This document shows positions 1 through 64,000 of a stretch of DNA of 64,000 nt, in pieces; positions within the stretch are counted from its first letter, which is position 1; every line of letters begins with the position of its first letter. The notes below the pieces were generated by a model. It made no database searches. It saw only the letters and a list, made by a program, of their open reading frames with translations, and had not been told where the DNA came from. Source of the stretch: Halomarina litorea (GTDB lineage Archaea > Halobacteriota > Halobacteria > Halobacteriales > Haloarculaceae); the NCBI RefSeq assembly GCF_024227715.1, contig NZ_CP100448.1, positions 2,377,655-2,441,654 on the forward strand, written 5' to 3'. A program made the translations under genes and the position numbers.

Positions 1-914
1 GCCGCCTCCTCGTCCAGATGGGCGGTGTTGAGCGACCCGGCGACGACGTCGGTCGGGGCGACCGAACTCCCGAGGTCCTCGTAGAGGCTCCGCATATCGC
101 CGAGGTCCGGGATGTCGAACGACTCGTAGCCGTGTATCTGCTCGCGGCCCGCGACGTGACAGAACACGAGGTGGTCGGGCATCGCGCCGTGGAGGATGCC
201 GCAGGTGACCCCCGAGTACGCCGGATGGACGATGGAACCCTGTCCCTCCACGAACAGCACGTCGTACTCCTCGCTCCGTTCGACCAGCATCCGTTCGACC
301 GCGCCCGCGGTGAAATCGGAGATGGTGCGGTCGATGGGGACGCCCCACCCCTCGATCATGATACCCGTCTGCCCGGTCGGGATGAACCCGGCGTCGATGC
401 CCCGGTCGCGGGCGGCCTCCATCAGTTCGTAGGAGGCCGTCATCTTGCCCGTCGAGCAGTCCGACCCGACGGTGAGGACGATTTCGGCGTCCAAGTCGCG
501 GGCGACGCCCTCGCTCACCGTGAGGTCCCCGGGGGGCTTTCGCACGTCCCAGAGGTCGGCGTCGTGTTCCTCGGCGAGGCGGACGAACTCGTCGTCCTCG
601 GTGAGGAAGTAGTGGAGTCCCGACCACACCTCGACGCCCCGGCCGAGTGCGCCCCGAACGTCGGGTCGCCACGACTCGTCGAACCCGCCGCCGATGGGGG
701 CGATGCCGATGACGAACGCGTCGATGTCGGGCACCTCGTCGATCCCTTCGACGATCGGCGCGTCGCGCACGTCCGGGATGTGGTCGTTGACCCGGTCGCC
801 GGCGGTGTCTCTATCCAGTACCGCGACGACCTCGTGGGGGCCGTATCTGAGCAGTCCGACCGCGGTCTTGGCCTCGTCGGGGAACTTCCCGTGTGCGAGT
901 ACGGCGATGCGCAT
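1..914 (-). CDS. DUF1611 family protein (DgcN-like), C-terminus cut by window edge
   Basis: The frame opens at an ATG at 914 and runs without a stop off the left edge, giving 304 residues. The N-terminal half (VLAHGKFPDEAK, VIGIAPIGGGFDESW) resembles a dinucleotide-fold domain. The C-terminal half has a P-loop-like stretch (TVGSDCSTGKM) and VEGQGSIVHPAYSG, both typical of DUF1611. Members of this family (DgcN) are described as D-glutamate N-acetyltransferases and in haloarchaea often sit beside an enolase-superfamily dipeptide epimerase. That neighbour would lie outside this window, so the role is inferred from the family. The family call is fairly secure; the substrate is not shown by the sequence. 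Confidence 0.8.
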   Translation of the reverse strand, partial: MRIAVLAHGKFPDEAKTAVGLLRYGPHEVVAVLDRDTAGDRVNDHIPDVRDAPIVEGIDEVPDIDAFVIGIAPIGGGFDESWRPDVRGALGRGVEVWSGLHYFLTEDDEFVRLAEEHDADLWDVRKPPGDLTVSEGVARDLDAEIVLTVGSDCSTGKMTASYELMEAARDRGIDAGFIPTGQTGIMIEGWGVPIDRTISDFTAGAVERMLVERSEEYDVLFVEGQGSIVHPAYSGVTCGILHGAMPDHLVFCHVAGREQIHGYESFDIPDLGDMRSLYEDLGSSVAPTDVVAGSLNTAHLDEEA

Positions 915-952
915 ACCCGCCTACGGGATGGGGACCGTCTTAATCCCCCTCC

Positions 953-1423
953 CTATTCCTCGACCGCGCCGGGGTCGTCCATCTTCACCGTCAGGACGGG
1001 CACCGACGAGGACCGGACGACCTTCTCGGCGACGCTGCCCATCAGCAGGCGGTCGAACCCGCGACGGCCGTGGGTCCCCATCACGACGAGGTCGACGTCG
1101 TTCTCGTCGACGTACTCGAGGATGGCGCGGTGGGGCGGCCCGCCGGTCACCACGTCGGTGACGCAGTCAACGTCGTGGTCGGCCGCCGCGGTCGCCGCCT
1201 CCTCGACGATGCCCGTCCCGCGCTTCTCGAGGTTCTCCTGTATCGCGCCCACGTCGACGCCGGACATGCCCCCCTCGTCGCCGACCATCGTCCAGCGGGC
1301 GTCCGAGACGACGTTGAGAACGTGGAGCGTCGCGTCGTGGCGGTCCGCGAGGTCGAGTGCGTGGTCGAGCGCCGCCCGCGCGCCGTCGCTGCCGTCCGTG
1401 GGAAAGAGGATTCGTCGGTACAC
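953..1423 (-). CDS. Universal stress protein (UspA family)
   Basis: A 156-residue single-domain USP. The family signature near the C-terminus, GTHGRRGFDRLLMGS, is the G-2x-G-9x-G-S nucleotide-binding loop of ATP-binding USPs. The N-terminus ILFPTDGSDGARAAL has the conserved Asp and the strand-helix start of the fold. A GTG at 1423 is the natural start: it puts the usual VYRRILFPTDGS at the N-terminus, whereas a longer frame would add an unrelated arginine-rich stretch. USPs are soluble cytoplasmic proteins that bind ATP or AMP and act in stress adaptation; the specific role is unknown. It stands alone, 38 bases from the DUF1611 gene. Confidence 0.88.
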   Translation of the reverse strand: MYRRILFPTDGSDGARAALDHALDLADRHDATLHVLNVVSDARWTMVGDEGGMSGVDVGAIQENLEKRGTGIVEEAATAAADHDVDCVTDVVTGGPPHRAILEYVDENDVDLVVMGTHGRRGFDRLLMGSVAEKVVRSSSVPVLTVKMDDPGAVEE

Positions 1424-1467
1424 GGGAGCAGGTTGGTCGGGCGGCACCAAAAGCCGTCCCCCGAGGC

Positions 1468-2352
1468 TCAGAGCGCGACGAGTCGCGTCGTCCAGAACTC
1501 CCGGTGGGCGTCCGCGAGGGCGTCCTCCGGCGACCCGGTGGCGTCGACGGTCCGCGTCAGGTCCGCCCGGTCTGCCACCCGGTCGAGGACGGCCCGCTCC
1601 CCGACGAGGTAGAGGGGAACCTCGATGCCCGCGAGCGACCGGCGACACCGGTCGAGGTGGGCGTCTATCTGCCCGTCGCGGATGCGTTCGAAGCGTCCCT
1701 GCGAGAACCCGCCCTTCGAGTGCTGTTCTTTCACGTCGCTCCGGAAGCCCGAGTAGTCCACGCGCTCGTCGCCCTCGTATCGGCCCATAGCGAACGTGTC
1801 CGCGCGCACGAGCGCGAGGACGTACTCCTCCTCGGACCCCGGGCGGAACCACGACCGGTCGAGGCGGAACCCCTCGCCCCACTCGCAGAAGGGGTCGGGC
1901 GCGCGCGGCGGCGAGAGCGCCACGCTCACCACTCCGGCGTCGTCGGCGTAGACGAGACAGGGCGCGGCCCGGCCCACGAGGCCGGCGTGGTCGCCCAGCA
2001 AGTCGGCGAGTCCCTCGGGGACGTCGTCGCAGACCATCGCCGAGAGCGCCCCCTCGGGGCCGGTGTCGTACGAGGCGAGGCGGGAGAGCGTCTCTCGGAG
2101 GCGTACCCCGCGCAGGGCTTCGCGTCTCCGGGGGTCGACGGACGTGGACTCGTCGGCGTCGAGTTCGCCCTCCAGTCCGGCGAGGCGGTCCTCCAGTCGG
2201 TTGACCTGCTCTTCGGCCTCCTGTCTGGCGGTGGCGGCCTCCGACCGTCGTTCCTGTTCGGCCGCGAGCTGGCGCGCGAGGTGGTGCTTCTCCGATTCGA
2301 GTTCCTCGATGCGCGCCTTCAGGTCGGCGCGGCCGAGTACCCGGTCGAGCAT
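1468..2352 (-). CDS. Vms1/Ankzf1-family peptidyl-tRNA hydrolase
   Basis: A 294-residue protein. Residues about 10-66 form a charged coiled coil (ELESEKHHLARQ, VNRLEDRLAGLEGEL). The rest is an eRF1-domain-2-like fold with KGGFSQGRFERIRDGQ at about 213-228, the counterpart of the GGQ loop of release factors and of the catalytic loop of Vms1. The canonical GGQ is not present; the nearest glutamine lies three residues after the second glycine. Vms1-type proteins release nascent chains from peptidyl-tRNA on stalled 60S/50S subunits during ribosome quality control. The family match is good; activity is inferred. The gene is monocistronic, with its start 24 bases from the stop of the next gene on the same strand. 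Confidence 0.8.
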   Translation of the reverse strand: MLDRVLGRADLKARIEELESEKHHLARQLAAEQERRSEAATARQEAEEQVNRLEDRLAGLEGELDADESTSVDPRRREALRGVRLRETLSRLASYDTGPEGALSAMVCDDVPEGLADLLGDHAGLVGRAAPCLVYADDAGVVSVALSPPRAPDPFCEWGEGFRLDRSWFRPGSEEEYVLALVRADTFAMGRYEGDERVDYSGFRSDVKEQHSKGGFSQGRFERIRDGQIDAHLDRCRRSLAGIEVPLYLVGERAVLDRVADRADLTRTVDATGSPEDALADAHREFWTTRLVAL

Positions 2353-2375
2353 GCCCCCACCGATGGGAGGTGGGG

Positions 2376-2717
2376 TTAAATACCGACTGGAGTACCGAGG
2401 TCCATGAGCTGTGCGGCCCGGTCGGCCTTCGCCAGCAGTACTTCCCGCAGGTCGGGGAGGCCGTTCTCGTCTTCGAGGAGGTCGTAGGGCACCGCGAGGG
2501 TCCGTTCGGGGACGCCCGCCTCCCCGTGGACCGCGAGGTGTCGCCGCCCGAGTTTCATCACGAGGGGCGCGTCGAGGCGCTCGATTCCCTCGCCGGTCGC
2601 GTACAGTTGTCTGTTGACGTGCTCGTGTTGCCCGTCGTGCATCGCCGGCCGCTCGCCGTCGTACGGCTCGACGTACAGTCGTCCGAGGTAGTATCCGCCC
2701 GAGAACTGTTCGAACAT
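2376..2717 (-). CDS. DUF5802 family protein (haloarchaeal, function unknown)
   Basis: A 113-residue soluble acidic protein beginning MFEQFSGGYYLGRLYVEP. This matches my recollection of a small haloarchaea-only family (DUF5802) whose members share the FSxGYYLGRLYVEP opening and a QHExVNxQLYATGEG segment. No enzyme motif is visible. An in-frame ATG 33 bases further out (2750) would add MCVNDKLTFVP, but it lies in a TATA-like stretch (CTTATG on the minus strand, 2748-2753), so the inner ATG is preferred. It is divergent from the DUF1405 gene, with paired hairpins between them. Confidence 0.75.
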   Translation of the reverse strand: MFEQFSGGYYLGRLYVEPYDGERPAMHDGQHEHVNRQLYATGEGIERLDAPLVMKLGRRHLAVHGEAGVPERTLAVPYDLLEDENGLPDLREVLLAKADRAAQLMDLGTPVGI

Positions 2718-2776
2718 CGGTACGAATGTGAGTTTGTCATTGACACACATAAGCGTTACCGCGATACTATTTACGG

Positions 2777-2816
2777 ACCCGCTTTCAGCGGGTTCTGGTC
2801 GGCACCAGTCGGTGCC
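2777..2816. repeat. Two adjacent hairpins between divergent genes
   Basis: The first is a perfect 7-bp stem (ACCCGCT / AGCGGGT, 2777-2783 with 2787-2793, loop TTC). The second is a 6-bp stem (GGCACC / GGTGCC, 2801-2806 with 2811-2816, loop AGTC). They lie in the 147-base gap between the divergent DUF5802 and DUF1405 genes, so they cannot be simple terminators of converging genes. Operator or 5'-leader structures are possible. Confidence 0.5.
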
Positions 2817-2864
2817 ACGATTCCAGTCGGTATCGCTTTGCCCCGCGGCGCGCGATGACGGGGC

Positions 2865-3551
2865 GTGTACAGTCCCATCCCCGAGCGCTGGGCGCAGTAC
2901 TACCTCGGGAACGCGCCGAGTCTCGTCTGGTTGCTGCTGGCGAACATCGTCGCCGTCCTCGTCGGCGTCAGGTACTACGTCGAGACGATGCCCGACGTGT
3001 CCACGTTCGCGTGGCCGCTGTACGGCGACTCTCCCACGGCCGTCTTTCTCGGCCTCCTCTCGCTCGCGACGCTCCTCCCCCATCTCGGCAAGCGGGTGCG
3101 CGAGGCACCGCTGAACCGCCCGCTCGCCTACCTCCACACGCTCGCGTTCGTCTGGCTGGTGAAGTACGCCGTCTGGACGTTCCTCGCGCTCAACCTGCGG
3201 TTCTCGCTGTACTTCCCGGAGGTGTGGGCGTACTTCGGCATCCTGCTCACCCACCTCGCGTTCGTCGGCGAGGCGTTCCTCCTGCCCCACTACGGCGCGA
3301 CGACGCGGGGGGCGCTGGCGTTCTCGCTCGGGGCGCTCCTGCTCAACGACTTCGTCGACTACTGGCTCGCGGGGACGGTGGGCTGTGTCCTCGGGTCGCC
3401 GGAGGGACGGTGCGACCTCTACCCCCCGCTGCGCTACGACCCCGGACTCGCGCTTCCCGTCCTGACCGTCTGCCTCTCGGTCGCGTGCGTCGCGCTCGCG
3501 GCGGTGGTCTTCGACCGCCTCGACGCGCCCGGGGGTCGTCGACCCCGGTAA
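2865..3551 (+). CDS. DUF1405 family integral membrane protein
   Basis: A 228-residue hydrophobic protein with about six membrane segments (for example LVWLLLANIVAVLVGVRYYV near residue 20, AVFLGLLSLATLLP near 60, LPVLTVCLSVACVALAAVV near the end). The conserved family pieces are the NxPSxxWLL opening and the FLLPHYG and LNDFVDY segments. In this frame a TGA at 2856 forces the start to lie after it, and GTG at 2865 is the first start codon. Function is unknown; the family is found in haloarchaea and Bacilli. It stands alone. Confidence 0.78.
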   Translation: MYSPIPERWAQYYLGNAPSLVWLLLANIVAVLVGVRYYVETMPDVSTFAWPLYGDSPTAVFLGLLSLATLLPHLGKRVREAPLNRPLAYLHTLAFVWLVKYAVWTFLALNLRFSLYFPEVWAYFGILLTHLAFVGEAFLLPHYGATTRGALAFSLGALLLNDFVDYWLAGTVGCVLGSPEGRCDLYPPLRYDPGLALPVLTVCLSVACVALAAVVFDRLDAPGGRRPR

Positions 3552-3615
3552 CGCCGGGAAACGCCCGGTTAATCCGTCGTTGACCCGTCGTGAACGGTTC
3601 GAACGGATGTCGCCG

Positions 3616-3644
3616 TTTTTGTGCCCCCACCCCGAAGGGGGTGG
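3616..3644 (+). promoter_or_regulatory. T-run promoter box and hairpin ahead of secreted-protein gene
   Basis: A run of five Ts (3616-3620) sits about 30 bases before the ATG at 3648, the usual place for a haloarchaeal TATA-like box. Between them a 7-bp stem, CCACCCC (3627-3633) with GGGGTGG (3638-3644), closes a GAAG loop and ends three bases before the start codon. If present in an mRNA leader it would sit over the initiation site. Confidence 0.4.
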
Positions 3645-3647
3645 TAG

Positions 3648-4676
3648 ATGCGACGACAGTCGGTCGCGGCCGCGCTGTGTGTGCTGGTGGTCCTCGCCCT
3701 CGCCACCCCCCTCCCTGGCGGCGGGACCCTCGTGGCGAGCGGCGCGACCGCCCCCGACACGCTCCCCGGGGACGCACAGGAGGCCGGGACGAACAACAGC
3801 ACCCTCGGCGAGAGCGTCACCTCGTTCATGCAGGTCAGCACGGTGGAGACGGCGAGCGCTCTCGACCGGGGGATGTGGCGCGCCGCCTACCGGCGTGCGA
3901 CCTCCGAGAAGACGAAGGCACGCCTGCTCGCCCAGCGACTCGAGACCCTCGACGGTCGACTCGACGCCCTCGAAGCGCGACTGGCGGACGACGCCAGCGC
4001 TGCGGGACCGACCTCGCTCGTCCGCACCGTCGTCCTCGCCGCCGAGGCGGAGACGCTCAGGGCGACCGTCGAGTCGACCGTCGAGGTAGTCGACAACGAG
4101 TCCCGGGTGTCCGGACTCGACGAACTCAGGGAACGCGCCCGCGGACTCGACGCCCCGCCGGCCCCGTCTGTCCCCGGTGCAGGCGTCGCCGACGACCGGC
4201 GACCCCCGCGCGGGCCGAACGGGAACGCGTCGGGCGGCGGAAACTCGGCCACCGCCGACCCCGACAGCGAGACCGGGCCGCCGGGGAACGCTACGGGCGT
4301 GGCCGAGAACGCCAGCGACCGACCCGAGAACGCGACGTCGAACCCGGTCCGTGACGGCGACGCCCCCGATGCCGTCCCGGACGACCCGCGCGAGTCGGCC
4401 CCAGAAAACGGAACCAGCGCGGGGGCCCCGGGTCAGGGTGCCGACACGGGGAACGGTGCCTCCCACGACGGTGACGGCGGCGACGAGGGCAACGCCAGCG
4501 ACAACGGGAACGCAAGCGGGAACGACGGTGCGGGTAATGGAAGCGGAAACGGCAACGGGAGCACCGGTGACGGCGGTACTGGGAACGGAAGCGGGAACGA
4601 CGGTGCGGGCAACGGAAGCGGAAACACCGGCAACGGCACCAACGGCGGCGGTGACACGGGTCCTCCCGGCGCGTAG
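3648..4676 (+). CDS. Secreted, glycosylation-prone protein with coiled coil and Gly/Asn/Ser-rich tail
   Basis: A 342-residue protein. Residues 1-30 look like a Sec signal peptide (MRRQSVAAALCVLVVLALATP). Residues about 60-175 are predicted helical coiled coil, rich in Ala, Leu, Arg and Glu. From about 190 to the end the chain is low-complexity Gly, Asn, Ser, Thr, Asp and Pro with many N-x-S/T sequons (NAS, NGS, NGT, NAT). No lipobox or C-terminal PGF motif or membrane anchor is visible, so the protein is probably released or loosely cell-wall bound. The tail contains imperfect DNA repeats. I recognise no family. Confidence 0.7.
   Translation: MRRQSVAAALCVLVVLALATPLPGGGTLVASGATAPDTLPGDAQEAGTNNSTLGESVTSFMQVSTVETASALDRGMWRAAYRRATSEKTKARLLAQRLETLDGRLDALEARLADDASAAGPTSLVRTVVLAAEAETLRATVESTVEVVDNESRVSGLDELRERARGLDAPPAPSVPGAGVADDRRPPRGPNGNASGGGNSATADPDSETGPPGNATGVAENASDRPENATSNPVRDGDAPDAVPDDPRESAPENGTSAGAPGQGADTGNGASHDGDGGDEGNASDNGNASGNDGAGNGSGNGNGSTGDGGTGNGSGNDGAGNGSGNTGNGTNGGGDTGPPGA
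4515..4625 (+). repeat. 36-bp in-frame direct repeat in low-complexity tail
   Basis: Bases 4515-4550 recur at 4590-4625 with two mismatches and an offset of 75 bases (25 codons), so the frame is kept. Shorter GGAAGCGGAAAC-type units lie around them. They encode the Gly/Asn/Ser tail and probably arose by slippage or unequal recombination. Confidence 0.8.
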
Positions 4677-4718
4677 CGTCCCGCCACCGTTTTCCCTGCC
4701 GGTGCCTACCCTGAGGTA

Positions 4719-5399
4719 ATGGACTCCGCCGCGCTGCTCGACCTCCTCGGCAACGAGAACCGACGGCGCATCCTCCGTCTCCTCGCCCGGAAACCCTGTT
4801 ACGTCACCGAGATCAGCGAGTACCTCGGCGTGAGTCCGAAGGCGGTCATCGACCACCTCCGCAAACTGGAGGAACACGGCCTCGTGGAGTCGCGCGTCGA
4901 CGACCAGCGCCGCAAGTACTTCTCCATCGCCCGGAACCTCAGACTGGAGGTGAACGTCTCGCCGTACGGTTTCGGCGCGAAGTCGGCGTACCCCGCCAGT
5001 CGCGGCCTCGACATGACGCGCTGTCGCTACCTCACCATCGACCTCACGAACCCCGACGAGGCGGCGGAACTGGCCGAACTGGGTCGCGAACTGGCGCGAC
5101 TGGAGCGACTCGCCAGCGAGCTATCGATGGCCCAGCGGTGGGTGCAGGGCCGCCTCACGGAGGTCATGGACGGTATCTCCGACCGGGTGCGCGAGACGCC
5201 GACGCTCGGCGCGCCCGACGGGACGGACGCCCGCTTCTACGCGGAGGTGGTCTCGGCACTGGCGAACGGCGCGGAGACCGTCGAGGCGGTCGCCCGACGG
5301 GCCGACGCGCCCCCGGAACTCGTCGAGGACGCCCTCGCGCGCCTCGTCGACCAGGGCGTCGTCACCCGCCGACAGGGGACCTACCACCTCGACGGCTGA
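4719..5399 (+). CDS. ArsR-type winged-helix transcriptional regulator
   Basis: A 226-residue protein. Residues 1-75 are a winged helix of the ArsR type (LLGNENRRRILRLLARKPCYVTEISEYLGVSPKAV with recognition helix, then a wing VESRVDDQRRKYFSI). A middle region (about 110-150) is a helical dimerisation stretch. The last 50 residues look like a second small helix-turn-helix (VEAVARRADAPPELVEDALARLVDQGVV). No metal-binding cysteines like those of ArsR or SmtB are visible. Haloarchaea have many such regulators with unknown ligands. It lies 42 bases after the secreted-protein gene and stands alone. Confidence 0.82.
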   Translation: MDSAALLDLLGNENRRRILRLLARKPCYVTEISEYLGVSPKAVIDHLRKLEEHGLVESRVDDQRRKYFSIARNLRLEVNVSPYGFGAKSAYPASRGLDMTRCRYLTIDLTNPDEAAELAELGRELARLERLASELSMAQRWVQGRLTEVMDGISDRVRETPTLGAPDGTDARFYAEVVSALANGAETVEAVARRADAPPELVEDALARLVDQGVVTRRQGTYHLDG

Positions 5400-5594
5400 C
5401 CTCGCCCTCGCGGGGAATCTCGACCGACCTGAGCGGCCGCCGTGTCACACACCCCACCGTCGCGTGCTCGCTGTCCTCGCGCTTCGATTCGTCGTGTTCG
5501 AGGAGTCGGACGGGTCGGCGTGCCGGGGGAGTGAGAGCCCCCGCCCGCACGGTCAGGGCCCTCCCATCGGACGTTCTTCCTCGAACGTTCTTCG

Positions 5595-6080
5595 TCAGAT
5601 GTCCCGCGTCAGGCCGTCGCGCAGGTCGCGTCCGAAGTAGTGGCCGACGAGGGCGACGACGACGCCCGCGCCCGCACCGACGGCGGCGAGTTCGGGGGCC
5701 TGTCCGCGCAGGCCCGCCAGGAGGACGAGGTTCAGGCTGGAGAGCACGAGGCCGAGGCCGGCGGCGACGGCCCCCGCCGCGCCCACCTCGAGGTAGCGCC
5801 GTCGCTCGGAGAGCAGACCCATGACGAACCCGGCGAGGGCGACGCCGAGGATGCCGATGCCGGGGATCAGGGGGACGAGGCCGCCGAGGAGGAGGCCGCC
5901 GACGGTCAGGGCGAGTGCGAGGAGGAAGTGCCGCGGCGAGAACAGACGCACCGACCGCCCGCGGAGTCGCCCGAGACGGCTCCGACCCCCGCCGCGTCCG
6001 CCGTCGCTCGACTCCCCGTCGGTCGTCCGGGAGGTGGAGTACTCGGAGTACTCCTCGAGGAGTTCGTCGGTCTGCGACAT
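5595..6080 (-). CDS. Small membrane protein, DUF456-like
   Basis: A 161-residue protein with a hydrophilic serine- and arginine-rich N-terminus (to about residue 47) and three to four membrane helices, including LIPGIGILGVALAGFVMGLL, a Gly-rich loop-helix like that of DUF456 proteins. The start is chosen at MSQTDELLEEY (6080). An ATG three codons earlier (6089) is possible, but there the GGGGAG ribosome site would be only two bases from the start codon. Function is unknown. The 195 bases between this gene and the ArsR-type gene hold only a short direct repeat (ACGTTCTTC, twice) and no coding signal. Confidence 0.62.
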   Translation of the reverse strand: MSQTDELLEEYSEYSTSRTTDGESSDGGRGGGRSRLGRLRGRSVRLFSPRHFLLALALTVGGLLLGGLVPLIPGIGILGVALAGFVMGLLSERRRYLEVGAAGAVAAGLGLVLSSLNLVLLAGLRGQAPELAAVGAGAGVVVALVGHYFGRDLRDGLTRDI

Positions 6081-6183
6081 AGTGGACATGTCTCCCCGGC
6101 GAGCATGGGTCTTTCCCCGCCCGGGTCGGGAGAGCGCGGGTCGATGAGATGCTTTCAAGTCCAGTCGCCGGTAACGCAGGGGT

Positions 6184-7425
6184 ATGAACCCCGGAGACCG
6201 CGTCCGCGTCGAGCGCGGCGACACGGCCTACGAGGGCATCCTGATGCCCTCGACCACGGCCGACGAGGTCGTCGTGAAACTCGACGGGGGCTACAACGTC
6301 GGCCTCGACCGCGCCGACAGCGACTGTGAGGTGCTCGAATCCGACGTGTACGCCGTCGGCGAGTCCGACACCGAGAGCGCGAGCGAAGTCGAGTTCGACG
6401 AGGACCTCCCGACCGTCGCCCTCATCTCGACGGGCGGGACCATCGCCTCGACCGTCGACTACCGCACCGGCGCGGTCACCGCGCAGTTCGACGCCGAGGA
6501 CGTCCTCCGAGCGGTCCCGGACCTCGCGGGTCGGGCGAACTATCGCGGGAGGGTCGTCGCGAACATCCTCTCGGAGAACATGACCCCCGACGTCTGGCAG
6601 GACCTCGCGCGGGCGGTCCACGAGGAGATCGAGAACGGCGCGGACGGCGTCGTCGTCATGCACGGCACCGACACGATGCAGTACTCCGCCAGCGCCCTCG
6701 CGTTCATGCTCGACACGCCAGTCCCGGTCGTCTTCACTGGCAGTCAGCGCTCGGCGGACCGGCCCTCCTCGGACAACGTGATGAACGCCGTCTGCGCCGT
6801 CGAGGCCGCCAAGAGCGACTGCGCGGAGGTGCTCGTCTGTATGCACGCCTCCGAGTCGGACGACCGCTGTGCGCTCCACCGGGGCACGCGCGTGCGCAAG
6901 AATCACACCTCCCGTCGGGACGCCTTCGAGACGGTCGGCAACACGCCACTCGGAACCGTCGACTACGAGACGGAGGACGTCTCGTTCGTCCGCGAGTACG
7001 TCCCCCGCGGGGAACGCGAACTCGCCATCGACGCAGACCTCGCGACGGACGTCGAGTTGCTGAAGTTCACGCCGGGCATGGACCCCGCGTTCTTCGACGT
7101 CTGCGAGGGGAAGTCGGGCGTCGTCGTCGAGGGGACCGGTCTCGGACACGTCCACACCGACTTCATCGACCGAATCGAGGAACTGGTCGAGGACGGCACC
7201 ACCGTCGTCATGACCAGCCAGTGTCTGGAGGGGCGGGTCTGTGACCGCGTCTACGACACCGGGCGCGACCTCATCGACGCGGGCGTCGTGGAGGCCGAGG
7301 ACACCCTCCCCGGCACCGCGAAGGTGAAACTCATGTGGGCGCTGGCGAACGCGCAGTCCGTCGAGGAGACCATGCGCACCTCGCTCGCCGGGGAGATTAC
7401 GGACCGCTCGGTTCCGTGGGCATGA
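6184..7425 (+). CDS. gatD: Glu-tRNA(Gln) amidotransferase subunit D
   Basis: A 413-residue protein. It is the asparaginase-like subunit of the archaeal GatDE enzyme, which frees ammonia from glutamine (or asparagine) so that GatE can convert Glu-tRNA(Gln) to Gln-tRNA(Gln). The first 50 residues form the small GatD-specific beta domain (MNPGDRVRVERGDTAYEG). The asparaginase domain follows, with ISTGGTIAST (about 81-90, nucleophilic Thr) and VVMHGTDTMQYSAS (second catalytic Thr-Asp pair). GTGLGHVH and QCLEGRV are also typical. Length fits the family. gatE is not in the window. The gene overlaps the next by four bases (ATGA), implying co-translation. Confidence 0.96.
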   Translation: MNPGDRVRVERGDTAYEGILMPSTTADEVVVKLDGGYNVGLDRADSDCEVLESDVYAVGESDTESASEVEFDEDLPTVALISTGGTIASTVDYRTGAVTAQFDAEDVLRAVPDLAGRANYRGRVVANILSENMTPDVWQDLARAVHEEIENGADGVVVMHGTDTMQYSASALAFMLDTPVPVVFTGSQRSADRPSSDNVMNAVCAVEAAKSDCAEVLVCMHASESDDRCALHRGTRVRKNHTSRRDAFETVGNTPLGTVDYETEDVSFVREYVPRGERELAIDADLATDVELLKFTPGMDPAFFDVCEGKSGVVVEGTGLGHVHTDFIDRIEELVEDGTTVVMTSQCLEGRVCDRVYDTGRDLIDAGVVEAEDTLPGTAKVKLMWALANAQSVEETMRTSLAGEITDRSVPWA

Positions 7426-8339
7426 GCGGCGGGGACATCGAGGTCCGCCCCGTCCGCCCCGAGGACAAGGAGGCCGTCGTCGACTTCACGAGCGAGACGT
7501 GGGCCGACCGCGGCGGGAGCGACTACATCCCGCACGTCTTCGACGACTGGATAGCGAACGACGGGGACGGGCAGATGACGTTCGTCCTCGACGCGGGTCG
7601 CGACGTCGCCGGCATCTGTCAGGGCGTCCTCCTCAGTGAGGACGAGGCGTGGGCACAGGGGATGCGCGTCAACCCCGATTACCGCGGGCGCGGGGTCAGT
7701 CTGGACCTCTCACACGCCGTCTTCGACTGGGCGGCGGGGGAGGGCGCGACGGTCTGTCGCAACATGGTGTTCTCGTGGAACATCGCGGGCCTCGGCCAGT
7801 CGCGGGCGACGGGGTTCGCCCCCGAGACGGAGTTCCGCTGGGCGCACCCCGACCCGGACCCGAACGCCGACCCCAACCTGCCCGTGACGAACGACCCGAC
7901 CGCCGCGTGGCGCTTCTGGACCGACAGCCCCGCCCGCGAACACCTCGCGGGCCTCGGCCTCGACATGGACGAATCGTGGGCGCTCTCGGAGGTCACCCGT
8001 GACCGCCTGCACAGGGCCGCGGACGAACAGCGGACCTTCGCTGTCCACGACGAGGGCGTCCGCGGGATGGCCTACCGCACCCGGATGTACGAACGGCTGA
8101 ACGAGGACGGCGACCCGACCACGTGGGCGGAGTACGGTGCGGCCGGGTGGTCGGACGTCGAGGTCGCCCGCTCGCTGTTCGCGGCCATCGCCGCCGACGC
8201 CGCCGCGTGCGACGCCGAGAAGACGAGAGTTCTGATTCCGGAGACGGTCTGGCACGTCAGCGACGTCGCCTACACGCGCACCGACATCAGCGACGAACCC
8301 GACTTCGTGCTGGCGGCGGACCTCACCGACCGGCGATAG
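7422..8339 (+). CDS. GNAT family N-acetyltransferase
   Basis: A 305-residue protein. Residues 5-130 form a GNAT fold with the acetyl-CoA loop MRVNPDYRGRGVSLDLSHA (R-x-x-G-x-G variant of motif A). The C-terminal 150 residues are a less conserved extension, possibly a second degenerate GNAT half. The start ATG lies inside the gatD stop (ATGA), so the two are almost certainly one operon. That is a frequent layout in haloarchaea, but no functional link to tRNA amidation is known to me. The substrate is unknown. Confidence 0.85.
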   Translation: MSGGDIEVRPVRPEDKEAVVDFTSETWADRGGSDYIPHVFDDWIANDGDGQMTFVLDAGRDVAGICQGVLLSEDEAWAQGMRVNPDYRGRGVSLDLSHAVFDWAAGEGATVCRNMVFSWNIAGLGQSRATGFAPETEFRWAHPDPDPNADPNLPVTNDPTAAWRFWTDSPAREHLAGLGLDMDESWALSEVTRDRLHRAADEQRTFAVHDEGVRGMAYRTRMYERLNEDGDPTTWAEYGAAGWSDVEVARSLFAAIAADAAACDAEKTRVLIPETVWHVSDVAYTRTDISDEPDFVLAADLTDRR

Positions 8340-8342
8340 GAG

Positions 8343-8819
8343 TCACTCGCCGTCCGCCGTCGGACCCGACTGCGCGCCCCCGGAGACGCCGAGGACGACG
8401 AACTCGACTGCGAGCGCCAGCAGCGGCAGCCCCAGCACGACGGCCGTGAAGGGGTCCACGCCCGTCTCGCCGGTGAGGACGGCCACCAGCACGGGGAGAC
8501 CGAGTGCGGTGAGGAGGGCGGTCCGACGGCGACTCGTGGGCGTGTCGGACCCCGTGTCGAGCGCGGGGAGGTATCGCACGACGAGTCGGACCTCCGCGGC
8601 GGTGACCGCGAGGACGAACGCGAGGGCGAAGACGCTGACGACGTTCCCGACGAGCGCTCGCGGGAGCCCCTGTCCGGGGAGGAACTGCGGGAGGGGGCCG
8701 TCCGGACCGGCGAGGAGCGTGAGGGCGAACGTGGCGAGCCAGCCGTTCACCCAGAAGCAAAACAGGACCCAGACGACCACGGAGGGTCGCTGGGTGGAGG
8801 TGCGGGCGACCCAGGACAT
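8343..8819 (-). CDS. Four-helix membrane protein, function unknown
   Basis: A 158-residue hydrophobic protein with about four membrane segments (VVVWVLFCFWVNGWLATFAL, NVVSVFALAFVLAVTAA, ALLTALGLPVLVAVLTG, AVVLGLPLLALAVEFVVLG). The start is taken at MSWVART (8819); an ATG nine codons earlier adds a short basic stretch and is less likely. It converges on the acetyltransferase gene with three bases between stops. I recognise no family. Confidence 0.6.
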   Translation of the reverse strand: MSWVARTSTQRPSVVVWVLFCFWVNGWLATFALTLLAGPDGPLPQFLPGQGLPRALVGNVVSVFALAFVLAVTAAEVRLVVRYLPALDTGSDTPTSRRRTALLTALGLPVLVAVLTGETGVDPFTAVVLGLPLLALAVEFVVLGVSGGAQSGPTADGE

Positions 8820-8861
8820 ACCCCGACGGTCGACCCCGCCCCACAAATCGTTATCGACCCG

Positions 8862-9143
8862 TCAGGAACCGCCGCTGACCGGCGGGAACATGGCGAGTTC
8901 GTCGCCCGCCTCCAGCGTGGTCTCGTAGCCCTCGTTCGAGACGAAGGGATTCTTGGAGTTGCGGAGGACGCGGATGTGCTCGCGGAGTTCGCCGTCGTCG
9001 TCGAGTACCTCCGCGCGGAGTTCCGGGTGGGCGTCGAAGAGAGCGTCCATCGCGTCGCCGAACGTCGCGCCCGGTTCGACGTCCACGTCCACCTCACGCT
9101 CACCGGCCGTCTCTGCGAGGTTCGCGAAGAGTTTCCAGCGCAT
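8862..9143 (-). CDS. Ubiquitin-like small archaeal modifier protein (SAMP1/MoaD type)
   Basis: A 93-residue beta-grasp protein: MRWKLFANLAETAGEREV start, a helix FGDAMDALFDAHPEL, IRVLRN, and the end ELAMFPPVSGGS. SAMPs are activated by the E1-like UbaA at a C-terminal diglycine and then become lysine conjugates or sulfur carriers (molybdopterin synthesis). Here the diglycine is followed by one extra serine before the stop (TCC codon, 8865-8867), so the GG is not terminal. Activation would need removal of the serine, for example by a JAMM protease. It stands alone between membrane-protein genes. The family call is firm. Confidence 0.9.
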   Translation of the reverse strand: MRWKLFANLAETAGEREVDVDVEPGATFGDAMDALFDAHPELRAEVLDDDGELREHIRVLRNSKNPFVSNEGYETTLEAGDELAMFPPVSGGS

Positions 9144-9197
9144 ACCGGGGGTACTGGCTCCGGCGAAAAGAACCTACCTCACGAGGGCCGCCGGGAG

Positions 9198-10361
9198 TCA
9201 GTCGCCGGGCGTCGGTTCCACCGTGGGCGGGGTGCCGTCGCCGGCGGCCGCCGCCTCCAGTCGTCGGAGGACGGCGGGGCGGCCGATGACGTACAGCGTC
9301 TCGCCCGCCGCGAGCGTCCGGGTGCGCGACGGCGTCGGTTCGACCGACGACGCGCCGTCGACCCGGATGGCGACGACGGTGGGGGAGAGCGCCCCGACCG
9401 CCATCCCGTCGAGGGCGCTCCCCTCGGCGACCGTGACGACGGCCATCGTCTCCTCGGCGGCGCGGAAGAGCGCGGCGAACTCGCGGTCGTTGCGCGCCTG
9501 CGAGGGGAGCGTCAGCAGTCGGTAGGTCGTCGTGTGCGACAGGTCGGTCGCGTCGCCCTCGTCGACGGCGAGCGTCACCACGTCCCCCGCGACGCCGCGG
9601 AGTTCGGCGGTGGTGACGAGTTCCGGCCCCTCGTCCCACACCTGCACGAGGTCGCCCGGACTGGCGGTCCCCGCGGGGTCGGCCCGGACCGCGACGGCCG
9701 TCGTCCCCGGCGGGAGCGTCGGGCCGAGGCCCGCCACCCGCCCGCCGACGGCGAGGTACTCCACCGTCCCGTCGTCCGCCAGTTCGAGGTCGACGTAGCC
9801 CACGCCGTAGTCCGTCTTCAGGCGGGCGACGAGTCGGTCGTGGAGTTCCTCGACGGTCAGTCGCCGGGGGAACGACAGCGACGCGCCCGCGAGTCGCTCG
9901 TTCGTCTCCGGCGGGATGGGGTCGTGGTCCTCGATGGTCGCGAGGGTCTCGGGGAGCGTCACCGTCACCTGCCGACCCACGGTGTCGACGATGCGGCGGA
10001 CGTCCGGCCCCTCCGAGAACAGCGAGTGGCCGACGCCGTCGCCCGCGCGGCCACCGGCGCTCGCGGCCAGTCCGGCGGCGAGGAAGGTGACGACGTTCGC
10101 GAGCATCGCCCCCGCTTCGGGCGTTCCGGCGCCCGGTTCGTTGATGACGCCCTCGAGGACCGCGCTGGTGTTCAAGACGAGGGCGACGGCGCTCACGCCC
10201 GCGAGGACCGCGAGCCCCTCGGGGATGCGCGAGCGGGCGTACCCCCGGTGGAGGACGCCGACGACGCCCGCGGTGGCTCCCGAGAGCAGCGCGATGCCGA
10301 GGACGCGCACCCCCTGGACCAGCAGCGTCTCGGCCAGCGGGGTGGACTGGAGGACGCTCAC
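9198..10361 (-). CDS. Membrane-anchored TrkA-C domain protein (potassium module, second gene)
   Basis: A 387-residue protein. Three membrane helices lie at the N-terminus (about 13-38, 45-70, 84-102). A cytoplasmic part follows and ends in an RCK_C/TrkA-C domain (about residues 300-375: VVTVAEGSALDGMAVGAL ... GETLYVIGRPAVLRRLE). TrkA-C domains bind regulatory ligands and gate potassium channels or transporters. The start is GTG at 10361 and overlaps the stop of the upstream gene by four bases (GTGA). With that gene and the divergent channel it forms a potassium-handling cluster. Its own transport activity is not evident. Confidence 0.78.
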   Translation of the reverse strand: MSVLQSTPLAETLLVQGVRVLGIALLSGATAGVVGVLHRGYARSRIPEGLAVLAGVSAVALVLNTSAVLEGVINEPGAGTPEAGAMLANVVTFLAAGLAASAGGRAGDGVGHSLFSEGPDVRRIVDTVGRQVTVTLPETLATIEDHDPIPPETNERLAGASLSFPRRLTVEELHDRLVARLKTDYGVGYVDLELADDGTVEYLAVGGRVAGLGPTLPPGTTAVAVRADPAGTASPGDLVQVWDEGPELVTTAELRGVAGDVVTLAVDEGDATDLSHTTTYRLLTLPSQARNDREFAALFRAAEETMAVVTVAEGSALDGMAVGALSPTVVAIRVDGASSVEPTPSRTRTLAAGETLYVIGRPAVLRRLEAAAAGDGTPPTVEPTPGD

Positions 10362-11599
10362 GCGATGGCCCCCCGGAACGTCTCGAGGTCGCCGCCCGTC
10401 CCGACCGCCAGCACCTCGTCGCCGGCCTCAAGGCTGGTGTCGCCGTGCGGGACGAACCGCCAGGTCCCCCCGTGGCGGACCGCGATGACGGCCACGCCGT
10501 AGGCCTCGCGGACCCCGACGCTCCCGAGCGTCACGCCGTCGAGGACCCCCTCGCCGACGGGGAGTCGCCTGACGCGTCGGCCCGCCCGCCGTAGGAGCGA
10601 GAGCAGTTCGAACTCCCGACGGGTGCCGCGGGCAGTCACGAGGACCACGGGGTCGGTCTCGACGCCGAGCAGGGTGCGGGCGTCGGGGCGGGCGACGGCG
10701 ACGGTGAGTCGGCCCTCCCCGCCCGTCGCCGTGACGACGCGGGCGGGGGCGGGCGGCGCGTCGCCCTCCTCGCCGCCATCGGTGACCGCCTCGGTCGTGG
10801 CCTCGGGGACCGGTGCGTCACCCCCGGCGGCGGCCTCCCCGACGCTCACGACGGTCCCGGTGACGCGCTCTCCCGGGGTGAGGAGCGTGACCTCGTCCCC
10901 CCGGGCCACCCCGGTGGGGACGAGCGTCTCGACCGAGACGGCCCGCTTTCCCTCCGGGACGCGCTTCGAGACGCCGGAGAGCGGCGGGGCGGCGCTGGCG
11001 GTGGCCCGCCCGCGCTCGTCGATGCGAACGACCACCTCCGAGAGGTCGAAGTCGGCGCGCAGTCGGTCGGCGAAGCGCGTCTCCAGTTCCGAGAGCGGGA
11101 GGTCGGCGGGGAGGGTGAGTTCCGCCCCCCGGACCGAGGCCCGCAGGTCGGGCGAGAGCGACGGGTAGCCCTCGATGTCGCCGACGTCGCCCGTGACGCG
11201 GACGGTCACCTCGCCGCGACCGCCGACGAGGTCCACGACGTCCGCAGAGAGGGTGCGCTCGCGAATCGAGCGAAGCGAGACGCGCTTGGGGAACGACGCC
11301 CCCATCGCGTCGCCCTTCGCGTGGGCGTACAGCGACATCATCACGATGACGACGATGCCGACGATGACGGGGACGCCCGTGCCGACCGACCCGATGACCG
11401 TCGGGTCCGAGAGCGCGAGCAACCCGCCATTGACGCCCGCGATGGCGAGGCCGAGGACGACCACGCCGAACCCGGGGATGGTCACCCCCGTGAGGTAGCG
11501 GACGACGAACCCCAGCACCCACGAGACGAGGGCGGGGATGACGCCCGTCAGCAGGCCGAGATAGAGACCGTAGACGAGTTCGAGCGGGAACGATGCCAT
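10358..11599 (-). CDS. Membrane-anchored TrkA-C domain protein (potassium module, first gene)
   Basis: A 413-residue protein that parallels its downstream neighbour. There are three N-terminal membrane helices (about 5-35, 40-62, 75-92), then a cytoplasmic region and a C-terminal RCK_C-like domain (RRLPVGEGVLDGVTLGS ... LEAGDEVLAVGTGGDLETFR). ATG at 11599 is preferred because sequence further out reads as promoter. The gene is divergent from the RCK-containing channel at 11703, with 103 bases between starts, so both sides may share control. The pair probably senses or gates potassium flux; the partner is inferred from position only. Confidence 0.78.
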   Translation of the reverse strand: MASFPLELVYGLYLGLLTGVIPALVSWVLGFVVRYLTGVTIPGFGVVVLGLAIAGVNGGLLALSDPTVIGSVGTGVPVIVGIVVIVMMSLYAHAKGDAMGASFPKRVSLRSIRERTLSADVVDLVGGRGEVTVRVTGDVGDIEGYPSLSPDLRASVRGAELTLPADLPLSELETRFADRLRADFDLSEVVVRIDERGRATASAAPPLSGVSKRVPEGKRAVSVETLVPTGVARGDEVTLLTPGERVTGTVVSVGEAAAGGDAPVPEATTEAVTDGGEEGDAPPAPARVVTATGGEGRLTVAVARPDARTLLGVETDPVVLVTARGTRREFELLSLLRRAGRRVRRLPVGEGVLDGVTLGSVGVREAYGVAVIAVRHGGTWRFVPHGDTSLEAGDEVLAVGTGGDLETFRGAIA

Positions 11600-11671
11600 G
11601 TTCCGCGGTGGGAATCTGCGTACAAAGGCGTACCGAACGCATTGGGTCCCGGTATCGACCGAAAGAAGCCG

Positions 11672-11705
11672 TTTTTTCTCCCCGGGGACCACAGGGAGAG
11701 GTATG
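11672..11705 (+). promoter_or_regulatory. T-run promoter and start context of the potassium channel gene
   Basis: Six Ts (11672-11677) are centred about 28 bases before the ATG at 11703. The final 16 bases including the ATG (11690-11705, ending GGGAGAGGTATG) are identical to those before deoC (19300-19315), which also has its T-run at the same distance. Confidence 0.5.
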
Positions 11706-12923
11706 GCACACCGGGGAGGACGACGACAGTCGACCGGGGGTGGCGACCGGCCACGCCTCCTGCGTGCGCGCGTCGCCGTCCTCCTGACCGCCCTCGTCGC
11801 CCTGCTCTCGTTCGCGACGGGCGTCGTCAACATCGCGGCGACGGGCTTCGACCTGCCGGGTCCGCTGGCGGGTGTCGTCCCCCAGTCCATCCAGCAGACC
11901 GCGGGGTTCACCGGGACGATGACGGGCTTCCTGATGCTCGTCGGCGCGTACGCGCTCCGGCAGGGGCTGCGAACCGGGTGGTACATGACGGTCGTACTGC
12001 TGCCGGTGACGGCGATACAGGGCGTCCTGCAGGCGAGTCAGTTCTCGCTCCCGCTGGTCGTCCTCTCGCTGGTGAGCTTTCCGGCCGTCCTCGCCAACCG
12101 CCGCGTGTTCACCCGGGAGACGCAGTTGACGACGGGGCAACTCGCCGCGCTGGGGGCACTCGTCGGCAGCCTCGTCTACGGTACCGCCGGGTCGTGGGTC
12201 CTGCGCGAGGAGTTCCCGGAGGGGGCCATCACGAACCCCATCGACGCCCTCTGGTACGCCGTCGTCACCGCGAGCACCGTCGGCTACGGGGACGTGACGC
12301 CAACCAGCCCCGTCGGACGGCTGTTCGGCCTCAGTTACCTCATCGTCGGGACGGCGAGTTTCGCCATCGCACTGGGGACGCTGCTCGGCCCGGCCATCGA
12401 AGCGCGCTTCGAGAAAGCACTCGGAACCATGAGCGACACAGATATCGACCTCCTCGAGAACCACGTCATCGTCGTCGGCTTCGGTGACCTGACCGAACCG
12501 ATACTGGAAGAACTCGGTGCCGACTCCGTCGACACCGTCATCGTCACCCGGTCGACGGACCGCGCGGTCGAACTTCGCGATCGCGGCTTCGAGGTGTTCA
12601 CGGGCGACCCGAGCGACGAGGAACCCCTCAGACGCGTCGGCATCGAACGCGCCCGGGCGCTCGTCGCGGCCACCGACGACGACGCACAGGACGCACTCGC
12701 CATCCTCACCGCCCGCGAACTCAACCCGGACATCCGCATCGTCGCGGGCGCGACCGACCGCGAGAACACCAAGAAACTCCGGCGGGCGGGGGCGGACTCC
12801 GTCATCAGCCCCGCGGTCATCGGCGGGCACCTCCTCGTCCGGAGCGCGCTGGGCGACGGGGAGATGGAGGACCTCGCCGACCGCCTCCTGAGCGAGGACG
12901 ACGGGGGCGACCCGAGAGAGTGA
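11703..12923 (+). CDS. Potassium channel with RCK (TrkA-N) domain
   Basis: A 406-residue protein. Several membrane segments (about 22-44, 70-86, 94-132, 148-165) lead to a pore loop with the selectivity filter TVGYGD (192-197) and the last helix (about 206-230). A cytoplasmic RCK domain follows: NHVIVVGFGDLTEPILEEL is its nucleotide-binding turn, with the third glycine replaced, and it ends LRRAGADSVISPAVIGGHLL. No RCK_C domain follows; separate proteins with that domain are encoded divergently next door. It is probably a voltage- or ligand-regulated potassium channel of the plasma membrane. Confidence 0.9.
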   Translation: MAHRGGRRQSTGGGDRPRLLRARVAVLLTALVALLSFATGVVNIAATGFDLPGPLAGVVPQSIQQTAGFTGTMTGFLMLVGAYALRQGLRTGWYMTVVLLPVTAIQGVLQASQFSLPLVVLSLVSFPAVLANRRVFTRETQLTTGQLAALGALVGSLVYGTAGSWVLREEFPEGAITNPIDALWYAVVTASTVGYGDVTPTSPVGRLFGLSYLIVGTASFAIALGTLLGPAIEARFEKALGTMSDTDIDLLENHVIVVGFGDLTEPILEELGADSVDTVIVTRSTDRAVELRDRGFEVFTGDPSDEEPLRRVGIERARALVAATDDDAQDALAILTARELNPDIRIVAGATDRENTKKLRRAGADSVISPAVIGGHLLVRSALGDGEMEDLADRLLSEDDGGDPRE

Positions 12924-12929
12924 ACCGGG

Positions 12930-13532
12930 TCAGCGCGGGGACGCGCGGGCCTCTGCGAGGAACCGGGTGACCGTCTCGTCTGCGGTGGCGGCCGTCACGT
13001 GGCGGTCGTACGCCGGCAGCGACATCAGCCCCGTCGAGCGGTCGGTCAGCGACACGTCGCCGAGCATCACGTAGGGGTTCGACTCGTCGCCGACGACGCC
13101 GTTCTCGCCCGCGAGGTGCGCCTCGAAGGCCGTCGTGTTGCCGACCGACGAGTAGACGAACCGGACCGTCGCGGCCCCCTCCGAGGACCACGGCGTGTAG
13201 TCGAACCCGTAGTCGGGGACGGCGACGGCGAGGACGGGGCCGTCGAGTCCCGCGAGCGAGTCGACGCGGGTGGCGGTGACGCCCTCGGCGGCGAACGCGG
13301 CGACGAGGGCGTCCGCGACGGCGTCAGCGAACGGCCCCTCCTCGGCGACGTAGAGCGAGAGGGTGTCGTCGAGGGCGGCACCGGAGCCGTTCGTCGCGCT
13401 CGCGGCGACGGTCGATCGGGCCTCGGTCTGACTCTCCATGGCGGCGAAGTCGACCGACGTGACGGCGACCCCGGCGAAGACGACGAGGGCCGCGAGCACC
13501 AGCGCGGCCGCTCCTCGGGCGGTGCGGTTCAT
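12930..13532 (-). CDS. Secreted protein of unknown function
   Basis: A 200-residue protein with an N-terminal signal or anchor helix (RGAAALVLAALVVFAGVAVTSV, about 6-27). A compact extracytoplasmic alpha/beta domain without cysteines follows (LYVAEEGPFADAVADALVAAF, VLAVAVPDYGFDYTPW). Sequons (NGS, NTT) are present. I recognise no family. It converges on the potassium channel gene, with six bases between stops. Confidence 0.68.
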   Translation of the reverse strand: MNRTARGAAALVLAALVVFAGVAVTSVDFAAMESQTEARSTVAASATNGSGAALDDTLSLYVAEEGPFADAVADALVAAFAAEGVTATRVDSLAGLDGPVLAVAVPDYGFDYTPWSSEGAATVRFVYSSVGNTTAFEAHLAGENGVVGDESNPYVMLGDVSLTDRSTGLMSLPAYDRHVTAATADETVTRFLAEARASPR

Positions 13533-13613
13533 GGAAGGGTGAGAGGACGCCCGAGGAGATGAACGTATCGCCGCACAGACAGCTATGCTGACACGGCGCG
13601 CGCGACGCGCCGC

Positions 13614-15125
13614 TCAGCCCCGGTAGTTCCGGTCGAGGATGACCACGTCGCACTCGAGGTTCTGGACGCGCTCGAAGGTGGGGCGGGAGATGAACCGCGA
13701 GGCGGCGGTCCGGTCGCCGCTCGAACCGATGATGACGAGGTCGTAACTCGGCGCGTTCGAATCGAGGAAGTCCGCGATGTCCTGCCGGGAGACGCGCGTC
13801 TCGCAGGCGGCGCTGACCGTCTCGACGATGTCCGCCAGCATCCCCTCGGCGTCCCGGCGGCGGGACTCGCTGTCGATGCAGTGACAGACCGCGACCCGAC
13901 CGGTGCGTCCGGCCAGACGGGTGGCGAAGTCCACCATCTCGTGGGCGGTGTCGCCCGCCTTCCGGACGGGGACGAGAACGCGCTTCCAGCGCTGGCGGCC
14001 GCCGCTGGAGCGGTGGACGACCACGTCGACGTCCCCCCCGAACAGTGCCCGGAGGAACCCCGAGAGGTGGTCGTCCTCGGTCTCGTAGGCGGCCGCGATG
14101 AGGTCGCAGTTGGTCTCGTGGGCGGTCCTGACGACGGTGTCCGCGGGGTTCGCCCCCTCGGTGGCGACGACCACCTCGCAGGGGACGCCCACCTTCGACC
14201 GGATGGCCGCCGCCCGCGACTCGAGGTCGTCGGCGACGATGGCGGCCGCCTCCCGTTCGGCCTCGTCGACCGTCTCCACGTCGCCCCCCGCGTCGGACGG
14301 GATGCCGCCGTCCGACGCGACCGCCTCGCCGTCCGGGTCCGTCCGGCCCTCGGCCACCCGACTCGCCTCGTCGATGGTCTCCTCGCTCACGAGGTCCATG
14401 AGGACCACCTTCCCCGCGTCGTGGGCCGCCGCGAGGCGGGCGGCGAGCATCGCCGTCTCGTCCGGATCGGGGCCGCGCAACGGGACGAGGACGTGGTCGT
14501 CGCCCTTCGTCGACTGGTAGAGGTAGCGGGCGCGCTCCCGGTAGAACTTCCGACGCCAGAGGACGAACGCCGCCGCGATGAGGGCGCTCGACGCCGCGAT
14601 GCTGAGCACGTAGATGGAGCGTCCCGACACGCCGAACGGTTGGGGGGCGTCCCCGGGGATGTCGGCGACGAGGACCAGCAGTGCGCTGGAGAACGCCGCC
14701 GGTTCCTCGATGTCGAATCCCCAGGTGACGACGGCGGTGAGGAACACCGACAGGGCTGCCCCCGCCACGTCGACGCTCATCGGCGCGACGGGGGAGAACG
14801 CCCGCCCCACCTCGAAGGCGACCCAACCACAGGCCGCCCCGACGGTGAGGCCCGCGACGAACCGCGTCGGCGAGGAGTAGCGCCCCGACGGGTTGGCGAA
14901 GAGGGTGTAGGTACCGGAGGCGAGCGGCGGGAACAGCAGGAACGAGAACGCGGGGACGGCGTTCGAGATGGCCGTCACCAGCGCGATGAGCAGCGGGACG
15001 AACAGCAGGACCGAGAGGTGGACGAGGTTGCGCGTGTGTTCGAGCCACACGCGGAACTCCCGCACCTCGCGTCGCTCGATGCGACGGAGTCGCCTGAACG
15101 CCTCGCGCACCCGCCTGCCGCACAT
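13614..15125 (-). CDS. HPP-family membrane protein fused to tandem USP domains
   Basis: A 503-residue protein. The N-terminal ~200 residues are an HPP-type membrane domain: four or more helices and the family loop FPPLASGTYTLFANPSGR with RYSSPTRFVAG. Two universal-stress-type cytoplasmic domains follow. The first begins HVLVPLRGPDPDETAML (about 229). The second begins RVLVPVRKAGDTAHEMV (about 382) and ends LVIIGSSGDRTAAS. HPP domains are linked to nitrite or other anion handling, and USP domains bind nucleotides, so this may be a nucleotide-regulated transporter. The substrate is unknown. It is a single gene. Confidence 0.82.
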   Translation of the reverse strand: MCGRRVREAFRRLRRIERREVREFRVWLEHTRNLVHLSVLLFVPLLIALVTAISNAVPAFSFLLFPPLASGTYTLFANPSGRYSSPTRFVAGLTVGAACGWVAFEVGRAFSPVAPMSVDVAGAALSVFLTAVVTWGFDIEEPAAFSSALLVLVADIPGDAPQPFGVSGRSIYVLSIAASSALIAAAFVLWRRKFYRERARYLYQSTKGDDHVLVPLRGPDPDETAMLAARLAAAHDAGKVVLMDLVSEETIDEASRVAEGRTDPDGEAVASDGGIPSDAGGDVETVDEAEREAAAIVADDLESRAAAIRSKVGVPCEVVVATEGANPADTVVRTAHETNCDLIAAAYETEDDHLSGFLRALFGGDVDVVVHRSSGGRQRWKRVLVPVRKAGDTAHEMVDFATRLAGRTGRVAVCHCIDSESRRRDAEGMLADIVETVSAACETRVSRQDIADFLDSNAPSYDLVIIGSSGDRTAASRFISRPTFERVQNLECDVVILDRNYRG

Positions 15126-15198
15126 ACACGAGGGCCACGTCCGGCGGCAATGGGCGTTTCGTCTCGGGGGTGAGGTGCCGACGGCCCGCCGGACCCGC

Positions 15199-15924
15199 CT
15201 ACAGGTGGGTCGTTGCGGTCAGCGCGATGCGGATGGCGCGCTCGACGTTGTCGCGGGCCTTCTCGGGGAGTTCCTCGTCTTCCGTCTCGCCCTTCTGGGT
15301 CCCCTCGACGAGGTTCCCGTCCACCGTACAGATGGCCCCCGCGCGCAGGCCCTTGCGCCGGGCGAGGGTGAACACGGTGGCGGCCTCCATCTCCACCGAG
15401 AGGATGCCCGCGTCCTCCCAGTCCTCGACGTAGGCGTCCGTCTCGGCGTAGTAGGCGTCGTCGGAGGCGATGGGGCCGACGTGCACGTCTTCTCCATTCT
15501 CCTCCGCGCTCTCGACCAGTTGCGTGAGCACGTCGAAGTCCGGGACGGCGGGGTACTCGACGGCCTCGTAGCGCTTCGAGGTGCCCTCGTTCTTCGCCGC
15601 GCCCGTCGCGACGACCATGTCGCCGATGTCGATGTCCGACTGGAGCGCGCCCGTCGTACCGACGCGGATGAACGTCTCGACGCCGACGCGCGAGAGTTCC
15701 TCGACGGCGATGGCGGCGGAGGGACAGCCGATACCCGTCGAGCAGATGGTGAGGTCGCGGCCCTCGAAGGTGGCGTTGACGAGTTTGTACTCGCGGTTCT
15801 CCGCGACCGTCTCGACGTCGTCACAGTGCTTCGCGATGCGGTCGACGCGGCCCGGGTCGCCGGGGATGAGCGCGATGTCGTTCACGTCGCCCTCCTCGGC
15901 GAGGATGTGGGGCTGTTTGGCCAT
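15199..15924 (-). CDS. Nucleoside phosphorylase, uridine phosphorylase type
   Basis: A 241-residue member of the PNP/UDP family, which splits nucleosides with phosphate into base and (deoxy)ribose-1-phosphate. The marks are IPGDPGRVDRIAKH (phosphate loop, about 20-33), RVGTTGALQ (about 90) and ILSVEMEAATVFTLA, whose Glu binds the ribose. The start is the ATG before AKQPHILAEEGD. Another nucleoside-salvage enzyme, deoC, lies 3.4 kb away on the other strand. In haloarchaea such phosphorylases feed ribose-1-phosphate breakdown. Base specificity is not certain from sequence. Confidence 0.88.
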   Translation of the reverse strand: MAKQPHILAEEGDVNDIALIPGDPGRVDRIAKHCDDVETVAENREYKLVNATFEGRDLTICSTGIGCPSAAIAVEELSRVGVETFIRVGTTGALQSDIDIGDMVVATGAAKNEGTSKRYEAVEYPAVPDFDVLTQLVESAEENGEDVHVGPIASDDAYYAETDAYVEDWEDAGILSVEMEAATVFTLARRKGLRAGAICTVDGNLVEGTQKGETEDEELPEKARDNVERAIRIALTATTHL

Positions 15925-15989
15925 ACGTCGGGGTCTGCCAGCGTGAGGAAAAGTCCCTCGGGTTCGCGGCGGGCGCTCGGGGAGCGGGG

Positions 15990-16634
15990 TCAGTCGAGCA
16001 GGCCGGACAGACGGTGGAGGTCGGAGGGACCGTCGAGACGGGCCACCGCCCGGTCGTCGGCGTTCCCGACGAGGACGCACTCGAAGCCGAGTTCGCAGGC
16101 GGGGTCGAGGTCACCGCGGACGCTGTCACCCACGACGACGTACCGGTCCGCGGGGAGGGCGTCGGCCCCCGCTCGGAGCAGTCGCGGGTCGGGCTTTCCG
16201 ACGCCGACTTCCGTGGGCGTGACGACCACGTCAACGAACCGCGAGAGGCCCGCGTAGTCGAGCTTTCGGCGCTGAACCGGGCCGTAGCCGTTGGTGACGA
16301 CCGCTATTGGGTGGTCCGCGGCGAGCGTCCCCAGTGCGTCGTGGACGCCCTCGGAGACGTACATCGCGTCGAGTTCCGCCCGCTTCAGGCGCGCGGCGAA
16401 GCGTTCGGGGCGGACCGACCACCCGAACTCGTTGGCGAGTTCGCGGACCGCGGCGGCGAAGGGGTCGCCTCGGAACGCGGTGAACCGAGCGCCGACGCGT
16501 TTCCCGAAACGCGCCAGCGTCGATTCGTCGGCCGGCAGGTCGAGGCTCTCGCACGTCGTGGCGAAGATGCCGGGGATTGCGGGGTCGTACTCGACCAGCG
16601 TCAGGTCGAGGTCGAAGAGGAGGGCCGTCTGCAC
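15990..16634 (-). CDS. HAD-superfamily hydrolase
   Basis: A 214-residue phosphatase-like protein. Motif I is LLFDLDLTLVEYD (nucleophile Asp, about 6-10), motif II VVTNG, motif III a lysine in GVGKPDPRLL, and motif IV VVVGDSVRGDLDPA. A helical cap lies between motifs I and II, as in subclass I HADs. The start is a GTG at 16634: no ATG lies nearby, and this codon puts motif I at the N-terminus as usual. It could act on phosphoglycolate, nucleotides or sugar phosphates. It sits 65 bases before the phosphorylase gene on the same strand and may be cotranscribed with it. Confidence 0.84.
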   Translation of the reverse strand: MQTALLFDLDLTLVEYDPAIPGIFATTCESLDLPADESTLARFGKRVGARFTAFRGDPFAAAVRELANEFGWSVRPERFAARLKRAELDAMYVSEGVHDALGTLAADHPIAVVTNGYGPVQRRKLDYAGLSRFVDVVVTPTEVGVGKPDPRLLRAGADALPADRYVVVGDSVRGDLDPACELGFECVLVGNADDRAVARLDGPSDLHRLSGLLD

Positions 16635-16684
16635 GTCCGCTCTCACGCGCGAGGGCGGGTTGGGTGTTTCGGCGGGACGACGAA

Positions 16685-17194
16685 TCAGTACACCAGCACC
16701 GTCACCACGACGACGAGGACCCACAGGGCGAGGACGTAGACGGCCGCCGACACCGCCCAGTGGCGCCGGACCGTCCCCGCCACCTCGCGCTTCTCGCGAC
16801 CGAACCGCGGGAGGACGACGTGGCCGAAGAAGCCGTAGAGGACGGCGAACACGCCGACGCCAGCCAGCAGGTGCGAGGAGAGGGGGAGGCCGCCCTGCAG
16901 GACCCGGACCGGCGGGACGACGGCCTCGGCGGCGACGGCGAGGAGGACGAACAGGACGCCCGCGAGGATGCCGGCGGCGTAGTGGGCGGAGCGCGCCTCC
17001 ACGTCCGAGAGGTTCGCCGGCGGCTTGCCGTAGAGGATGGAGGCCGCGGTGTACGGCGGGACCATCCCCTCGGAGAGGCGACGCATGGGGAGGCCCATCA
17101 CCACGCTGGCGACGAACCCCGCGACCATGGCGATGGCGACGCGGACGACCGGCGGCGGAGCGGTGATATGACCGGCGTGCAGGAGGAGGGTCAT
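16685..17194 (-). CDS. Membrane protein cotranslated with DUF63 protein
   Basis: A 169-residue protein with four hydrophobic segments (VVRVAIAMVAGFVASVVMGLP, YAAGILAGVLFVLLAVAAEAVV, HLLAGVGVFAVLYGFFGHVVLP, WAVSAAVYVLALWVLVVVVTVLVY). The start ATG overlaps the stop of the DUF63 gene by four bases (17191-17194), so the two are translationally coupled. I recognise no family for certain; the pairing suggests a shared membrane function. Confidence 0.65.
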   Translation of the reverse strand: MTLLLHAGHITAPPPVVRVAIAMVAGFVASVVMGLPMRRLSEGMVPPYTAASILYGKPPANLSDVEARSAHYAAGILAGVLFVLLAVAAEAVVPPVRVLQGGLPLSSHLLAGVGVFAVLYGFFGHVVLPRFGREKREVAGTVRRHWAVSAAVYVLALWVLVVVVTVLVY

Positions 17195-18057
17195 CGAGAG
17201 AGCAGGGGGGCGAGGAGGGACGGTTCGGCGGTCTGTGCGATGGAGAACAGCACGAGGTTGTGGGCGCCGGGGCCGAGGCCCACCGCGGCGACGCCCGCCA
17301 GCAGGAGGAACCCCTCGCGGGGGGCTTCCTCCACGTAGTCGGCCATGAGGACGACGACGCCCATCGCCAGCGCCACCTTCACGAGGACGAACAGCCACAC
17401 CGTCCCGAGATAGGGGGCGGTGGGGAGCGAGGCGCCGACCTCGATGATGGCCGCCGAGAGGGGGGTCTGCTCGCCGAAGTGCAGTACGTCCACGCCGACG
17501 GCGGTCGAGACGCCGTCGAGGGTGTGGCCGAAGACGGCGAGCAGACCCGCCATCCCCGTGATGGAGGTGGCACGCGGTCGGAGCGCCCCAAGGACCATCC
17601 ACGCGACGCCCGTCAGGGCGACGGCGACCGCGAACCCGATGGCGGGCCAGAGGACGCGGAAGGGCGGCCGCGAGAGGCCGACGACGAGCGCGAGACCGAG
17701 GACCGAACTCATCAGGCCGATGCCGCCGAGCAGGAGGACCACCGTCGAGAACCGGGGGTCGCGCCCGACGAGCGACGCCACCCCCCAGAGGAACCCCATG
17801 AGCGAGAACGTGGTGACGTACACTGTCGGCGACCCGAACAGGGGGGCGAGGACGTCCACCACGACGCCGACCTGGTTGAGCGCGTAGAGGGTCGCCCCGG
17901 CGACCATCCACGGCGCGAAGGCGACGACGGTCACCTCCGTCACGGACGGGTCGGCGAGGACGAGTGCGAGCACCGCCAGACCCGCCGCGCCGAGGACGAT
18001 CAGGAGGTACGGCAGGGGCGGGAGCGCGAACCCCTCCGGCAGGACCTGCAGGAGCAT
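17191..18057 (-). CDS. DUF63 family integral membrane protein
   Basis: A 288-residue protein with about eight membrane segments. The conserved DUF63 parts include GATLYALNQVGVV-like helices, FGHTLDGVSTAVGVD (a His-Asp pair inside a membrane segment) and the C-terminal GLGPGAHNLVLF with a Gly-Pro-Gly turn. DUF63 proteins are widespread in Euryarchaeota and uncharacterised; the buried polar residues suggest an enzyme or transporter. It is the first gene of a two-gene unit. The 159 bases between it and the divergent phosphoribosyltransferase gene include a 5-bp CGAGG/CCTCG stem near 18160. Confidence 0.8.
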   Translation of the reverse strand: MLLQVLPEGFALPPLPYLLIVLGAAGLAVLALVLADPSVTEVTVVAFAPWMVAGATLYALNQVGVVVDVLAPLFGSPTVYVTTFSLMGFLWGVASLVGRDPRFSTVVLLLGGIGLMSSVLGLALVVGLSRPPFRVLWPAIGFAVAVALTGVAWMVLGALRPRATSITGMAGLLAVFGHTLDGVSTAVGVDVLHFGEQTPLSAAIIEVGASLPTAPYLGTVWLFVLVKVALAMGVVVLMADYVEEAPREGFLLLAGVAAVGLGPGAHNLVLFSIAQTAEPSLLAPLLSR

Positions 18058-18216
18058 ACCGGTGACTCGCGGTGCCGCCCCAAAGGCGTGTGTGTTTCAC
18101 CGCCGTGTCGTGGTATCATTGAATCGCCATTAGTCGGTGCGAAACTCCGTGTTATTCCGAGGAAACCCCTCGAAATCAGGCCATACCAATAGGGCTACCG
18201 GCCGTCAGAGGGGACA

Positions 18217-19218
18217 ATGAACTACCGAAGTGTCGCCGATCTGAACGCCGAGGCGCGTCGGTTGGCGCACCGGCTCCCGAAGGACATCGACCTGGTAGTG
18301 GGCATCCCCCGGAGCGGCCTGCTGGCCGCGAACCTGCTCTGCCTCCACCTCGACCGCCCGATGACCGACGTGGACGGGCTCGTCGAGGGTCGAATCCTGA
18401 AGTCCGGCTACCGATTCGAGGCGGGCCAGCGCCTCGCGGACGTCGACCGCGTCCTCGTCATCGACGACTCGGTCGCCAGCGGCCGGCAGATGCGCGACAC
18501 GAAGGGCCGCATCCGCGACGAGGACCTGCCGTACGACATCGAGTACGCGGCCATCTACATCTCCCCCGAGGGCTACCAGCACGTCGACCACTGGGGAGCC
18601 GTCGTCGAGCGCAAGCGCGTCTTCGAGTGGAACCTGATGCACCACCCCCTCCTGCAGAACTTCTGTGTGGACATCGACGGCGTGCTCTGTCGCGACCCGA
18701 CCGACGAGGAGAACGACGATGGGGAGCGCTACCGGGAGTTCGTCAGGACCGTCGACCCGCAGGTCGTCCCAAGCAAGCGCATCGGCTGGCTCGTCACCAG
18801 CCGACTCGAACAGTACCGCGAGGAGACGGAGGCGTGGCTGGCGGAACACGGCATCGAGTACGACGAACTCGTCATGATGGACCACCCGAGCGCCGAGGCC
18901 CGCCGGGAGGCGGGCGACCACGGCCAGTACAAGGCCGAGGTGTACGCCTCGACCGACGCCAATCTCTTCGTCGAGAGTTCCCACTGGCAGTCCGTCGAAA
19001 TCGTCGAGGAGACGGGCAAGCCGGTGTACTGTTACGACACCAACGAACTGCTCACGCCCGACACGCTGGCGCAGGTCGAAGCGAAGAGTCGGAGCTACGC
19101 CGCGAAGTTCGCCGCCGAACCCGTCGGGTTCTCGATTCGCGCCGGGCGGTACGTCGCCCAGCGCGGGTGGCACGGCCTGAACCGCCTCACGAGCGAGCGC
19201 GGGCGCGGGAGCGACTGA
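18217..19218 (+). CDS. Phosphoribosyltransferase - HAD-like fusion protein
   Basis: A 333-residue two-domain protein. Residues 1-135 form a type I phosphoribosyltransferase with the PRPP motif [14 protein letters not shown] (79-92) and [15 protein letters not shown] (26-40). Residues 145-300 begin with a HAD-like motif, [13 protein letters not shown] (two Asp of D-x-D at 152 and 154), followed by [11 protein letters not shown]. Such fusions are usually annotated as orotate phosphoribosyltransferase-like, but the HAD part sets it apart. It may handle a phosphoribosyl or nucleotide-sugar intermediate and is often found near polysaccharide genes. The substrate is unknown. Confidence 0.78.
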
Positions 19219-19283
19219 CGCGAACGACTCGCGGACGGCGAGCAGTTCGGCACGGCGACGCGTGGCGGGCGCGACCGTCCCCC

Positions 19284-19315
19284 CTTTTGTGGGAGGACTC
19301 ACAGGGAGAGGTATG
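19284..19315 (+). promoter_or_regulatory. T-run promoter and start context of deoC
   Basis: A four-T run in CCCCTTTTGTGGG (about 27 bases before the ATG at 19313) acts as the likely TATA-like box. The last 16 bases (19300-19315) match those of the potassium channel gene exactly. Confidence 0.5.
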
Positions 19316-19948
19316 AACCGCGACGAGTTCGCCGCCCGCATCGACCACACGGTCCTCGGACCCGAGACGACCCCCGCCGACGTCGAGCAGTGCGTCGAGG
19401 AGGCGGAGACCCACGGCATGAACGTCTGCATCCCGCCGTGTTACGTCGCCGACGTGGACACCGAGGCGACGGTCGCCACCGTAATCGGGTTCCCGCACGG
19501 CCAGAACGCCACCAACGCCAAACGGAGCGAGGCCGAGAAGGTCTGGCGCGACGGGGCCGACGAACTCGACCTCGTCGTCAACGTCGGCCGCCTGAAGGCC
19601 GGACAGGACGAACGGGTGCGCGAGGACATCGAGGAAGTCGTCGCCGCCACCCCCTGTCCGGTGAAGGTCATCATCGAGACGGCGCTCCTGACCGACGACG
19701 AGAAGCACCGCGCGTGTCAGGCGGCCGCCGACGCCGACGCCGACATGGTCAAGACCTCCACCGGATTCGCCGAGGGGGGCGCCACCGTCGAGGACGTCGA
19801 ACTGATGAGCGAGTATCTCCCCGTCAAGGCGAGTGGCGGCGTCGGAAGCTACGAGGAGGCGACGGCGATGTTCGACGCTGGCGCGGTCCGCATCGGGGCG
19901 TCCTCGGGCGTCGACATCGTTGAGGGGTTCCCCGAGGGCGAGGGCTGA
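19313..19948 (+). CDS. deoC: Deoxyribose-phosphate aldolase
   Basis: A 211-residue class I aldolase that splits 2-deoxyribose-5-phosphate into acetaldehyde and glyceraldehyde-3-phosphate. Family marks are [12 protein letters not shown] at the N-terminus, [39 protein letters not shown], the Schiff-base lysine in MVKTSTGF, and VKASGGV. Length is that of the short archaeal form. It is read away from the phosphoribosyltransferase gene, 94 bases after it, with its own promoter box. Together with the nucleoside phosphorylase nearby it can complete deoxynucleoside breakdown. Confidence 0.95.
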
Positions 19949-19961
19949 CCCGTCGGGTGAG

Positions 19962-21128
19962 TCAGCGCGGTTCGACGGCGACCAGTTCCGCCCCGTCCCC
20001 CGTCGACACCGGGGCGTAGACGATGCCGTCGCCGAACGTCACGTCGGGGCCGACGGTCCCGCCGAGGTCCAGCGAGAACCGCGGGCCGTCGCCCTCGGGG
20101 TGGTGGCCGTACAGTCGGTCACCGCCAGCGTACACCGAGTGGCCCACGACGGTGGGGGCGCCAGTCGTCGCCCCGAGGTCGAACGTCCAGTGGCGGTCGC
20201 CCGATTCGCTGCCGAGTGCGTGGAGCGTATCGCCGTCGATAGCGTACACGTAACTGTCGGTGTAGGCGACGCCGAACCGCCCCGCCTCGACGCCTCGGGC
20301 GACCCACTCCGTCTTCCCACCGAACGAGAGCGCTCGGACCGTGCCGTCGTCGCCCGCCACGTAGACGTGGTCACGGCCCATCGTCACGGGCGCGGTGGTC
20401 GTCGTCCGGAGGGAGCGCCGCCAGCCGCCCCTCCCGTCGTGGCCGAGCGCGCACACCTCGCCCGCCTCCGTGGACACTACCGGATAGTCGGCGACCGCCA
20501 GCGCCGGGTAGTTCACCGCCCCGAACAGCCGTCGCGACCACCGTTCCTCGCCCGTCTCGGCGTCGAGGACGCGTACCCGTTCGCCGTCCCCGACGACGAG
20601 GTCCCGTCCGGCGACGGTGGCCGGAGCGGTGAGCGGTCCGTCGAACGACCGCGACCACCGCACCTCGCCCGTCCCGGCGTCCAGCGCCCGCAGGTCGTCG
20701 CCGAGGGCCGCGTACACCACGCCCTCCCTGACGAGGGGTTTCCCGAGGGGTGGGGCGGTTCCGGACGCGGTCCACAGTTCGTCGGCGTCCCCGGCGTCGA
20801 GGGCGACCAGTCGGTCGCCGTCCGGGAGGAACAGTCGGTCGTCGCTCACGGTGGGTGCGCGCCGCCCCACCTGCGCGATGGGGTGTCGCCAGCGCACCGC
20901 CGCGTCGTCGACGGGGCCGGTCCCCGCGTAGTCCCAGCGGGTGTTGGCGGCGTCGAAGCCGCGACTCGACCACCGCCCGTCGCTCCCGAAGACGTGCTTC
21001 CCGGGGTCCGGCGGCGGGCCGTGTCTGTCGGGCATCGTGTAGTCGGGGAGGTCGTCGGAGCCGAGGCAGCCCGCGAGCGTCGTCACGGTCGCTCCCGTGG
21101 CCGCGAGGAACCGTCGTCTGGAGGGCAT
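19962..21128 (-). CDS. Tat-exported lipoprotein with PQQ-type beta-propeller
   Basis: A 388-residue protein. The N-terminus PSRRRFLAATGATVTTLAGC has a twin-arginine motif followed by a lipobox, so it is exported folded and lipid-anchored. The mature part has about seven propeller blades with the PQQ-like turn A.D..TGE..W (LVALDAGDADELW, LRALDAGTGEVRW, VRVLDAETGEERW). Haloarchaea have many such proteins; some are dehydrogenase-like, others scaffolds. No PQQ-dehydrogenase catalytic set is evident. The start at 21128 places the Tat motif at the N-terminus. It converges on deoC, with 13 bases between the stops. Confidence 0.85.
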   Translation of the reverse strand: MPSRRRFLAATGATVTTLAGCLGSDDLPDYTMPDRHGPPPDPGKHVFGSDGRWSSRGFDAANTRWDYAGTGPVDDAAVRWRHPIAQVGRRAPTVSDDRLFLPDGDRLVALDAGDADELWTASGTAPPLGKPLVREGVVYAALGDDLRALDAGTGEVRWSRSFDGPLTAPATVAGRDLVVGDGERVRVLDAETGEERWSRRLFGAVNYPALAVADYPVVSTEAGEVCALGHDGRGGWRRSLRTTTTAPVTMGRDHVYVAGDDGTVRALSFGGKTEWVARGVEAGRFGVAYTDSYVYAIDGDTLHALGSESGDRHWTFDLGATTGAPTVVGHSVYAGGDRLYGHHPEGDGPRFSLDLGGTVGPDVTFGDGIVYAPVSTGDGAELVAVEPR

Positions 21129-21231
21129 CGTTCGAGCATTCGTATCTGAACGCAAATACGTTCGGTTCGTCGTCATCTCGGGCGCGCGGAACGCCGCGCT
21201 TTTGCCCGCCGACCACCCAGTTCGGCCAACG

Positions 21232-22482
21232 ATGGCCCGGTACCACATCGAGACCTACGGGTGCACTGCCAACCGGGGTGAGAGTCGCCACATCGAGCAG
21301 GCGCTTCGAGACGGCGGCCACCACCCCGCCGGCGGCGTCGAGGAGGCGGACGTCGCCATCCTCAACACCTGCACCGTGGTCGAGAAGACGGAGCGCAACA
21401 TGCTCACGCGGGCCAAGGAGTTGGAGGAGGAGACGGCGGACCTCATCGTCACCGGCTGTATGGCCCTCGCGCAGGGCGAGGAGTTCCGCGAGGCGGGCGT
21501 CGACGCACAGGTCCTCCACTGGGACGACGTGCCGAACGCGGTGTTGAACGGCGAGTGCCCGACGCCGACGCCGGACTCCGAACCCGTCCTCGACGGCGTG
21601 GTGGGTATCCTCCCTATCGCCCGCGGGTGTATGAGCGACTGCTCGTACTGCATCACCAAGAAGGCGACCGGGAAAATAGACTCCCCGCCGGTCGAGGAGA
21701 ACGTCGAGAAGGCCCGCGCGCTGGTCCACGCGGGCGCGAAGGAGATACGCATCACCGGGCAGGACACCGGCGTCTACGGGTGGGACACGGGAGAGCGAAA
21801 GCTCCACGAACTGCTCGACCGGGTCTGCGACATCGAGGGCGACTTCCGGGTGCGCGTCGGGATGGCGAACCCGAAGGGCGTCCACGGCATCCGCGAGGAA
21901 CTCGCCGAGGTGTTCACCGAGAACGAGAAGCTCTACAACTTTCTCCATATCCCCGTCCAGTCGGGGAGCGACGACGTCCTCGGGGACATGCGCCGACAGC
22001 ACCAGGTCCGGGAGTTCGTGGAGGTCGTCGAGACGTTCGACGACGCACTGGATCACTGGACGCTCTCGACGGACTTCATCGTCGGCTTCCCCACCGAGAC
22101 CGACGAGGACCACGCACAGAGCCTCGCGCTGTTCAGGGAGACCCGTCCCGAGAAGGTCAACGTCACGCGCTTCTCGAAGCGCCCCGGCACGGACGCCGCG
22201 AAGATGAAGGGCCTCGGCGGGACGCTGAAGAAAGAGCGCTCGAAGGAGATGGTCGAACTCAAGATGGACGTCGTGGGGGCAGCCCACGAGTCGATGGTCG
22301 GCGAGACCCACGAGGTGCTCTGTGTCGAACAGGGCACAGGCGACTCCGTGAAGTGTTACGACGAGGCCTACCGGCAGGTCGTCGTCACGAACGCCGAGGA
22401 ACGCGGCGTCGAACCCGGTGACTTCCTGAAGGTCGAAATCACGAGCGCGGAACGGGTCTACTGTTTCGGCGACCCGGTCTGA
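21232..22482 (+). CDS. tRNA (t6A37) 2-methylthiotransferase, e-MtaB/CDKAL1 type
   Basis: A 416-residue radical-SAM enzyme that converts N6-threonylcarbamoyladenosine-37 of tRNA to its 2-methylthio form. The N-terminal UPF0004 domain holds three cluster cysteines (ETYGCTANRGE, LNTCTV, VTGCMA). The radical-SAM domain has RGCMSDCSYC (C-x3-C-x2-C) and ITGQDTGVYG. A TRAM domain ends the chain (ERGVEPGDFLKVEI). The ATG at 21232 gives the standard MARYHIETYGC opening; GCTTTTG about 24 bases upstream is a promoter-like box. It is divergent from the Tat lipoprotein gene. Confidence 0.93.
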   Translation: MARYHIETYGCTANRGESRHIEQALRDGGHHPAGGVEEADVAILNTCTVVEKTERNMLTRAKELEEETADLIVTGCMALAQGEEFREAGVDAQVLHWDDVPNAVLNGECPTPTPDSEPVLDGVVGILPIARGCMSDCSYCITKKATGKIDSPPVEENVEKARALVHAGAKEIRITGQDTGVYGWDTGERKLHELLDRVCDIEGDFRVRVGMANPKGVHGIREELAEVFTENEKLYNFLHIPVQSGSDDVLGDMRRQHQVREFVEVVETFDDALDHWTLSTDFIVGFPTETDEDHAQSLALFRETRPEKVNVTRFSKRPGTDAAKMKGLGGTLKKERSKEMVELKMDVVGAAHESMVGETHEVLCVEQGTGDSVKCYDEAYRQVVVTNAEERGVEPGDFLKVEITSAERVYCFGDPV

Positions 22483-22508
22483 ACCGGCGTCCGCGGCCGC
22501 GGAACTCG

Positions 22509-22516
22509 CTTTTATC
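22509..22516 (+). promoter_or_regulatory. TATA-like box of acetamidase gene
   Basis: CTTTTATC is centred about 27 bases before the ATG at 22540, matching a leaderless haloarchaeal promoter. It also favours that ATG over the GTG two codons earlier. Confidence 0.55.
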
Positions 22517-22539
22517 ACCACTCCCCGCCCAGCGTGGGC

Positions 22540-23493
22540 ATGAGTGGCACGCCCGCGCCGGACCACACTCTCGACGCCAGCGACGCGCACGTCCACTACG
22601 AGTGGGACAACTCGCTCGACCCCGTCCTCACCGTCGACCCCGGCGAGGTGGTCGAGTTCGTGTGCCGGGACGCCGCCGACGGCGCGTTCGGTCCCGACTC
22701 GACCGTCGACGATCTCACGTCCCGCGAGTTCCCCGGCCACCCCCTCACGGGTCCCGTCGCGGTCCGGGGTGCCGAACCGGGCGACGTCCTCGAAGTCGAA
22801 CTACTGGACTTCGAGCACCACGGCTGGGGGGTGACGTACTTCTACCCCGGCGACCGCGGGATGGGCCTCCTCCCCGAGGAGTTCCCCGAGGGCGGGATGC
22901 ACTGGTGGGACCTCGACGGGGGCGTCGGGAGGTTCGTCGAGGGAATCGAGGTGCCCCTCGACCCGTTCCCGGGCAACCTCGGGTGTGCGCCCGCCGAAAC
23001 GGGTGCGCACAGCACGACGCCCCCGCGTCGGGTCGGCGGCAACCTCGACGTGAAACACCTCACCGAGGGGGCGACGCTCTCTCTGCCCGTCGAGTGTCCG
23101 GGTGCCCTGTTCTCCATCGGGGACTGTCACGGCGCACAGGGCGACGGCGAGGTGTGCGTGACGGGCATCGAGGCGCCGATGGACGTGACTGTCCGGTTCG
23201 ACGTCCGTTCGGACCGGTCCGTCGAACACCCCGAGTTCCGGACGACCGGCCCCTTCACCCCGACCGGGCGCGACGAACCGATGTACGGGACGACCGGGGT
23301 GGCCGACGACCTCCTGGAGGCGACGCGCCTCGCCGTCAGCCACATGGTCGACCACCTGCACACCGACCGCGGCCTCACCCGCGCGGAGGCCTACATGCTC
23401 TGTTCGGTGGCGGTAGACTGCAAGGTGAGCGAAGTGGTCGACGCGCCCAACTGGGTGGTCTCCGCCTACCTCCCTGAGTCGCTGTTCCCGTGA
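22540..23493 (+). CDS. Acetamidase/formamidase family amidohydrolase
   Basis: A 317-residue protein of the FmdA/AmdA family, which hydrolyses short amides to acid and ammonia. Typical pieces are HYEWDNSLDPVLTVDPGEVVEF at the start (seen here as overlapping segments), GDVLEVELLDFEHHGWG, the metal-site region NLDVKHLTEGATLSLPVE, and SIGDCHGAQGDGEV, whose His and Asp are conserved. Length is typical for the archaeal form. It is a single gene, followed after seven bases by the remnant of a surface protein. The substrate is likely formamide or acetamide, not proven. Confidence 0.9.
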   Translation: MSGTPAPDHTLDASDAHVHYEWDNSLDPVLTVDPGEVVEFVCRDAADGAFGPDSTVDDLTSREFPGHPLTGPVAVRGAEPGDVLEVELLDFEHHGWGVTYFYPGDRGMGLLPEEFPEGGMHWWDLDGGVGRFVEGIEVPLDPFPGNLGCAPAETGAHSTTPPRRVGGNLDVKHLTEGATLSLPVECPGALFSIGDCHGAQGDGEVCVTGIEAPMDVTVRFDVRSDRSVEHPEFRTTGPFTPTGRDEPMYGTTGVADDLLEATRLAVSHMVDHLHTDRGLTRAEAYMLCSVAVDCKVSEVVDAPNWVVSAYLPESLFP

Positions 23494-23500
23494 GCTGACG

Positions 23501-24016
23501 GTGAAAGAGACATCTCATCCTACACAAAGCGTTCGGGGCACCCGGTCCGACGGCTGGGTGGCGTTCACCGGTCCCGGCGGCGTCCCGATACAGGGTGCGG
23601 CCATCGCCCTCGGCGACACGGGAACGGGCTGGGCCGTCCCGCAGGAGACCGGCGACGCACTCGCCGACCCCGTCCCCTCGCTCGCCTACGAGGCGGTCGA
23701 CTACCCCGACCGCGTCCCCTCCGGCGGGTCCTTCGAGGTTCGCGTCACCGTCGCCAACGAGTCCTCGACGGACGGGCGCCTCCTCGGGGGCCTCAACGTC
23801 ACCGCCCCCACGGCGTCGACCACCGCCGTCGACCTCGACGTGCCCGCCGGCGAGTCGGGGACCGCCGCACACGCGGTCGGCGACGAGGTCACGACCGGCG
23901 AGGAGGTGGCGTTCTCGCTGACGACCAACGCTGGCCGCCGGGAGTTCACGGTCCCCGTCGGCAGTGCCGAGAACGGGACGAACGCGTCGAACGCCACGGA
24001 CGAGGAGAGCGACTGA
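23501..24016 (+). pseudogene. N-terminally truncated surface/secreted protein remnant
   Basis: A 171-codon open frame from a GTG seven bases after the acetamidase stop. It has no signal peptide, although its content is extracytoplasmic in style: beta-rich CARDB-like text (SGGSFEVRVTVANESSTDGRLLGGLNVTAP, seen in pieces), GSAENGTNASNATDEESD at the end, and several N-glycosylation sequons. The upstream bases belong to the acetamidase, so no room exists for an export signal. I read it as the C-terminal part of a larger exported protein left by a deletion. A cytoplasmic or coupled product cannot be ruled out. Confidence 0.5.
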
Positions 24017-24086
24017 GACCCCGTCGGCCTTGCACCTGCGGCCCGCGCGGTTAGGCGCGCTGCCGTCCAACTGAACCGTCTCACGA

Positions 24087-25115
24087 ATGGCAACGACGAC
24101 GATACCGGACTCCGCGGCCCCGACGCGCCCCGCCCCCACGACGGCGAACGGTACCGACCATCCGGTGGTGCGGTGGTTCCTGCTCGACGGTGACCGGCGG
24201 GTCGTCGCCCTCTCCCTCTCGTTCGTGGTCCTCGTCGTCCTCGTCGTGGCCGGGACGGTATGGGAACTGGAGATGGAACGACTCGTCTCCGAGACGCGGG
24301 CCGTCCAGACGTTGTTCAACACCTTCCTCGGCGGGATCATCCTCTTCGTCTCCGTCGTCCTCTCCATCAACATCGCCGTCCTCGCACAGGAGTTCGGCCC
24401 GCTCCGGACCAAACAGGAGCAGATAGAGGAGTCGCTGGCCTTCCAGTCCGAACTGGAGGCGTTCGTCGAGACGGGCGTCAGCCCCGCCGAACTCGGGGAG
24501 TTCTTCCTGTTCGTCCTGCGGGCACTCAGGACGGAGGCGACGAGACTCCGGGCGGCCACCGGGACCGACACGGGCGACCACCACGGGGAGATACTGGCCT
24601 TCGTCGACGGCATCGAAGCCGAAGCCGACCTCGTCGAGGAGCGAGTCCGTGGCGTCCAGGGGATGGTCTCGAACGTCCTGCTGGCGGGCCTCGACTACGA
24701 CTACGCCCACCAGATATACACCGCCCGTCGCATCCAGTACGACTACGAGGAGGAGTTGAGGTCGGTCGAGCGGACCGCCCTCGAGAACCTCACGGAACTG
24801 CTGACGTTCTTCGCCACCGGCCGCGAGTACTTCACCACGCTCTACTTCAAGCGCGAGGTGCGGAACCTGTCGTTCGGCCTGCTGGTCGTCTCCCTGCCGA
24901 CCATCGTGTTCACCTCCTACACCCTGCTGGCCATCGACGCGGGCCAGTTCCCCGCGCTGACGGTGCCCGGCATCGCGCCGCGACTGCTCTGGGTGAGCGT
25001 GGCGTACGTCGTCGCCCTCTCGCCGTACGTCCTGCTGTCGTCGTACATCCTCCGGATACTCACCGTCTCGAAGCGCTCGCTCGGGTCGAGTGCGTTCACC
25101 GTCAGGACCGAGTGA
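24087..25115 (+). CDS. Haloarchaeal four-helix membrane protein, function unknown
   Basis: A 342-residue protein with two helices near the N-terminus (VVALSLSFVVLVVLVVAGTVW, about 37-57, and FNTFLGGIILFVSVVLSINIAVLA, about 77-100). A long cytoplasmic-type helical region (about 105-245) is rich in Glu. Two more helices lie near the C-terminus (FGLLVVSLPTIVFTSYTLLAI and LLWVSVAYVVALSPYVLLSSY). The pairing of helices with a coiled central domain resembles a sensor or mechanosensitive arrangement, but I recognise no family. It converges on the cation efflux gene, with 11 bases between stops. Confidence 0.68.
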   Translation: MATTTIPDSAAPTRPAPTTANGTDHPVVRWFLLDGDRRVVALSLSFVVLVVLVVAGTVWELEMERLVSETRAVQTLFNTFLGGIILFVSVVLSINIAVLAQEFGPLRTKQEQIEESLAFQSELEAFVETGVSPAELGEFFLFVLRALRTEATRLRAATGTDTGDHHGEILAFVDGIEAEADLVEERVRGVQGMVSNVLLAGLDYDYAHQIYTARRIQYDYEEELRSVERTALENLTELLTFFATGREYFTTLYFKREVRNLSFGLLVVSLPTIVFTSYTLLAIDAGQFPALTVPGIAPRLLWVSVAYVVALSPYVLLSSYILRILTVSKRSLGSSAFTVRTE

Positions 25116-25126
25116 GACGGGGGCGG

Positions 25127-26095
25127 TCAGTTGCGCCCACTGTTCGAGCGCGAGTGCGGGGGTGCCCTCGGGGGCTGTCCCTGCCCGTCTGGACCCCGAG
25201 GGACGCCCCCCTCGTCACCCTCCTTCCACTCCCCGAGTTCCCGCGGGTCGAGGTGGACGAACACGTCGTCGACCTCCCGAATCTCGCGGATGCGCCGCAC
25301 GACGTCCGTCTCGATGTCGTGGGCCTCGTTGAGCGTCCGCTCGCCCTCTATCTCGATGTGGAGGCTCACGTCCACCTCGGGGCCGACGTGGTGGGCGACG
25401 ACGTCGTGGACGCCCTTCACCTCGGGGTGGGCGAGCGCGCGTTCGACGATGTCGTCGGTGAGTTCCTCGGAGGGCGCGCGTCCGACGAGGTAGCCCACGT
25501 TGTCGCGGGCGATTTCGACGCCCGTGTAGAGGATGCCGAGGGCGACGACGCCACCCGCGAGAGGGTCGAGGACGGAAACCCCGAGAGACGCGCCGACGAC
25601 ACCGACGAGCGCCGCACCCGCCGTGAGGATGTCCGCGCGGTTGTCGAGGGCCGTCGCCCGGAGCGCCGGCGAGTGGTAGGTCTCGGCCATCCGGGCACAG
25701 TAGCGAAAGAGGAGGTACTTCGCGGCCGCCGACCCGGCGAGGACGGCCATCGCGACGGGGCCGGCCCGCGTCGTCCCGCCCGAGAGCACGGCCTGCGCCG
25801 CCTGCCAGAGCACCGCCCCACCCGCGGCGAACACGCCGACGGCGACGAACAGGGCGACGAACGGTTCGATTCGCTCGTGGCCGTGCGGGTGGTCCGTGTC
25901 CGGCGGCTGGGTCGTAAGGTAGAGGCCGACGACGATGACGAGGCTGTACACCCCGTCGGCGATGCTGTTGACCGCCTCGCTCCCGACGGCGAGACTGCCC
26001 GTCGAGAGGTACACCGCGCCTTTCGCCAGTGCGAGGACGACGTTGACCCCGAGGACGACGAGGCCGACGCGACGCAGGGCGGAGACGCGGTCCAT
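25127..26095 (-). CDS. Cation diffusion facilitator family transporter
   Basis: A 322-residue protein with six membrane segments in the first ~205 residues and a cytoplasmic ferredoxin-like domain (about 210-290: VHDVVAHHVGPEVDVSLHIEIEGE). It exports divalent metals by proton antiport. The metal-site positions are unusual: the usual H/D-x3-D in the second helix reads NSIAD (Asn for His/Asp). The fifth helix has DNRAD, giving a D-x3-D site. This may shift specificity away from zinc. A histidine loop (HPHGHERIEP) is present. The tail is a short low-complexity basic stretch. It is a single gene. Confidence 0.86.
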   Translation of the reverse strand: MDRVSALRRVGLVVLGVNVVLALAKGAVYLSTGSLAVGSEAVNSIADGVYSLVIVVGLYLTTQPPDTDHPHGHERIEPFVALFVAVGVFAAGGAVLWQAAQAVLSGGTTRAGPVAMAVLAGSAAAKYLLFRYCARMAETYHSPALRATALDNRADILTAGAALVGVVGASLGVSVLDPLAGGVVALGILYTGVEIARDNVGYLVGRAPSEELTDDIVERALAHPEVKGVHDVVAHHVGPEVDVSLHIEIEGERTLNEAHDIETDVVRRIREIREVDDVFVHLDPRELGEWKEGDEGGVPRGPDGQGQPPRAPPHSRSNSGRN

Positions 26096-26189
26096 GACCC
26101 CTCCTATGCGACTGGCCCCTAAAGTCGCTTCGGCGTTTATCCGTCGAATGCGGGCGTTAGACGCCTCGAAACCTCGATTCGAGTCGCGT

Positions 26190-26735
26190 CTACTCCACCC
26201 GGACGGCCCCCGAGTCGGCCACCGTCGTCCCCGCCTGTGCGGCGAACGCCTCGTGGATGCGGTCGTAGGTGTCCGCCACCGCCTCGACGATGACCTTCGT
26301 GTCCGCGACGACGGGCATGAAGTTGGTGTCGCCGCCCCACCGCGGGACGACGTGCGTGTGGAGGTGGTCCTCGATGGACCCCCCGGCGGGACCACCGAGG
26401 TTCAAGCCCGCGTTGAACGCCTGCGGGGAGAGGGCGTCCTCGACGGCGTCGAACGTGCGCTGTTTCAGGCGCGCGTGGTCGAGGAGCACCTCGTCCGACA
26501 GGTCGCGGTAGTCGCCCGTGTGGTCGTACGGGATGACCATCGCGTGGCCGGGGTTGTAGGGGTAGTTGTTCAGGAGGACGAACGCGTGGTCGCTTCGGGC
26601 GACGAGGCGGGACTCGCGGTCCTCGGTCCGTTCGGGGAGTCGACAGAACACGCAGTCGGGTTCCCCCGGTTCGGGACCATCCTCGCCGTCGCGTTCGACC
26701 CAATCGATGCGCCACGGGGCGAACAGTCTGTCCAT
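26190..26735 (-). CDS. HIT family nucleotide hydrolase/transferase
   Basis: A 181-residue protein of the histidine-triad family, acting on nucleoside phosphoramidates or dinucleoside polyphosphates. The triad is HLHTHVVPRW (H-x-H-x-H, about 118-127). A CVFCRL pair near residue 28 and the NNYPYNPGHAMVIPYDH stretch are typical of the archaeal and actinobacterial branch. The start at MDRLFAPWRIDWV is the family norm; an upstream ATG adding 13 residues is less likely. It is a single gene. Confidence 0.9.
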   Translation of the reverse strand: MDRLFAPWRIDWVERDGEDGPEPGEPDCVFCRLPERTEDRESRLVARSDHAFVLLNNYPYNPGHAMVIPYDHTGDYRDLSDEVLLDHARLKQRTFDAVEDALSPQAFNAGLNLGGPAGGSIEDHLHTHVVPRWGGDTNFMPVVADTKVIVEAVADTYDRIHEAFAAQAGTTVADSGAVRVE

Positions 26736-26848
26736 GGTCCGAGGGCCGCGGGCCGCCCGCGTAAGCGTGTTCATCGGACCGTCGACCCCTACTTAACTGA
26801 CGTGGCCGTTCGACGCCGATTTCGGGCCGAAACGGTCGGAGCAACTGT

Positions 26849-26899
26849 TGTGAACGGTTCCACGGGAGATGCGCGTATTCTACACGGAAACCGTTCACA
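26849..26899. repeat. 11-bp inverted repeat spanning four helical turns
   Basis: TGTGAACGGTT (26849-26859) is matched by its exact inverse AACCGTTCACA (26889-26899). The centres are 40 bp apart, so both halves face the same side of the helix. It lies between the HIT gene and the small zinc-ribbon gene. GTGAACGGTT also occurs once at 3590-3599, upstream of the secreted-protein gene. Likely a two-site operator for a regulator not identified here. Confidence 0.5.
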
Positions 26900-26940
26900 C
26901 CGGCCGATTTCGCCGGAGAACGCATCTCAACGGAATGGGG

Positions 26941-26950
26941 TTTTTATACC
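26941..26950 (+). promoter_or_regulatory. TATA box of small zinc-ribbon gene
   Basis: TTTTTATACC, one of the clearest TATA boxes in the window, is centred about 28 bases before the ATG at 26974. It supports that start over the second ATG at 27004. Confidence 0.7.
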
Positions 26951-26973
26951 CCCGTAGTCGGTAGCGGAGAGCG

Positions 26974-27174
26974 ATGGAAGCGACACGGAACCGGTCAAAC
27001 GACATGGACGAACACTGCCCGGACTGTGGCCGTGAGACGCCCCACTCGGTGTCCCTCCAGATACTGACCGAGAGTACGAAAAAAGAGAACGCGCAGTTCT
27101 CGCGTGAGCCGTACCGGGTCAGTAGCTGCCGCGTCTGTGGGTCCGAGACGAGCCAGCGGATGAACAACGCCTGA
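26974..27174 (+). CDS. Small zinc-ribbon protein, haloarchaeal
   Basis: A 66-residue protein with two Cys pairs: HCPDCGRETPH near residue 14 and SCRVCGSE near residue 51. This is the spacing of a zinc beta-ribbon. The conserved middle (SLQILTESTKKENAQFSREPYRV) fits a family of short haloarchaeal proteins often placed among DUF-type zinc ribbons. It may bind RNA or a protein partner. The strong TATA box and an inverted repeat upstream suggest tight regulation. Confidence 0.78.
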   Translation: MEATRNRSNDMDEHCPDCGRETPHSVSLQILTESTKKENAQFSREPYRVSSCRVCGSETSQRMNNA

Positions 27175-27258
27175 GCGGACCGGTTTTTCGACACTCGCCA
27201 CCCGTCGAGTGGCGTCGCTCACCGGTCGGGTGGGGACGGACGCGAGGACGGGCGGGTC

Positions 27259-28155
27259 CTACCGCGAACGCGTCGTCACTTCACAGCCGTCCTCGGTGAC
27301 GATGACGGTGTGTTCCTTCTGGCTGACGAGGCGACCCTCCTCCTCCTGCAGGACGGGGTAGCCGTGGAGGACACCCTGCTGTTTCAGGCGGCGGACGGTC
27401 ATCTCGGCGCGGTCGACGTCCAGCCACCGCGTTGCGAACGGGAGCGTGCGGAACTCCTCGGTGATCTGTTCGAGGGCCTCGCGGGCCTGTCGGTTGCGCA
27501 CCGAGCGCTCGCGTTCGAGCGCGAAGATCTCCTCGGTCGCTCCCTCGCCGACCTTCCCGCCACCGTCGGTCGCGAACGGTTCGATGGCGACGACGTCGCC
27601 CACCTCCAGTTCGGTCCCCGATTCGACGGCGCGGTTGGGGATGTTCGGCGGGATGTGCTGTTGCCAGTGGCCCAGTCCGTGACCCGTCAGGTTGACGACG
27701 GGGTTGTAGCCGTAGCCGTCGATGACGTCCTCGATCTCGGCACCAATCTCGCCCGTGTGGACGCCCGGTTCGACCACGTCGAGGGCGGCGTCGAGGGCCT
27801 CCGCGCTGGCCTCCGCGAGGTCGTCGTGGCCCGAGAGGTCGACCGTGACGGCCGTGTCCGCCAGCCAGCCGTCGACGTGGACGCCGATGTCGAGGTTGAT
27901 CATCTCCTCGCCGAAGGTGGACTCGTCGCCGACGCTCGGAGTGGCGTGGGCCGCCTCGTGGTCGATGCTGATGTTGACCGGGAAGGCGGGTTCGCCGCCC
28001 AGTTCGCGGATGCGCTCTTCCGCCCACTCGGCGACCTCCAGATGGGAGGCACCGACCTCGACCATCTCGGCCGCGTCGTCGCGCACCTCTGCCAGAATCT
28101 CGCCCGCCTCGCGGTGTTTCTCGTACTGTTCGTCGGTGAGGTCCACGCTGCTCAT
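27259..28155 (-). CDS. map: Type II methionine aminopeptidase
   Basis: A 298-residue metalloprotease that removes the initiator methionine from new proteins. Metal ligands of the pita-bread fold are visible: Asp in NLDIGVHVDGWLADTAV (two), His in LTGHGLGHWQQH, Glu in AIEPFAT and Glu in VSQKEHTVIV. The ~60-residue helical insert between the last ligands (EEIFALERERSVRNRQAREA onward) identifies type II, the archaeal-eukaryal class. Length is typical. It is a single gene. Confidence 0.95.
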   Translation of the reverse strand: MSSVDLTDEQYEKHREAGEILAEVRDDAAEMVEVGASHLEVAEWAEERIRELGGEPAFPVNISIDHEAAHATPSVGDESTFGEEMINLDIGVHVDGWLADTAVTVDLSGHDDLAEASAEALDAALDVVEPGVHTGEIGAEIEDVIDGYGYNPVVNLTGHGLGHWQQHIPPNIPNRAVESGTELEVGDVVAIEPFATDGGGKVGEGATEEIFALERERSVRNRQAREALEQITEEFRTLPFATRWLDVDRAEMTVRRLKQQGVLHGYPVLQEEEGRLVSQKEHTVIVTEDGCEVTTRSR

Positions 28156-28316
28156 GGTGCCTCTCGGACCGACCGGGGGTTATGGGTTTTGCTCGGTGCG
28201 CGGGTCCGCGCGGGCCCCCGCGCCGTGTCGTGCGACGGGGCGTCACACGACGGGTACATAGCGCTCCAGAGAGCACTTAGCAACAGAGTATCTCCCGCGA
28301 CGCCTCGAGGGGGTGA

Positions 28317-28742
28317 ATGGACACGGACCGTACCTCGGCCGGTGCCGTCACCGCGCACGAACGGCAGTCGGGGGGACCCCCGTCCCAACGGGGCGCCTCG
28401 GACGCGGACCTCCACACCGAGGTCGCCGCGCACCACCACCCCGTCGACGCGAGCGCGTGGGAGGACATCTACGTCGTCGGCGACGTCCACGGATGTTACG
28501 ACCGCCCGCGGGCGCTCCTCGACGAACTGGACCCGAGCGACGTGATGCTCGCTGACGACTGCAAGCGCTGGACGCTGCACCCCGACGCCACCTACGAGCA
28601 GTGTCGTCCCGCCGAGAGGGCGGCGCGCAACACCCACGGGGAACTGATGCGCCGTGCCCGCGAGCGAGCGCCCGACCGCCCGTTCGAGAGCGACCCACTC
28701 GACTACGAGGGGTCGGTGGCCGACGAGGCGGACGAGCGATGA
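28317..28742 (+). pseudogene. Truncated calcineurin-like metallophosphatase
   Basis: A 141-codon frame. Residues about 48-70 (WEDIYVVGDVHGCYDRPRAL) are the first metal motif (G-D-x-H-G) of haloarchaeal phosphoprotein or Ap4A phosphatases. The chain then leaves the family at once. The following motifs GDxxDRG, GNHE and the C-terminal histidines are absent, replaced by an unrelated stretch (TLHPDATYEQCRPAERAAR). It cannot form the dinuclear metal site and is probably a deletion or fusion remnant. A new function for the hybrid is possible but unsupported. Confidence 0.55.
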
Positions 28743-28855
28743 CCGCCGCCGACCGCCTCTCCGGGGCGACCGGATCCGACGACCGGTATCGCCCGGTGGT
28801 GGTGTCGGGACACGCGGTCCGGGCGGACGACGTGCGGGACGAAGACGAGGACTGA
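28739..28855 (+). CDS. 38-residue small protein overlapping the phosphatase remnant
   Basis: An ATG inside the previous stop (ATGA, 28739-28742) opens a frame of 38 codons, MTAADRLSGATGSDDRYRPV onward, acidic at the end. The overlap favours coupled translation. I see no family, and chance is a fair alternative in this GC-rich DNA. Confidence 0.3.
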   Translation: MTAADRLSGATGSDDRYRPVVVSGHAVRADDVRDEDED

Positions 28856-28872
28856 GCGCCCTCGATTCCGTC

Positions 28873-29022
28873 TCAGACGCGGCGGTTCGCGACGGCAGCG
28901 ACGGCGTCCGCGACGGCCATGGCGTGGTTCTCGCGCACGAACGCTGGCTGACCGACCCAGACGCCGTCGCCGTTCGAGAGTCTGATGACCAGTTCGCTTC
29001 CGTCGGCGTCGGTTACTCCGAC
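28873..29022 (-). pseudogene. Coding-like 49-codon frame without start codon, downstream of asparaginase-type gene
   Basis: The minus-strand frame reads VGVTDADGSELVIRL, then GVWVGQPAFVRENH and MAVADAVAAVANRRV, and stops at 28873. It overlaps the end of the isoaspartyl peptidase gene by 10 bases in another frame. It reads like a real small protein (acidic, strand-rich, then a helix), but no ATG, GTG or TTG is present at its start. A GTA stands at 29014-29016, just where a GTG (then TDADGSE) would be expected. This is either a start-codon mutation or a frameshifted extension. Confidence 0.4.
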
Positions 29023-29903
29023 CGCGCGGCGCGGCCGGTCTGCATCGCCTCGGAGTTGAACGCGCTCCCGGCGCGTCCCTCGTTGTCCATGACGACGACC
29101 CCCGCCGACGAGTCGGTGATGTCCTCGAACTCCTCGATGGCGAGGTCGGCGGCCGTCTGCGGGTCCCGACCGAGTTCGAGGTGGTCGACGGCCCGACGCG
29201 AGAGGGTGACCCGGACGATGTCCTCGCCGGCCCCCGTCGCACTCGCCCCGCCGGCGTGCGTACAGAAGAACCCGGAGCCGACCTGCGGGACGTCGCCGAC
29301 GCGCCCGGCGAGGGCACGCCAGCGCCCGCCCGTGGAGGTACACGCGGCGACGGTGTCGCCGTCCGTGGCGACTGCGCCGACGGTGTCGTGGTCGTGTTCG
29401 GCCCCGTCGCCCTCCGGCGCGCCCCCGAAGTCCTCTCGGAGCCACTCCAACTGGGCGCGGATATCGTCGCGGGCGGGCGGGTCCTCGTCGGCCCACTGCT
29501 CGCGGGTGCGGTCGCTCAGGAGATCGCGGCCCACCTCGACACCGAAGGCGTCCGCGAGGTCGACGGCGTGGACGCCCGAGACGCAGACGTGGGGCGTCTC
29601 CTCCATGACGAGGCGGGCCACCTCGCAGGCGTGTTCGACGCCGGGCATGGAGCAGGCCGCCCCCACCCGCCGGTCATCGGTCATCATCCCCGCGTCCGTG
29701 CGGACGATACCGTCGGACTGGACGGACCCGCCGACGCCGGCGTTGAACCGGGGGGAGGATTCGAGGACGCGTACGGTCGCCACCACGCCCTCGACGGGCG
29801 TCGCCGCCGACTCGCCCGCCGCGACGGCTTCGTCGAGCACCGCCTGTTGCGACTCGGGTTCCTCGACGGGGCCGCCCGCGCCGCCGTGTGCGATGACGTA
29901 CAT
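29013..29903 (-). CDS. Isoaspartyl peptidase/L-asparaginase (Ntn hydrolase, plant type)
   Basis: A 296-residue precursor of the threonine Ntn-hydrolase family. It cleaves itself before a threonine and then hydrolyses isoaspartyl dipeptides or asparagine. The N-terminal mark is MYVIAHGGAGG. The cleavage site is HDTVGAVATDGDTVAACTST, with nucleophilic Thr at about 174. GRVGDVPQVGSGFF and THAGGASATGAGE shape the substrate site. The end SAFNSEAMQTGRAA is the usual C-terminus, so the gene itself looks complete. It is divergent from icd. Confidence 0.92.
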   Translation of the reverse strand: MYVIAHGGAGGPVEEPESQQAVLDEAVAAGESAATPVEGVVATVRVLESSPRFNAGVGGSVQSDGIVRTDAGMMTDDRRVGAACSMPGVEHACEVARLVMEETPHVCVSGVHAVDLADAFGVEVGRDLLSDRTREQWADEDPPARDDIRAQLEWLREDFGGAPEGDGAEHDHDTVGAVATDGDTVAACTSTGGRWRALAGRVGDVPQVGSGFFCTHAGGASATGAGEDIVRVTLSRRAVDHLELGRDPQTAADLAIEEFEDITDSSAGVVVMDNEGRAGSAFNSEAMQTGRAARSE

Positions 29904-30002
29904 GATACGGGCGAGTCGGGGTGCCGGCTTAACTCCCGGTGAGTCCCCTCGGTACCGCTCGACGGTGCCGCAATACTTGCGGACTGTCGGATAACGGCAG
30001 AC

Positions 30003-30010
30003 CTTTTAGC
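30003..30010 (+). promoter_or_regulatory. TATA-like box of icd
   Basis: CTTTTAGC is centred about 26 bases before the ATG at 30032, in keeping with a leaderless transcript. Confidence 0.55.
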
Positions 30011-30031
30011 GTGACGCTGGGATTTCCACCT

Positions 30032-31294
30032 ATGTCTTACGAGAAAGTGGAGGTACCGGAGGAGGGCGAGCGAATAACGGTAGCCGACGCCGAGAACGAC
30101 GAACTGGAGGTCCCCGACAATCCCATCATCCCCATCATCTACGGTGACGGTATCGGGCAGGACGTCGGTCCCGCCGCCCAGACCGTCCTCCAGGCGGCCG
30201 CCGAGGCGACCGGCCGCGAGATTCACTGGATGCGCCTCTACGCCGGTGAGAGCGCACGCGAGAAGTACGACGAGAACCTCCCCGACGACACCGTCGAGGC
30301 CATCAAGGAGTTCAACGTCGCCATCAAGGGCCCCCTGACGACGCCCGTCGGCGCGGGCTTCCGCAGCCTCAACGTCGCGCTTCGCAAGAAGCTCGACCTC
30401 TACACGAACATGCGGCCGACCTACCACCTCGACGGCGTCCCCTCGCCGGTCAAGAACCCCGAGGCCATGGACATGGTCAACTTCCGTGAGAACACGGAAG
30501 ACGTGTACGCCGGCATCGAGTGGGAGGCCGGCAGCGAGGGCGTCGAGCAGGTCCGCGAGTTCATCGAGGAGGACATGGGCTTCGACTCGACCATCCACGA
30601 CGGCCCGGTCGGCATCGGCATCAAGCCCATCACCGAGTTCGGCACCAAACGGCTGGTCCGCAAGGCCATCGACTACGCCCTCGAGAACGACCGCGACTCG
30701 GTCACCCTCGTCCACAAGGGCAACATCATGAAGTTCACCGAGGGCGCCTTCCGAGACTGGGGCTACGAGGTCGCAGAGGAGGAGTACGGCGACGAGGTCA
30801 TCACCGAAGACACCCTCTGGGAGGAGCGCGACGGTGACGCCCCCGAGGACACCGTCGTCGTCAACGACCGCATCGCGGACAACATGCTCCAGCAGCTCCT
30901 CACGCGCACCTCGCAGTACGACGTGCTCGCGATGCCCAACCTCAACGGCGACTACCTCTCGGACGCCGCCGGCGCACAGATCGGCGGCCTCGGCATCGCA
31001 CCCGGCGCCAACATCGGCGACGGTCGCATCCTCGCCGAACCCGTCCACGGTTCGGCACCCAAGTACGCCGGGCAGGACAAGGTCAACCCCAGCGCGATGA
31101 TCCTCTCGGGGCGCATCATGCTCGAGTACATGGGCTGGACCGACGCCGCGGACCTCGTCCGCGACGCCCTCGAGGCGACCATCTCCTCGAAGCAGGTCAC
31201 CTACGACATCGAGCGCCAGATCGACGGCGGCGAGAAACTCGCCACCAGCGAGTTCGCCGAGAAGGTCGCAGAGCACATCCGCAACAACGCGTAA
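30032..31294 (+). CDS. icd: NADP-dependent isocitrate dehydrogenase
   Basis: A 420-residue citric-acid-cycle enzyme converting isocitrate to 2-oxoglutarate and CO2. Substrate binding: RSLNVALRKKLDLYTNMRP (111-129), where Ser-112 corresponds to the bacterial phosphorylation site. Metal-binding aspartates lie in VNDRIADNMLQQL and MPNLNGDYLSDAA. The coenzyme loop is HGSAPKYAGQDKVNP, whose Lys-Tyr pair fits NADP preference. Length and motifs match the dimeric prokaryotic type. The acidic N-terminus (EVPEEGERITVADAEN) is usual in haloarchaea. It is a single gene with a clear promoter box. Confidence 0.96.
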   Translation: MSYEKVEVPEEGERITVADAENDELEVPDNPIIPIIYGDGIGQDVGPAAQTVLQAAAEATGREIHWMRLYAGESAREKYDENLPDDTVEAIKEFNVAIKGPLTTPVGAGFRSLNVALRKKLDLYTNMRPTYHLDGVPSPVKNPEAMDMVNFRENTEDVYAGIEWEAGSEGVEQVREFIEEDMGFDSTIHDGPVGIGIKPITEFGTKRLVRKAIDYALENDRDSVTLVHKGNIMKFTEGAFRDWGYEVAEEEYGDEVITEDTLWEERDGDAPEDTVVVNDRIADNMLQQLLTRTSQYDVLAMPNLNGDYLSDAAGAQIGGLGIAPGANIGDGRILAEPVHGSAPKYAGQDKVNPSAMILSGRIMLEYMGWTDAADLVRDALEATISSKQVTYDIERQIDGGEKLATSEFAEKVAEHIRNNA

Positions 31295-31361
31295 GCGAAC
31301 CCCGTCTCCGCCTTCGACACCTCTCTCTTTCGCGCCACCTGCCCCGAGCGGCCGCGCTCGG

Positions 31362-32273
31362 CTACGGGTCGCCGACGCGCACGCCGAGTGGGTCCCCCCG
31401 GCCCGGCACGTCGCGACCGCCACTCCCGTTTCTCGCCGCCTCCGTCGCCCACTCCGGCCGGTCGACGCACGTCGACCCCACGCCCGTGATGCGACTGGTC
31501 TCGACGACGTGTAGCCGCCGGCCGTCGAGGGCCACGTCGTACTCGACCCGGTACGACCGCACCAGCCCCTCGCCCGTGACGAACGCCGACAGCGTCGCGT
31601 TCGTCAGGTTCCGGGTGAGCGTCGGCGGGCGGAGGCCGTCCGGTCGGGTCGCCCCCGACGCGGTGAGCCGGTACCCGCCGTCGACCGCCTCGACGCGCAC
31701 CTCGAAGGCGGACAGCGTCGAGATGACCGCCTCGTTGCCCGTGATACCCGTCACCGCCTCGCCGTAGGCCAGTCCGCGCTCGGAGCGGTAGCGGGCGTCG
31801 TCGCCGATGCCGACCCTGCTCAGCGTGTGGCTCCCGTTGCTCCAGACGTCGAGGAGCGGCGTCGAGGCGCGGACGGGGTACCCGGGGGCGGCCCGCTGGG
31901 TCCGGACGTAGCGGAACGCGAAGTCGGCCAGGTTCGCCCGGACAGTCACGTTCGTCGTCCGGAGCGGTCCCGACGGACCGGTGATGGTCTCGGTGACCCG
32001 GCGGGTGAACGTCGTCCCCGCCAGTCGCTCGCGGTGGGCCTCGGCGAGTCTGACGGGGCTGGCGACGCCCTCGCTCGTCAGGCCGGGGACGAGTTCCATC
32101 GCCCGACTCGGCCCGCCCGGGACGTCCGAGGGGACGGACGCGGGCGTGACCGTCGGGGGATCACCTCCCGGGTCAGACCCCAGGGGTGCGCTACACCCCG
32201 CAAGGACGACGGTCAGTGTCAGGGCCAGGGCGACGAGGAGCGCCCGCCGTCCGCGGCGGGCGGGGGTGGTCAT
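31362..32273 (-). CDS. Haloarchaeal lipoprotein, function unknown
   Basis: A 303-residue lipoprotein. The signal RRALLVALALTLTVVLAGCS has a hydrophobic core and lipobox LAGC (Cys about 26). The mature part is beta-rich with LAEAHRERLAGTTFTRRVTETI near residue 80, a pattern shared by several haloarchaeal lipoproteins (of the DUF7537 kind, as I recall it). Sequons NVT, NGS, NLT and NAT suggest glycosylation. It may carry cargo at the cell surface. It lies two bases after the cupin gene on the same strand, so the two are probably cotranscribed. Confidence 0.75.
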   Translation of the reverse strand: MTTPARRGRRALLVALALTLTVVLAGCSAPLGSDPGGDPPTVTPASVPSDVPGGPSRAMELVPGLTSEGVASPVRLAEAHRERLAGTTFTRRVTETITGPSGPLRTTNVTVRANLADFAFRYVRTQRAAPGYPVRASTPLLDVWSNGSHTLSRVGIGDDARYRSERGLAYGEAVTGITGNEAVISTLSAFEVRVEAVDGGYRLTASGATRPDGLRPPTLTRNLTNATLSAFVTGEGLVRSYRVEYDVALDGRRLHVVETSRITGVGSTCVDRPEWATEAARNGSGGRDVPGRGDPLGVRVGDP

Positions 32274-32274
32274 C

Positions 32275-32613
32275 TCAGACCGGGTGGTCCGAGGGGTCCC
32301 GCGGCGGCGAGAACACGTCGACCCCCTCGACCAGCCCGTCGGTGCGGTTCTCGGCGGCGTGGGGTTCGTCGCCGGGGATGAGGTAGGCGTCGTCGGCGCC
32401 GACGCGTCGTTCCTCGCCGTTGACGACGAGAGTGAGGACGCCCGTCGTGACGTAGCCCGTCTGTTCGTGTTCGTGGCTGTGTTCGGGCAGGCTGGCGCCG
32501 GGTTCGAGTCGGAAGTACTGGGCGCTCATCGCCTCGCCCGACACCAGTTGTGCGAGGTAGACGCCGTCGGTCACTTCGACTACCTCCCGGTCCGCGCGTG
32601 TGAACACGTCCAT
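32275..32613 (-). CDS. Cupin domain protein
   Basis: A 112-residue single-domain cupin. Motif 1 reads PGASLPEHSHEHEQTGYVTTG (about 40-60), with histidines and a Glu-like position for a metal. Motif 2 reads YLIPGDEPHAAENRTDG with one His. Small cupins serve as isomerases, dioxygenases or sugar- and metal-sensing proteins; the substrate is unknown. It is placed just before the lipoprotein gene and is probably its operon partner. Confidence 0.86.
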   Translation of the reverse strand: MDVFTRADREVVEVTDGVYLAQLVSGEAMSAQYFRLEPGASLPEHSHEHEQTGYVTTGVLTLVVNGEERRVGADDAYLIPGDEPHAAENRTDGLVEGVDVFSPPRDPSDHPV

Positions 32614-32682
32614 GGCACCGTGTCTCTCGGCAACACCCTAAGCCTTCGGTGGATTCAGGGCCGTCCGACCGGTAGTCCGGGT

Positions 32683-33207
32683 ATGTACACGGTGGTGGGC
32701 TGTCGGGACTGCGGTGCGCTGAAACTCGTCGAGGGACGGCCCGAGACGACGCGCTGTCCGCGGTGTGGCCGGCGCTCGCAGTTCAAGAAGCTCCGCGCGT
32801 TCTACCGGAGCGAGGACGTCGACGCGGCCCGCGAGGCGCGGGCGCGCCTGCTGGCCCAGCGCGGGGGCAACGAGGCGGCGTACAACGAGGTGGGGTCGTT
32901 CGCGGACATCGACGAGGCGGCCGACGAGGCCGGGATGGACGACGAGGAGTACCTCGAACGCGCGGGGCTGGACGCCGACGAGGTGGCCGCCGCAGGGGAG
33001 CGCGCGGGACGGGGACGGGGGTCCTCGGGGAGCAGGAAGGACCGCGTCCTCGACGCCCTGCGTGCCCTCGACCGACCCACCGAGGCGGAGGTGGTCGAAC
33101 ACGCCGAGGAGAACGGCGTCCCCGCCGACTACGTGCGGACGGCGCTGGAGAAACTCCGCCACCGGGGGGAGGTGAGCGAGACGGGCGGGCGCTACCGACT
33201 GCTGTGA
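32683..33207 (+). CDS. DUF5817 family protein: zinc ribbon plus winged helix
   Basis: A 174-residue protein. The N-terminus has a zinc ribbon (GCRDCGA at 7-12 and RCPRCGRR near 25), then a helical stretch (FYRSEDVDAAREARARLLAQ). The last ~60 residues form a winged-helix-like domain (VLDALRALDRPTEAEVVEHAEENGV, then a wing GEVSETGGRYRLL). This arrangement fits the haloarchaeal DUF5817 family, perhaps a nucleic-acid-binding protein. The stop overlaps the next start (GTGA). Confidence 0.8.
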   Translation: MYTVVGCRDCGALKLVEGRPETTRCPRCGRRSQFKKLRAFYRSEDVDAAREARARLLAQRGGNEAAYNEVGSFADIDEAADEAGMDDEEYLERAGLDADEVAAAGERAGRGRGSSGSRKDRVLDALRALDRPTEAEVVEHAEENGVPADYVRTALEKLRHRGEVSETGGRYRLL

Positions 33208-33656
33208 GCGCGAGCGACTCCGCGGGTCGGACCGTGGACCCGGACCCCGACCCACACGCGGAGTTCGACCCCGACGGGGCGGAGCCGGGACCGCCGACCA
33301 GCCTCGCGGACCTCTCGACGCTCGACCCGTGGCCCCTCGTCGTCGGCGCGTTCGTCGCCTGCGCGGGCCTGCTGATGCTCGGCCAACCGGTCCTCGGACG
33401 GGTCGCCCTCGGGGGCGTCCGCCTCCCGGCGTTCCTCCTCTCGACGGGCGTCCTCTCGGCGGGGTTCGCCCTCGGTGCGCTCGTGTACCTCCGACGAGGG
33501 AAGCGTCTCGTCGGCATCGGGCACGCCGTCGGCGCGGTGGGCTTTGGCTTCCTGTTCGTCGCCTCGGGCGTCGGCGTCGTGGCGCTGTGGCTCGGCATCG
33601 CCGCCCTCGTCGGCGGCGCCCTCTTCCTCGCGGGCGAGTCCCGTCGACTCGACTGA
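33204..33656 (+). CDS. Small membrane protein coupled to the DUF5817 gene
   Basis: A 150-residue protein with an acidic proline-rich N-terminus (DPDPDPHAEFDPDGAEPGPP) and four hydrophobic segments (PLVVGAFVACAGLLMLGQ, LPAFLLSTGVLSAGFALGALVYL, HAVGAVGFGFLFVASG, VALWLGIAALVGGALFL). The start is GTG at 33204, overlapping the previous stop by four bases, so the two genes are co-translated. Function unknown. Confidence 0.68.
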   Translation: MSASDSAGRTVDPDPDPHAEFDPDGAEPGPPTSLADLSTLDPWPLVVGAFVACAGLLMLGQPVLGRVALGGVRLPAFLLSTGVLSAGFALGALVYLRRGKRLVGIGHAVGAVGFGFLFVASGVGVVALWLGIAALVGGALFLAGESRRLD

Positions 33657-33686
33657 TTCGACCCTTCCCGGCCTCGCCCCCGACGC

Positions 33687-33692
33687 TATATG
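33687..33692 (+). promoter_or_regulatory. TATA box of enoyl-CoA hydratase gene
   Basis: TATATG is centred 27 bases before the ATG at 33717, so transcription probably begins at the start codon. The same GGCTATATGT-like box precedes the YihY gene at 43309. Confidence 0.65.
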
Positions 33693-33716
33693 TGAGTGCG
33701 TCACGATGCCACGCTC

Positions 33717-34511
33717 ATGCCCGACTACGACTGTCTGGAGTACCGCGTCGAGGACGGGGCGGCGTGGGTGACGATGGACCGCCCCGACTCGCTGAACGCG
33801 CTGAACCCGACGCTCCTCGACGAACTGGAGGAAGCCATCGGTCGCGCGGAGGACGAGGACGGCGTCCGCGCGGTGGTCCTCACTGGACGGGGCCGGGCGT
33901 TCAGCGCCGGCTACGACATCGGGGCGGAGGAGGCCCACCGCTCGGTGGACGACCAGATACTCCACCAGCGGACGCACCTCGAAGCCATCTTCTCCGCGCG
34001 ACTGCCCGTCGTCGCCGCCGTCGACGGCCCCGCGGTGGCCGGAGGGTGCAACCTCGCCGTCTGCTGTGACCTCACGTTCGCCACCGAGCGCTCGACGTTC
34101 GGCTACCCGGACATGCACTTCGGGGAACCGCCGCCGAACTTCGTCCTCCCGTTCGTGACGAACTCGCTGAAACACGCCCGCGAACTGCTGTACTCGGGGA
34201 AGACTGTCGACGCGCGCGAGGCCGAACGGATGGGGCTGGTCAACCACGTCGTCCTCGACGGGGGACTGACCGACGCCGTGGAGGAGGAACTGGCCCACAT
34301 CCGCAAGACGCCGAGCACCGCCGTCGCCATCGCGAAGGACATGGTAAACGACGTGCAGGAGACGGGGGGCTATCGGCGCTACGGGCGGGTCGAGGAGTAC
34401 GTCGGGGCGCTGACCATGGAGTCGGGGACGGCGAAGCGCTTCCGCGAGATACGCGACGAGGAGGGGCTGGAGGCGGCTCTGGAGTGGATGCACGGGACGG
34501 ACAAGCCCTGA
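33717..34511 (+). CDS. Enoyl-CoA hydratase/isomerase family protein
   Basis: A 264-residue crotonase-fold enzyme acting on CoA thioesters, most likely hydrating enoyl-CoA in fatty-acid or branched-chain breakdown. The oxyanion-hole pieces are FSAGYDIG (about 64-71) and VAGGCNLAVCCDL (about 111-123). Glu at the usual catalytic position is present in FGEPPPNF, and MGLVNHVV is typical. The ATG at 33717 is favoured by the TATA box. It is a single gene. The exact substrate cannot be read from sequence. Confidence 0.9.
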   Translation: MPDYDCLEYRVEDGAAWVTMDRPDSLNALNPTLLDELEEAIGRAEDEDGVRAVVLTGRGRAFSAGYDIGAEEAHRSVDDQILHQRTHLEAIFSARLPVVAAVDGPAVAGGCNLAVCCDLTFATERSTFGYPDMHFGEPPPNFVLPFVTNSLKHARELLYSGKTVDAREAERMGLVNHVVLDGGLTDAVEEELAHIRKTPSTAVAIAKDMVNDVQETGGYRRYGRVEEYVGALTMESGTAKRFREIRDEEGLEAALEWMHGTDKP

Positions 34512-34617
34512 CGCGGGCGGGCGCCGGGTCGGACCGCTCCCGGTCGGTCCCTCCCCGGCGAGAACCTGATAACCGGCGGCCGGTTCGTACATACGGGGCG
34601 ACGACCAAGGCCGTTCC

Positions 34618-35046
34618 ATGGAGCGAATCGAAGAGCAGACTACGCTGGTACAGGGGGTGTTGCTGGTCGTCGGGGCCGTCTTCTTCCTCTCGGAGGGGTT
34701 CGGCCTCTCCAGCCTCGCCGGGCAGGACCCGACGACGCTCGGCGTCGCAATCTACGGTCTCGCCTTCGTCGTCGCCGCCGCCGGGAGCCTCGTCGTCGGC
34801 AAGCGCAGGCAGGCGGCACTGCAGGTGACTGCCGCCATCGGGTTCACGGTGGTGCTCGTCGGGACACTCGCCGACCTCGGCCTCGCGGTGAGCGCCCTCG
34901 GGGCCGCACTCGTCCTCGCGCCCGTCCTCGTACAGGCGTACCTCAGAACCGCGAGGATGGGGGACCGACCGGAGCCGACGGAATCGGACGAGACGAGCGA
35001 GCCGAACGAGACGAAGAGTGACGACGACGCCGGCGCCGACGGCTGA
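34618..35046 (+). CDS. Membrane protein with acidic tail, function unknown
   Basis: A 142-residue protein with four hydrophobic segments in the first ~110 residues (LVQGVLLVVGAVFFLSEGFGL, LGVAIYGLAFVVAAAGSLVVG, ALQVTAAIGFTVVLVGTLA, LGAALVLAPVLVQAYL). A hydrophilic tail follows, PEPTESDETSEPNETKSDDD. I recognise no family. It is convergent with hmgA, with 18 bases between stops. Confidence 0.66.
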   Translation: MERIEEQTTLVQGVLLVVGAVFFLSEGFGLSSLAGQDPTTLGVAIYGLAFVVAAAGSLVVGKRRQAALQVTAAIGFTVVLVGTLADLGLAVSALGAALVLAPVLVQAYLRTARMGDRPEPTESDETSEPNETKSDDDAGADG

Positions 35047-35064
35047 ATCGGCCGGGACGGCCGC

Positions 35065-36297
35065 TCAGCGCCCGAGTTCCTCGTGGGCGCTGGCGAGGTG
35101 GGAGGCGGCGAGCGCCCCGAGCAGGGAGAGTTCTCCGGCGAGCGTGCCGACGGCGATGACTTCCGCGAGGGCGTCGGCGTTCGTCCCGGGCGGGTCGCCG
35201 CCGCCGCGGACGCCGAGGACGTCCAGCGCCTCGCGCTGGGTGGCGAGTTTCGTCCCGCCGCCGACCGTCCCCACCTCGAGCGAGGCGAGCGTGACGCTCG
35301 CGTAGAGGTCGCCGTCGCGCACGTCGGCGGTGGTGATGGTGTTTGCGCCCTCCACGACCTGCGCGGGGTCCTGTCCGAGGGCGAGGAAGGCGGCGGCGAC
35401 GACGTTCGCGGCCTGCGCGTTGAACCCGAGGGCACCGGCCTTCGCGGACCCGACGTGGTTCTTCCGCGTGTTCGCCTCCGCGATGGCTTCCGGCGTGGTC
35501 TTGAAGCGCTCTTCGACCTGTTCGCGCGAGAGCAGGACGTCCGCGCTGACGGTGCGCCCGCGCCCCTCGATGGCGTTGATTGCGGCGGGTTTCTTGTCCG
35601 TACAGAGGTTGCCCGAGAGGGCGACGAGGGCGGCGGGCGTCTCCGCCGCCACGACTTCGCAGGCGGCCTGCGTCGCGATGGTGGCCATGTTCATTCCCAT
35701 CGCGTCCTTCGTGTCGTAGCCGAACCGGAGGAAGACGTTGTCCCCGACGACGTAGGGGGTGACGTCGCGCAGTTCGCCGTGGCTGGTCGTCGACTCCGCC
35801 GTCTCGCGCAGGGTCTCCTCGTTGGCCCGGACCCACGAGACCACCTCGCTCGCCTCGGCCACGTCGGCCACGCGAAAGACGGGCGCGCGGGTCATCTTCG
35901 ACTTGAGGACGCGCGCCGTCGACCCGCCGGCGGCCCGGATGGCAGAACAGCCCCGGTTGACGGAGGCGAGGAGTGCGCCCTCGGTGGTCGCCATCGGGAG
36001 GTAGTGGGTGCCCGAGGCGGCCCCGCCGTTCACCGGGACGGGCCCGACGACGCCCATCGGCACCTGTGCGGCCCCGACCATGTTCTCGATGTTCGAGTTG
36101 GCCTCCGCGGCGTCGAAGGCGTAGTTCCCCACGGCGTCCAGGTCCGCGCCCGTCTCACGGGAGAGGAGGATCCGGCGGGCCTCGGCGGCGGTGTCGGCGT
36201 CGGCGTGGTCCTCGAGTTCGTGCAGTCTGAGGTCACCGTCGAGGACGCGGTCCGCGAGGGCCTCGGCGCTGGTCCCGTCGGCGTCGCTGTCGGTCAT
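35065..36297 (-). CDS. hmgA: 3-Hydroxy-3-methylglutaryl-CoA reductase (class I, NADPH)
   Basis: A 410-residue enzyme that reduces HMG-CoA to mevalonate, the committed step to archaeal isoprenoid ether lipids; it is the target of statins. Family motifs: ENMVGAAQVPMGVVGP (71-86), TTEGALLAS (catalytic Glu-106), KKPAAIN (catalytic Lys about 235-236), GQDPAQ (catalytic Asp-310), DTKDAMGMN (coenzyme region, 196-204), GTVGGGT (343-349) and the catalytic His-405 in SHLASAH. All catalytic residues are present. The length is that of the soluble archaeal form without a membrane domain. It is a single gene. Confidence 0.97.
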   Translation of the reverse strand: MTDSDADGTSAEALADRVLDGDLRLHELEDHADADTAAEARRILLSRETGADLDAVGNYAFDAAEANSNIENMVGAAQVPMGVVGPVPVNGGAASGTHYLPMATTEGALLASVNRGCSAIRAAGGSTARVLKSKMTRAPVFRVADVAEASEVVSWVRANEETLRETAESTTSHGELRDVTPYVVGDNVFLRFGYDTKDAMGMNMATIATQAACEVVAAETPAALVALSGNLCTDKKPAAINAIEGRGRTVSADVLLSREQVEERFKTTPEAIAEANTRKNHVGSAKAGALGFNAQAANVVAAAFLALGQDPAQVVEGANTITTADVRDGDLYASVTLASLEVGTVGGGTKLATQREALDVLGVRGGGDPPGTNADALAEVIAVGTLAGELSLLGALAASHLASAHEELGR

Positions 36298-36328
36298 ACG
36301 CGGGCCTCGGCGCGCGGGGGACTAACCG

Positions 36329-36877
36329 TTACGCATCGCCGTCGCCTCGCCGGGCACGCCACTCGCCCGCCAGCAGGCCGAAGTAGTGGGCGTCGTGGTA
36401 CGCGCCGTCGGCGTAGCGTTCCTCGCGGTGGACGCCCTCCTCGGACAACCCGAGGGAGTCGACGAGGGCGCGCGAGGCGTCGTTGAACGCGAACACCCGG
36501 GCCGCCACCTTGTGTACCCCCAGGTGGTCGAACGCCCAGTCGAACAGGAGCGAACAGGCCTCGCGGGCGACGCCCGCGCCCTGCGCACGGGGCGTGACCC
36601 ACACGCCGAGAGTGCCCACCTCGGTCTGGGAGTCCGTCCGGAGGGTGAGCAGGCCGGCGTACTCGCCCTCCCTCACGGCGACGAGGGCGACGTCCCCGCC
36701 CTCGCCGAACCCGTCGAGGAAAGACGCGACGTCCTCGCCGGTGAACGGGCCGGCCGGTCCCCCGCCGGGGATGCGAACCGCGGGGTCGTTCATGTCGCGC
36801 TGAATCGCATCGTGGTCCTCGTCGGCGACGGGGTGGAGGGAGACGCGCGTCCCCTCGGCGAAGGCGGGTCCGGGCAT
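36329..36877 (-). CDS. GNAT family acetyltransferase (RimJ/RimL-like)
   Basis: A 182-residue GNAT protein of the RimJ type that acetylates N-termini or small amines. It opens TRVSLHPVADEDHDAIQRDM. The acetyl-CoA loop is TPRAQGAGVAREACSLLFDW (R/Q-x-x-G-x-G/A). FNDASRALVDSLGLSEEGVH is the typical C-terminal strand-helix. The ATG at 36877 is the first in frame after a stretch that reads as non-coding. The target is unknown. It lies 31 bases from the start of hmgA. Confidence 0.88.
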   Translation of the reverse strand: MPGPAFAEGTRVSLHPVADEDHDAIQRDMNDPAVRIPGGGPAGPFTGEDVASFLDGFGEGGDVALVAVREGEYAGLLTLRTDSQTEVGTLGVWVTPRAQGAGVAREACSLLFDWAFDHLGVHKVAARVFAFNDASRALVDSLGLSEEGVHREERYADGAYHDAHYFGLLAGEWRARRGDGDA

Positions 36878-36951
36878 GGTCGTGGGTCGCGCAGTCGGCA
36901 CATCAATCGCACGCAAGCGGGTTTGAAGTCCCGTCGCCGTCACGGTCGGGT

Positions 36952-37176
36952 ATGGTGAGAATCGAGGACGATGCGGTCGTGTCGTTCGTGGAGGCACTGG
37001 AGGACGCCCGCTGTCCCGAGTGCGGCGCGGCCGTCGAGTGGCAGGTGAACCTCGATATCGACGGGACGACGTACATGGCGAAGCACTGCGGCAACGAGTA
37101 CTACATGGTGCCCCACCACTACCGGTTCGTCGTCGACGAGGGCGACGCGGAGTCCGAGGACGGAGAGGAGGCGTAG
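36952..37176 (+). CDS. Small protein with one CxxC and a His/Cys pair
   Basis: A 74-residue acidic protein. CPECGA (about 21-26) and KHCGNEY (about 44-50) could bind a metal together. It has a hydrophobic core typical of a small ribbon fold. I recognise no named family. It is divergent from the acetyltransferase gene and precedes the amidohydrolase by 57 bases. Confidence 0.65.
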   Translation: MVRIEDDAVVSFVEALEDARCPECGAAVEWQVNLDIDGTTYMAKHCGNEYYMVPHHYRFVVDEGDAESEDGEEA

Positions 37177-37233
37177 CCGGGAGGAGGCGTGGGGAGTGGC
37201 TACCCTTTTGCCCACGCGCCACGCGCACCCGGT

Positions 37234-38793
37234 ATGACTGCACCCGCGGACCGCATCTTCACGAACGCGGCGGTCCACACGCTGGCGGGAGACGACGGGG
37301 ACGGAGAGCAGGCGGGCGAAGCGGACGCGGAGGCCGTCGCCGTCCGCGACGGGCGTATCGTCCGCATCGGGTCGGCCTACGAGGTGGCCTTCCTCGAAGG
37401 CGTCGGGACGGACGTGGTCGACCTCGCGGGCGGCGTCCTCCTGCCGGGGTTCGTCGACGCCCACACGCACCTGCCGATGGTCGGGCGGTCGCTGGTCCAC
37501 GCCGACCTCTCGACGGCGGAGTCGCCCGACGACGCCGTGGCCCTCCTGCGCGAGTCCGCCCGCGACGACCGCGAGTGGATACTCGGCTACGGTTACGACG
37601 AGAGTTCGTGGGACGAGTCGCGCTACCTCACCCGCGAGGACCTGGACGGGGTGAGCGAGGACAGACCGGTGGCCGCCTTCCGCGAGGACATGCACACGGC
37701 GAGTCTGAACAGCGTGGCCCTCGACCGCCTCGCCGACTCGATGCCCGAGGGCGACGTGAAACGGGAGGGCGGCGAGGCGACAGGCGTGGTCGTCGAGGCG
37801 GCCGTCGACCCCGTCTTCGCCGCGACGGACCCCGACGCCGAAGGGATGCGTGACCTCGTCGTCGCCGCGCGGGACCGGGCGCACGAACTCGGCGTCACGG
37901 GCGTCCACGACATGGTTCGGAACTCCGCCGCGCCGCAGGTCTACCGGGAACTGGACGCCGCGGGGGAACTCGACCTCCGGGTGCGACTCAACTACTGGAC
38001 CGACCACCTCGACTCGCTCGTCGACCTCGGGGTGCGGACGAACCACGGGACCGGGTTCGTCCGCGTCGGCGCGGTCAAGAGCTTCACCGACGGGAGTTTC
38101 GGGGCGCGGACCGCGAAGCTCTCGTCCCCCTACGAGGGGACCGACGAGGACGGCCAGTGGGTCGTCGACCCCGACGAACTCCGCGAGTTCGTCGCGCGGG
38201 CCGACGACGCCGGCCTGCAGTTCACCGCCCACGCCATCGGCGACGACGCCATCGAGACGGTCCTCGACGCCTACGCCGACACGGCGGACCCGGCAGGCGC
38301 ACGCCACCGCGTCGAACACGCCGAACTGCTCACCGACGAGGCGGTCGGGCGATTCGCCGACCTCGACGTCGTCGCCTCCGTCCAGCCGAACTTCCTCAAG
38401 TGGGCGCGCGAGGACGGCCTCTACGAGGACCGACTCGGGCGCGAGCGGACGCGGGCGACCAACCGCTACCGGGACCTCCTCGACGCGGGCGTGCCCCTCG
38501 CGTTCGGGAGCGACTGCATGCCGATGGACCCCCTCCTCGGCGTCGAACAGGCCGTCACCGCGCCCGGGGAGTGCCAGCGCCTCACCGTGAGCGAGGCACT
38601 GCGGGCGTACACCCGCGGCGCGGCCTACGCCGCCTTCGAGGAGGACGAGGCGGGGACCGTCGAGGTGGGAAAGCGCACCGACTTCACCGTCCTCGCCGAG
38701 TCGCCGTGGGAGGTGCCCTCCGAGCGAATCGGCGACGTCGACGTGACCCACACCGTCGTCGACGGGCGGGTCGTCCACCGGCGGAACGACTAA
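37234..38793 (+). CDS. Amidohydrolase (YtcJ/LAF3-like metal-dependent hydrolase)
   Basis: A 519-residue amidohydrolase-superfamily enzyme. The metal motif FVDAHTHLPM follows the N-terminal beta domain. Later metal or catalytic positions are the conserved Lys in VGAVKSFTDGSFG, His in QFTAHAIGDDA, His in HRVEHAEL and Asp in FGSDCMPMDPL. The closing beta part is TVEVGKRTDFTVL. This pattern is of the YtcJ/AidA group, which may hydrolyse amides or N-formyl or indole compounds. The start ATG has a T-run box (CCCTTTTGCC) about 27 bases upstream. Natural substrate unknown. Confidence 0.88.
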   Translation: MTAPADRIFTNAAVHTLAGDDGDGEQAGEADAEAVAVRDGRIVRIGSAYEVAFLEGVGTDVVDLAGGVLLPGFVDAHTHLPMVGRSLVHADLSTAESPDDAVALLRESARDDREWILGYGYDESSWDESRYLTREDLDGVSEDRPVAAFREDMHTASLNSVALDRLADSMPEGDVKREGGEATGVVVEAAVDPVFAATDPDAEGMRDLVVAARDRAHELGVTGVHDMVRNSAAPQVYRELDAAGELDLRVRLNYWTDHLDSLVDLGVRTNHGTGFVRVGAVKSFTDGSFGARTAKLSSPYEGTDEDGQWVVDPDELREFVARADDAGLQFTAHAIGDDAIETVLDAYADTADPAGARHRVEHAELLTDEAVGRFADLDVVASVQPNFLKWAREDGLYEDRLGRERTRATNRYRDLLDAGVPLAFGSDCMPMDPLLGVEQAVTAPGECQRLTVSEALRAYTRGAAYAAFEEDEAGTVEVGKRTDFTVLAESPWEVPSERIGDVDVTHTVVDGRVVHRRND

Positions 38794-38817
38794 CCTGTCG
38801 GGCGTTCGACGTGGTGT

Positions 38818-39006
38818 ATGGCCGAAGAAGCCCTCCTCTTCGCGCTGTTCGCCGCCTTCGCCGTCGGCGCACCGCTGGTCCTCTACGCCCTCGTCCGCGA
38901 CGAGCAGTCGCGGCGGACCGTCGAGTCGACCGACTGGGAGAACGCCGAGCGCGCCGCCCGGAAGGACACCCGAGAGGGACGTGACGACCGACGCCGGGTC
39001 GAGTGA
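38818..39006 (+). CDS. Small single-helix membrane protein
   Basis: A 62-residue protein with one membrane helix at residues 5-27 (ALLFALFAAFAVGAPLVLYAL) and a charged cytoplasmic tail (NAERAARKDTREGRDDRRR). Such proteins are frequent in haloarchaea and may serve as membrane-protein subunits. It follows the amidohydrolase by 24 bases and may be in its operon. Confidence 0.65.
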   Translation: MAEEALLFALFAAFAVGAPLVLYALVRDEQSRRTVESTDWENAERAARKDTREGRDDRRRVE

Positions 39007-39056
39007 CTCGACCAGTACCTGTCGGGTGACGGTGGGGGTGCGTCCGAGCGTAGCGT

Positions 39057-39443
39057 TTACCGACCGTCGACGACCCGCCGGACCCGTTCGAGGGAGAACC
39101 GGCGCGTGGCGACCCGGGCCGCCACGAGTCCGAGGAGGAGGGCGGCGACTCGCGTGACGAACGAGGCCGTCCCCCCGCCGGGGAACACCTCGTCGGCGAC
39201 GACGATGCCGACGAAGTCCACCGCCGCGAACGCGAGGAACCACAGCGAGACGTGCCACAGTCCGCCGACGCCGAAGTCGAGCGCGACGGCCGCACCGACG
39301 AGGAGGGCGACGACTGCCTCGACGGCGAGCGTGAACGCGAGGGTGTTCGTCGGGTCGGGTGCGAGAAACAGCGAGAGGAGGTACGCCGCCGGGAGTGCGG
39401 CCAGCAAGGTGAGAGGGACGAGCAGCCAGTCTGCACGGGACAC
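39057..39443 (-). CDS. Four-helix membrane protein, function unknown
   Basis: A 128-residue protein with four hydrophobic segments (WLLVPLTLLAALPAAYLLSLF, FTLAVEAVVALLVGAAVALDFG, HVSLWFLAFAAVDFVGIVV, VTRVAALLLGLVAARVA) and a basic end. No known family is recognised. Its start faces the gpmI stop at 45 bases; both genes are on the minus strand. Confidence 0.62.
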   Translation of the reverse strand: MSRADWLLVPLTLLAALPAAYLLSLFLAPDPTNTLAFTLAVEAVVALLVGAAVALDFGVGGLWHVSLWFLAFAAVDFVGIVVADEVFPGGGTASFVTRVAALLLGLVAARVATRRFSLERVRRVVDGR

Positions 39444-39488
39444 GTCGGCACGGTGTGACCGGGGGCGAAAGGCAGTTTCGGCGGACGA

Positions 39489-41024
39489 TCAGGACAGCAT
39501 CGACTCGCCGGTCATCGCCTCGGGCGTCTCGATGTCCAGCAGTTCGAGGAGGGTGGGGGCGATGGCGGCCAGTCCCGCGTCGTCGCGGAGTGCGTACTCT
39601 CGCTGCCCCTCCGCGGACCCGAGGAGGACGGCGGGCACGGGGTTCGTCGTGTGTGCCGTGTGCGGGTCGTCGGGTGTCCCCATGTCGTCGGCGTTGCCGT
39701 GGTCGGCGGTCAACATGACGGCCGCGCCCGCCTCGCGGAGCGCGGGGACGAGGCGGCCCACCTGTTCGTCCACCGCCTCACAGGCCGCGACGGCGGCGTC
39801 GAAGTCGCCCGTGTGACCCACCATGTCCGCGTTCGCGTAGTTGAGCACGAGGAGGTCCGGGTCCTCGGTCTCGACCACCTCGATGGCCGTGTCGGTGAGT
39901 TTCGGCGCGCTCATCTCGGGCTGTTGGTCGTAGGTCGGCACGTCGGGACTCTCCACGATGCGCCGGCGTTCGCCGTCGAACTCCACCTCCCGGCCGCCGT
40001 TGAGGAAGTAGGTGACGTGGGCGTACTTCTCGGACTCGGCGAGGCGGGCCTGCGTCCACCCTCGCCCGGCGACGACTTCACCGAGGGTGTCCGCTGGTTG
40101 GGTCGGCGGGAACGCGACGGGGAAGGTAAACGTCTCGTCGTACTCGGTCATCGTCACGAGGTGGACGTCCGGTGGGTCGGTCTCGAACTCCCACTCGGGG
40201 CGGACGTCGCCGAGCATTCGCACCAGTTGGCGGGCGCGGTCCGACCGGAAGTTGACGAAGACGATCGAATCGCCATCGTCCAGCGCGGGCCCGCCCGCGA
40301 CCAGCGTCGGTTCGACGAACTCGTCCGTCTCCCCCCGTTCGTACGACGACTCGACCGCCTCGACGGCGCTCGCGGCCTCGTGTGGTGCCTCGCGGTGGAC
40401 GATGGCGTCGTAGGCCCGTTTCGTGCGCTCCCAGTTCGTGTCGCGGTCCATCGCGTAGTAGCGCCCGCAGACGGTCGCCACGTGCCCCGTCCCGTGGTCC
40501 TCGGCGACGGCCTCCAGTTCGCGGAGGTAGCCCGTGCCGCCCTTCGGGGCGGTGTCCCGGCCGTCGGTGAACGCGTGGGTGACGGCCTCTATTCCCCGGT
40601 CGGCGGCGAGTTCGACGAGTGCGTGGAGGTGCGTCTGGAGGGAGTGGACGCCGCCGTCGCTGACGAGGCCCATGAAGTGAACCTGCCCCCCGTGCTCGCG
40701 GGCGTGGTCGAACGCCCCCCCGAGCGCTTCGTTTTCGGCGATGTCGCCCGACTCGATGGCGTCGGAGATGCGCGTCGAGTCCTGTTTCACCACCCGGCCG
40801 GCGCCGATGGTGAGGTGGCCCACCTCGCTGTTGCCCATCTGGCCGTCGGGGAGGCCGACCCATCGGCCGTGCGTCGAGAGGGTGGTGAACGCCCCGGACT
40901 CGCGGTAGTCGTCGACCGTCGGTGTGTCGGCCGCGCTCACGGCGTCGCGCCCGCCCGTCCCGGGACCGTACTCGTCGTCGACGCCCAGACCCCACCCGTC
41001 CAGAATCACGAGGGCCGCTCTCAT
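39489..41024 (-). CDS. gpmI: 2,3-Bisphosphoglycerate-independent phosphoglycerate mutase
   Basis: A 511-residue enzyme of the alkaline-phosphatase superfamily that interconverts 3- and 2-phosphoglycerate. The Mn site is opened by LVILDGWGLG (Asp-9). The nucleophilic Ser-66 lies in DGQMGNSEVGH. Other marks are HAFTDGRDTAPKGG, GRYYAMDRDTNWERT, NFRSDRARQL and the last metal ligands in NYANADMVGHTG and TADHGNADDM. Length matches the bacterial iPGM type rather than the shorter archaeal ApgM type. It is a single gene with its start 45 bases from the thiamine-binding gene. Confidence 0.96.
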   Translation of the reverse strand: MRAALVILDGWGLGVDDEYGPGTGGRDAVSAADTPTVDDYRESGAFTTLSTHGRWVGLPDGQMGNSEVGHLTIGAGRVVKQDSTRISDAIESGDIAENEALGGAFDHAREHGGQVHFMGLVSDGGVHSLQTHLHALVELAADRGIEAVTHAFTDGRDTAPKGGTGYLRELEAVAEDHGTGHVATVCGRYYAMDRDTNWERTKRAYDAIVHREAPHEAASAVEAVESSYERGETDEFVEPTLVAGGPALDDGDSIVFVNFRSDRARQLVRMLGDVRPEWEFETDPPDVHLVTMTEYDETFTFPVAFPPTQPADTLGEVVAGRGWTQARLAESEKYAHVTYFLNGGREVEFDGERRRIVESPDVPTYDQQPEMSAPKLTDTAIEVVETEDPDLLVLNYANADMVGHTGDFDAAVAACEAVDEQVGRLVPALREAGAAVMLTADHGNADDMGTPDDPHTAHTTNPVPAVLLGSAEGQREYALRDDAGLAAIAPTLLELLDIETPEAMTGESMLS

Positions 41025-41069
41025 TGTCGAGGGGAGTCCGGCCGAGGTAAAGAGCGTTCGGAGGTCGAC

Positions 41070-41381
41070 TCAGCGCTCCCGCTTCGCCTCCCGTCCGAGG
41101 TGCTTCTCGACGGCGTCGACCTTGTCCCTCGCACGCTGGTCGCTCGTGCGCTTGTCATCTATCTTCAGGAACGTGCTCACCCGGTCGCCGTCGACGGCGG
41201 TGTGGGCTGCCTCCACCGCGTCGAGGAGTTCGCCGATGGTGTCGGCCTCGATGACCGTCCCCATCGGGTTCGTCTCGTAGCTCACGTCGAAGTCGTCGAG
41301 GGCGGCGACGGCCTTCGCCACCTCCTCGCTCATGCTCCCTTCGACCACGGGCGCCACGCTCAGCATCGCGATGACTGTCAT
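41070..41381 (-). CDS. MTH1187/YkoF-type thiamine-binding protein
   Basis: A 103-residue ferredoxin-like protein: MTVIAMLSVAPVVEGSMSE start, SYETNPMGTVIEADTIGELL, and VSTFLKIDDKR. These fit the MTH1187 family, which forms tetramers and is annotated as thiamine-binding. It may sequester or deliver thiamine or a related ligand. The length is typical. It lies just upstream of gpmI in the same direction and may share its transcript. Confidence 0.88.
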   Translation of the reverse strand: MTVIAMLSVAPVVEGSMSEEVAKAVAALDDFDVSYETNPMGTVIEADTIGELLDAVEAAHTAVDGDRVSTFLKIDDKRTSDQRARDKVDAVEKHLGREAKRER

Positions 41382-41504
41382 GGACGGGGTACGCCGGTCG
41401 GGGGCAAAACCGTGGGGGTGGTCGGCGTGCCCGAGGACTCAGATGGGTGAAACGGCGATTTGTCGCTCGGTAGCACACTTATCAGCCCGAGACGAGAAAT
41501 GACC

Positions 41505-42401
41505 ATGCGCACGACAGGTCGAACCCTCGCGGTGGTGGCCCTCGTCTGCTGTCTGGTCCTCGCCGGCTGTTCGGGGATGGGTGGCGACGGCGGGGCCGGC
41601 GACGGCGCCCAGGAACGGCAGGCCGGAGACGGTCCCGGAAGTGGGAGTAGCGGCGGTGACGGCGGCGGCGCGCCCGCGCAGGGCGAGGCGGAGACGGGTG
41701 GGTCAGTCGGACAGGTCGCCGCCTCGCAGGCGCTGATACGGACCGGGACGGCTAATCTGAACGTCTCGGACTACGACGCGGCGCGGGCGAACCTGACGGC
41801 GGCCGCGACGGCGATGGGCGGGTTCGTCGCCGACTCGAAGGAGCGCTCCCACGAGGTGGGCAACGACTCGTTTACGACGGGCACCGTCGTGTTCCGCGTC
41901 CCGTCGGAGAACTTCACGGCGTTCTTCGACGCGGTGACGGCCGAGGGCGAGGTGCTGTCGGCGACAACGACCACCGAGGACGTCACCGACCAACTCGTCG
42001 ACATCGAGGCCCGCCTCGCCAACGAACGCGCCCAGCGCGACCGGTTGCGCGCGCTCTACGAGAACGCGAGCGACACCGAGGACGTCCTCGCGGTGAGCGA
42101 GAAGCTCTCCGACGTACAGGAGACCATCGAGCGCCTCGAAGCGCGCCTCCGGGCGCTCGAGGGTCGCGTCGCGCTCTCGACGGTCACCGTCGAACTGCGC
42201 GAACCCAGACCCGAACCGGCGACCGAACCGCAGGCCTCGTGGTACGACACGGCGGTCGTCGACGCGTTCGTCTCCTCGGTCGGCGGGGTGGGGACGCTCC
42301 TCCGGGCGACGGTTGTCGGCCTCGCGTACGCGCTCCCGTACCTGCTGGTGGTGGGCCTCCCGCTCGTCGGCGGCCTCCTCGCGGTCCGGCGGTTCCGGTA
42401 G
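41505..42401 (+). CDS. DUF4349 lipoprotein
   Basis: A 298-residue lipoprotein. The signal RTLAVVALVCCLVLAGCSG has the lipobox LAGC (Cys about 21). A Gly/Ser/Asp-rich linker follows. The DUF4349 domain runs from about 75 (LIRTGTANLNVSDYDAARAN) with a central helical hairpin (LVDIEARLANERAQRDRLRA, SEKLSDVQETIERLEARLRA). A C-terminal membrane helix (ALPYLLVVGLPLVGGLLAVR) ends in a basic tail. The ATG at 41505 is preferred over one two codons earlier because ACTTATCA (41477-41484) lies about 25 bases before it. Function is unknown. Confidence 0.82.
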   Translation: MRTTGRTLAVVALVCCLVLAGCSGMGGDGGAGDGAQERQAGDGPGSGSSGGDGGGAPAQGEAETGGSVGQVAASQALIRTGTANLNVSDYDAARANLTAAATAMGGFVADSKERSHEVGNDSFTTGTVVFRVPSENFTAFFDAVTAEGEVLSATTTTEDVTDQLVDIEARLANERAQRDRLRALYENASDTEDVLAVSEKLSDVQETIERLEARLRALEGRVALSTVTVELREPRPEPATEPQASWYDTAVVDAFVSSVGGVGTLLRATVVGLAYALPYLLVVGLPLVGGLLAVRRFR

Positions 42402-42448
42402 GTCCGTCGCGCGGGAACGTTCTTGCCCCGGGCGGGCGACTGGGTGCT

Positions 42449-43291
42449 ATGACCGACGTGCGCAGGGTGACTGCCAACGGGTTGACCTTCGAGTACCGCC
42501 ACGCGGGCGACCCCGACGGCCGACTCGCGCTCTGCCTCCACGGATTCCCCGACGACGCGGGGACGTTCGACCCGCTCCTCAACCGACTGGCCGACGCGGG
42601 CTACCACGCCGTCGCACCGTACATGCGGGGCTACGGCCCCACCGACCGCGCCCCGGACGGCGACTACTCGGCGCTCGCGCTGGGACGTGACGCCCTCGCG
42701 CTCGTCTCCGAACTCGACGGGACGGACGAGACGGTGCTCCTCGGCCACGACTGGGGGGCCGCGGCGTGTTACGTCGCGGCCGCCCTCGACCCCTCGGCGG
42801 TCGGGTCGCTCGTCACACTCGCCGTCCCGCCCAACTTCGGCCACCGCCTCCGCGAGCATCCCCGCCAGTGGCTCCGGTCGTGGTACATGGCGGCCTTCCA
42901 GTTCCCCGGGAGCGAGCGCCTCCTGCGGATGGCCGACTACGCGCTGGTGGAGTTCCTCTGGTCGACGTGGTCGCCGGGGTGGGATTACCCCGAGGCGCGC
43001 CTCGACGCGGTCCGGGACACCCTCCGAACGCCGGGGAGTACGACGGCCGCCCTGGAGTACTACCGGCAGTCGCCGCCGTTTCGCGCCGGTGGGCCGCCAG
43101 CGCGCTTCGATACGAGCGCGCTGGTCCTCCACGGTGCCGACGACGGCTGCATCGGCCCCGAACTGTTCGCGGGGGCGGGCGAGGCGTTCACGGGCGAGCG
43201 CCGGGTCGCGCGGGTGCGGGAGGCGGGGCACTTCCTGCACCGCGAACGCCCCGACGTGGTCGCAGCGGAGGTGCTGGACTGGCTCGCGTGA
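42449..43291 (+). CDS. Alpha/beta hydrolase, epoxide-hydrolase-like
   Basis: A 280-residue alpha/beta hydrolase. The oxyanion-hole piece is LHGFPDDAGTF, the nucleophile elbow is LLGHDWGAAACY (Asp rather than Ser), the acid is in VLHGADDGCIG, and the histidine is in VREAGHFLHRERP. An Asp nucleophile together with the HGxP motif is the mark of epoxide hydrolases and haloalkane dehalogenases. A Tyr of the epoxide-hydrolase lid could be supplied by the cap (SWYMAAFQFPG). Substrate unknown. It precedes the YihY gene by 46 bases, which has its own promoter. Confidence 0.85.
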   Translation: MTDVRRVTANGLTFEYRHAGDPDGRLALCLHGFPDDAGTFDPLLNRLADAGYHAVAPYMRGYGPTDRAPDGDYSALALGRDALALVSELDGTDETVLLGHDWGAAACYVAAALDPSAVGSLVTLAVPPNFGHRLREHPRQWLRSWYMAAFQFPGSERLLRMADYALVEFLWSTWSPGWDYPEARLDAVRDTLRTPGSTTAALEYYRQSPPFRAGGPPARFDTSALVLHGADDGCIGPELFAGAGEAFTGERRVARVREAGHFLHRERPDVVAAEVLDWLA

Positions 43292-43308
43292 GTCGGACGT
43301 GCGGCGGC

Positions 43309-43314
43309 TATATG
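43309..43314 (+). promoter_or_regulatory. TATA box of YihY gene
   Basis: TATATG (in GGCTATATGTCC) is centred about 27 bases before the ATG at 43338. It lies in the short gap after the hydrolase stop, so the YihY gene has its own start of transcription. Confidence 0.65.
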
Positions 43315-43337
43315 TCCACATCTCACGACTCGGTGGT

Positions 43338-44435
43338 ATGAACGACGTCGTGCCGGGGTCGGACGAGGGGGCCCGGAGCGCCCGCCTCGCACGAATCGAG
43401 GAGGTGCTCCGCGCCATCGTCCGGGAGGCCCGCGCGGAGAAACTCACCTTCATGGCGGGCAGCATCGCCTACCACGCCTTCGTCTCCCTGCTCCCTCTGC
43501 TCGTCCTCCTCATCGCCGTCTTCTCCTCGTTCGGCATCTCGCTGGAGGCGGGCATCGCCTCGCTCACCCGCGCGATGCTCACCGAGGAGGCGGGGACGGC
43601 GCTGGTCGAGCAGATAACGAGTTCCGAGCAGTCGGCGGGCCTCTCGGCGCTCGGCGGCCTCGTGCTCCTGTGGGGGACGCTCCGCATCTTCCGCGGTCTC
43701 GACACCGCCTTCTCGGACATCTACGAGTCGGAGGCCGAGAACACCGCCCTCGACCAGTTCGCGGACGGCCTCGTCGTCCTCGGGACGTTCGCGGTGGCCA
43801 TCGTCGCCGCCAGCTACGTCGGCGGTCGCCTCCCCGTCTACGGCGCGGGACTCCCTGCCGTCGCGCTCCGGCAGGCGATTCTCGTCGTCGGCCTCGCGGT
43901 GACGTTCTTCCCGATGTACTACGTCTTCCCCGACACGGACGTGAGCGTCGTGGAGGTGCTGCCGGGGGTGCTGGTCGCCGCCGTCGGCCTGACGACGTTC
44001 GCCACGCTGTTCCAGTACTACGTCGAGTTCTCCAGTCAGGGGTCGAGTTCGAACGTCGTCGCCAACGTCGTCCTCCTGTTGACGTGGCTCTACTTCTCGG
44101 GGCTGGTCATCCTGCTCGGCGTGGCGGTCAACGCCGTCCTCTCGAACCGGAGTCGGGACGTGAGCATCGACCCCGTGTTCGGGGGCGTCCCGCGCGGCCA
44201 CGACCGACCGCTGGCCGACCGGGAGACGCTGGTCCGCGAACTGGACCGCCTCGCCCGCCTGCTGGACGACGACCCCGAGTCGGTCACCGTGGTCGTGGAC
44301 GGCGAGGAGGTGGCCCTCCACCCGCCCCAGTCGCTGACCGTCGACGAGTCCCCGGAGTTCGGGTTCGGAGACGACGCGGTGTCGGTCGAGTTGCGGTGGA
44401 CGCCACGCGAGATGCGAACGGAGCGAAGCGAGTGA
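43338..44435 (+). CDS. YihY/BrkB family membrane protein
   Basis: A 365-residue protein with six membrane segments, beginning with the family entry KLTFMAGSIAYHAFVSLLPLL (seen in overlapping parts) and including LVLLWGTLRIFRGLDTAF and WLYFSGLVILLGVAVNAVL. These are typical of YihY/BrkB, once mis-called RNase BN. The last ~100 residues are an acidic cytoplasmic domain found in haloarchaeal members. Role unknown; transport has been suggested. The last codons read into a repetitive GAGCGAAGCGAGTGAGC-type stretch common between haloarchaeal genes. Confidence 0.86.
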   Translation: MNDVVPGSDEGARSARLARIEEVLRAIVREARAEKLTFMAGSIAYHAFVSLLPLLVLLIAVFSSFGISLEAGIASLTRAMLTEEAGTALVEQITSSEQSAGLSALGGLVLLWGTLRIFRGLDTAFSDIYESEAENTALDQFADGLVVLGTFAVAIVAASYVGGRLPVYGAGLPAVALRQAILVVGLAVTFFPMYYVFPDTDVSVVEVLPGVLVAAVGLTTFATLFQYYVEFSSQGSSSNVVANVVLLLTWLYFSGLVILLGVAVNAVLSNRSRDVSIDPVFGGVPRGHDRPLADRETLVRELDRLARLLDDDPESVTVVVDGEEVALHPPQSLTVDESPEFGFGDDAVSVELRWTPREMRTERSE

Positions 44436-44613
44436 GCGTCTCGCAGAGCGAGCGGTGAAACCGCGAGCAGAGGGGGAGTGTTCGGAGCGAACGGAGTCCT
44501 CGTGTGCCGAGCGAGCGGGAGCCGACGCGACCGAGCAGTCGGCCCGCCCGACGGTCCCGGGCGAGGTGGACGCGGAGAAACGCTCTTGCTCGCGGGCCGC
44601 TTTCACGTTTGGA

Positions 44614-45552
44614 ATGGACGACAGGAACGCGCTGTCCCGGCGGGCGGCGCTCCGGGTGGGCGGCGCGCTGGTGGGAGTCGGTGGACTCGCGGGCTGTAGC
44701 TCCCTGCCCTTCGTCGGGGCGACCCCCGACCCCCAGTACACCGACTGGCTCTACGCGCCCGACGAGGCCGGCGTCGGGGACTACGGGTTCACGCTCCTGC
44801 GACCGGCCGCCCTCGCGGAGCGCGCGGAGGACATCGGCCCGCTCGCGTACGAGCGTGTGCGCCGGGTCGGGGAGTCATTTCTCGACCTCGTCGACGTCGA
44901 CTTCGAGGCCGTGGACTCGCTGCTGTTCGTCGGTGCGGATCGCTCGTCAGTAGTCCTACAGGGGGAGTACGACCGGGAGGACGTCCGCGCGGAACTGGGG
45001 TACGACGACTTCCGGCGGGTCGGCGAGACAGAGAGCGTCGGCGTCTACCTCCCGCCGGAGGGCGACCGGGTCGTGGGCGTCGCCGACTCGTATCTCGCGT
45101 TCGCCGAGGGAGGACCGGACCCGCGGGCGGCCGTCGAGCGACTCGTCGAGACCCAGGCCGGTGAGGTGCCGCGGTACGTCGACGCGAGTTCCACCGTCCG
45201 GACGCTGACCCGGTCGCTCGGAGACGGGACGGTCCTGTTCGGTGCGCGCGCGAGCGGCCTCCCCGGACGCGACACGGAGGCGGGCCGGTTCGAGGGGCAG
45301 GTCGCCTCGGGCCTGCGGTTTACGGTCCCGGAGGAGGAGGAGGAGGAGCGAGTGGCGTTCCTCCGCCTCTACGTCTTCGACGGCGAGCGGGCGGTCCCGA
45401 CCGACGCCGTCCGGGCGTTCGTCGAGGACAACCGAGGGACGGGCGAGTCGTTCGACGACGTGGAGGACGTGGCCGTCGCCGCCGACGGGCGGACCGTCCG
45501 GGTCACCGGCGGCCTCAACGTGCGTGACTTCGTCGCGACGCTGTTCCCCTGA
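44614..45552 (+). CDS. Tat-exported lipoprotein, function unknown
   Basis: A 312-residue protein. The N-terminus LSRRAALRVGGALVGVGG carries a twin-arginine motif, followed by the lipobox LAGC, so it is exported folded and lipid-anchored. The mature protein is acidic with repeated strand-helix units (DYGFTLLRPAALAERAEDIG, RVRRVGESFLDLVDVDFEAV, VRTLTRSLGDGTVLFGA). I recognise no family. The ATG at 44614 places the signal at the N-terminus; the ~178 bases before it are repetitive GAGCGA-rich sequence without coding features of their own. Confidence 0.72.
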   Translation: MDDRNALSRRAALRVGGALVGVGGLAGCSSLPFVGATPDPQYTDWLYAPDEAGVGDYGFTLLRPAALAERAEDIGPLAYERVRRVGESFLDLVDVDFEAVDSLLFVGADRSSVVLQGEYDREDVRAELGYDDFRRVGETESVGVYLPPEGDRVVGVADSYLAFAEGGPDPRAAVERLVETQAGEVPRYVDASSTVRTLTRSLGDGTVLFGARASGLPGRDTEAGRFEGQVASGLRFTVPEEEEEERVAFLRLYVFDGERAVPTDAVRAFVEDNRGTGESFDDVEDVAVAADGRTVRVTGGLNVRDFVATLFP

Positions 45553-45564
45553 CCGGCCGCCGAC

Positions 45565-46398
45565 TCAGAGGTAGGCGTCGTCGTACGCCTCGCTCGAGCG
45601 CGGTTCGTGGGTGTTCCCGCACTCGGTGCACTCGACGCGCTCCTCGTTGTCCATCGCGGTCTGGAGCGACCCGCAGTTGCTACAGTAGAACCCGAAGCGT
45701 TCATCGAACGACTCGTCGCTGTAGGCGGGGAAGAACGCACCCACGGTCCCCGACCGGCCGTCCTCGTCGTCGACGAACACCGTCTCGCCGTCCTCGGTGG
45801 TCGCCCGGCGCGTCCCGTCGGTCCGCTCGGTGTCGGGGAACGAGGTGGTCTCGTCGTCCCTCGCGTCGGTGTCGGCGTCCGTCTCGGCCTCCTCGTCGGC
45901 CTCGCCGTAGACGTACTCGACGAACTCCTCCTCGCCGATGGTGAGGTCGCGTTCGCTCACCTGCTCGAAGTCGAAGGACTCGAAGAACTGGTGACCTTCG
46001 GTGTTCGCCTCCAGCGTGTTGGCGCGCACGCGGTCGACGCCCCTGTCGCGCAGGTGCTCCCGGACGGCCTCGAACAGCGCCGTCCCCGCCCCGCGCCCCT
46101 GCAGTTCCGGGTCGACGAACAGCCACCGGACGGTCCCGGTGTCGCCGTCGACGGTCCCCTCGACGACGCCGGCGACGCGCCGGTCGCCGTCCGGCCCCTC
46201 CACCTCGGCGACGAGGGCGACGACGTCGTCCCGGCCGATCCACTCGCGGATCTGGTCCTCGCCGAACCGCGCCTCGACGATGCCGTCGAGTTGCTGCGGG
46301 CTCAGGGCGTACGACGCCGTCAGGGTGCTGTCGGCGATCTCTCGGATGCGCGCTACGTCTCCGTCGGACGGCTCTCTGACTGTTGTGGTGTCGGTCAT
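45565..46398 (-). CDS. GNAT acetyltransferase with C-terminal zinc ribbon
   Basis: A 277-residue two-domain protein. Residues 5-160 form a GNAT domain with the acetyl-CoA loop VDPELQGRGAGTALFEAVRE (Q-x-x-G-x-G, about 97-116) and RANTLEANTEGHQFFESFDF. After an acidic linker the last ~60 residues form a zinc ribbon: FYCSNCGSLQ and VECTECGNTH. The ribbon may contact nucleic acid or a partner protein. GNAT enzymes of this kind acetylate protein N-termini or small molecules. Substrate unknown. It converges on the Tat lipoprotein gene. Confidence 0.86.
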   Translation of the reverse strand: MTDTTTVREPSDGDVARIREIADSTLTASYALSPQQLDGIVEARFGEDQIREWIGRDDVVALVAEVEGPDGDRRVAGVVEGTVDGDTGTVRWLFVDPELQGRGAGTALFEAVREHLRDRGVDRVRANTLEANTEGHQFFESFDFEQVSERDLTIGEEEFVEYVYGEADEEAETDADTDARDDETTSFPDTERTDGTRRATTEDGETVFVDDEDGRSGTVGAFFPAYSDESFDERFGFYCSNCGSLQTAMDNEERVECTECGNTHEPRSSEAYDDAYL

Positions 46399-46473
46399 GG
46401 TAGAGGTACGGTGAGTTGCGACTCGTGGTTCGACGGTCGCAGTACATCGTGGCGTAGACGCGTCGGACGGATA

Positions 46474-46503
46474 GGGGAGGCCCCTGCAATTGCAGGCCTC
46501 CCC
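46474..46503. repeat. 30-bp near-perfect palindrome in a 309-base gene-free gap
   Basis: The core CCTGCAATTGCAGG (46483-46496) is a perfect 14-bp palindrome. It is extended by GGGGAGG (46474-46480) and CCTCCCC (46497-46503), with a two-base bulge (46481-46482). It lies in the gap 46399-46707 between the acetyltransferase start and the DUF7344 gene, both of which read away from it, so it is placed as an operator or cruciform rather than a terminator. I see nothing else in that gap except GC-rich purine runs before the next gene. Confidence 0.6.
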
Positions 46504-46707
46504 CGACCGGGTGGCGGCCGCCACGAGAATCGGCCCGAACGCGGGGAAAGAGGTAAGTAGGAGTTCTCAGCTCGCGGGCATCGTCCCGATGGGTGAGGTA
46601 AAGCCGCTTTCGTCCTCGCTGTCAGTCATGTTCGGGGGACAGCGAGGGGCGACCGACGGGGGACGGACCGACCGCGGACCGGGGGCGGAGGGGGGCGGGG
46701 TCGGACG

Positions 46708-47349
46708 ATGAGCCAGACCCGGAGCGCGGACCCGGTGGTCACGGCGTCGCCGGGGGAGGTGGACGAGAGCGACGTCGCGGAGACGGAGACGACGGAGGCG
46801 GCGGACGCGGCAGAAGAACCGGACGAGGACGACCTGTTCGACCTGCTCAGCAACCGGCGGCGGCGATACGCGCTCCACTACCTGAAACAGCGAGGCGGGA
46901 CGGTCGAACTGCGGGACCTGGCCGAACAGGTCGCCGCGTGGGAGTACGACTCGGCGGTCCGGGACCTCGACCGGCGGGAGCGAAAACGGGTCAAGACGGC
47001 GCTCCACCAGTTCCACCTGCCGAAGATGGACGACGTGGGCGTCGTCGAGTACGACGCCCGCCTCGGGCGGGTCCGTCCCGCCCCCGCCGCGTCGGACCTC
47101 GAGTGCTATCTCGACGTCGTCGCGGGCGGTGACCTCCCGTGGAGCGGCTACTACCTCGGACTGTCCGTGCTCTGCGGGGTCGTCGTGGGACTCGCGTGGG
47201 CCGGCGTCCCGCCGTTCGGCCTCGTTCCCCCGCTGGGGTGGGCGGCGGTCGTCGTCGCGGTGGTCGGTGCCTCCGCGGTGGGACACGGCTACCACAGTCG
47301 ACAGCGCCGACTCGGCGCGGACGGTCCCCCGCCGGAGGTCAGGCGATGA
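46708..47349 (+). CDS. DUF7344-type winged-helix protein with two membrane helices
   Basis: A 213-residue protein. After an acidic N-terminus (about 1-40), residues 42-130 form a winged-helix domain of the DUF7344 kind: LFDLLSNRRRRYALHYLKQR, AVRDLDRRERKRVKTALHQF, LPKMDDVGVVEYDARLGRV. Two membrane helices follow (YYLGLSVLCGVVVGLAWAG, LGWAAVVVAVVGASAVGHGY). It is likely a membrane-tethered DNA-binding regulator; haloarchaea have many. The gene lies beside the palindrome upstream and opens the accessory-looking segment. Confidence 0.82.
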   Translation: MSQTRSADPVVTASPGEVDESDVAETETTEAADAAEEPDEDDLFDLLSNRRRRYALHYLKQRGGTVELRDLAEQVAAWEYDSAVRDLDRRERKRVKTALHQFHLPKMDDVGVVEYDARLGRVRPAPAASDLECYLDVVAGGDLPWSGYYLGLSVLCGVVVGLAWAGVPPFGLVPPLGWAAVVVAVVGASAVGHGYHSRQRRLGADGPPPEVRR

Positions 47350-47403
47350 CTCGCCCGGCCCCGCCGAGACCGAGTCCGAAGCGGTGACCCGCCGGGTGGA
47401 TGG

Positions 47404-47874
47404 ATGGGCGTTCGACGACGGACGCGCCGGCGGACGCTCGAACTCGGCGCGCTCCTGGTGGTGGTGGCCGTCGCCCTCCCACTCGTCGGCGTGGCCGTCC
47501 CGGAGGCCTTCGGGGTCGACGAGGGGTACCTCGTGCGACCCGGGAGCGGACCGGGCGTCGACGTGGCCGACGTGGTCCTCGTCGACCGGGTCCCGCCCGA
47601 GGCCGTCCACGTCGGCGACTCCATCGCGTACCGGGTCGCCGGGGCCGACGGCGACGCGCGGGTAGCGACGGCCAGGGTCGAAGCCGTGCTCGGCCGCGAG
47701 GGCCGAATCAGGTTCCGGACGGCGGGTGGAGAGCGGGCGACGGTCCCGGGCGACCGACTCGTCGGCCGGGTCGTCCTCCGTGTGGCCGCGGTCGGGGGGC
47801 GACTCCACCCCCTGACGGCCGCCGATGCCCACGTTCGTACATCGGCTCACGCCGGTGAAAATATCAGTCAGTAA
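47404..47874 (+). CDS. Signal-peptidase-I-like protein lacking the catalytic serine
   Basis: A 156-residue protein with an N-terminal signal or anchor (LGALLVVVAVALPLVGVAV, about 13-31). The rest resembles the beta domain of archaeal signal peptidase (S26): VADVVLVDRVPPEAVHVGDS, AYRV, GDRLVGRVVLRV. The SxMxP box that holds the catalytic serine is missing; the corresponding place reads RPGSGPGVDVAD. It is therefore probably inactive or a different protein with the same fold. It follows the DUF7344 gene by 54 bases. Confidence 0.58.
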   Translation: MGVRRRTRRRTLELGALLVVVAVALPLVGVAVPEAFGVDEGYLVRPGSGPGVDVADVVLVDRVPPEAVHVGDSIAYRVAGADGDARVATARVEAVLGREGRIRFRTAGGERATVPGDRLVGRVVLRVAAVGGRLHPLTAADAHVRTSAHAGENISQ

Positions 47875-47890
47875 TATCGTGCGTCTGACT
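47866..47890 (+). promoter_or_regulatory. Inverted repeat around the TATA box of the HTH regulator gene
   Basis: AGTCAG (47866-47871) and CTGACT (47885-47890) flank TAATAT (47872-47877), which is about 28 bases before the ATG at 47902. A regulator bound here would block the promoter; autoregulation by the gene that follows is the simplest guess. Confidence 0.45.
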
Positions 47891-47901
47891 CACATAGACC
47901 C

Positions 47902-48696
47902 ATGAGCCGCCGAGAGGGAGCGACCGCGGGGGTCGAGGAGACCATCGACCTGCTCGTCCGTAGACACGAGTTCGTGAGGTGTCTCCGCGAGCGACCGCTG
48001 GAGAAGCGGGCGATGACCGACGAACTGGGGGTCTCGCGGTCGACCGTGGACCGCGCGATGCGGGAACTCGAGACCGCCGGAATCGTCGAGTTCGTCGACG
48101 GGGCGTACGCGGTGGCCCCGTTCGGGGAAGTCGTCGCGGAGGCGTACGCACGGCTCGAAGAGACCATCGACGTGAGCTGGAGGCTCGAACCCATCTACCG
48201 GTGGGTGTCGCCAGAGGACTTCGACGTCGACCCGCGACTGCTCGCGGACGCCGACGTGTACGTGCCGCGACCGGGAGACCCCTACGCGCCCATCAACCGG
48301 CACGTCGAGACGATACGGGAGATGGACACCTATCGCGGCGTCATCCCCGCGACCGGTCAGCACGCGACGGAGGCGGGCGGCGAAGCCGTCCTCGAGAACG
48401 GCGCACGGGCCGAGCTAGTGGTGACCCACGATGTGGCTGCGACGCAGCGGTCTTCTGGATACGCCGACACCATGGGGAAGATGATCGAGAGCGAGCGGTT
48501 TCGACTGCTCGTCACGCCACGAGGGACGCACGTCCCGTACGCGGTCCACGTCTTTGACGAGGAAGTGGTCCAGATAATCGTCCACGACAGCGACGAACCG
48601 CGGGCCATGCTCGAGTCCGACTCGCCCGCCGCCCGCGAGTGGGCCGAGGAAACCTACCGGGAGTACCGCGAGGTCGCCGAACCCATCGAATTCTGA
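47902..48696 (+). CDS. Helix-turn-helix regulator of the FilR1-like family (paralog A)
   Basis: A 264-residue protein. Residues 10-75 form a winged helix (EFVRCLRERPLEKRAMTDEL, GVSRSTVDRAMRELETAGIV, EFVDGAYAVAPFG). The remaining ~180 residues are a ligand-like domain of the kind found in FilR1 (DVDPRLLADADVYVPRPGDP, AVHVFDEEVVQIIVHDSDEP). Its closest relative in the window is the gene at 48710 on the opposite strand, with shared SRSTVDR, YxxxxR and ARE/R-WAExxYREYRE motifs. The promoter carries an inverted repeat. Ligand and targets unknown. Confidence 0.84.
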   Translation: MSRREGATAGVEETIDLLVRRHEFVRCLRERPLEKRAMTDELGVSRSTVDRAMRELETAGIVEFVDGAYAVAPFGEVVAEAYARLEETIDVSWRLEPIYRWVSPEDFDVDPRLLADADVYVPRPGDPYAPINRHVETIREMDTYRGVIPATGQHATEAGGEAVLENGARAELVVTHDVAATQRSSGYADTMGKMIESERFRLLVTPRGTHVPYAVHVFDEEVVQIIVHDSDEPRAMLESDSPAAREWAEETYREYREVAEPIEF

Positions 48697-48709
48697 GTCG
48701 GGCGATACC

Positions 48710-49486
48710 TCACTCGGTCCCGAGCGGTCGGGCCGACTCACGGAACTCCCGATAGGTCGCCTTCGCCCACCGCCTGACCGCGGGGTTCCGCGTCTCCAAG
48801 ACCGCGTGCGGTTCGTTTTCCCGGGTGACGCCGACCTGGACGGTGTCGTCGAGGACGCCGAGGTAGAACGGAATCGGCTCCTCGGTAACACGACACTCGT
48901 ACCGGCCGGTCGCGGTCATCGCCTCGTACAGCGGGCGGTACGGGGTGTCGCCCCGGTAGAGGTCTGCGACCCCCGGCGTGACCACCGACTCTGCCCGCGC
49001 GCCGCCGTCGACGACCGTCTCGTGGCCGACCTCGTAGGCGTGGAGGCCCGTCACGGGCAGGAGCAGGCGGTGGTCGTCGGTCTCACGGAGCCGTTCGACG
49101 TGCAGGTTGATCATCGCGTGCGGGTCGCTCGGCTTCGAGACGGCGAGGGTGGCGTCCGAGAGGTGGAGGGGGTCGACGTCGAGCGCCGGGGGCGCGACGC
49201 TGAGGAACGGTTCCAGTCGCTCCGCGACGGCTACTCGCTCGACGAAGACCGAGTAGCCGTCCGCGACCGTTCGGCCCAGCGGCGTGAGGCCGTATTCGCC
49301 GTCCTCGTAGTCGACGAGGCCGTGTCGCTCCAGATCACGGATTCCACGATCGACGGTCGACCGCGAGACGCCGAGGTCGGTCGTGAGCTGTCGTTTGTCG
49401 CGTCGTCCGTCGAGGAGACACTCGACGAGGGCCTCGCGGCGACGGACGGTCCGGACGACGGCGCGCGCCACGTCGGAGTTCGACAT
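48710..49486 (-). CDS. Helix-turn-helix regulator of the FilR1-like family (paralog B)
   Basis: A 258-residue paralog of the gene at 47902, arranged tail to tail with 13 bases between stops. Residues 10-75 form the winged helix (REALVECLLDGRRDKRQLTT, GVSRSTVDRGIRDLERHGLV). The ligand-like domain follows (LDVDPLHLSDATLAVSKPSD, YLGVLDDTVQVGVTRENEPH) and it ends ATYREFRESARPLG. The ATG at 49486 is preferred; an upstream ATG adds a basic stretch with no similarity to the paralog. It may have arisen by inverted duplication, long enough ago that the sequences have diverged. Confidence 0.84.
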   Translation of the reverse strand: MSNSDVARAVVRTVRRREALVECLLDGRRDKRQLTTDLGVSRSTVDRGIRDLERHGLVDYEDGEYGLTPLGRTVADGYSVFVERVAVAERLEPFLSVAPPALDVDPLHLSDATLAVSKPSDPHAMINLHVERLRETDDHRLLLPVTGLHAYEVGHETVVDGGARAESVVTPGVADLYRGDTPYRPLYEAMTATGRYECRVTEEPIPFYLGVLDDTVQVGVTRENEPHAVLETRNPAVRRWAKATYREFRESARPLGTE

Positions 49487-49993
49487 CGTCTGTGGACGAC
49501 GCGTTCGTCGCGCGACAGATAGCTGTACCGCCGCGTTTCGGGACGTGTCGGTCGAAACGAACACCGACCGTCGGGCCTTGGGAATGGGGAGTCGTCCTCC
49601 CGAGAACCAGACCCCGAGAGGTCGTCAGACGACGTGGCGGGGGACTAAACGGTTCCTCAATTCCATCTGATATCCGGTTCGTCGCGAGTGTCCTCCGGGG
49701 ATCGGGGACGAGCGCTACCGCCGACCTCTCTGCAAAATAACAGGACGATTACGGCGCTGAATCGGTCGTTAGACGGGTGCTCGACGGCTCGAGCGAACCA
49801 CCCGTCGAGCGCGTCGCCGAGGATAAGACATTAGACATATTAAAAAGTATCTCAGGCTACCGTTAGAATCCCCAACACCGTTAATAGCTAACTGACGATG
49901 AGTTGGCTCCTCACTCGATGACAGTCCAGAGAACTGTACGACGGGTTCGTCCGCGGATCCGCCGGCCCGTGACCGGCCGACGGCAGGTGTCGG
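49487..49993. other. 507-base gene-free segment with AT-rich core
   Basis: No convincing gene lies here. Its right half is unusually AT-rich for this genome (for example ATTAGACATATTAAAAAGT near 49831-49849 and GTTAATAGCTAACT near 49880-49893), which fits promoters for the paralog B gene on one side and the pseudogene on the other. An 8-bp inverted repeat, GACGGGTG (49772-49779) with CACCCGTC (49799-49806), is also present. A short arginine-rich frame (49918-50001) overlaps the next start, but nothing supports it as a gene. Confidence 0.6.
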
Positions 49994-50496
49994 ATGAGTA
50001 GCGAAGATTCCCCCGACGAGAGGGCGTCGCTTCCGACGAGTCAGTACGCCCCCGGATCGAAGGAGGGGGCGCTAGAGGGCCTGGAGACGTCACGACGCGA
50101 CGTCCTCAAGGCCGGGGTGTCGCCCCGTCGGTGTTCGGCGCGGGCCAGTTCTCCGCACCGAGGACCCGTTCAGCCCAGCTACCGGGACCGTCCCCGACGA
50201 ACCCGCGGCGGGCGGACAGGTCCGCCACTTCGACGTCCACGTCATCGAGGTGCCCACCCGACCGAGCATGGTCGTCGAGTCGGAGTCCCGCACCTGGACT
50301 GTCTCGATGGACGGCGTGGACGGCGTCGCGGACGCCGGCGACGGGGGACCGACCCGCCGTCTTCCTCGCCGTCTCGACCGACGGCGGCCTCGCGGCCACG
50401 CTGACCGGGAACGTCGGCATCGTCGTCGACCTCGGGATAGTCGACGGCATCCCGCTCACGTCGCTCCTCGAGGCGGTGGGCGAGGACCAGCAGTAA
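49994..50496 (+). pseudogene. Frameshifted gene for a Tat-exported protein
   Basis: The ATG at 49994 opens a typical Tat leader (LPTSQYAPGSKEGALEGLE, then TSRRDVLKAG). The frame is then lost. Protein-like text continues in the second frame (APSVFGAGQFSAPRT), then in the third (EDPFSPATGTVPDEPAAGG, VRHFDVHVIEV, TWTVSMDGVDG), then in the second again (VFLAVSTDGGLAATLTGN, GIVVDLGIVDG), and ends at a TAA at 50494-50496. At least three shifts are needed, so this is a decayed gene. The exported product may have been a copper oxidase-like or other redox protein; that is a guess. Confidence 0.72.
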
Positions 50497-50557
50497 CCCG
50501 CCCCTCGGAGCGCCTCCGACCACGACCGCTTTTCCTCGACGCGCCCCACGCGGGCGT

Positions 50558-50764
50558 ATGGACTGTCCGAACTGCGGCGACGACCTCGTCCCGTTCGCGG
50601 AACTGCCCGACGACCTGCGCGAGCGACTGGAGGCCGACCCGGACCGCGGGCGGCAGTCGGTGGCCCACCGCCGCCGGAAGCACACCGCCTGTCCCGACTG
50701 CACGCTGGAGATACACGGCTGTGGCCAGCCCTACGCGGTTCCGACGGACGCGGTGAGCCAGTAG
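50558..50764 (+). CDS. Small zinc-ribbon-like protein
   Basis: A 68-residue protein with two Cys pairs: MDCPNCGDDLV at the start and TACPDCTLEIHGC near the end, spaced like a zinc ribbon, with a charged helical middle (LPDDLRERLEADPDRGR). A TTTT run (50530-50533) lies about 27 bases before the ATG. No named family is recognised. It is convergent with the small membrane protein gene. Confidence 0.68.
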   Translation: MDCPNCGDDLVPFAELPDDLRERLEADPDRGRQSVAHRRRKHTACPDCTLEIHGCGQPYAVPTDAVSQ

Positions 50765-50770
50765 TTCGGC

Positions 50771-50941
50771 CTACCGGGCGACGAACCGAGCGATCCAGAC
50801 GATGGGGATTACGGGTATCGCAAGCCCCGTCACGAGGAGGAAGACGGCGACGAGTACCTTCTCGGCCGTACTGGAGTCGTGCCAGATGGACCGCCACATG
50901 TCGTCTATCGCCGTCGCCATCCGCTGGACGAGTTGTGCCAT
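50771..50941 (-). CDS. 56-residue single-helix membrane protein
   Basis: A small protein that opens MAQLVQRMATAIDDMWRSI and has one membrane helix at about 30-52 (VLVAVFLLVTGLAIPVIPIVW). It ends with a short basic tail. The frame could be extended upstream, but the longer text is the translation of the tRNA-end repeats, so the ATG at 50941 is preferred. Function unknown. Confidence 0.6.
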   Translation of the reverse strand: MAQLVQRMATAIDDMWRSIWHDSSTAEKVLVAVFLLVTGLAIPVIPIVWIARFVAR

Positions 50942-51070
50942 ACGAGAGGGGAGACGCGGGAGACAGGTGAACGCTGGGCCTGACTGTGCGGGTGCGGTGC
51001 GCTCCTCTCGCGGGGGCGCGTGCACGCGAAGAAACCGATATGCGCCGCTTGGCGAGTTGTTTCGAGAGAA

Positions 51071-51139
51071 GTGCACTGACTGGGATTTGAACCTCGGTCG
51101 CTCCTTCCAGTCGCTCCCTGCTTCAAATCCAGAGTACAC
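51071..51139 (-). repeat. tRNA-end palindrome, unit 1
   Basis: The tRNA-like arm (51071-51092) faces an inverted, slightly altered copy at 51121-51139 (CTTCAAATCCAGAGTACAC). In minus-strand RNA this gives a long hairpin of roughly 15-17 pairs with small bulges, whose 3' end is identical to a mature tRNA-Gly end. The loop region (about 28 bases) has no similarity to a tRNA D- or anticodon arm. Confidence 0.65.
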
Positions 51140-51156
51140 GTAGTCGTGACAGCGTT

Positions 51157-51182
51157 CCGCGCCGAGATGAAACTCGGCGCGG
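51157..51182 (-). ncRNA. Hairpin of unit 1, structurally matched to unit 2
   Basis: A perfect 10-bp stem, CCGCGCCGAG (51157-51166) with CTCGGCGCGG (51173-51182), and loop ATGAAA on the plus strand. It sits where unit 2 has its own hairpin. The two share the closing GAG/CTC pairs and loop pattern ATGRAA, but differ by compensatory changes in the stem. Transcription is inferred from the tRNA upstream on the same strand, not shown. Confidence 0.45.
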
Positions 51183-51198
51183 TCGTGAAGTCGGAGAA

Positions 51199-51264
51199 GT
51201 GCACTGACTGGGATTTGAACTCACTCGCTCACTGCGTTCGCTCGCTGTTCAAATCCAGAGTGCA
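51199..51264 (-). repeat. tRNA-end palindrome, unit 2
   Basis: The tRNA-like arm (51199-51220) faces an inverted copy at 51247-51264. GGATTTGAAC (51211-51220) and GTTCAAATCC (51247-51256) pair perfectly; AGAGTGCA then pairs with TGCACT after a small bulge. The loop (about 26 bases) is built of TCACTCGCTC/CTCGCT-type repeats common between haloarchaeal genes. Confidence 0.65.
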
Positions 51265-51270
51265 GACACA

Positions 51271-51318
51271 CAAACCCGTGAGTGACGCGGAGATGGAACT
51301 CCGCGTCGGGTGGGTTTG
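51271..51318 (-). ncRNA. Two-tier hairpin of unit 2, structurally matched to unit 1
   Basis: The inner 9-bp stem is GACGCGGAG (51284-51292) with CTCCGCGTC (51299-51307), loop ATGGAA. The outer 7-bp stem is CAAACCC (51271-51277) with GGGTTTG (51312-51318). Compared with unit 1, the inner stem differs at three of nine pairs and every change is compensated on the other strand. In tRNA sense it lies directly downstream of the tRNA-Gly trailer. Confidence 0.45.
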
Positions 51319-51325
51319 AGAGAAG

Positions 51326-51396
51326 TGCACTGACTGGGATTTGAACCCAGGTTGTGACCATGGCAAGGTCACGTGATACCACTACACTATCAGTGC
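51326..51396 (-). tRNA. tRNA-Gly (anticodon GCC)
   Basis: Read on the minus strand the gene starts GCACTGATAGTG and ends with TCAGTGC plus discriminator A. The acceptor stem is 7 perfect pairs (GCACTGA / TCAGTGC). The D-arm has TAGTGGTATCA. The anticodon stem TGACC/GGTCA (with CTTGCCA loop) shows GCC. The T-arm has GGTTCAAATCC. The mature part is 71 bases with no intron and no encoded CCA. Its 3' end is copied twice downstream. Confidence 0.95.
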
Positions 51397-51600
51397 GCGT
51401 CCTTCGCATTCGATTCGAGGGTGGTGAGGAATAAAAACGTACCGGAGTCGTGCCCTCTTCGTCCCCTCGTCGCATGGGACACTCTCGCACCAGGAACCCT
51501 CGTGTGAGGCCCTCTCAGTCGAGTAGCGGAACGCTACCCTTTTACGGGCGCGTCGGAAAGAAGCGGCACAGTCTCGTGTACAGCGAGGAAGCGTTACGGC
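51397..51600 (+). promoter_or_regulatory. Gap with promoter of the ribosomal operon
   Basis: The gap between the tRNA 5' end and the operon. CCCTTTTACGGG (51537-51548), with the TTTTA box at 51540-51544, is the best TATA-like element and would give a leader of about 30 bases before the ATG at 51601. Closer to the tRNA, the AT-richer AATAAAAACG near 51430 may belong to the tRNA promoter on the other strand. No gene is seen here. Confidence 0.5.
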
Positions 51601-52476
51601 ATGACACGAACCGTACTCGTGCCGTCGTCGCTGGTCCGGGAGTCCCGTGACAAACGGGAGGCCACACGCAAGTTGGGCTACGTCGCCCGCGCGGCGACGA
51701 TATTCCGGGTCGACCGCCTCGTCGTCTATCCCGACCGGGATGGCGAACGCAGGTGGGGCGGCGGGTTCGTTCGCACCGTGTTGGCCTACGCGGCCACACC
51801 ACCCTACCTCCGAAAGGACGCGTGGGGTCGGCGCGACGAGCTAGAGTACGTCGGCGTGCTGCCGCCGCTCCGTGCTGTCACGGAGACCGGCTCCGGATCG
51901 GACGATTCGGGGTCGTTAAGACAGGGAATCGTGACCGAGGTCGGACCTGACGGGCGCGTCCGGGTCAATTGCGGCATGCAACACCCAATCTCCCTCAACG
52001 TCCCACCGGAGATGGTGGTCGAGGAGGGAGAGCGCGTTACCATCAGGGTATCTTCGCGAGAACCGCTCCGCGCTCGCATCGTGGACGCGCCCGTTCCGGG
52101 CGTGTCGGTGCGGGAGGCGGAGTTGGCGACTGCGCTCTCGTGGCCCGACGCGGGCGTCCGAATCGCCGCGTCGCGTCACGGTGAGCCGTTGAGCGTCGCG
52201 CGACTGGGCGAACTCGCTCCGCGCGTGCGCGACGGGTTCACCGCGACGTTCGGGGCCCCCGAGCGCGGGTTGCCGGAGATACTCGGCGTCACCCCGGAGT
52301 CGGTGTCCGCACCGACAGGGGACGACGCCAGCGACGACGCAACCGCGACACCGCGGTCTGACGAACCCACAGATGGGTTCGACCTCTGGCTGAATACGGT
52401 TCCACACCAGGGCAGCGAGGTGATACGAACGGAGGAGGCTCTGTTCGCCACGCTCTCGCCGCTCAACCTGGAGTAA
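51601..52476 (+). CDS. Putative rRNA uridine N3-methyltransferase, SPOUT type
   Basis: A 291-residue SPOUT-fold protein. The N-terminal piece RTVLVPSSLVRESRDKREAT with KLGYVARAATIFRVDRLVVY is the family opening. A small beta-barrel insertion follows (QGIVTEVGPDGRVRVNCGMQ). The C-terminal knot region reads GFDLWLNTVPHQGSEVIRTE. Members are annotated as RNA uridine N3-methyltransferases and sit before the L3 gene in many archaea, as here (four bases from L3). It would methylate rRNA as the ribosome is built; the exact position is not shown by sequence. Confidence 0.88.
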   Translation: MTRTVLVPSSLVRESRDKREATRKLGYVARAATIFRVDRLVVYPDRDGERRWGGGFVRTVLAYAATPPYLRKDAWGRRDELEYVGVLPPLRAVTETGSGSDDSGSLRQGIVTEVGPDGRVRVNCGMQHPISLNVPPEMVVEEGERVTIRVSSREPLRARIVDAPVPGVSVREAELATALSWPDAGVRIAASRHGEPLSVARLGELAPRVRDGFTATFGAPERGLPEILGVTPESVSAPTGDDASDDATATPRSDEPTDGFDLWLNTVPHQGSEVIRTEEALFATLSPLNLE

Positions 52477-52480
52477 CACA

Positions 52481-53488
52481 ATGCCACAACCAAGCAGACC
52501 ACGCAAAGGCTCGATGGGCTTTAGCCCGCGCGTCCGTGCGTCGAGCGAGGTGCCACGGATCAGCACCTGGCCCGACGACGACGGACAATCGGGGGTTCAG
52601 GGCTTCGCCGGCTACAAGGCCGGGATGTCCCACGTCGTTCTCATCAACGACGAGCCCAACTCGCCCCGCGAGGGGATGGAGGAGACCGTCCCTGTCACGG
52701 TCGTCGAGACCCCGCCGATGCGGGCGGTGGCCCTTCGAGCCTACGAAGACACGCCGTACGGCCTGCGACCGCTGACGGAGGTCTGGACCGACGAGTTCCA
52801 CGAGGACCTCGAACGGGCCATCGACCTCCCCGAGCAGGGCGACGGCCAGGAACAGCTCATCAGGGATGCGGCGGAATCCGGCGACCTCGGGGACGTGCGT
52901 CTCATCACGCACACCGTCCCGAGCGAGGTGCCCGGCATCCCGAAGAAGAAACCGGACGTGATGGAGACGCGCGTCGGCGGCGGGTCGCTGCAAGAGCGCG
53001 TCGACCACGCCTTCGACCTCGTCGGCGAGGGCGGCGAACACTCGGCCTCGGACGTGTTCCGGGCCGGCGAGTTCGTCGACGTCGCCGGCGTCACCTCAGG
53101 GAAGGGGACGCAGGGTCCCGTCAAGCGCTGGGGCGTCCAGAAGCGCAAGGGCAAACACGCCCGTCAGGGCTGGCGGCGCCGCATCGGTAACCTCGGCCCG
53201 TGGAACCCCTCGCGCGTGCGCTCGACGGTCCCCCAGCAGGGGCAGACCGGCTACCACCAGCGCACCGAGCTCAACAAGCGCATCATCGCCATCGGCGACG
53301 AGGACGTCTCGCCGTCGGGCGGCTTCGTCAACTACGGCGAGGTCGGTGGGCCGTACATGCTCGTGAAGGGCTCCCTGCCGGGGCCCGACAAGCGCCTCCT
53401 GCGCTTCCGCCCGGCCGTCCGGCCGAACGAGCAGCCGCGCCTCGACCCCGAGGTGCGCTACGTCTCCACGGAGAGTAACCAAGGATGA
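52481..53488 (+). CDS. rpl3p: 50S ribosomal protein L3 (uL3)
   Basis: A 335-residue protein of the large subunit, close to the usual archaeal length. It begins [20 protein letters not shown], whose basic extension reaches toward the peptidyl-transferase centre. [19 protein letters not shown] and [14 protein letters not shown] are the RNA-binding segments, and [16 protein letters not shown] the later fold. It opens the classic S10 operon. The stop overlaps the L4 start (ATGA). Confidence 0.98.
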
Positions 53489-54228
53489 CACGAGTACACG
53501 ACCTGGACGGCGGCGAGGCAGGCGACGTGGACCTCCCGGAGGTCTTCGAGACGCCGTACCGCCCGGACCTCATCCGGCGGGCCGTTCGTGCCGCCCAGGC
53601 CAACCGCAAGCAGGACTACGGGTCGGACCCCTTCGCCGGGTTCCGGACCCCCGCGGAATCGTTCGGCAGCGGGCGCGGCATGGCCCACGTCCCCCGTGAG
53701 AACGGGCAGGGCCGCCGCGTCCCCCAGACGGTGAAGGGGCGCCGCGCCCACCCGCCGAAAGCCGAGAAGGACCGCACGGAGAAGGTCAACAAGAAGGAGC
53801 GCAAGCTCGCCGTCCGCTCGGCCATCGCGGCCACCGCGGACCCCGAACTCGTCCGCGAGCGCGGCCACCAGTTCGACGACGAGCTCGAACTGCCGCTGGT
53901 CGTCTCCGACGACTTCGAGGACCTCGTCAAGACGAAGGAGGTCGTCTCCCTGCTCGAGGAGCTCGGCGTCTACGCCGACATCGAGCGCGCGGACGACGGA
54001 AAGAAGGTACGTGCTGGGCGCGGGACGACCCGCGGCCGCAAGTACAAGCGCCCCAAGTCCATCCTCTTCGTGACCAGCGGCGAGCCGTCGAAGGCCGCCC
54101 GCAACCTCGCGGGGGTCGACGTCGCCACCGCACGCGAGGTCAACGCGGAGGACCTCGCGCCGGGCACCCACGCGGGTCGCCTGACCGTCTTCACCGAGTC
54201 TGCACTCGAGGAGGTCGCAAACCGATGA
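53485..54228 (+). CDS. rpl4p: 50S ribosomal protein L4 (uL4)
   Basis: A 247-residue protein lining the exit tunnel. [20 protein letters not shown] is the extended loop that reaches the tunnel constriction. [20 protein letters not shown] is the basic segment and [20 protein letters not shown] the globular part. It overlaps L3 by four bases. At its end the stop overlaps the ATG of a 20-codon frame that leads directly into L23. Confidence 0.98.
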
Positions 54229-54287
54229 GTACGCGAGCACGCTCCGCGCGCTCTCTACTCATCACGTCCACCGGAGGTGAGAACTGA
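54225..54287 (+). CDS. 20-residue frame bridging L4 and L23
   Basis: The ATG overlaps the L4 stop (ATGA, 54225-54228) and the TGA overlaps the L23 start (TGATG, 54285-54289). Its 20 codons read [20 protein letters not shown]. It fills the only wide gap of the operon exactly, with overlaps of the same kind as the real genes. Its last part also holds GGAGGTGA (54273-54280), the ribosome-binding site of L23. Either a small protein, a coupling leader or chance; I find no family. Confidence 0.35.
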
Positions 54288-54538
54288 TGAGCATCATCAA
54301 GTACCCCAACGTCACGGAGAAGGCGATGAACGGCATGGACTTCGAGAACAAACTCGAGTTCGTCGTCGCCGCCGACGCCCACAAGCCCGAGATTCGGGAG
54401 GCGTTGGAAGAGCAGTTCGACATCAGCATCGTCAGCGTGAACACGCAGGTCACGCCGAGAGGGACCAAGAAGGCCACCGTGCGCCTGTCGGAGGACGACG
54501 ACGCACAGGAAGTGGCCTCCCGCATCGGGGTGTTCTGA
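54287..54538 (+). CDS. rpl23p: 50S ribosomal protein L23 (uL23)
   Basis: An 83-residue protein at the tunnel exit where signal recognition particle and translocon dock. It begins [20 protein letters not shown] and contains NTQVTPRGTKKATVRL, the archaeal L23 core without the bacterial loop extension. A strong GGAGGTGA site lies seven bases before the ATG, the clearest Shine-Dalgarno sequence in the operon. It follows L4 after the 20-codon frame and precedes L2 by one base. Confidence 0.97.
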   Translation: MSIIKYPNVTEKAMNGMDFENKLEFVVAADAHKPEIREALEEQFDISIVSVNTQVTPRGTKKATVRLSEDDDAQEVASRIGVF

Positions 54539-54539
54539 G

Positions 54540-55274
54540 ATGGGACGCCGAATCCAGGGCCAGCGACGTGGTCGCGGGACGCCGACGTTCCGTGCACCGT
54601 CGCACCGCTACAAGGCTAACCTGTCCCACCGGAACGTCGAGGACGCCGACGTGGTCAGCGGGACCGTCGTGGACATCGAACACGACCCCGCCCGCAGCGC
54701 GCCCGTCGCCGCGGTCGAGTTCGACGACGGCGACCAGCGTCTCGTCCTCGCGCCCGAGGGCATCGCGGTCGGCGACCAGATTCAGGTCGGCGTGAGCGCC
54801 GAAATCGCTCGCGGGAACACGCTCCCACTGCGGGAGATCCCCGAGGGCGTCCCCGTCTGTAACGTCGAGCGCCAGCCCGGCGACGGCGGGAAGTTCGCCC
54901 GTTCGTCGGGCGTTTCGGCCACGCTGCTGACCCACGACCGCAAGGCCGCGGTCGTCCAGCTACCGAGCGGCGAGATTCGCCGCCTCAGCCCGGACTGCCG
55001 GGCGACCATCGGCGTCGTCGCCGGTGGCGGTCGGACGGAGAAGCCGTTCGTCAAGGCCGGGAACAAGCACCACAAGATGCGCGCCCGCGGGACGAAGTGG
55101 CCGCGCGTCCGCGGTGTGGCGATGAACGCCGTCGACCACCCGTTCGGTGGCGGCGGCCGCCAGCACCCCGGCAAGCCGAAGAGCGTCTCGCGAAACGCCC
55201 CGCCCGGCCGGAAGGTCGGTGACATCGCGTCCCGCCGGACCGGCCGCGGGGGTAAAGGAGGAAGGGACAAATGA
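54540..55274 (+). CDS. rpl2p: 50S ribosomal protein L2 (uL2)
   Basis: A 244-residue core protein of the large subunit, needed for subunit joining and peptidyl transfer. It opens [20 protein letters not shown] and has the beta-barrel text [17 protein letters not shown]. The universal RNA-binding loop is [20 protein letters not shown], whose histidine lies near the catalytic centre. The end is the basic [14 protein letters not shown]. It overlaps S19 by four bases. Confidence 0.98.
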
Positions 55275-55699
55275 GCACGGACTACCAGCTCGGTCGCGAC
55301 AAGGACGAGGAGTTCACGTACCGCGGCCACACCCTGGAGGAACTGCGCGAGATGGACCTCGCGGAGTTCGCGGAACTGCTTCCCGCCCGCAAGCGGCGAA
55401 CCATCGAGCGCGGCCTGACCGCAGAGCAGGAGAAACTGCTCGAGAAGGCTGACAAGCGCGACGCGCAGACGTCCGCGAACAATCCGATTCGCACGCACCT
55501 GCGCGACATGCCCGTCGTTCCGGCGTTCGTCGAGAAGACGTTCGCCGTCTACAGTGGGCAGGAGTTCGAACGCGTCCGAATCGAGCCCGAGATGCTCGGG
55601 CACTACCTCGGCGAGTTCGTCCTCACGCGCACGTCCGTCGAGCACGGTCAGGCGGGCATCGGGGCGACGCGCTCCTCGAAGTTCGTCCCACTCAAATAA
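55271..55699 (+). CDS. rps19p: 30S ribosomal protein S19 (uS19)
   Basis: A 142-residue head protein of the small subunit near the A-site finger. The archaeal N-terminal part [20 protein letters not shown] with [15 protein letters not shown] precedes the conserved [20 protein letters not shown] and [13 protein letters not shown]. It ends KFVPLK. The length is typical for archaea. It is in the operon between L2 and L22, with one base to L22. Confidence 0.98.
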
Positions 55700-55700
55700 T

Positions 55701-56162
55701 ATGGGAATCAGTTACAGCGTCGACGCCGACCCGGACACGACGGCGAAAGCCATGCTCCGGGAGCGTCACATGTCCCACAAGCACAGCAAGGAGATCGCCC
55801 GCGCCATCAAGGGGATGACCACGGCGGACGCAGTCGAGTACCTCGAAGCGGTGCTCGACGGCGAGCGCTCGGTCCCGTTCAAGTCCCACAACTCCGGCGT
55901 CGGACACCGCTCCGACATCGACGGCTGGGACGCCGGACGGTACCCCGAGAAGGCGACGAAGGCGTTCCTCGACCTCATCGAGAACGTCGTCTCGAACGCC
56001 GACCACCAGGGGTTCGACGGCGACTCGATGGAGATCATGCACGTCGCCGCCCACAAGGTCGGCGAGTCCCCCGGGCGAAAGCCCCGCGCGTTCGGTCGCG
56101 CGACGGCGTGGAACACGCCGCAGGTGGACGTCGAGATGATCCTCCAGGAGGTCGAGAACTGA
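55701..56162 (+). CDS. rpl22p: 50S ribosomal protein L22 (uL22)
   Basis: A 153-residue protein whose long hairpin lines the exit tunnel. It opens GISYSVDADPDTTAKAMLRE with RHMSHKHSKEIARAIKGMTT, has PFKSHNSGVGHRSDIDGWDA (the archaeal loop), and the conserved KVGESPGRKPRAFGRATAWN near the tunnel. The stop overlaps the S3 start by one base (TGATG). Confidence 0.98.
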   Translation: MGISYSVDADPDTTAKAMLRERHMSHKHSKEIARAIKGMTTADAVEYLEAVLDGERSVPFKSHNSGVGHRSDIDGWDAGRYPEKATKAFLDLIENVVSNADHQGFDGDSMEIMHVAAHKVGESPGRKPRAFGRATAWNTPQVDVEMILQEVEN

Positions 56163-57232
56163 TGGCCGACGAACACGAGTTCATCGAGAACGGTCTGCAG
56201 CGGACCCAGATCGACGAGTTCTTCGGCGACGAACTCGCCCGCGCGGGCTACGGCGGCATGGAGGTCGCCAAGACCCCGATGGGCGTTCAGATCGTCCTCA
56301 AGGCCGAGAAGCCCGGGATGGTCATCGGCAAGGGCGGGAAGAACATCCGCAAGATCACGTCCGAACTGGAGAGCCGCTTCGACCTGGACGACCCGCAGAT
56401 CGACGTGCAGGAGGTCGACGAACCCGACCTCAACGCACAGATCGTCGCGGACCGACTGGCCAACGCACTGGAGCGTGGCTGGTACTTCCGCAAGGCGGGT
56501 CACACGACCATCGACCGCATCATGGACGCCGGCGCGCTGGGCGCCGAGATCGTCCTGAGCGGGAAGGTCACGGGCGCGCGCTCGCGCGTCGAGAAGTTCA
56601 ACCGGGGCTACATCAAGCACAACGGCGAACCCGCCGAGTCCATCGTGGACGAGGGGCAAGGCGTCGCCGTGATGAAACTCGGGACCATCGGCGTGACGGT
56701 CAAGATCATCCCGCCGGAGGCCGAACTCCCCGACGACTTCCGGATCCAGGAAGACGCGGACATCTCGGAGCTCATCGTCGAGCCCGAGGAGGGCGAGGGC
56801 GTCGAGGAACTCCTCGAGTCCGAACCCGGCGAGGCCGACGCCGAGGAGACCGAACCGGTCACCGAGGCGGAGGTCGACGAGGACGCACCCCCGACGGCCG
56901 AAGAGGAGGTCGTCGAGGAGGAGGTCCTCGACGAAGAGCAGGAGATCGCGACCCCCGAGGGCGACGAGGACATCGAGGAGGAACTCGACGACCTCGAAGA
57001 GGCCGTCGAGGGCGAACTCTCCGAGGACACCGAGGCAGCGGCCGAGGACCTCATGGAGGAGATGGAGGCCGAGGACACCGAGGAAGCCCCCGTCGAGGAG
57101 ACGGTCGAGGGTGACGACGAGTCCGCCGGCGGCGCCGACGAGGAGGCCGACGCCCCCACCACCGACGTCAAGGACGAATCCGCCGACGAGGCGGACGACG
57201 AGTCCGACGACGACGAGGAGGTGGAGGAGTAA
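56162..57232 (+). CDS. rps3p: 30S ribosomal protein S3 (uS3) with long acidic tail
   Basis: A 356-residue protein of the mRNA entry channel. Residues 1-205 are the normal S3: the KH domain with [18 protein letters not shown] and the C-terminal [20 protein letters not shown]. The last ~150 residues are almost all Glu, Asp, Ala, Val and Thr ([18 protein letters not shown] and similar), an acidic extension longer than I would expect for a haloarchaeal S3. It may adapt the protein to salt or keep the free protein soluble. The stop overlaps L29 (TAATG). Confidence 0.97.
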
Positions 57233-57450
57233 TGGCCATCCTGCACGTCGACGAGATTCGCGACATGACGCCCGCCGAACGGCAGGCCGAACTCGAGGAG
57301 CTCGAGACGGAACTGCTCAACGCCAACGCGGTGCAGGCGGCGGGTGGTGCCCCGGAGGATCCGGGTCGCATCACGGAGCTTCGCCGGACCATCGCCCGGA
57401 TCAAGACGATTCAGGGCGAGGAAGGCGACAACGAGGAGGACGACGAATAG
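57232..57450 (+). CDS. rpl29p: 50S ribosomal protein L29 (uL29)
   Basis: A 72-residue helical protein beside the tunnel exit. [20 protein letters not shown] leads the first helix and [20 protein letters not shown] the second. It has an acidic end ([10 protein letters not shown]). Its start overlaps the S3 stop and the RNase P gene follows after one base. Confidence 0.97.
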
Positions 57451-57451
57451 C

Positions 57452-57760
57452 ATGCTGACCGCCGAGACCCTCACTCGACACGAACTCGCCGGCCTGCGCG
57501 TGCGGGTCGTCGAGTCGTCGGACCCGACGCTCGTCGGGGTCGAGGGCGAGGTCGTCGACGAGACGACCAAGACCCTCTCGGTCGCCCGCGAGGGCGAGAC
57601 GGGGTCTCGGCTCGTGCAGGTGCCGAAGGCCGTCGCGACGTTCGAGTTCGAACTCCCCTCGGAGGACGGCGACACGGAGTACGTCGTCGTCGAGGGCGAG
57701 CGACTCGTCGCGCGACCGGCCCGACGGACCGAGCACACAGGTGATTCACGATGGCAATAG
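57452..57760 (+). CDS. rnp1: RNase P protein component 1 (Rpp29/Pop4)
   Basis: A 102-residue Sm-like barrel protein that helps RNase P RNA cut tRNA precursors. It starts [20 protein letters not shown] and contains [20 protein letters not shown], the archaeal Rpp29 signature, then a short basic/acidic end ([10 protein letters not shown]). Its place between L29 and S17 is the conserved archaeal order. The gene overlaps S17 by 10 bases. Confidence 0.95.
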
Positions 57761-58179
57761 GACTGAACGTACCGGAACCGGAGGAGACCTGCTCCGACCC
57801 CAACTGCCCGTTCCACGGAACGCTCTCCGTGCGCGGCCAGCTGGTCGAGGGGCGCGTCGCCTCCACATCCATGGACAAGACCGTCGTCGTCGAGCGAGAG
57901 TACGACGTTCGGGTGCCCAAGTACGACCGTCTCATGAAGCGACGGTCGCGCATCTCCGCGCACCACCCGGACTGTCTCGACCTCTCGGAGGGCGACACGG
58001 TTCGTATCGCAGAGACTCGACCGCTCTCGAAGACCAAATCGCACGTGGTCGTCGAGCTCGTCGAGGAGGCCGAAGTGTCGGGTGGCATCACCGCCCCCTC
58101 CACGGAGGCCGCAGAGAACACCTCGGGTGCAGTGACCGAGGGCGCATCCGACGACCGCAGCACGGAGGGTGAGAACTGA
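57751..58179 (+). CDS. rps17p: 30S ribosomal protein S17 (uS17)
   Basis: A 142-residue protein. The archaeal N-terminus [16 protein letters not shown] precedes the OB fold ([60 protein letters not shown]). The last ~30 residues form an added tail ([20 protein letters not shown]), serine- and glutamate-rich. The start overlaps the RNase P gene by 10 bases and the stop overlaps L14 by one. Confidence 0.97.
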
Positions 58180-58577
58180 TGCAGGCGCTCAACGCCGACG
58201 TCACCCAGGGCCTGGAGAAGGGTTCGCTCATCAACTGCGCCGACAACACCGGCGCGCGCGAACTCAAGGTCATCAGCGTCTCGGGCTACCACGGCACCAA
58301 GAACCGCCACCCGAAGGCGGGACTCGGTGACAAGGTCACCGTCTCGGTGACCAAGGGGACCCCGGAGATGCGCCGTCAGGTGCTCGAAGCCGTCATCGTC
58401 CGCCAGCGGAAGTCGATCCGCCGTCCGGACGGGACGCGCGTCAAGTTCGAGGACAACGCGGCGGTCATCGTCGACGAGAACGAGGACCCCCGCGGGACCG
58501 AGATCAAGGGTCCCATCGCTCGCGAGGTCGCAGAGCGCTTCGGGAGCATCGCCAGCACGGCGACCATGATCGTCTAA
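58179..58577 (+). CDS. rpl14p: 50S ribosomal protein L14 (uL14)
   Basis: A 132-residue protein at the subunit interface and elongation-factor side. The conserved text is [40 protein letters not shown] and [20 protein letters not shown], close to all archaeal L14 proteins. It starts one base inside the S17 stop. Confidence 0.98.
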
Positions 58578-58580
58578 CCA

Positions 58581-58946
58581 ATGAGCAAACAACCACGCAA
58601 ACAGCGCAACCGCCGCGCTCGCGCACCGCTTCACGAGCGGCACAATCAGGTCCGTGCGACCCTCTCGGGTGACCTCCGCGAGGAGTACGGCCAGCGAAGC
58701 GTCCGCGTCAACGCCGGGGACACCGTCGAGGTGCTCCGTGGCGACTTCGCGGGCGAGACCGGCGAGGTCCAGCGGGTGGACCTCTCGGATGCCGTCATCT
58801 TCGTGGAGGGCGTCGTCGTCGAGAAGGCTGACGGGGAGGAGATTCCCAAGGCCCTCGACGCCTCGAACGTCCGCGTGACCGACCTCGACCTCGAGGACGA
58901 GCGGCGCGAGGCGCGACTCGAATCCACGGAGGAGAACGATGAGTAA
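58581..58946 (+). CDS. rpl24p: 50S ribosomal protein L24 (uL24)
   Basis: A 121-residue KOW-domain protein that starts large-subunit assembly. [20 protein letters not shown] is the archaeal opening, then the KOW core ([20 protein letters not shown]) and an acidic C-terminus ([20 protein letters not shown]). It overlaps the next gene by eight bases. Confidence 0.97.
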
Positions 58947-59715
58947 GCACCAGAAGCGACTCGCAGTACCGAACTCGTGGCCGGTCGAGCGCAAGACCCG
59001 CGTCTACACCGTCAAGGCAGGCGCCGGGCCGCACGGCGAGGCGGGGGTCCCCCTGCTCGTCTTGCTGCGCGACGTCCTCGGCTACGTCGACTCGAAGAAG
59101 GAGGCGCGTTACGCGCTCGAACAGGGCTCCGTGCTCGTCAACGGCGATTCGTCCGTCGACGCGCGCCGCCCCATCGGGATGTTCGACATCCTGGCGTTCG
59201 TCGAGCGCGACGAGTACTACCGCGTCTTCCCCGGCGAGGGCGGTCGACTCGCCCTGACGCCCATCGACGCCGACGCCGCCGACTCGAAGCTCGGCAAGGT
59301 CGTCGGCAAACAGCAGGTCGCCGGCGGCCGGACGCAGCTCACGCTGCACGACGGCCAGACACTGCTGACCGACGACGAGTCCATCCGCTGTAACGACTCG
59401 GTCGTCGTCGGCAACGAGGACGCCGACGTCGTCGCGCACTTCGCCTACGAGGAGGGTGCGCTCGTGACGGCCGTCCGCGGCCAGCACGCGGGCGAGATCG
59501 GCACCGTCGACACCATCACGAAGACGCCGGGCAGCGGCCCGAACAACGTCCTCGTCTCGCAGGACGACGACTCCTACGAGACCATCGAGGAGTACGTCGT
59601 CGTCATCGACGAGAACTTCACCGGCGACAACGCCATCGAGGCGACGGAGATTCAGGACGAGACGTCCGAGGCCGACGCCGAGACCGACGAACACGAGGAG
59701 GTGACCGAGGAATGA
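58939..59715 (+). CDS. rps4e: 30S ribosomal protein S4e (eS4)
   Basis: A 258-residue archaeal-eukaryal protein. The S4-type domain is in [20 protein letters not shown], preceded by [20 protein letters not shown] and [20 protein letters not shown]. The KOW-like end is [20 protein letters not shown], then an acidic tail ([18 protein letters not shown]). It overlaps L24 by eight and L5 by four bases. Confidence 0.98.
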
Positions 59716-60230
59716 GCTCCACACAGGAGATCCACGAGATGCGCGAACCCGTCGTCGAGAAGGTCGTCGTCCACATGGGCGTCGGCGAGGGCGGGCGCGA
59801 ACTCGCGAACGCCGAGGAGATCCTCGAAGAGGTCGCGGGGCAGGAACCCGTCCGGACGGTCGCAAAGCGCACCGTCCCCGAGTTCAACATCCGCGAGGGC
59901 GACCCCATCGGCGCGAAGGTCACCCTCCGTGGCGACCTCGCCCGCGAGTTCCTCGCGACGGCCCTGCCGCTGGTCGAGATTCGGCGCAAGCAGTTCGACC
60001 AGACGGGGAACTTCAGCTTCGGTGTCGACGAACACACCGAGTTCCCGAGCCAGGAGTACGACCCGAACGTCGGTATCTACGGGCTGGACGTCACGGTCAA
60101 CCTCGTCCGCCCCGGCTACCGCGTCCACAAGCGCGACGTGGCCAACCAGCAGATCCCGTCGCGACACCGACTGACCGTCGAGGACGCCATCGCGTTCCTC
60201 GAATCGGAGTTCGACGTGGAGGTCCAATAA
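59712..60230 (+). CDS. rpl5p: 50S ribosomal protein L5 (uL5)
   Basis: A 172-residue 5S-rRNA-binding protein of the central protuberance. It has [20 protein letters not shown], then [20 protein letters not shown], and the conserved [20 protein letters not shown] with [15 protein letters not shown]. The stop overlaps the S14 start by one base (TAATG). Confidence 0.98.
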
Positions 60231-60406
60231 TGAGCGAAAGCGAGACCGAAGACGCGGGCGAACACGCCGCGAAGCGAACCGGCCAGCTCGAGGACTGCCA
60301 GCGCTGCGGGCGCAAGCAGGGCCTCGTCGGCAAGTACGACATCTGGCTGTGTCGGCAGTGCTTCCGCGAGATCGCCCGCGGTATGGGATTCAAGAAGTAC
60401 AGCTAA
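60230..60406 (+). CDS. rps14p: 30S ribosomal protein S14 (uS14), zinc form
   Basis: A 58-residue head protein, easily missed for its size. The zinc site is [20 protein letters not shown] (seen here as C-x2-C, 17 apart, then CRQC) and it ends [14 protein letters not shown], the usual archaeal terminus. The N-terminus ([18 protein letters not shown]) is a short acidic extension. The ATG at 60230 overlaps the L5 stop, and the TAA at 60404 leaves two bases before S8. Confidence 0.97.
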
Positions 60407-60408
60407 CC

Positions 60409-60801
60409 ATGGTGGACAACGACCCCCTGTCCAGTGCACTCTCGGGGCTCAACAATGCCGAGAGCGTCGGACATCTGAGTCAGACGGTATCGCCCGCCTC
60501 GAACATCATCGGCTCCGTACTCGAGGTCTTCTACGACCGCGGGTACATCGACGGCTTCCAGTTCGTGGAGGACGGTCGAGCCGGGAAGTTCGAGGTCGAA
60601 CTGAAAGGTGCCATCAACGAGTGTGGCCCCGTCAAGCCGCGGTACTCCGCCCGAGCCGGCGAGTACGAGAAGTGGGAGAAGCGGTTCCTCCCCGCACGCG
60701 ACTACGGGACCCTCATCGTCTCCACCTCGGAGGGCATCATGAGCCACTACGAGGCCCGCGAGGCGGGCGTCGGTGGCCAGGTAATCGCATACGTCTACTA
60801 A
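60409..60801 (+). CDS. rps8p: 30S ribosomal protein S8 (uS8)
   Basis: A 130-residue protein that binds helix 21 of 16S rRNA. It opens NDPLSSALSGLNNAESVGHL, and contains VLEVFYDRGYIDGFQFVEDG, KGAINECGPVKPRYSAR and the RNA-binding end LIVSTSEGIMSHYEAREAGV. The start is taken at the ATG (60409) right after S14. It overlaps L6 by one base (TAATG). Confidence 0.98.
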   Translation: MVDNDPLSSALSGLNNAESVGHLSQTVSPASNIIGSVLEVFYDRGYIDGFQFVEDGRAGKFEVELKGAINECGPVKPRYSARAGEYEKWEKRFLPARDYGTLIVSTSEGIMSHYEAREAGVGGQVIAYVY

Positions 60802-61379
60802 TGACCCGAACCGAAATCGAACTTCCGGACGACGTGGACGCCTCCCTGGACCACCTCGACCTGACGGTCGAGGGGCCCAACGGCTCCGTGACGCGGAAGC
60901 TGTGGTACCCGAACGTGACGGTCACGGTCGAGGAAGTCACCATCGAAGGCGACGAGGACGAGGACGACCGAGAGGTCGAGGCCGTCGTCGTCGCCACCGA
61001 CGACCCCAACCGAAAAGCCAGCGCGACGGTCGGGACGTTCGCGAGCCACGTGCGCAACATGGTTCACGGCGTCACCGACGGCTGGGAGTACCAGATGGGA
61101 GTGTTCTACTCCCACTTCCCGATGCAGGTGAAAGTCGAGAGCGACGAGGTCGTCATCTCGAACTTCCTCGGGGAGAAGTCGCCGCGTCGCACCCCCATCC
61201 GGGGCGACACGCAGGTACAGGTCGACGGCGAGGAGCTCACCCTGAGCGGCCCGAACATCGAGGACGTCGGGCAGACCGCCGCCGACATCGAACAGCTGAC
61301 GCGCGTGACCGACAAGGACACCCGCGTCTTCCAGGACGGCGTGTACATCACGCAGAAACCGGAACGAGGTGAGGCCTGA
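60801..61379 (+). CDS. rpl6p: 50S ribosomal protein L6 (uL6)
   Basis: A 192-residue protein near the factor-binding site. The text [40 protein letters not shown] and [16 protein letters not shown] shows the two L6 domains of archaeal type, with an acidic insert ([12 protein letters not shown]). It ends [12 protein letters not shown]. It overlaps L32e by one base (TGATG). Confidence 0.98.
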
Positions 61380-62326
61380 TGGCCGACGACGAACAGGAGA
61401 TCGAGGAACTCGAAGACATCGACGGTGTCGGTCCGAGCAAGGCAGAGGCCCTGCGCGAGGCCGGCTACGAGTCCATCGAGGACGTCCGTGGAGCGACCGC
61501 CGAGGAACTCACCGAGGTCGAGGGCATCAGCGAGTCGCTGGCCGCCCGCATCGTGGCCGACGTGAGCGGCGTCTCGGAGGAACTCGACGAGGACGAGGAC
61601 GTCGAGGTCGACGACGCCGAGGCGGGTCCCGAGGACATCGAGGACATCAGCGGTGTCGGTCCGAGCAAGGCAGAGGCTCTGCGCGAGGCCGGCTACGAGA
61701 CCGTCGAGGACGTTCGACGCGCCTCGCAGTCCGACCTCGCGGAGGTCTCGGGCATCGGGAACGCGCTGGCGGCCCGCATCAAGGCGGACGTCGGCGGCCT
61801 CGAGATCAAGGAAGAAGAGGAGACCGAGGCGGAGGTCGAAGCCGACGAGGAGGAAACCGAGGAGCGGGAGGACGTCGAGACGGAACTCCAGCCTCGCGGC
61901 CTCGTCGACAAGACCCCCGACCTCGACGAGAACACCGAGCGACTCCTGGCCCAGCGAAAGGGCGAGGGCAAACCCGCCTTCCGCCGCCAGGACTACCACA
62001 AGAAGAAGCGCACGCCCGAGTCGTGGCGTCGCCCCCGTGGGCAGCTCTCGAAGCAGCGCCGTGGCATCAAGGGCAAGGGCCCGAAGGTGCAGGCCGGCTA
62101 CCGGACGCCCGAAGCGGTTCGGGGACTCCACCCGAGCGGCTTCGAGGAGGTCCGCGTCCACAACCTGGACGACCTGGAGGGCGTCGACGGCGACCGGCAG
62201 GCGGTGCGCATCGCCTCGACGGTCGGCGGGCGCAAGCGCGAGGCCATCGAGGAGGAAGCCGAGGACGCCGGGATTCGCGTCCTCAACCCCACCTACGTGG
62301 AAGTCGAGGTGACCGACAGTGAGTGA
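61379..62326 (+). CDS. rpl32e: 50S ribosomal protein L32e (eL32) with two HhH domains
   Basis: A 315-residue protein. The C-terminal ~130 residues are normal L32e ([40 protein letters not shown]). The first ~145 carry two tandem helix-hairpin-helix domains that begin [19 protein letters not shown] and [19 protein letters not shown], 76 residues apart, each followed by an acidic linker. One such domain is known for haloarchaeal L32e; two is unusual. The doubled DNA is nearly identical over 49 bases. It overlaps L6 by one and L19e by eight bases. Confidence 0.96.
61423..61699 (+). repeat. 49-bp direct repeat from duplication inside the L32e gene
   Basis: Bases 61423-61471 and 61651-61699 differ at one base only (a third codon position: 61450 C, 61678 T). 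The offset is 228 bases (76 codons), so the frame is kept. Beyond the core the two domains have diverged more, so this is either a young duplication or one kept alike by gene conversion. Confidence 0.9.
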
Positions 62327-62762
62327 CCTGAAAGCACAGAAGCGACTGGCCGCGGACGTGCTGGACGTGGGCAAGAACCGCGTCTGGTTCGACCCGGAGG
62401 CGCAGAGCGAAATCGCGGACGCCATCACGCGCGAGGACATCCGTGGACTCGTCGACGACGGCGTCATCGACGTCAAGTCCGAGAAGCGCGGCAACTCGCG
62501 TGGACGGGCCCGCGAGCGCAACGAGAAGCGCGCCTACGGCCACCGGAAGGGCCCCGGTTCCCGCAAGGGGAAGAAGGGCGCCCGGGAAGCATCGAAGAAG
62601 AAGTGGCAGAGTCGGATTCGCGCACAGCGCGAACGACTGCGCGAACTCCGCGACGAGGGTGACCTCGACCGCTCGGACTACCGTGACCTCTACGGCAAGG
62701 CCAGCGGTGGCGAGTTCGACAGTGTCGCCGACCTGCAGCGGTACATCGACAACAACTACTGA
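62319..62762 (+). CDS. rpl19e: 50S ribosomal protein L19e (eL19)
   Basis: A 147-residue helical protein with a long basic arm. [20 protein letters not shown] is the family opening, [20 protein letters not shown] follows, and [20 protein letters not shown] is the RNA-binding arm. It starts at a GTG (62319) eight bases inside the L32e gene, and lies two bases before L18. Confidence 0.97.
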
Positions 62763-62764
62763 TA

Positions 62765-63319
62765 ATGGCATCCGGACCACGATACAAAGTGCCGATGCGG
62801 CGTCGCCGCGAGGCACGTACGGACTACCATCAGCGGTTGCGCCTGCTGAAATCCGGCAAGCCACGCCTGGTTGCTCGGACGAGCAACAAACACGTCAGGG
62901 CGCAGCTGGTGACTATGGGCGAACAGGGCGACCAGACGCTGGCGAGCGCGCACTCCAGTGACCTGCGCGAGTTCGGCTGGGAGGCACCGACGGGCAACCT
63001 GCCCGCGGCGTACCTCACCGGCTTCCTCGCGGGGAAGCGCGCCATCGAGGCGGGCCTCGAAGAGGCCGTCCTCGACATCGGTCTGAACACGGCGACGCCG
63101 GGCAGCAAGGTGTTCGCCGTCCAGGAGGGCGCTATCGACGCGGGCCTCGACGTCCCGCACAACGAGAGCGTGTTCGCCGACTGGGAGCGCACCCGCGGTG
63201 GCGACATCGCCGAGTACGCCGAACAGCGCGACGAACCGCTGTACAGCGGCGACTTCGACGCGACGACGCTCCCCGAGCACTTCGACGACGTACGACAGCG
63301 ACTGGAGGACGAACTATGA
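62765..63319 (+). CDS. rpl18p: 50S ribosomal protein L18 (uL18)
   Basis: A 184-residue 5S-rRNA-binding protein. The archaeal marks are [40 protein letters not shown], and [40 protein letters not shown] ends the core, and the C-terminal part is acidic. It overlaps S5 by four bases (ATGA). Confidence 0.98.
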
Positions 63320-63951
63320 GTAACAACGGCTGGGAGCCGAAGACACGGCTCGGACGACAGGTCCTCGAAGGAGAGATCACGACGATGCGCGAGGCCCTCG
63401 ACTCGGGTCTCCCGCTGAAGGAGGAGGAGGTCGTCGACCGCCTCATCCCGGACCTCGAGGACAACGTACTGGACATCAACATGGTCCAGCGGATGACCGA
63501 CTCCGGGCGACGGGTGAAGTTCCGTTGCTCGGTCGTCGTCGGCAACCGCGACGGCTTCGTCGGCTACGCCGAGGGGCGTGACGACCAGGTCGGCGGTGCC
63601 ATCCAGAAGGCCATCGGTGTCGCGAAGCAGAACATCATCGACGTCTCGCGTGGCTGTGGCTCGTGGGAGTGTGGCTGTGGGCGACCCCACACCGTCGCGC
63701 TCCGCACCACGGGCAAGGCCGGCAGCGTCGAGGTCGAACTCCGCCCGGCCCCGCGTGGGCTGGGTCTCGCCGCCGGTGAGACCGTGCGCTCGGTGCTCGA
63801 ACTCGCCGGTATCGAGGACATCTGGACGCGCTCCAGCGGGAACACGCGCACCACCGTCAACTTCGCGAAGGCGACGTTCAACGCGCTTCGCAACACGGCG
63901 GAGGCACGGGTGCCCGAGCGCGCCGCCGAACAGCGAGAGGTGATCGAGTGA
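63316..63951 (+). CDS. rps5p: 30S ribosomal protein S5 (uS5)
   Basis: A 211-residue protein of the decoding region. The N-terminal domain has [20 protein letters not shown] with [20 protein letters not shown], as in other archaea. Cysteines occur in [20 protein letters not shown]. The C-terminal domain is [20 protein letters not shown], then [20 protein letters not shown]. The stop overlaps the L30 start (TGATG). Confidence 0.98.
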
Positions 63952-64000
63952 TGCAGGCGCTCGTTCAGCTTCGCGGCGAGGTGGACATGAGCTACGAGGT
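63951..64000 (+). CDS. rpl30p: 50S ribosomal protein L30 (uL30), start only
   Basis: The first 16 codons read [16 protein letters not shown] and then the window ends. The opening and the position after S5 identify archaeal L30, which is normally followed by L15 and secY. The ATG overlaps the S5 stop by one base. Confidence 0.9.
   Translation, partial: MQALVQLRGEVDMSYE

Follow-up and report, generated by a model that had tools for sequence, protein, structure and literature searches.

The tRNA-Gly(GCC) gene in the stretch of 64,000 nucleotides analysed here (the window) is followed by two short non-coding units, each ending with an exact copy of part of the 3' end of the gene. On the evidence of the sequences, these units may well belong to a class of short non-coding cassettes of haloarchaea that stack behind tRNA genes, where repeated site-specific recombination via a folded single-stranded site adds them to the tRNA 3' end. 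We infer that the units are mobile and are served by a recombinase. Units of this kind seem to be an order-wide feature, found behind roughly half of the tRNA genes of the genomes examined, that has gone undescribed: a literature search covering few subscription papers retrieved no account of haloarchaeal tandem units derived from tRNAs.

The tRNA-Gly(GCC) locus

The tRNA-Gly(GCC) gene scored 66.2 bits with the Rfam model, and the corresponding ARAGORN call spanned positions 51325-51396. The features of the locus are listed in Table 1. In the initial annotation, the last 27 bases of the tRNA-Gly region were reported to recur exactly at two downstream sites on the same strand, 128 and 126 bases apart, and each unit was said to carry an inverted copy of the tRNA end and a small hairpin. 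Both observations were confirmed: the 27-mer GAGAAGTGCACTGACTGGGATTTGAAC (given for the + strand) occurs three times with these spacings, and the inverted copy and the hairpin can be recognised in both units. The 20-mer extending from T54 to N73 has exact matches in the 3.88-Mb genome at these three sites only, and six trailer bases accompany it in both exact downstream copies. Two features went beyond the initial annotation: a larger inverted repeat surrounds each of the small hairpins (CAAACCC/GGGTTTG in unit 1), and the same downstream arrangement is found at most other tRNA genes of the genome. Relatives carry different complementary sequences in place of the outer P1 stem of unit 1, and the P1 region of unit 2 can be aligned with the sole, decayed unit at the tRNA-Gly locus of the sister species G007. 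A Rfam search of the locus identified nothing above the gathering score except the tRNA itself.

Table 1. Features of the tRNA-Gly(GCC) locus, in window coordinates.
Feature	Position	Strand	Remarks
tRNA-Gly(GCC) gene	51326..51396	-	Rfam RF00005 and ARAGORN; N73 at 51326, T54 at 51345
20 nt T54-N73 in tRNA-Gly itself	51326-51345	-	
Unit 1 (proximal, 126 nt)	51200..51325	-	Order: trailer, P1, P2; P2 terminates with the copy of tRNA nt 54-73
P1, unit 1	51271..51318	-	Outer stem CAAACCC/GGGTTTG encloses the inner hairpin
P1 inner hairpin, unit 1	51284-51307	-	GACGCGGAG-TTCCAT-CTCCGCGTC
P2, unit 1	51200..51264	-	5' arm TGCAC..GGATTTGAAC; 3' arm TTCAAATCCCAGTCAGTGCA
P2 apical stem, unit 1	within 51200..51264	-	CGAGCGAAC-GCA-GTGAGCGAG; tandem G.A pairs, GNA loop
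First exact T54-N73 copy	51200..51219	-	3' arm of unit 1 P2
Unit 2 (distal, 128 nt)	51072..51199	-	
P1 inner hairpin, unit 2	51158..51183	-	CCGCGCCGAG-TTTCAT-CTCGGCGCGG; aligned to G007
P2, unit 2	51072..51138	-	Apical module GCAGGGAGCGACTGGAAGGAGCGACCGAGG (commonest type) flanked by T-loop arms
Second exact T54-N73 copy	51072..51091	-	3' arm of unit 2 P2

Elsewhere in the window, a match to RF03135 (L4-Archaeoglobi leader) was obtained at positions 51947-52046 (+), with a score of 70.3 bits (gathering score 34.5). It lies inside the ORF at 51601-52476, just upstream of rpl3 and outside any leader, and is either a coding-sequence match or the product of a misnamed family.

Anatomy of the units

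The units follow a common plan, in which the tRNA end is succeeded by a hairpin P1 and then by a hairpin P2. The 3' arm of P2 repeats nt 54-73 of the tRNA beside it, and the 5' arm is complementary to approximately nt 54-64. For 305 units behind 209 tRNA genes, identity to the unit's own tRNA was 0.91-1.00 from T54 to N73; it was at the level of the unrelated-tRNA background directly upstream of G53, and 0.63, versus a background of 0.47, directly past N73. CCA follows the copy in only 2 of 293 cases, which excludes an origin by reverse transcription of mature tRNA.

The 5' arm of P2 paired with nt 54-64 at at least 8 of the 11 positions in 68 of 74 units, versus 7 of 74 shuffled ones. Position 57 of the T-loop covaries between the two arms (T-A in 50, C-G in 27, mismatched in 8), and three T-stem positions were paired above expectation. 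The complement of the acceptor end showed only mild enrichment in the 5' arm (9/68 versus 2.4%). The apical modules between the arms fall into several recurrent types common to different isotypes, many having tandem G.A pairs and a GNA loop at the tip. The 5' strand of P1 frequently corresponds to the T-rich trailer, and sister species differ in their P1 stem sequences while complementarity is kept, an example being Haloferax Ser-GGA. Relative to shuffled sequences, the units folded with a median z of -3.8, versus -1.2 for the flanks behind copy-less tRNAs. Inspection by eye of the hairpins revealed no fitting K-turn or guide-RNA motif. Some variant units (L050, L051 and L046, and for example units of Ala-GGC and Arg-TCT) have the T-loop sequence substituted in both arms, by AGTCCCG/CGGGACT and similar pairs, but retain the final ~13 nt of the tRNA.

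Distribution of the units

A search of the genome with the region retrieved matches behind tRNA-Glu, Arg, Asp, Tyr, Ser, Val, Ala, Leu, Lys and others, each of these tRNA genes having a downstream copy of its own 3' end. With a copy defined as no more than 2 mismatches in 14 within 300 nt, own-end copies were found at 24 of the 42 tRNA genes identified with Rfam in this genome, versus 0.42% in a control in which tRNA ends were scored against the mismatched flanks of other tRNAs. When this genome (G000) was pooled with those of the sister species G007 and of G060, from another family, 65 of 125 tRNA genes were associated with 103 copies (control 1.9%), and the median unit length was 121 nt. The number of copies per tRNA ranged from one to five. 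The presence of copies behind many tRNAs and in several genomes excludes an oddity confined to a single tRNA.

The hairpin core GATTYGAA-N15-45-TTCRAATC was present in 274 of 293 genomes of the order, with 0 control matches among the genomes listed; outside the order but within the same phylum, it was at noise level (1-2 matches in 17 of 164 genomes). A stricter pattern identified at least 120 stretches in named genomes and, among the 80 records listed, all were haloarchaeal save one unplaced euryarchaeal MAG. Among the matches listed, 78 of 82 had a same-strand tRNA gene no more than 300 nt upstream, and 61 of these 78 had at most 3 mismatches in 15 to the end of the adjacent tRNA, versus ~3% for other isotypes; the pattern consists partly of the T-loop itself, and the 15 nt compared lie almost entirely outside it. 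Haloferax species also carry units. In every lineage examined, the great majority of unit lengths were 85-170 nt.

Orphan units, with no matching tRNA gene nearby, were observed in this genome (L043, G000 C1 near 1074876) and in Haloferax marinum (L202). In viral contigs, the strict pattern gave 0 matches and two looser patterns gave 4 and 2. Only one of these, L343 (IMGVR_UViG_3300000875_000004, 13744-13909), looks haloarchaeal and tRNA-linked, so viral cargo is disfavoured as an explanation. L343 comprises a tRNA-Glu(TTC) followed by a typical unit, and is possibly the host flank of a provirus.

Polarity and probable growth of the arrays

Among the 73 arrays with at least two copies, the proximal copy was better preserved in 37 and the distal copy in 4 (p=1e-7). 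Several tRNAs of G000 and G007 have an older unit in common and differ in the sequence before it. The unit that is extra in one sister species adjoins the tRNA, and the old trailer has been displaced along with the old copy. In the case of Leu-CAA and of Lys, what follows the displaced copy in G000 can be aligned, starting at base +1, with what directly follows the tRNA in G007; the alignment starts at about +1 for Glu and is partial for Gly and Val. The alignment score was 116 for Leu (null maximum 87), 75 for Lys and 83 for Gly (both above the 99% null value of 70), and 67 for Glu and 64 for Val (between the 95% and 99% null values); the shifts of Leu and Lys are stronger than the other three. 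At the tRNA at 2983311, the extra unit is found in G007 instead (score 80). It is formally possible that proximal units were lost by homologous recombination rather than gained, but the polarity of the arrays makes gain beside the tRNA the simpler explanation. The initial annotation proposed a tRNA-templated repeat or a stack of nested attachment sites, and this stands in part: the units are nested, each array is specific to its tRNA and polarised, and the unit beside the tRNA seems to be the newest.

Neighbouring units of a single tRNA are mostly unrelated outside their tRNA-derived parts, and a new proximal unit is unrelated to the next one. The five-unit array behind a tRNA-Ser of G060 (C1:705396-705937, in L321) consists of two alternating types, with an apparent duplication of a two-unit block. 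Behind tRNA-Lys(CTT) in G000 (L059 1575-2580, C1), ~1 kb with a 147-aa lipoprotein-like ORF precedes an older unit; this candidate gene-bearing cassette is flanked by a 14-nt copy of the tRNA end and by similar stretches of ~65 nt, and P1 and P2 are not clear at its ends.

The folded strand

Changes in the P2 arm gave G.T on the tRNA strand in 36 of 269 cases and A.C in 21 of 563 (p=1e-6), the excess of G.T indicating that it is the sense strand that folds. The loops were similarly asymmetric, with cGNAg 155, cGNYAg 39, cGNABg 30, cGNRAg 8 and TNCG 0 on the sense strand, versus cGNAg 8 on the antisense strand. This wobble and loop asymmetry is the strand bias of a site folded from a single strand, here the sense strand. 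GNRA and UNCG are the stable loops of RNA, whereas cGNAg, cGNNAg and cGNABg are reportedly very stable DNA loops, from the work of Hirao and Bevilacqua. GNRA accounted for 8 of the 438 sense-strand tri- and tetraloops, and UNCG for none; a few GNRA loops were present in the predicted fold of the 16S rRNA of the same genome. Together with the wobble bias, the loops favour folded single-stranded DNA of the sense strand, although indirectly, since the folds were computed with RNA parameters.

These data also bear on the possibility, which we regard as rather unlikely, that the units are read-through trailers of the tRNAs in which P1 and P2 act as RNA (in processing, as decoy tRNA ends or in regulation), selection on RNA pairing holding the copy equal to the tRNA. 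The strong folding relative to the flanks of copy-less tRNAs, the wobble bias in favour of the sense strand, the compensatory changes in P1 between sister species and the way in which the copies follow changes in the tRNA itself would all be consistent with such a function. However, the loop types are not RNA-like, and the T-rich trailers past N73 resemble archaeal terminators, placed before the unit. Furthermore, the acceptor part of the copy is largely unpaired in P2, so that its exactness would have no explanation, and a conserved gene would not be expected to show proximal gain and distal decay.

A model for insertion at the T-arm

In the recombination model, a recombinase, probably a tyrosine recombinase, would join the cassette to the tRNA gene at the 5' boundary of the T-loop (G53^T54). 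A fresh copy of nt 54-73 would come with the cassette, keeping the tRNA intact, and the previous tRNA end would be shifted downstream, where it would be free to decay later. The cassette would recombine at P2, formed by the sense strand folding as single-stranded DNA; the functional parallel would be the attC/attI pair of integrons, with the tRNA T-arm playing the role of attI. The data show the specificity, limits, structure, strand bias and polarity of the units and the shifted arrays of the sister species; we infer the insertion of units, the enzyme, the single-stranded intermediate and the point of exchange. The T-arm is a classical tyrosine-recombinase core, with five-base arms and a seven-base loop between them. 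Exchange at G53^T54 would account for the sharp start of the copies at T54, and selection on the tRNA would require an incoming cassette to end sharply at N73, as the copies do. P2 is built like an integron attC in that it combines a paired box at the base with an internal loop, a stem at the apex and G^TT on its 3' strand, hence the proposal that the T-loop receives short non-coding cassettes by way of a folded single-stranded site.

Tyrosine recombinases (PF00589) were found in 12 of the 13 genomes searched (the remaining genome is 73% complete), and none was seen beside an array; given their ubiquity, their presence is weak evidence for recombination. In the genomes examined, neither a recombinase tied to the units nor an excised form of them was seen. 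The variant units without the T-loop count against the recombination model, as does the sharing of apical modules between isotypes, which calls for some means of matching the scaffold to ends that differ between tRNAs.

Homologous tandem duplication, with hairpin-templated polymerase errors (quasipalindrome correction) maintaining the arms, would require neither a function nor an enzyme. It is clearly exemplified by the alternating unit types of the tRNA-Ser array at G060 C1:705396-705937, and the compensation of whole P1 stems is compatible with it. Nevertheless, adjacent units are usually unrelated and new proximal units are unlike the next one, and the presence of units at about half of the tRNAs of the genomes examined, and in all families yet not outside the order, argues for a dedicated process; we consider duplication an unlikely origin.

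The already disfavoured idea that the units are scars of ordinary integrase elements (viruses or plasmids) that successively entered at the tRNA and underwent internal deletion is improbable: tRNA 3' ends are classical attB sites, the arrays are polarised and tRNA-Val CAC of Haloterrigena salina (L165) is separated from its units by an integrated element of ~3 kb bearing a 486-aa P-loop-like ORF as well as an integrase-like one, but unit lengths are grouped around 121 nt with a uniform P1/P2 plan in every lineage, the patterns used detected one tRNA-linked unit only in viral contigs, and a covarying inverted arm should not persist in scars. Integrase elements at the same tRNAs are distinct from the units. 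The copies were also examined as possible ends of recognisable integrated elements, the finding that would have reduced them to a simple attachment-site history, and they are not such ends, the great majority of units being 85-170 nt long in every lineage examined and their structure being conserved. The initial annotation called the units far too short for an integrase, and none was seen in any unit.

If a recombinase does insert the units, a second class of cassettes, one free of integrases, uses tRNA genes as its platforms, and single-strand DNA recombination could be tested in genetically tractable archaea, such as the Haloferax species carrying units. The more specific proposition of an integron-like haloarchaeal system that uses the T-arm of practically any tRNA gene as insertion site and a folded ssDNA hairpin with nt 54-73 of that same tRNA as cassette site is possible but doubtful; if true, tRNA genes would be cassette platforms with tRNA function kept. 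Should the units act as RNA instead, they would constitute a new tRNA-linked RNA class. Either way, duplicated tRNA ends may mislead the annotation of attachment sites and tRNA fragments.

Comparison with known systems

Archaeal elements of the SNJ2, pNOB8 and SSV types integrate at tRNA genes and, like the units, hit the tRNA 3' end, restore the tRNA and leave a downstream copy of the 3' end, according to the part considered here of a review of archaeal tyrosine recombinases (PMC8371274); that part does not mention tRNA-end arrays. A duplicated tRNA 3' end restoring the tRNA, by which tRNA-integrated elements are recognised, was found here (T54-N73, 305 units). The units differ in being ~121 nt long, with conserved P1 and P2 hairpins, and in being stacked one to five deep at about half of the tRNA genes. 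No integrase or remnant was found between the att copies, nearly all units being 85-170 nt long and without coding capacity.

Partial tRNA copies related to prophages have been described in Haloquadratum, together with the mobile repeats PATE and SMR (PMC3119063). Like the units, these repeats are short, haloarchaeal and too small for a transposase, and PATEs have near-terminal palindromes; however, they are by description dispersed rather than tRNA-anchored, whereas the units duplicate nt 54-73 of the neighbouring tRNA. The properties of PATEs or IS200-IS605 derivatives (dispersed location, no target duplication, IS605-like ends) were not those of the units: among the matches listed, 78 of 82 were behind tRNA genes. 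CRISPR arrays resemble the unit arrays in growing at the leader-proximal end and decaying at the distal end, but the repeat of the units is tRNA-derived and the intervening parts are structured scaffolds, not spacers.

The units differ from integron cassettes in having no ORF, and in the genomes searched IntI was neither found nor linked to them; their anchor is the tRNA T-arm, and the basal arm is specific to each tRNA. The basal boxes, GGATTYGAA(C)/(G)TTCRAATCC, share only G^TT with the integron consensus RYYYAAC/GTTRRRY. Both systems form polarised cassette arrays with a recombination-like junction at G^TT, and P2, like attC, is a hairpin folded from one strand, in which the basal boxes pair, an internal loop is present and the apical part varies. 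Integron cassettes are inserted in a polarised manner at attI, and the polarity of the unit arrays (p=1e-7) and their proximal extra units are compatible with insertion at the tRNA, as well as with proximal loss.
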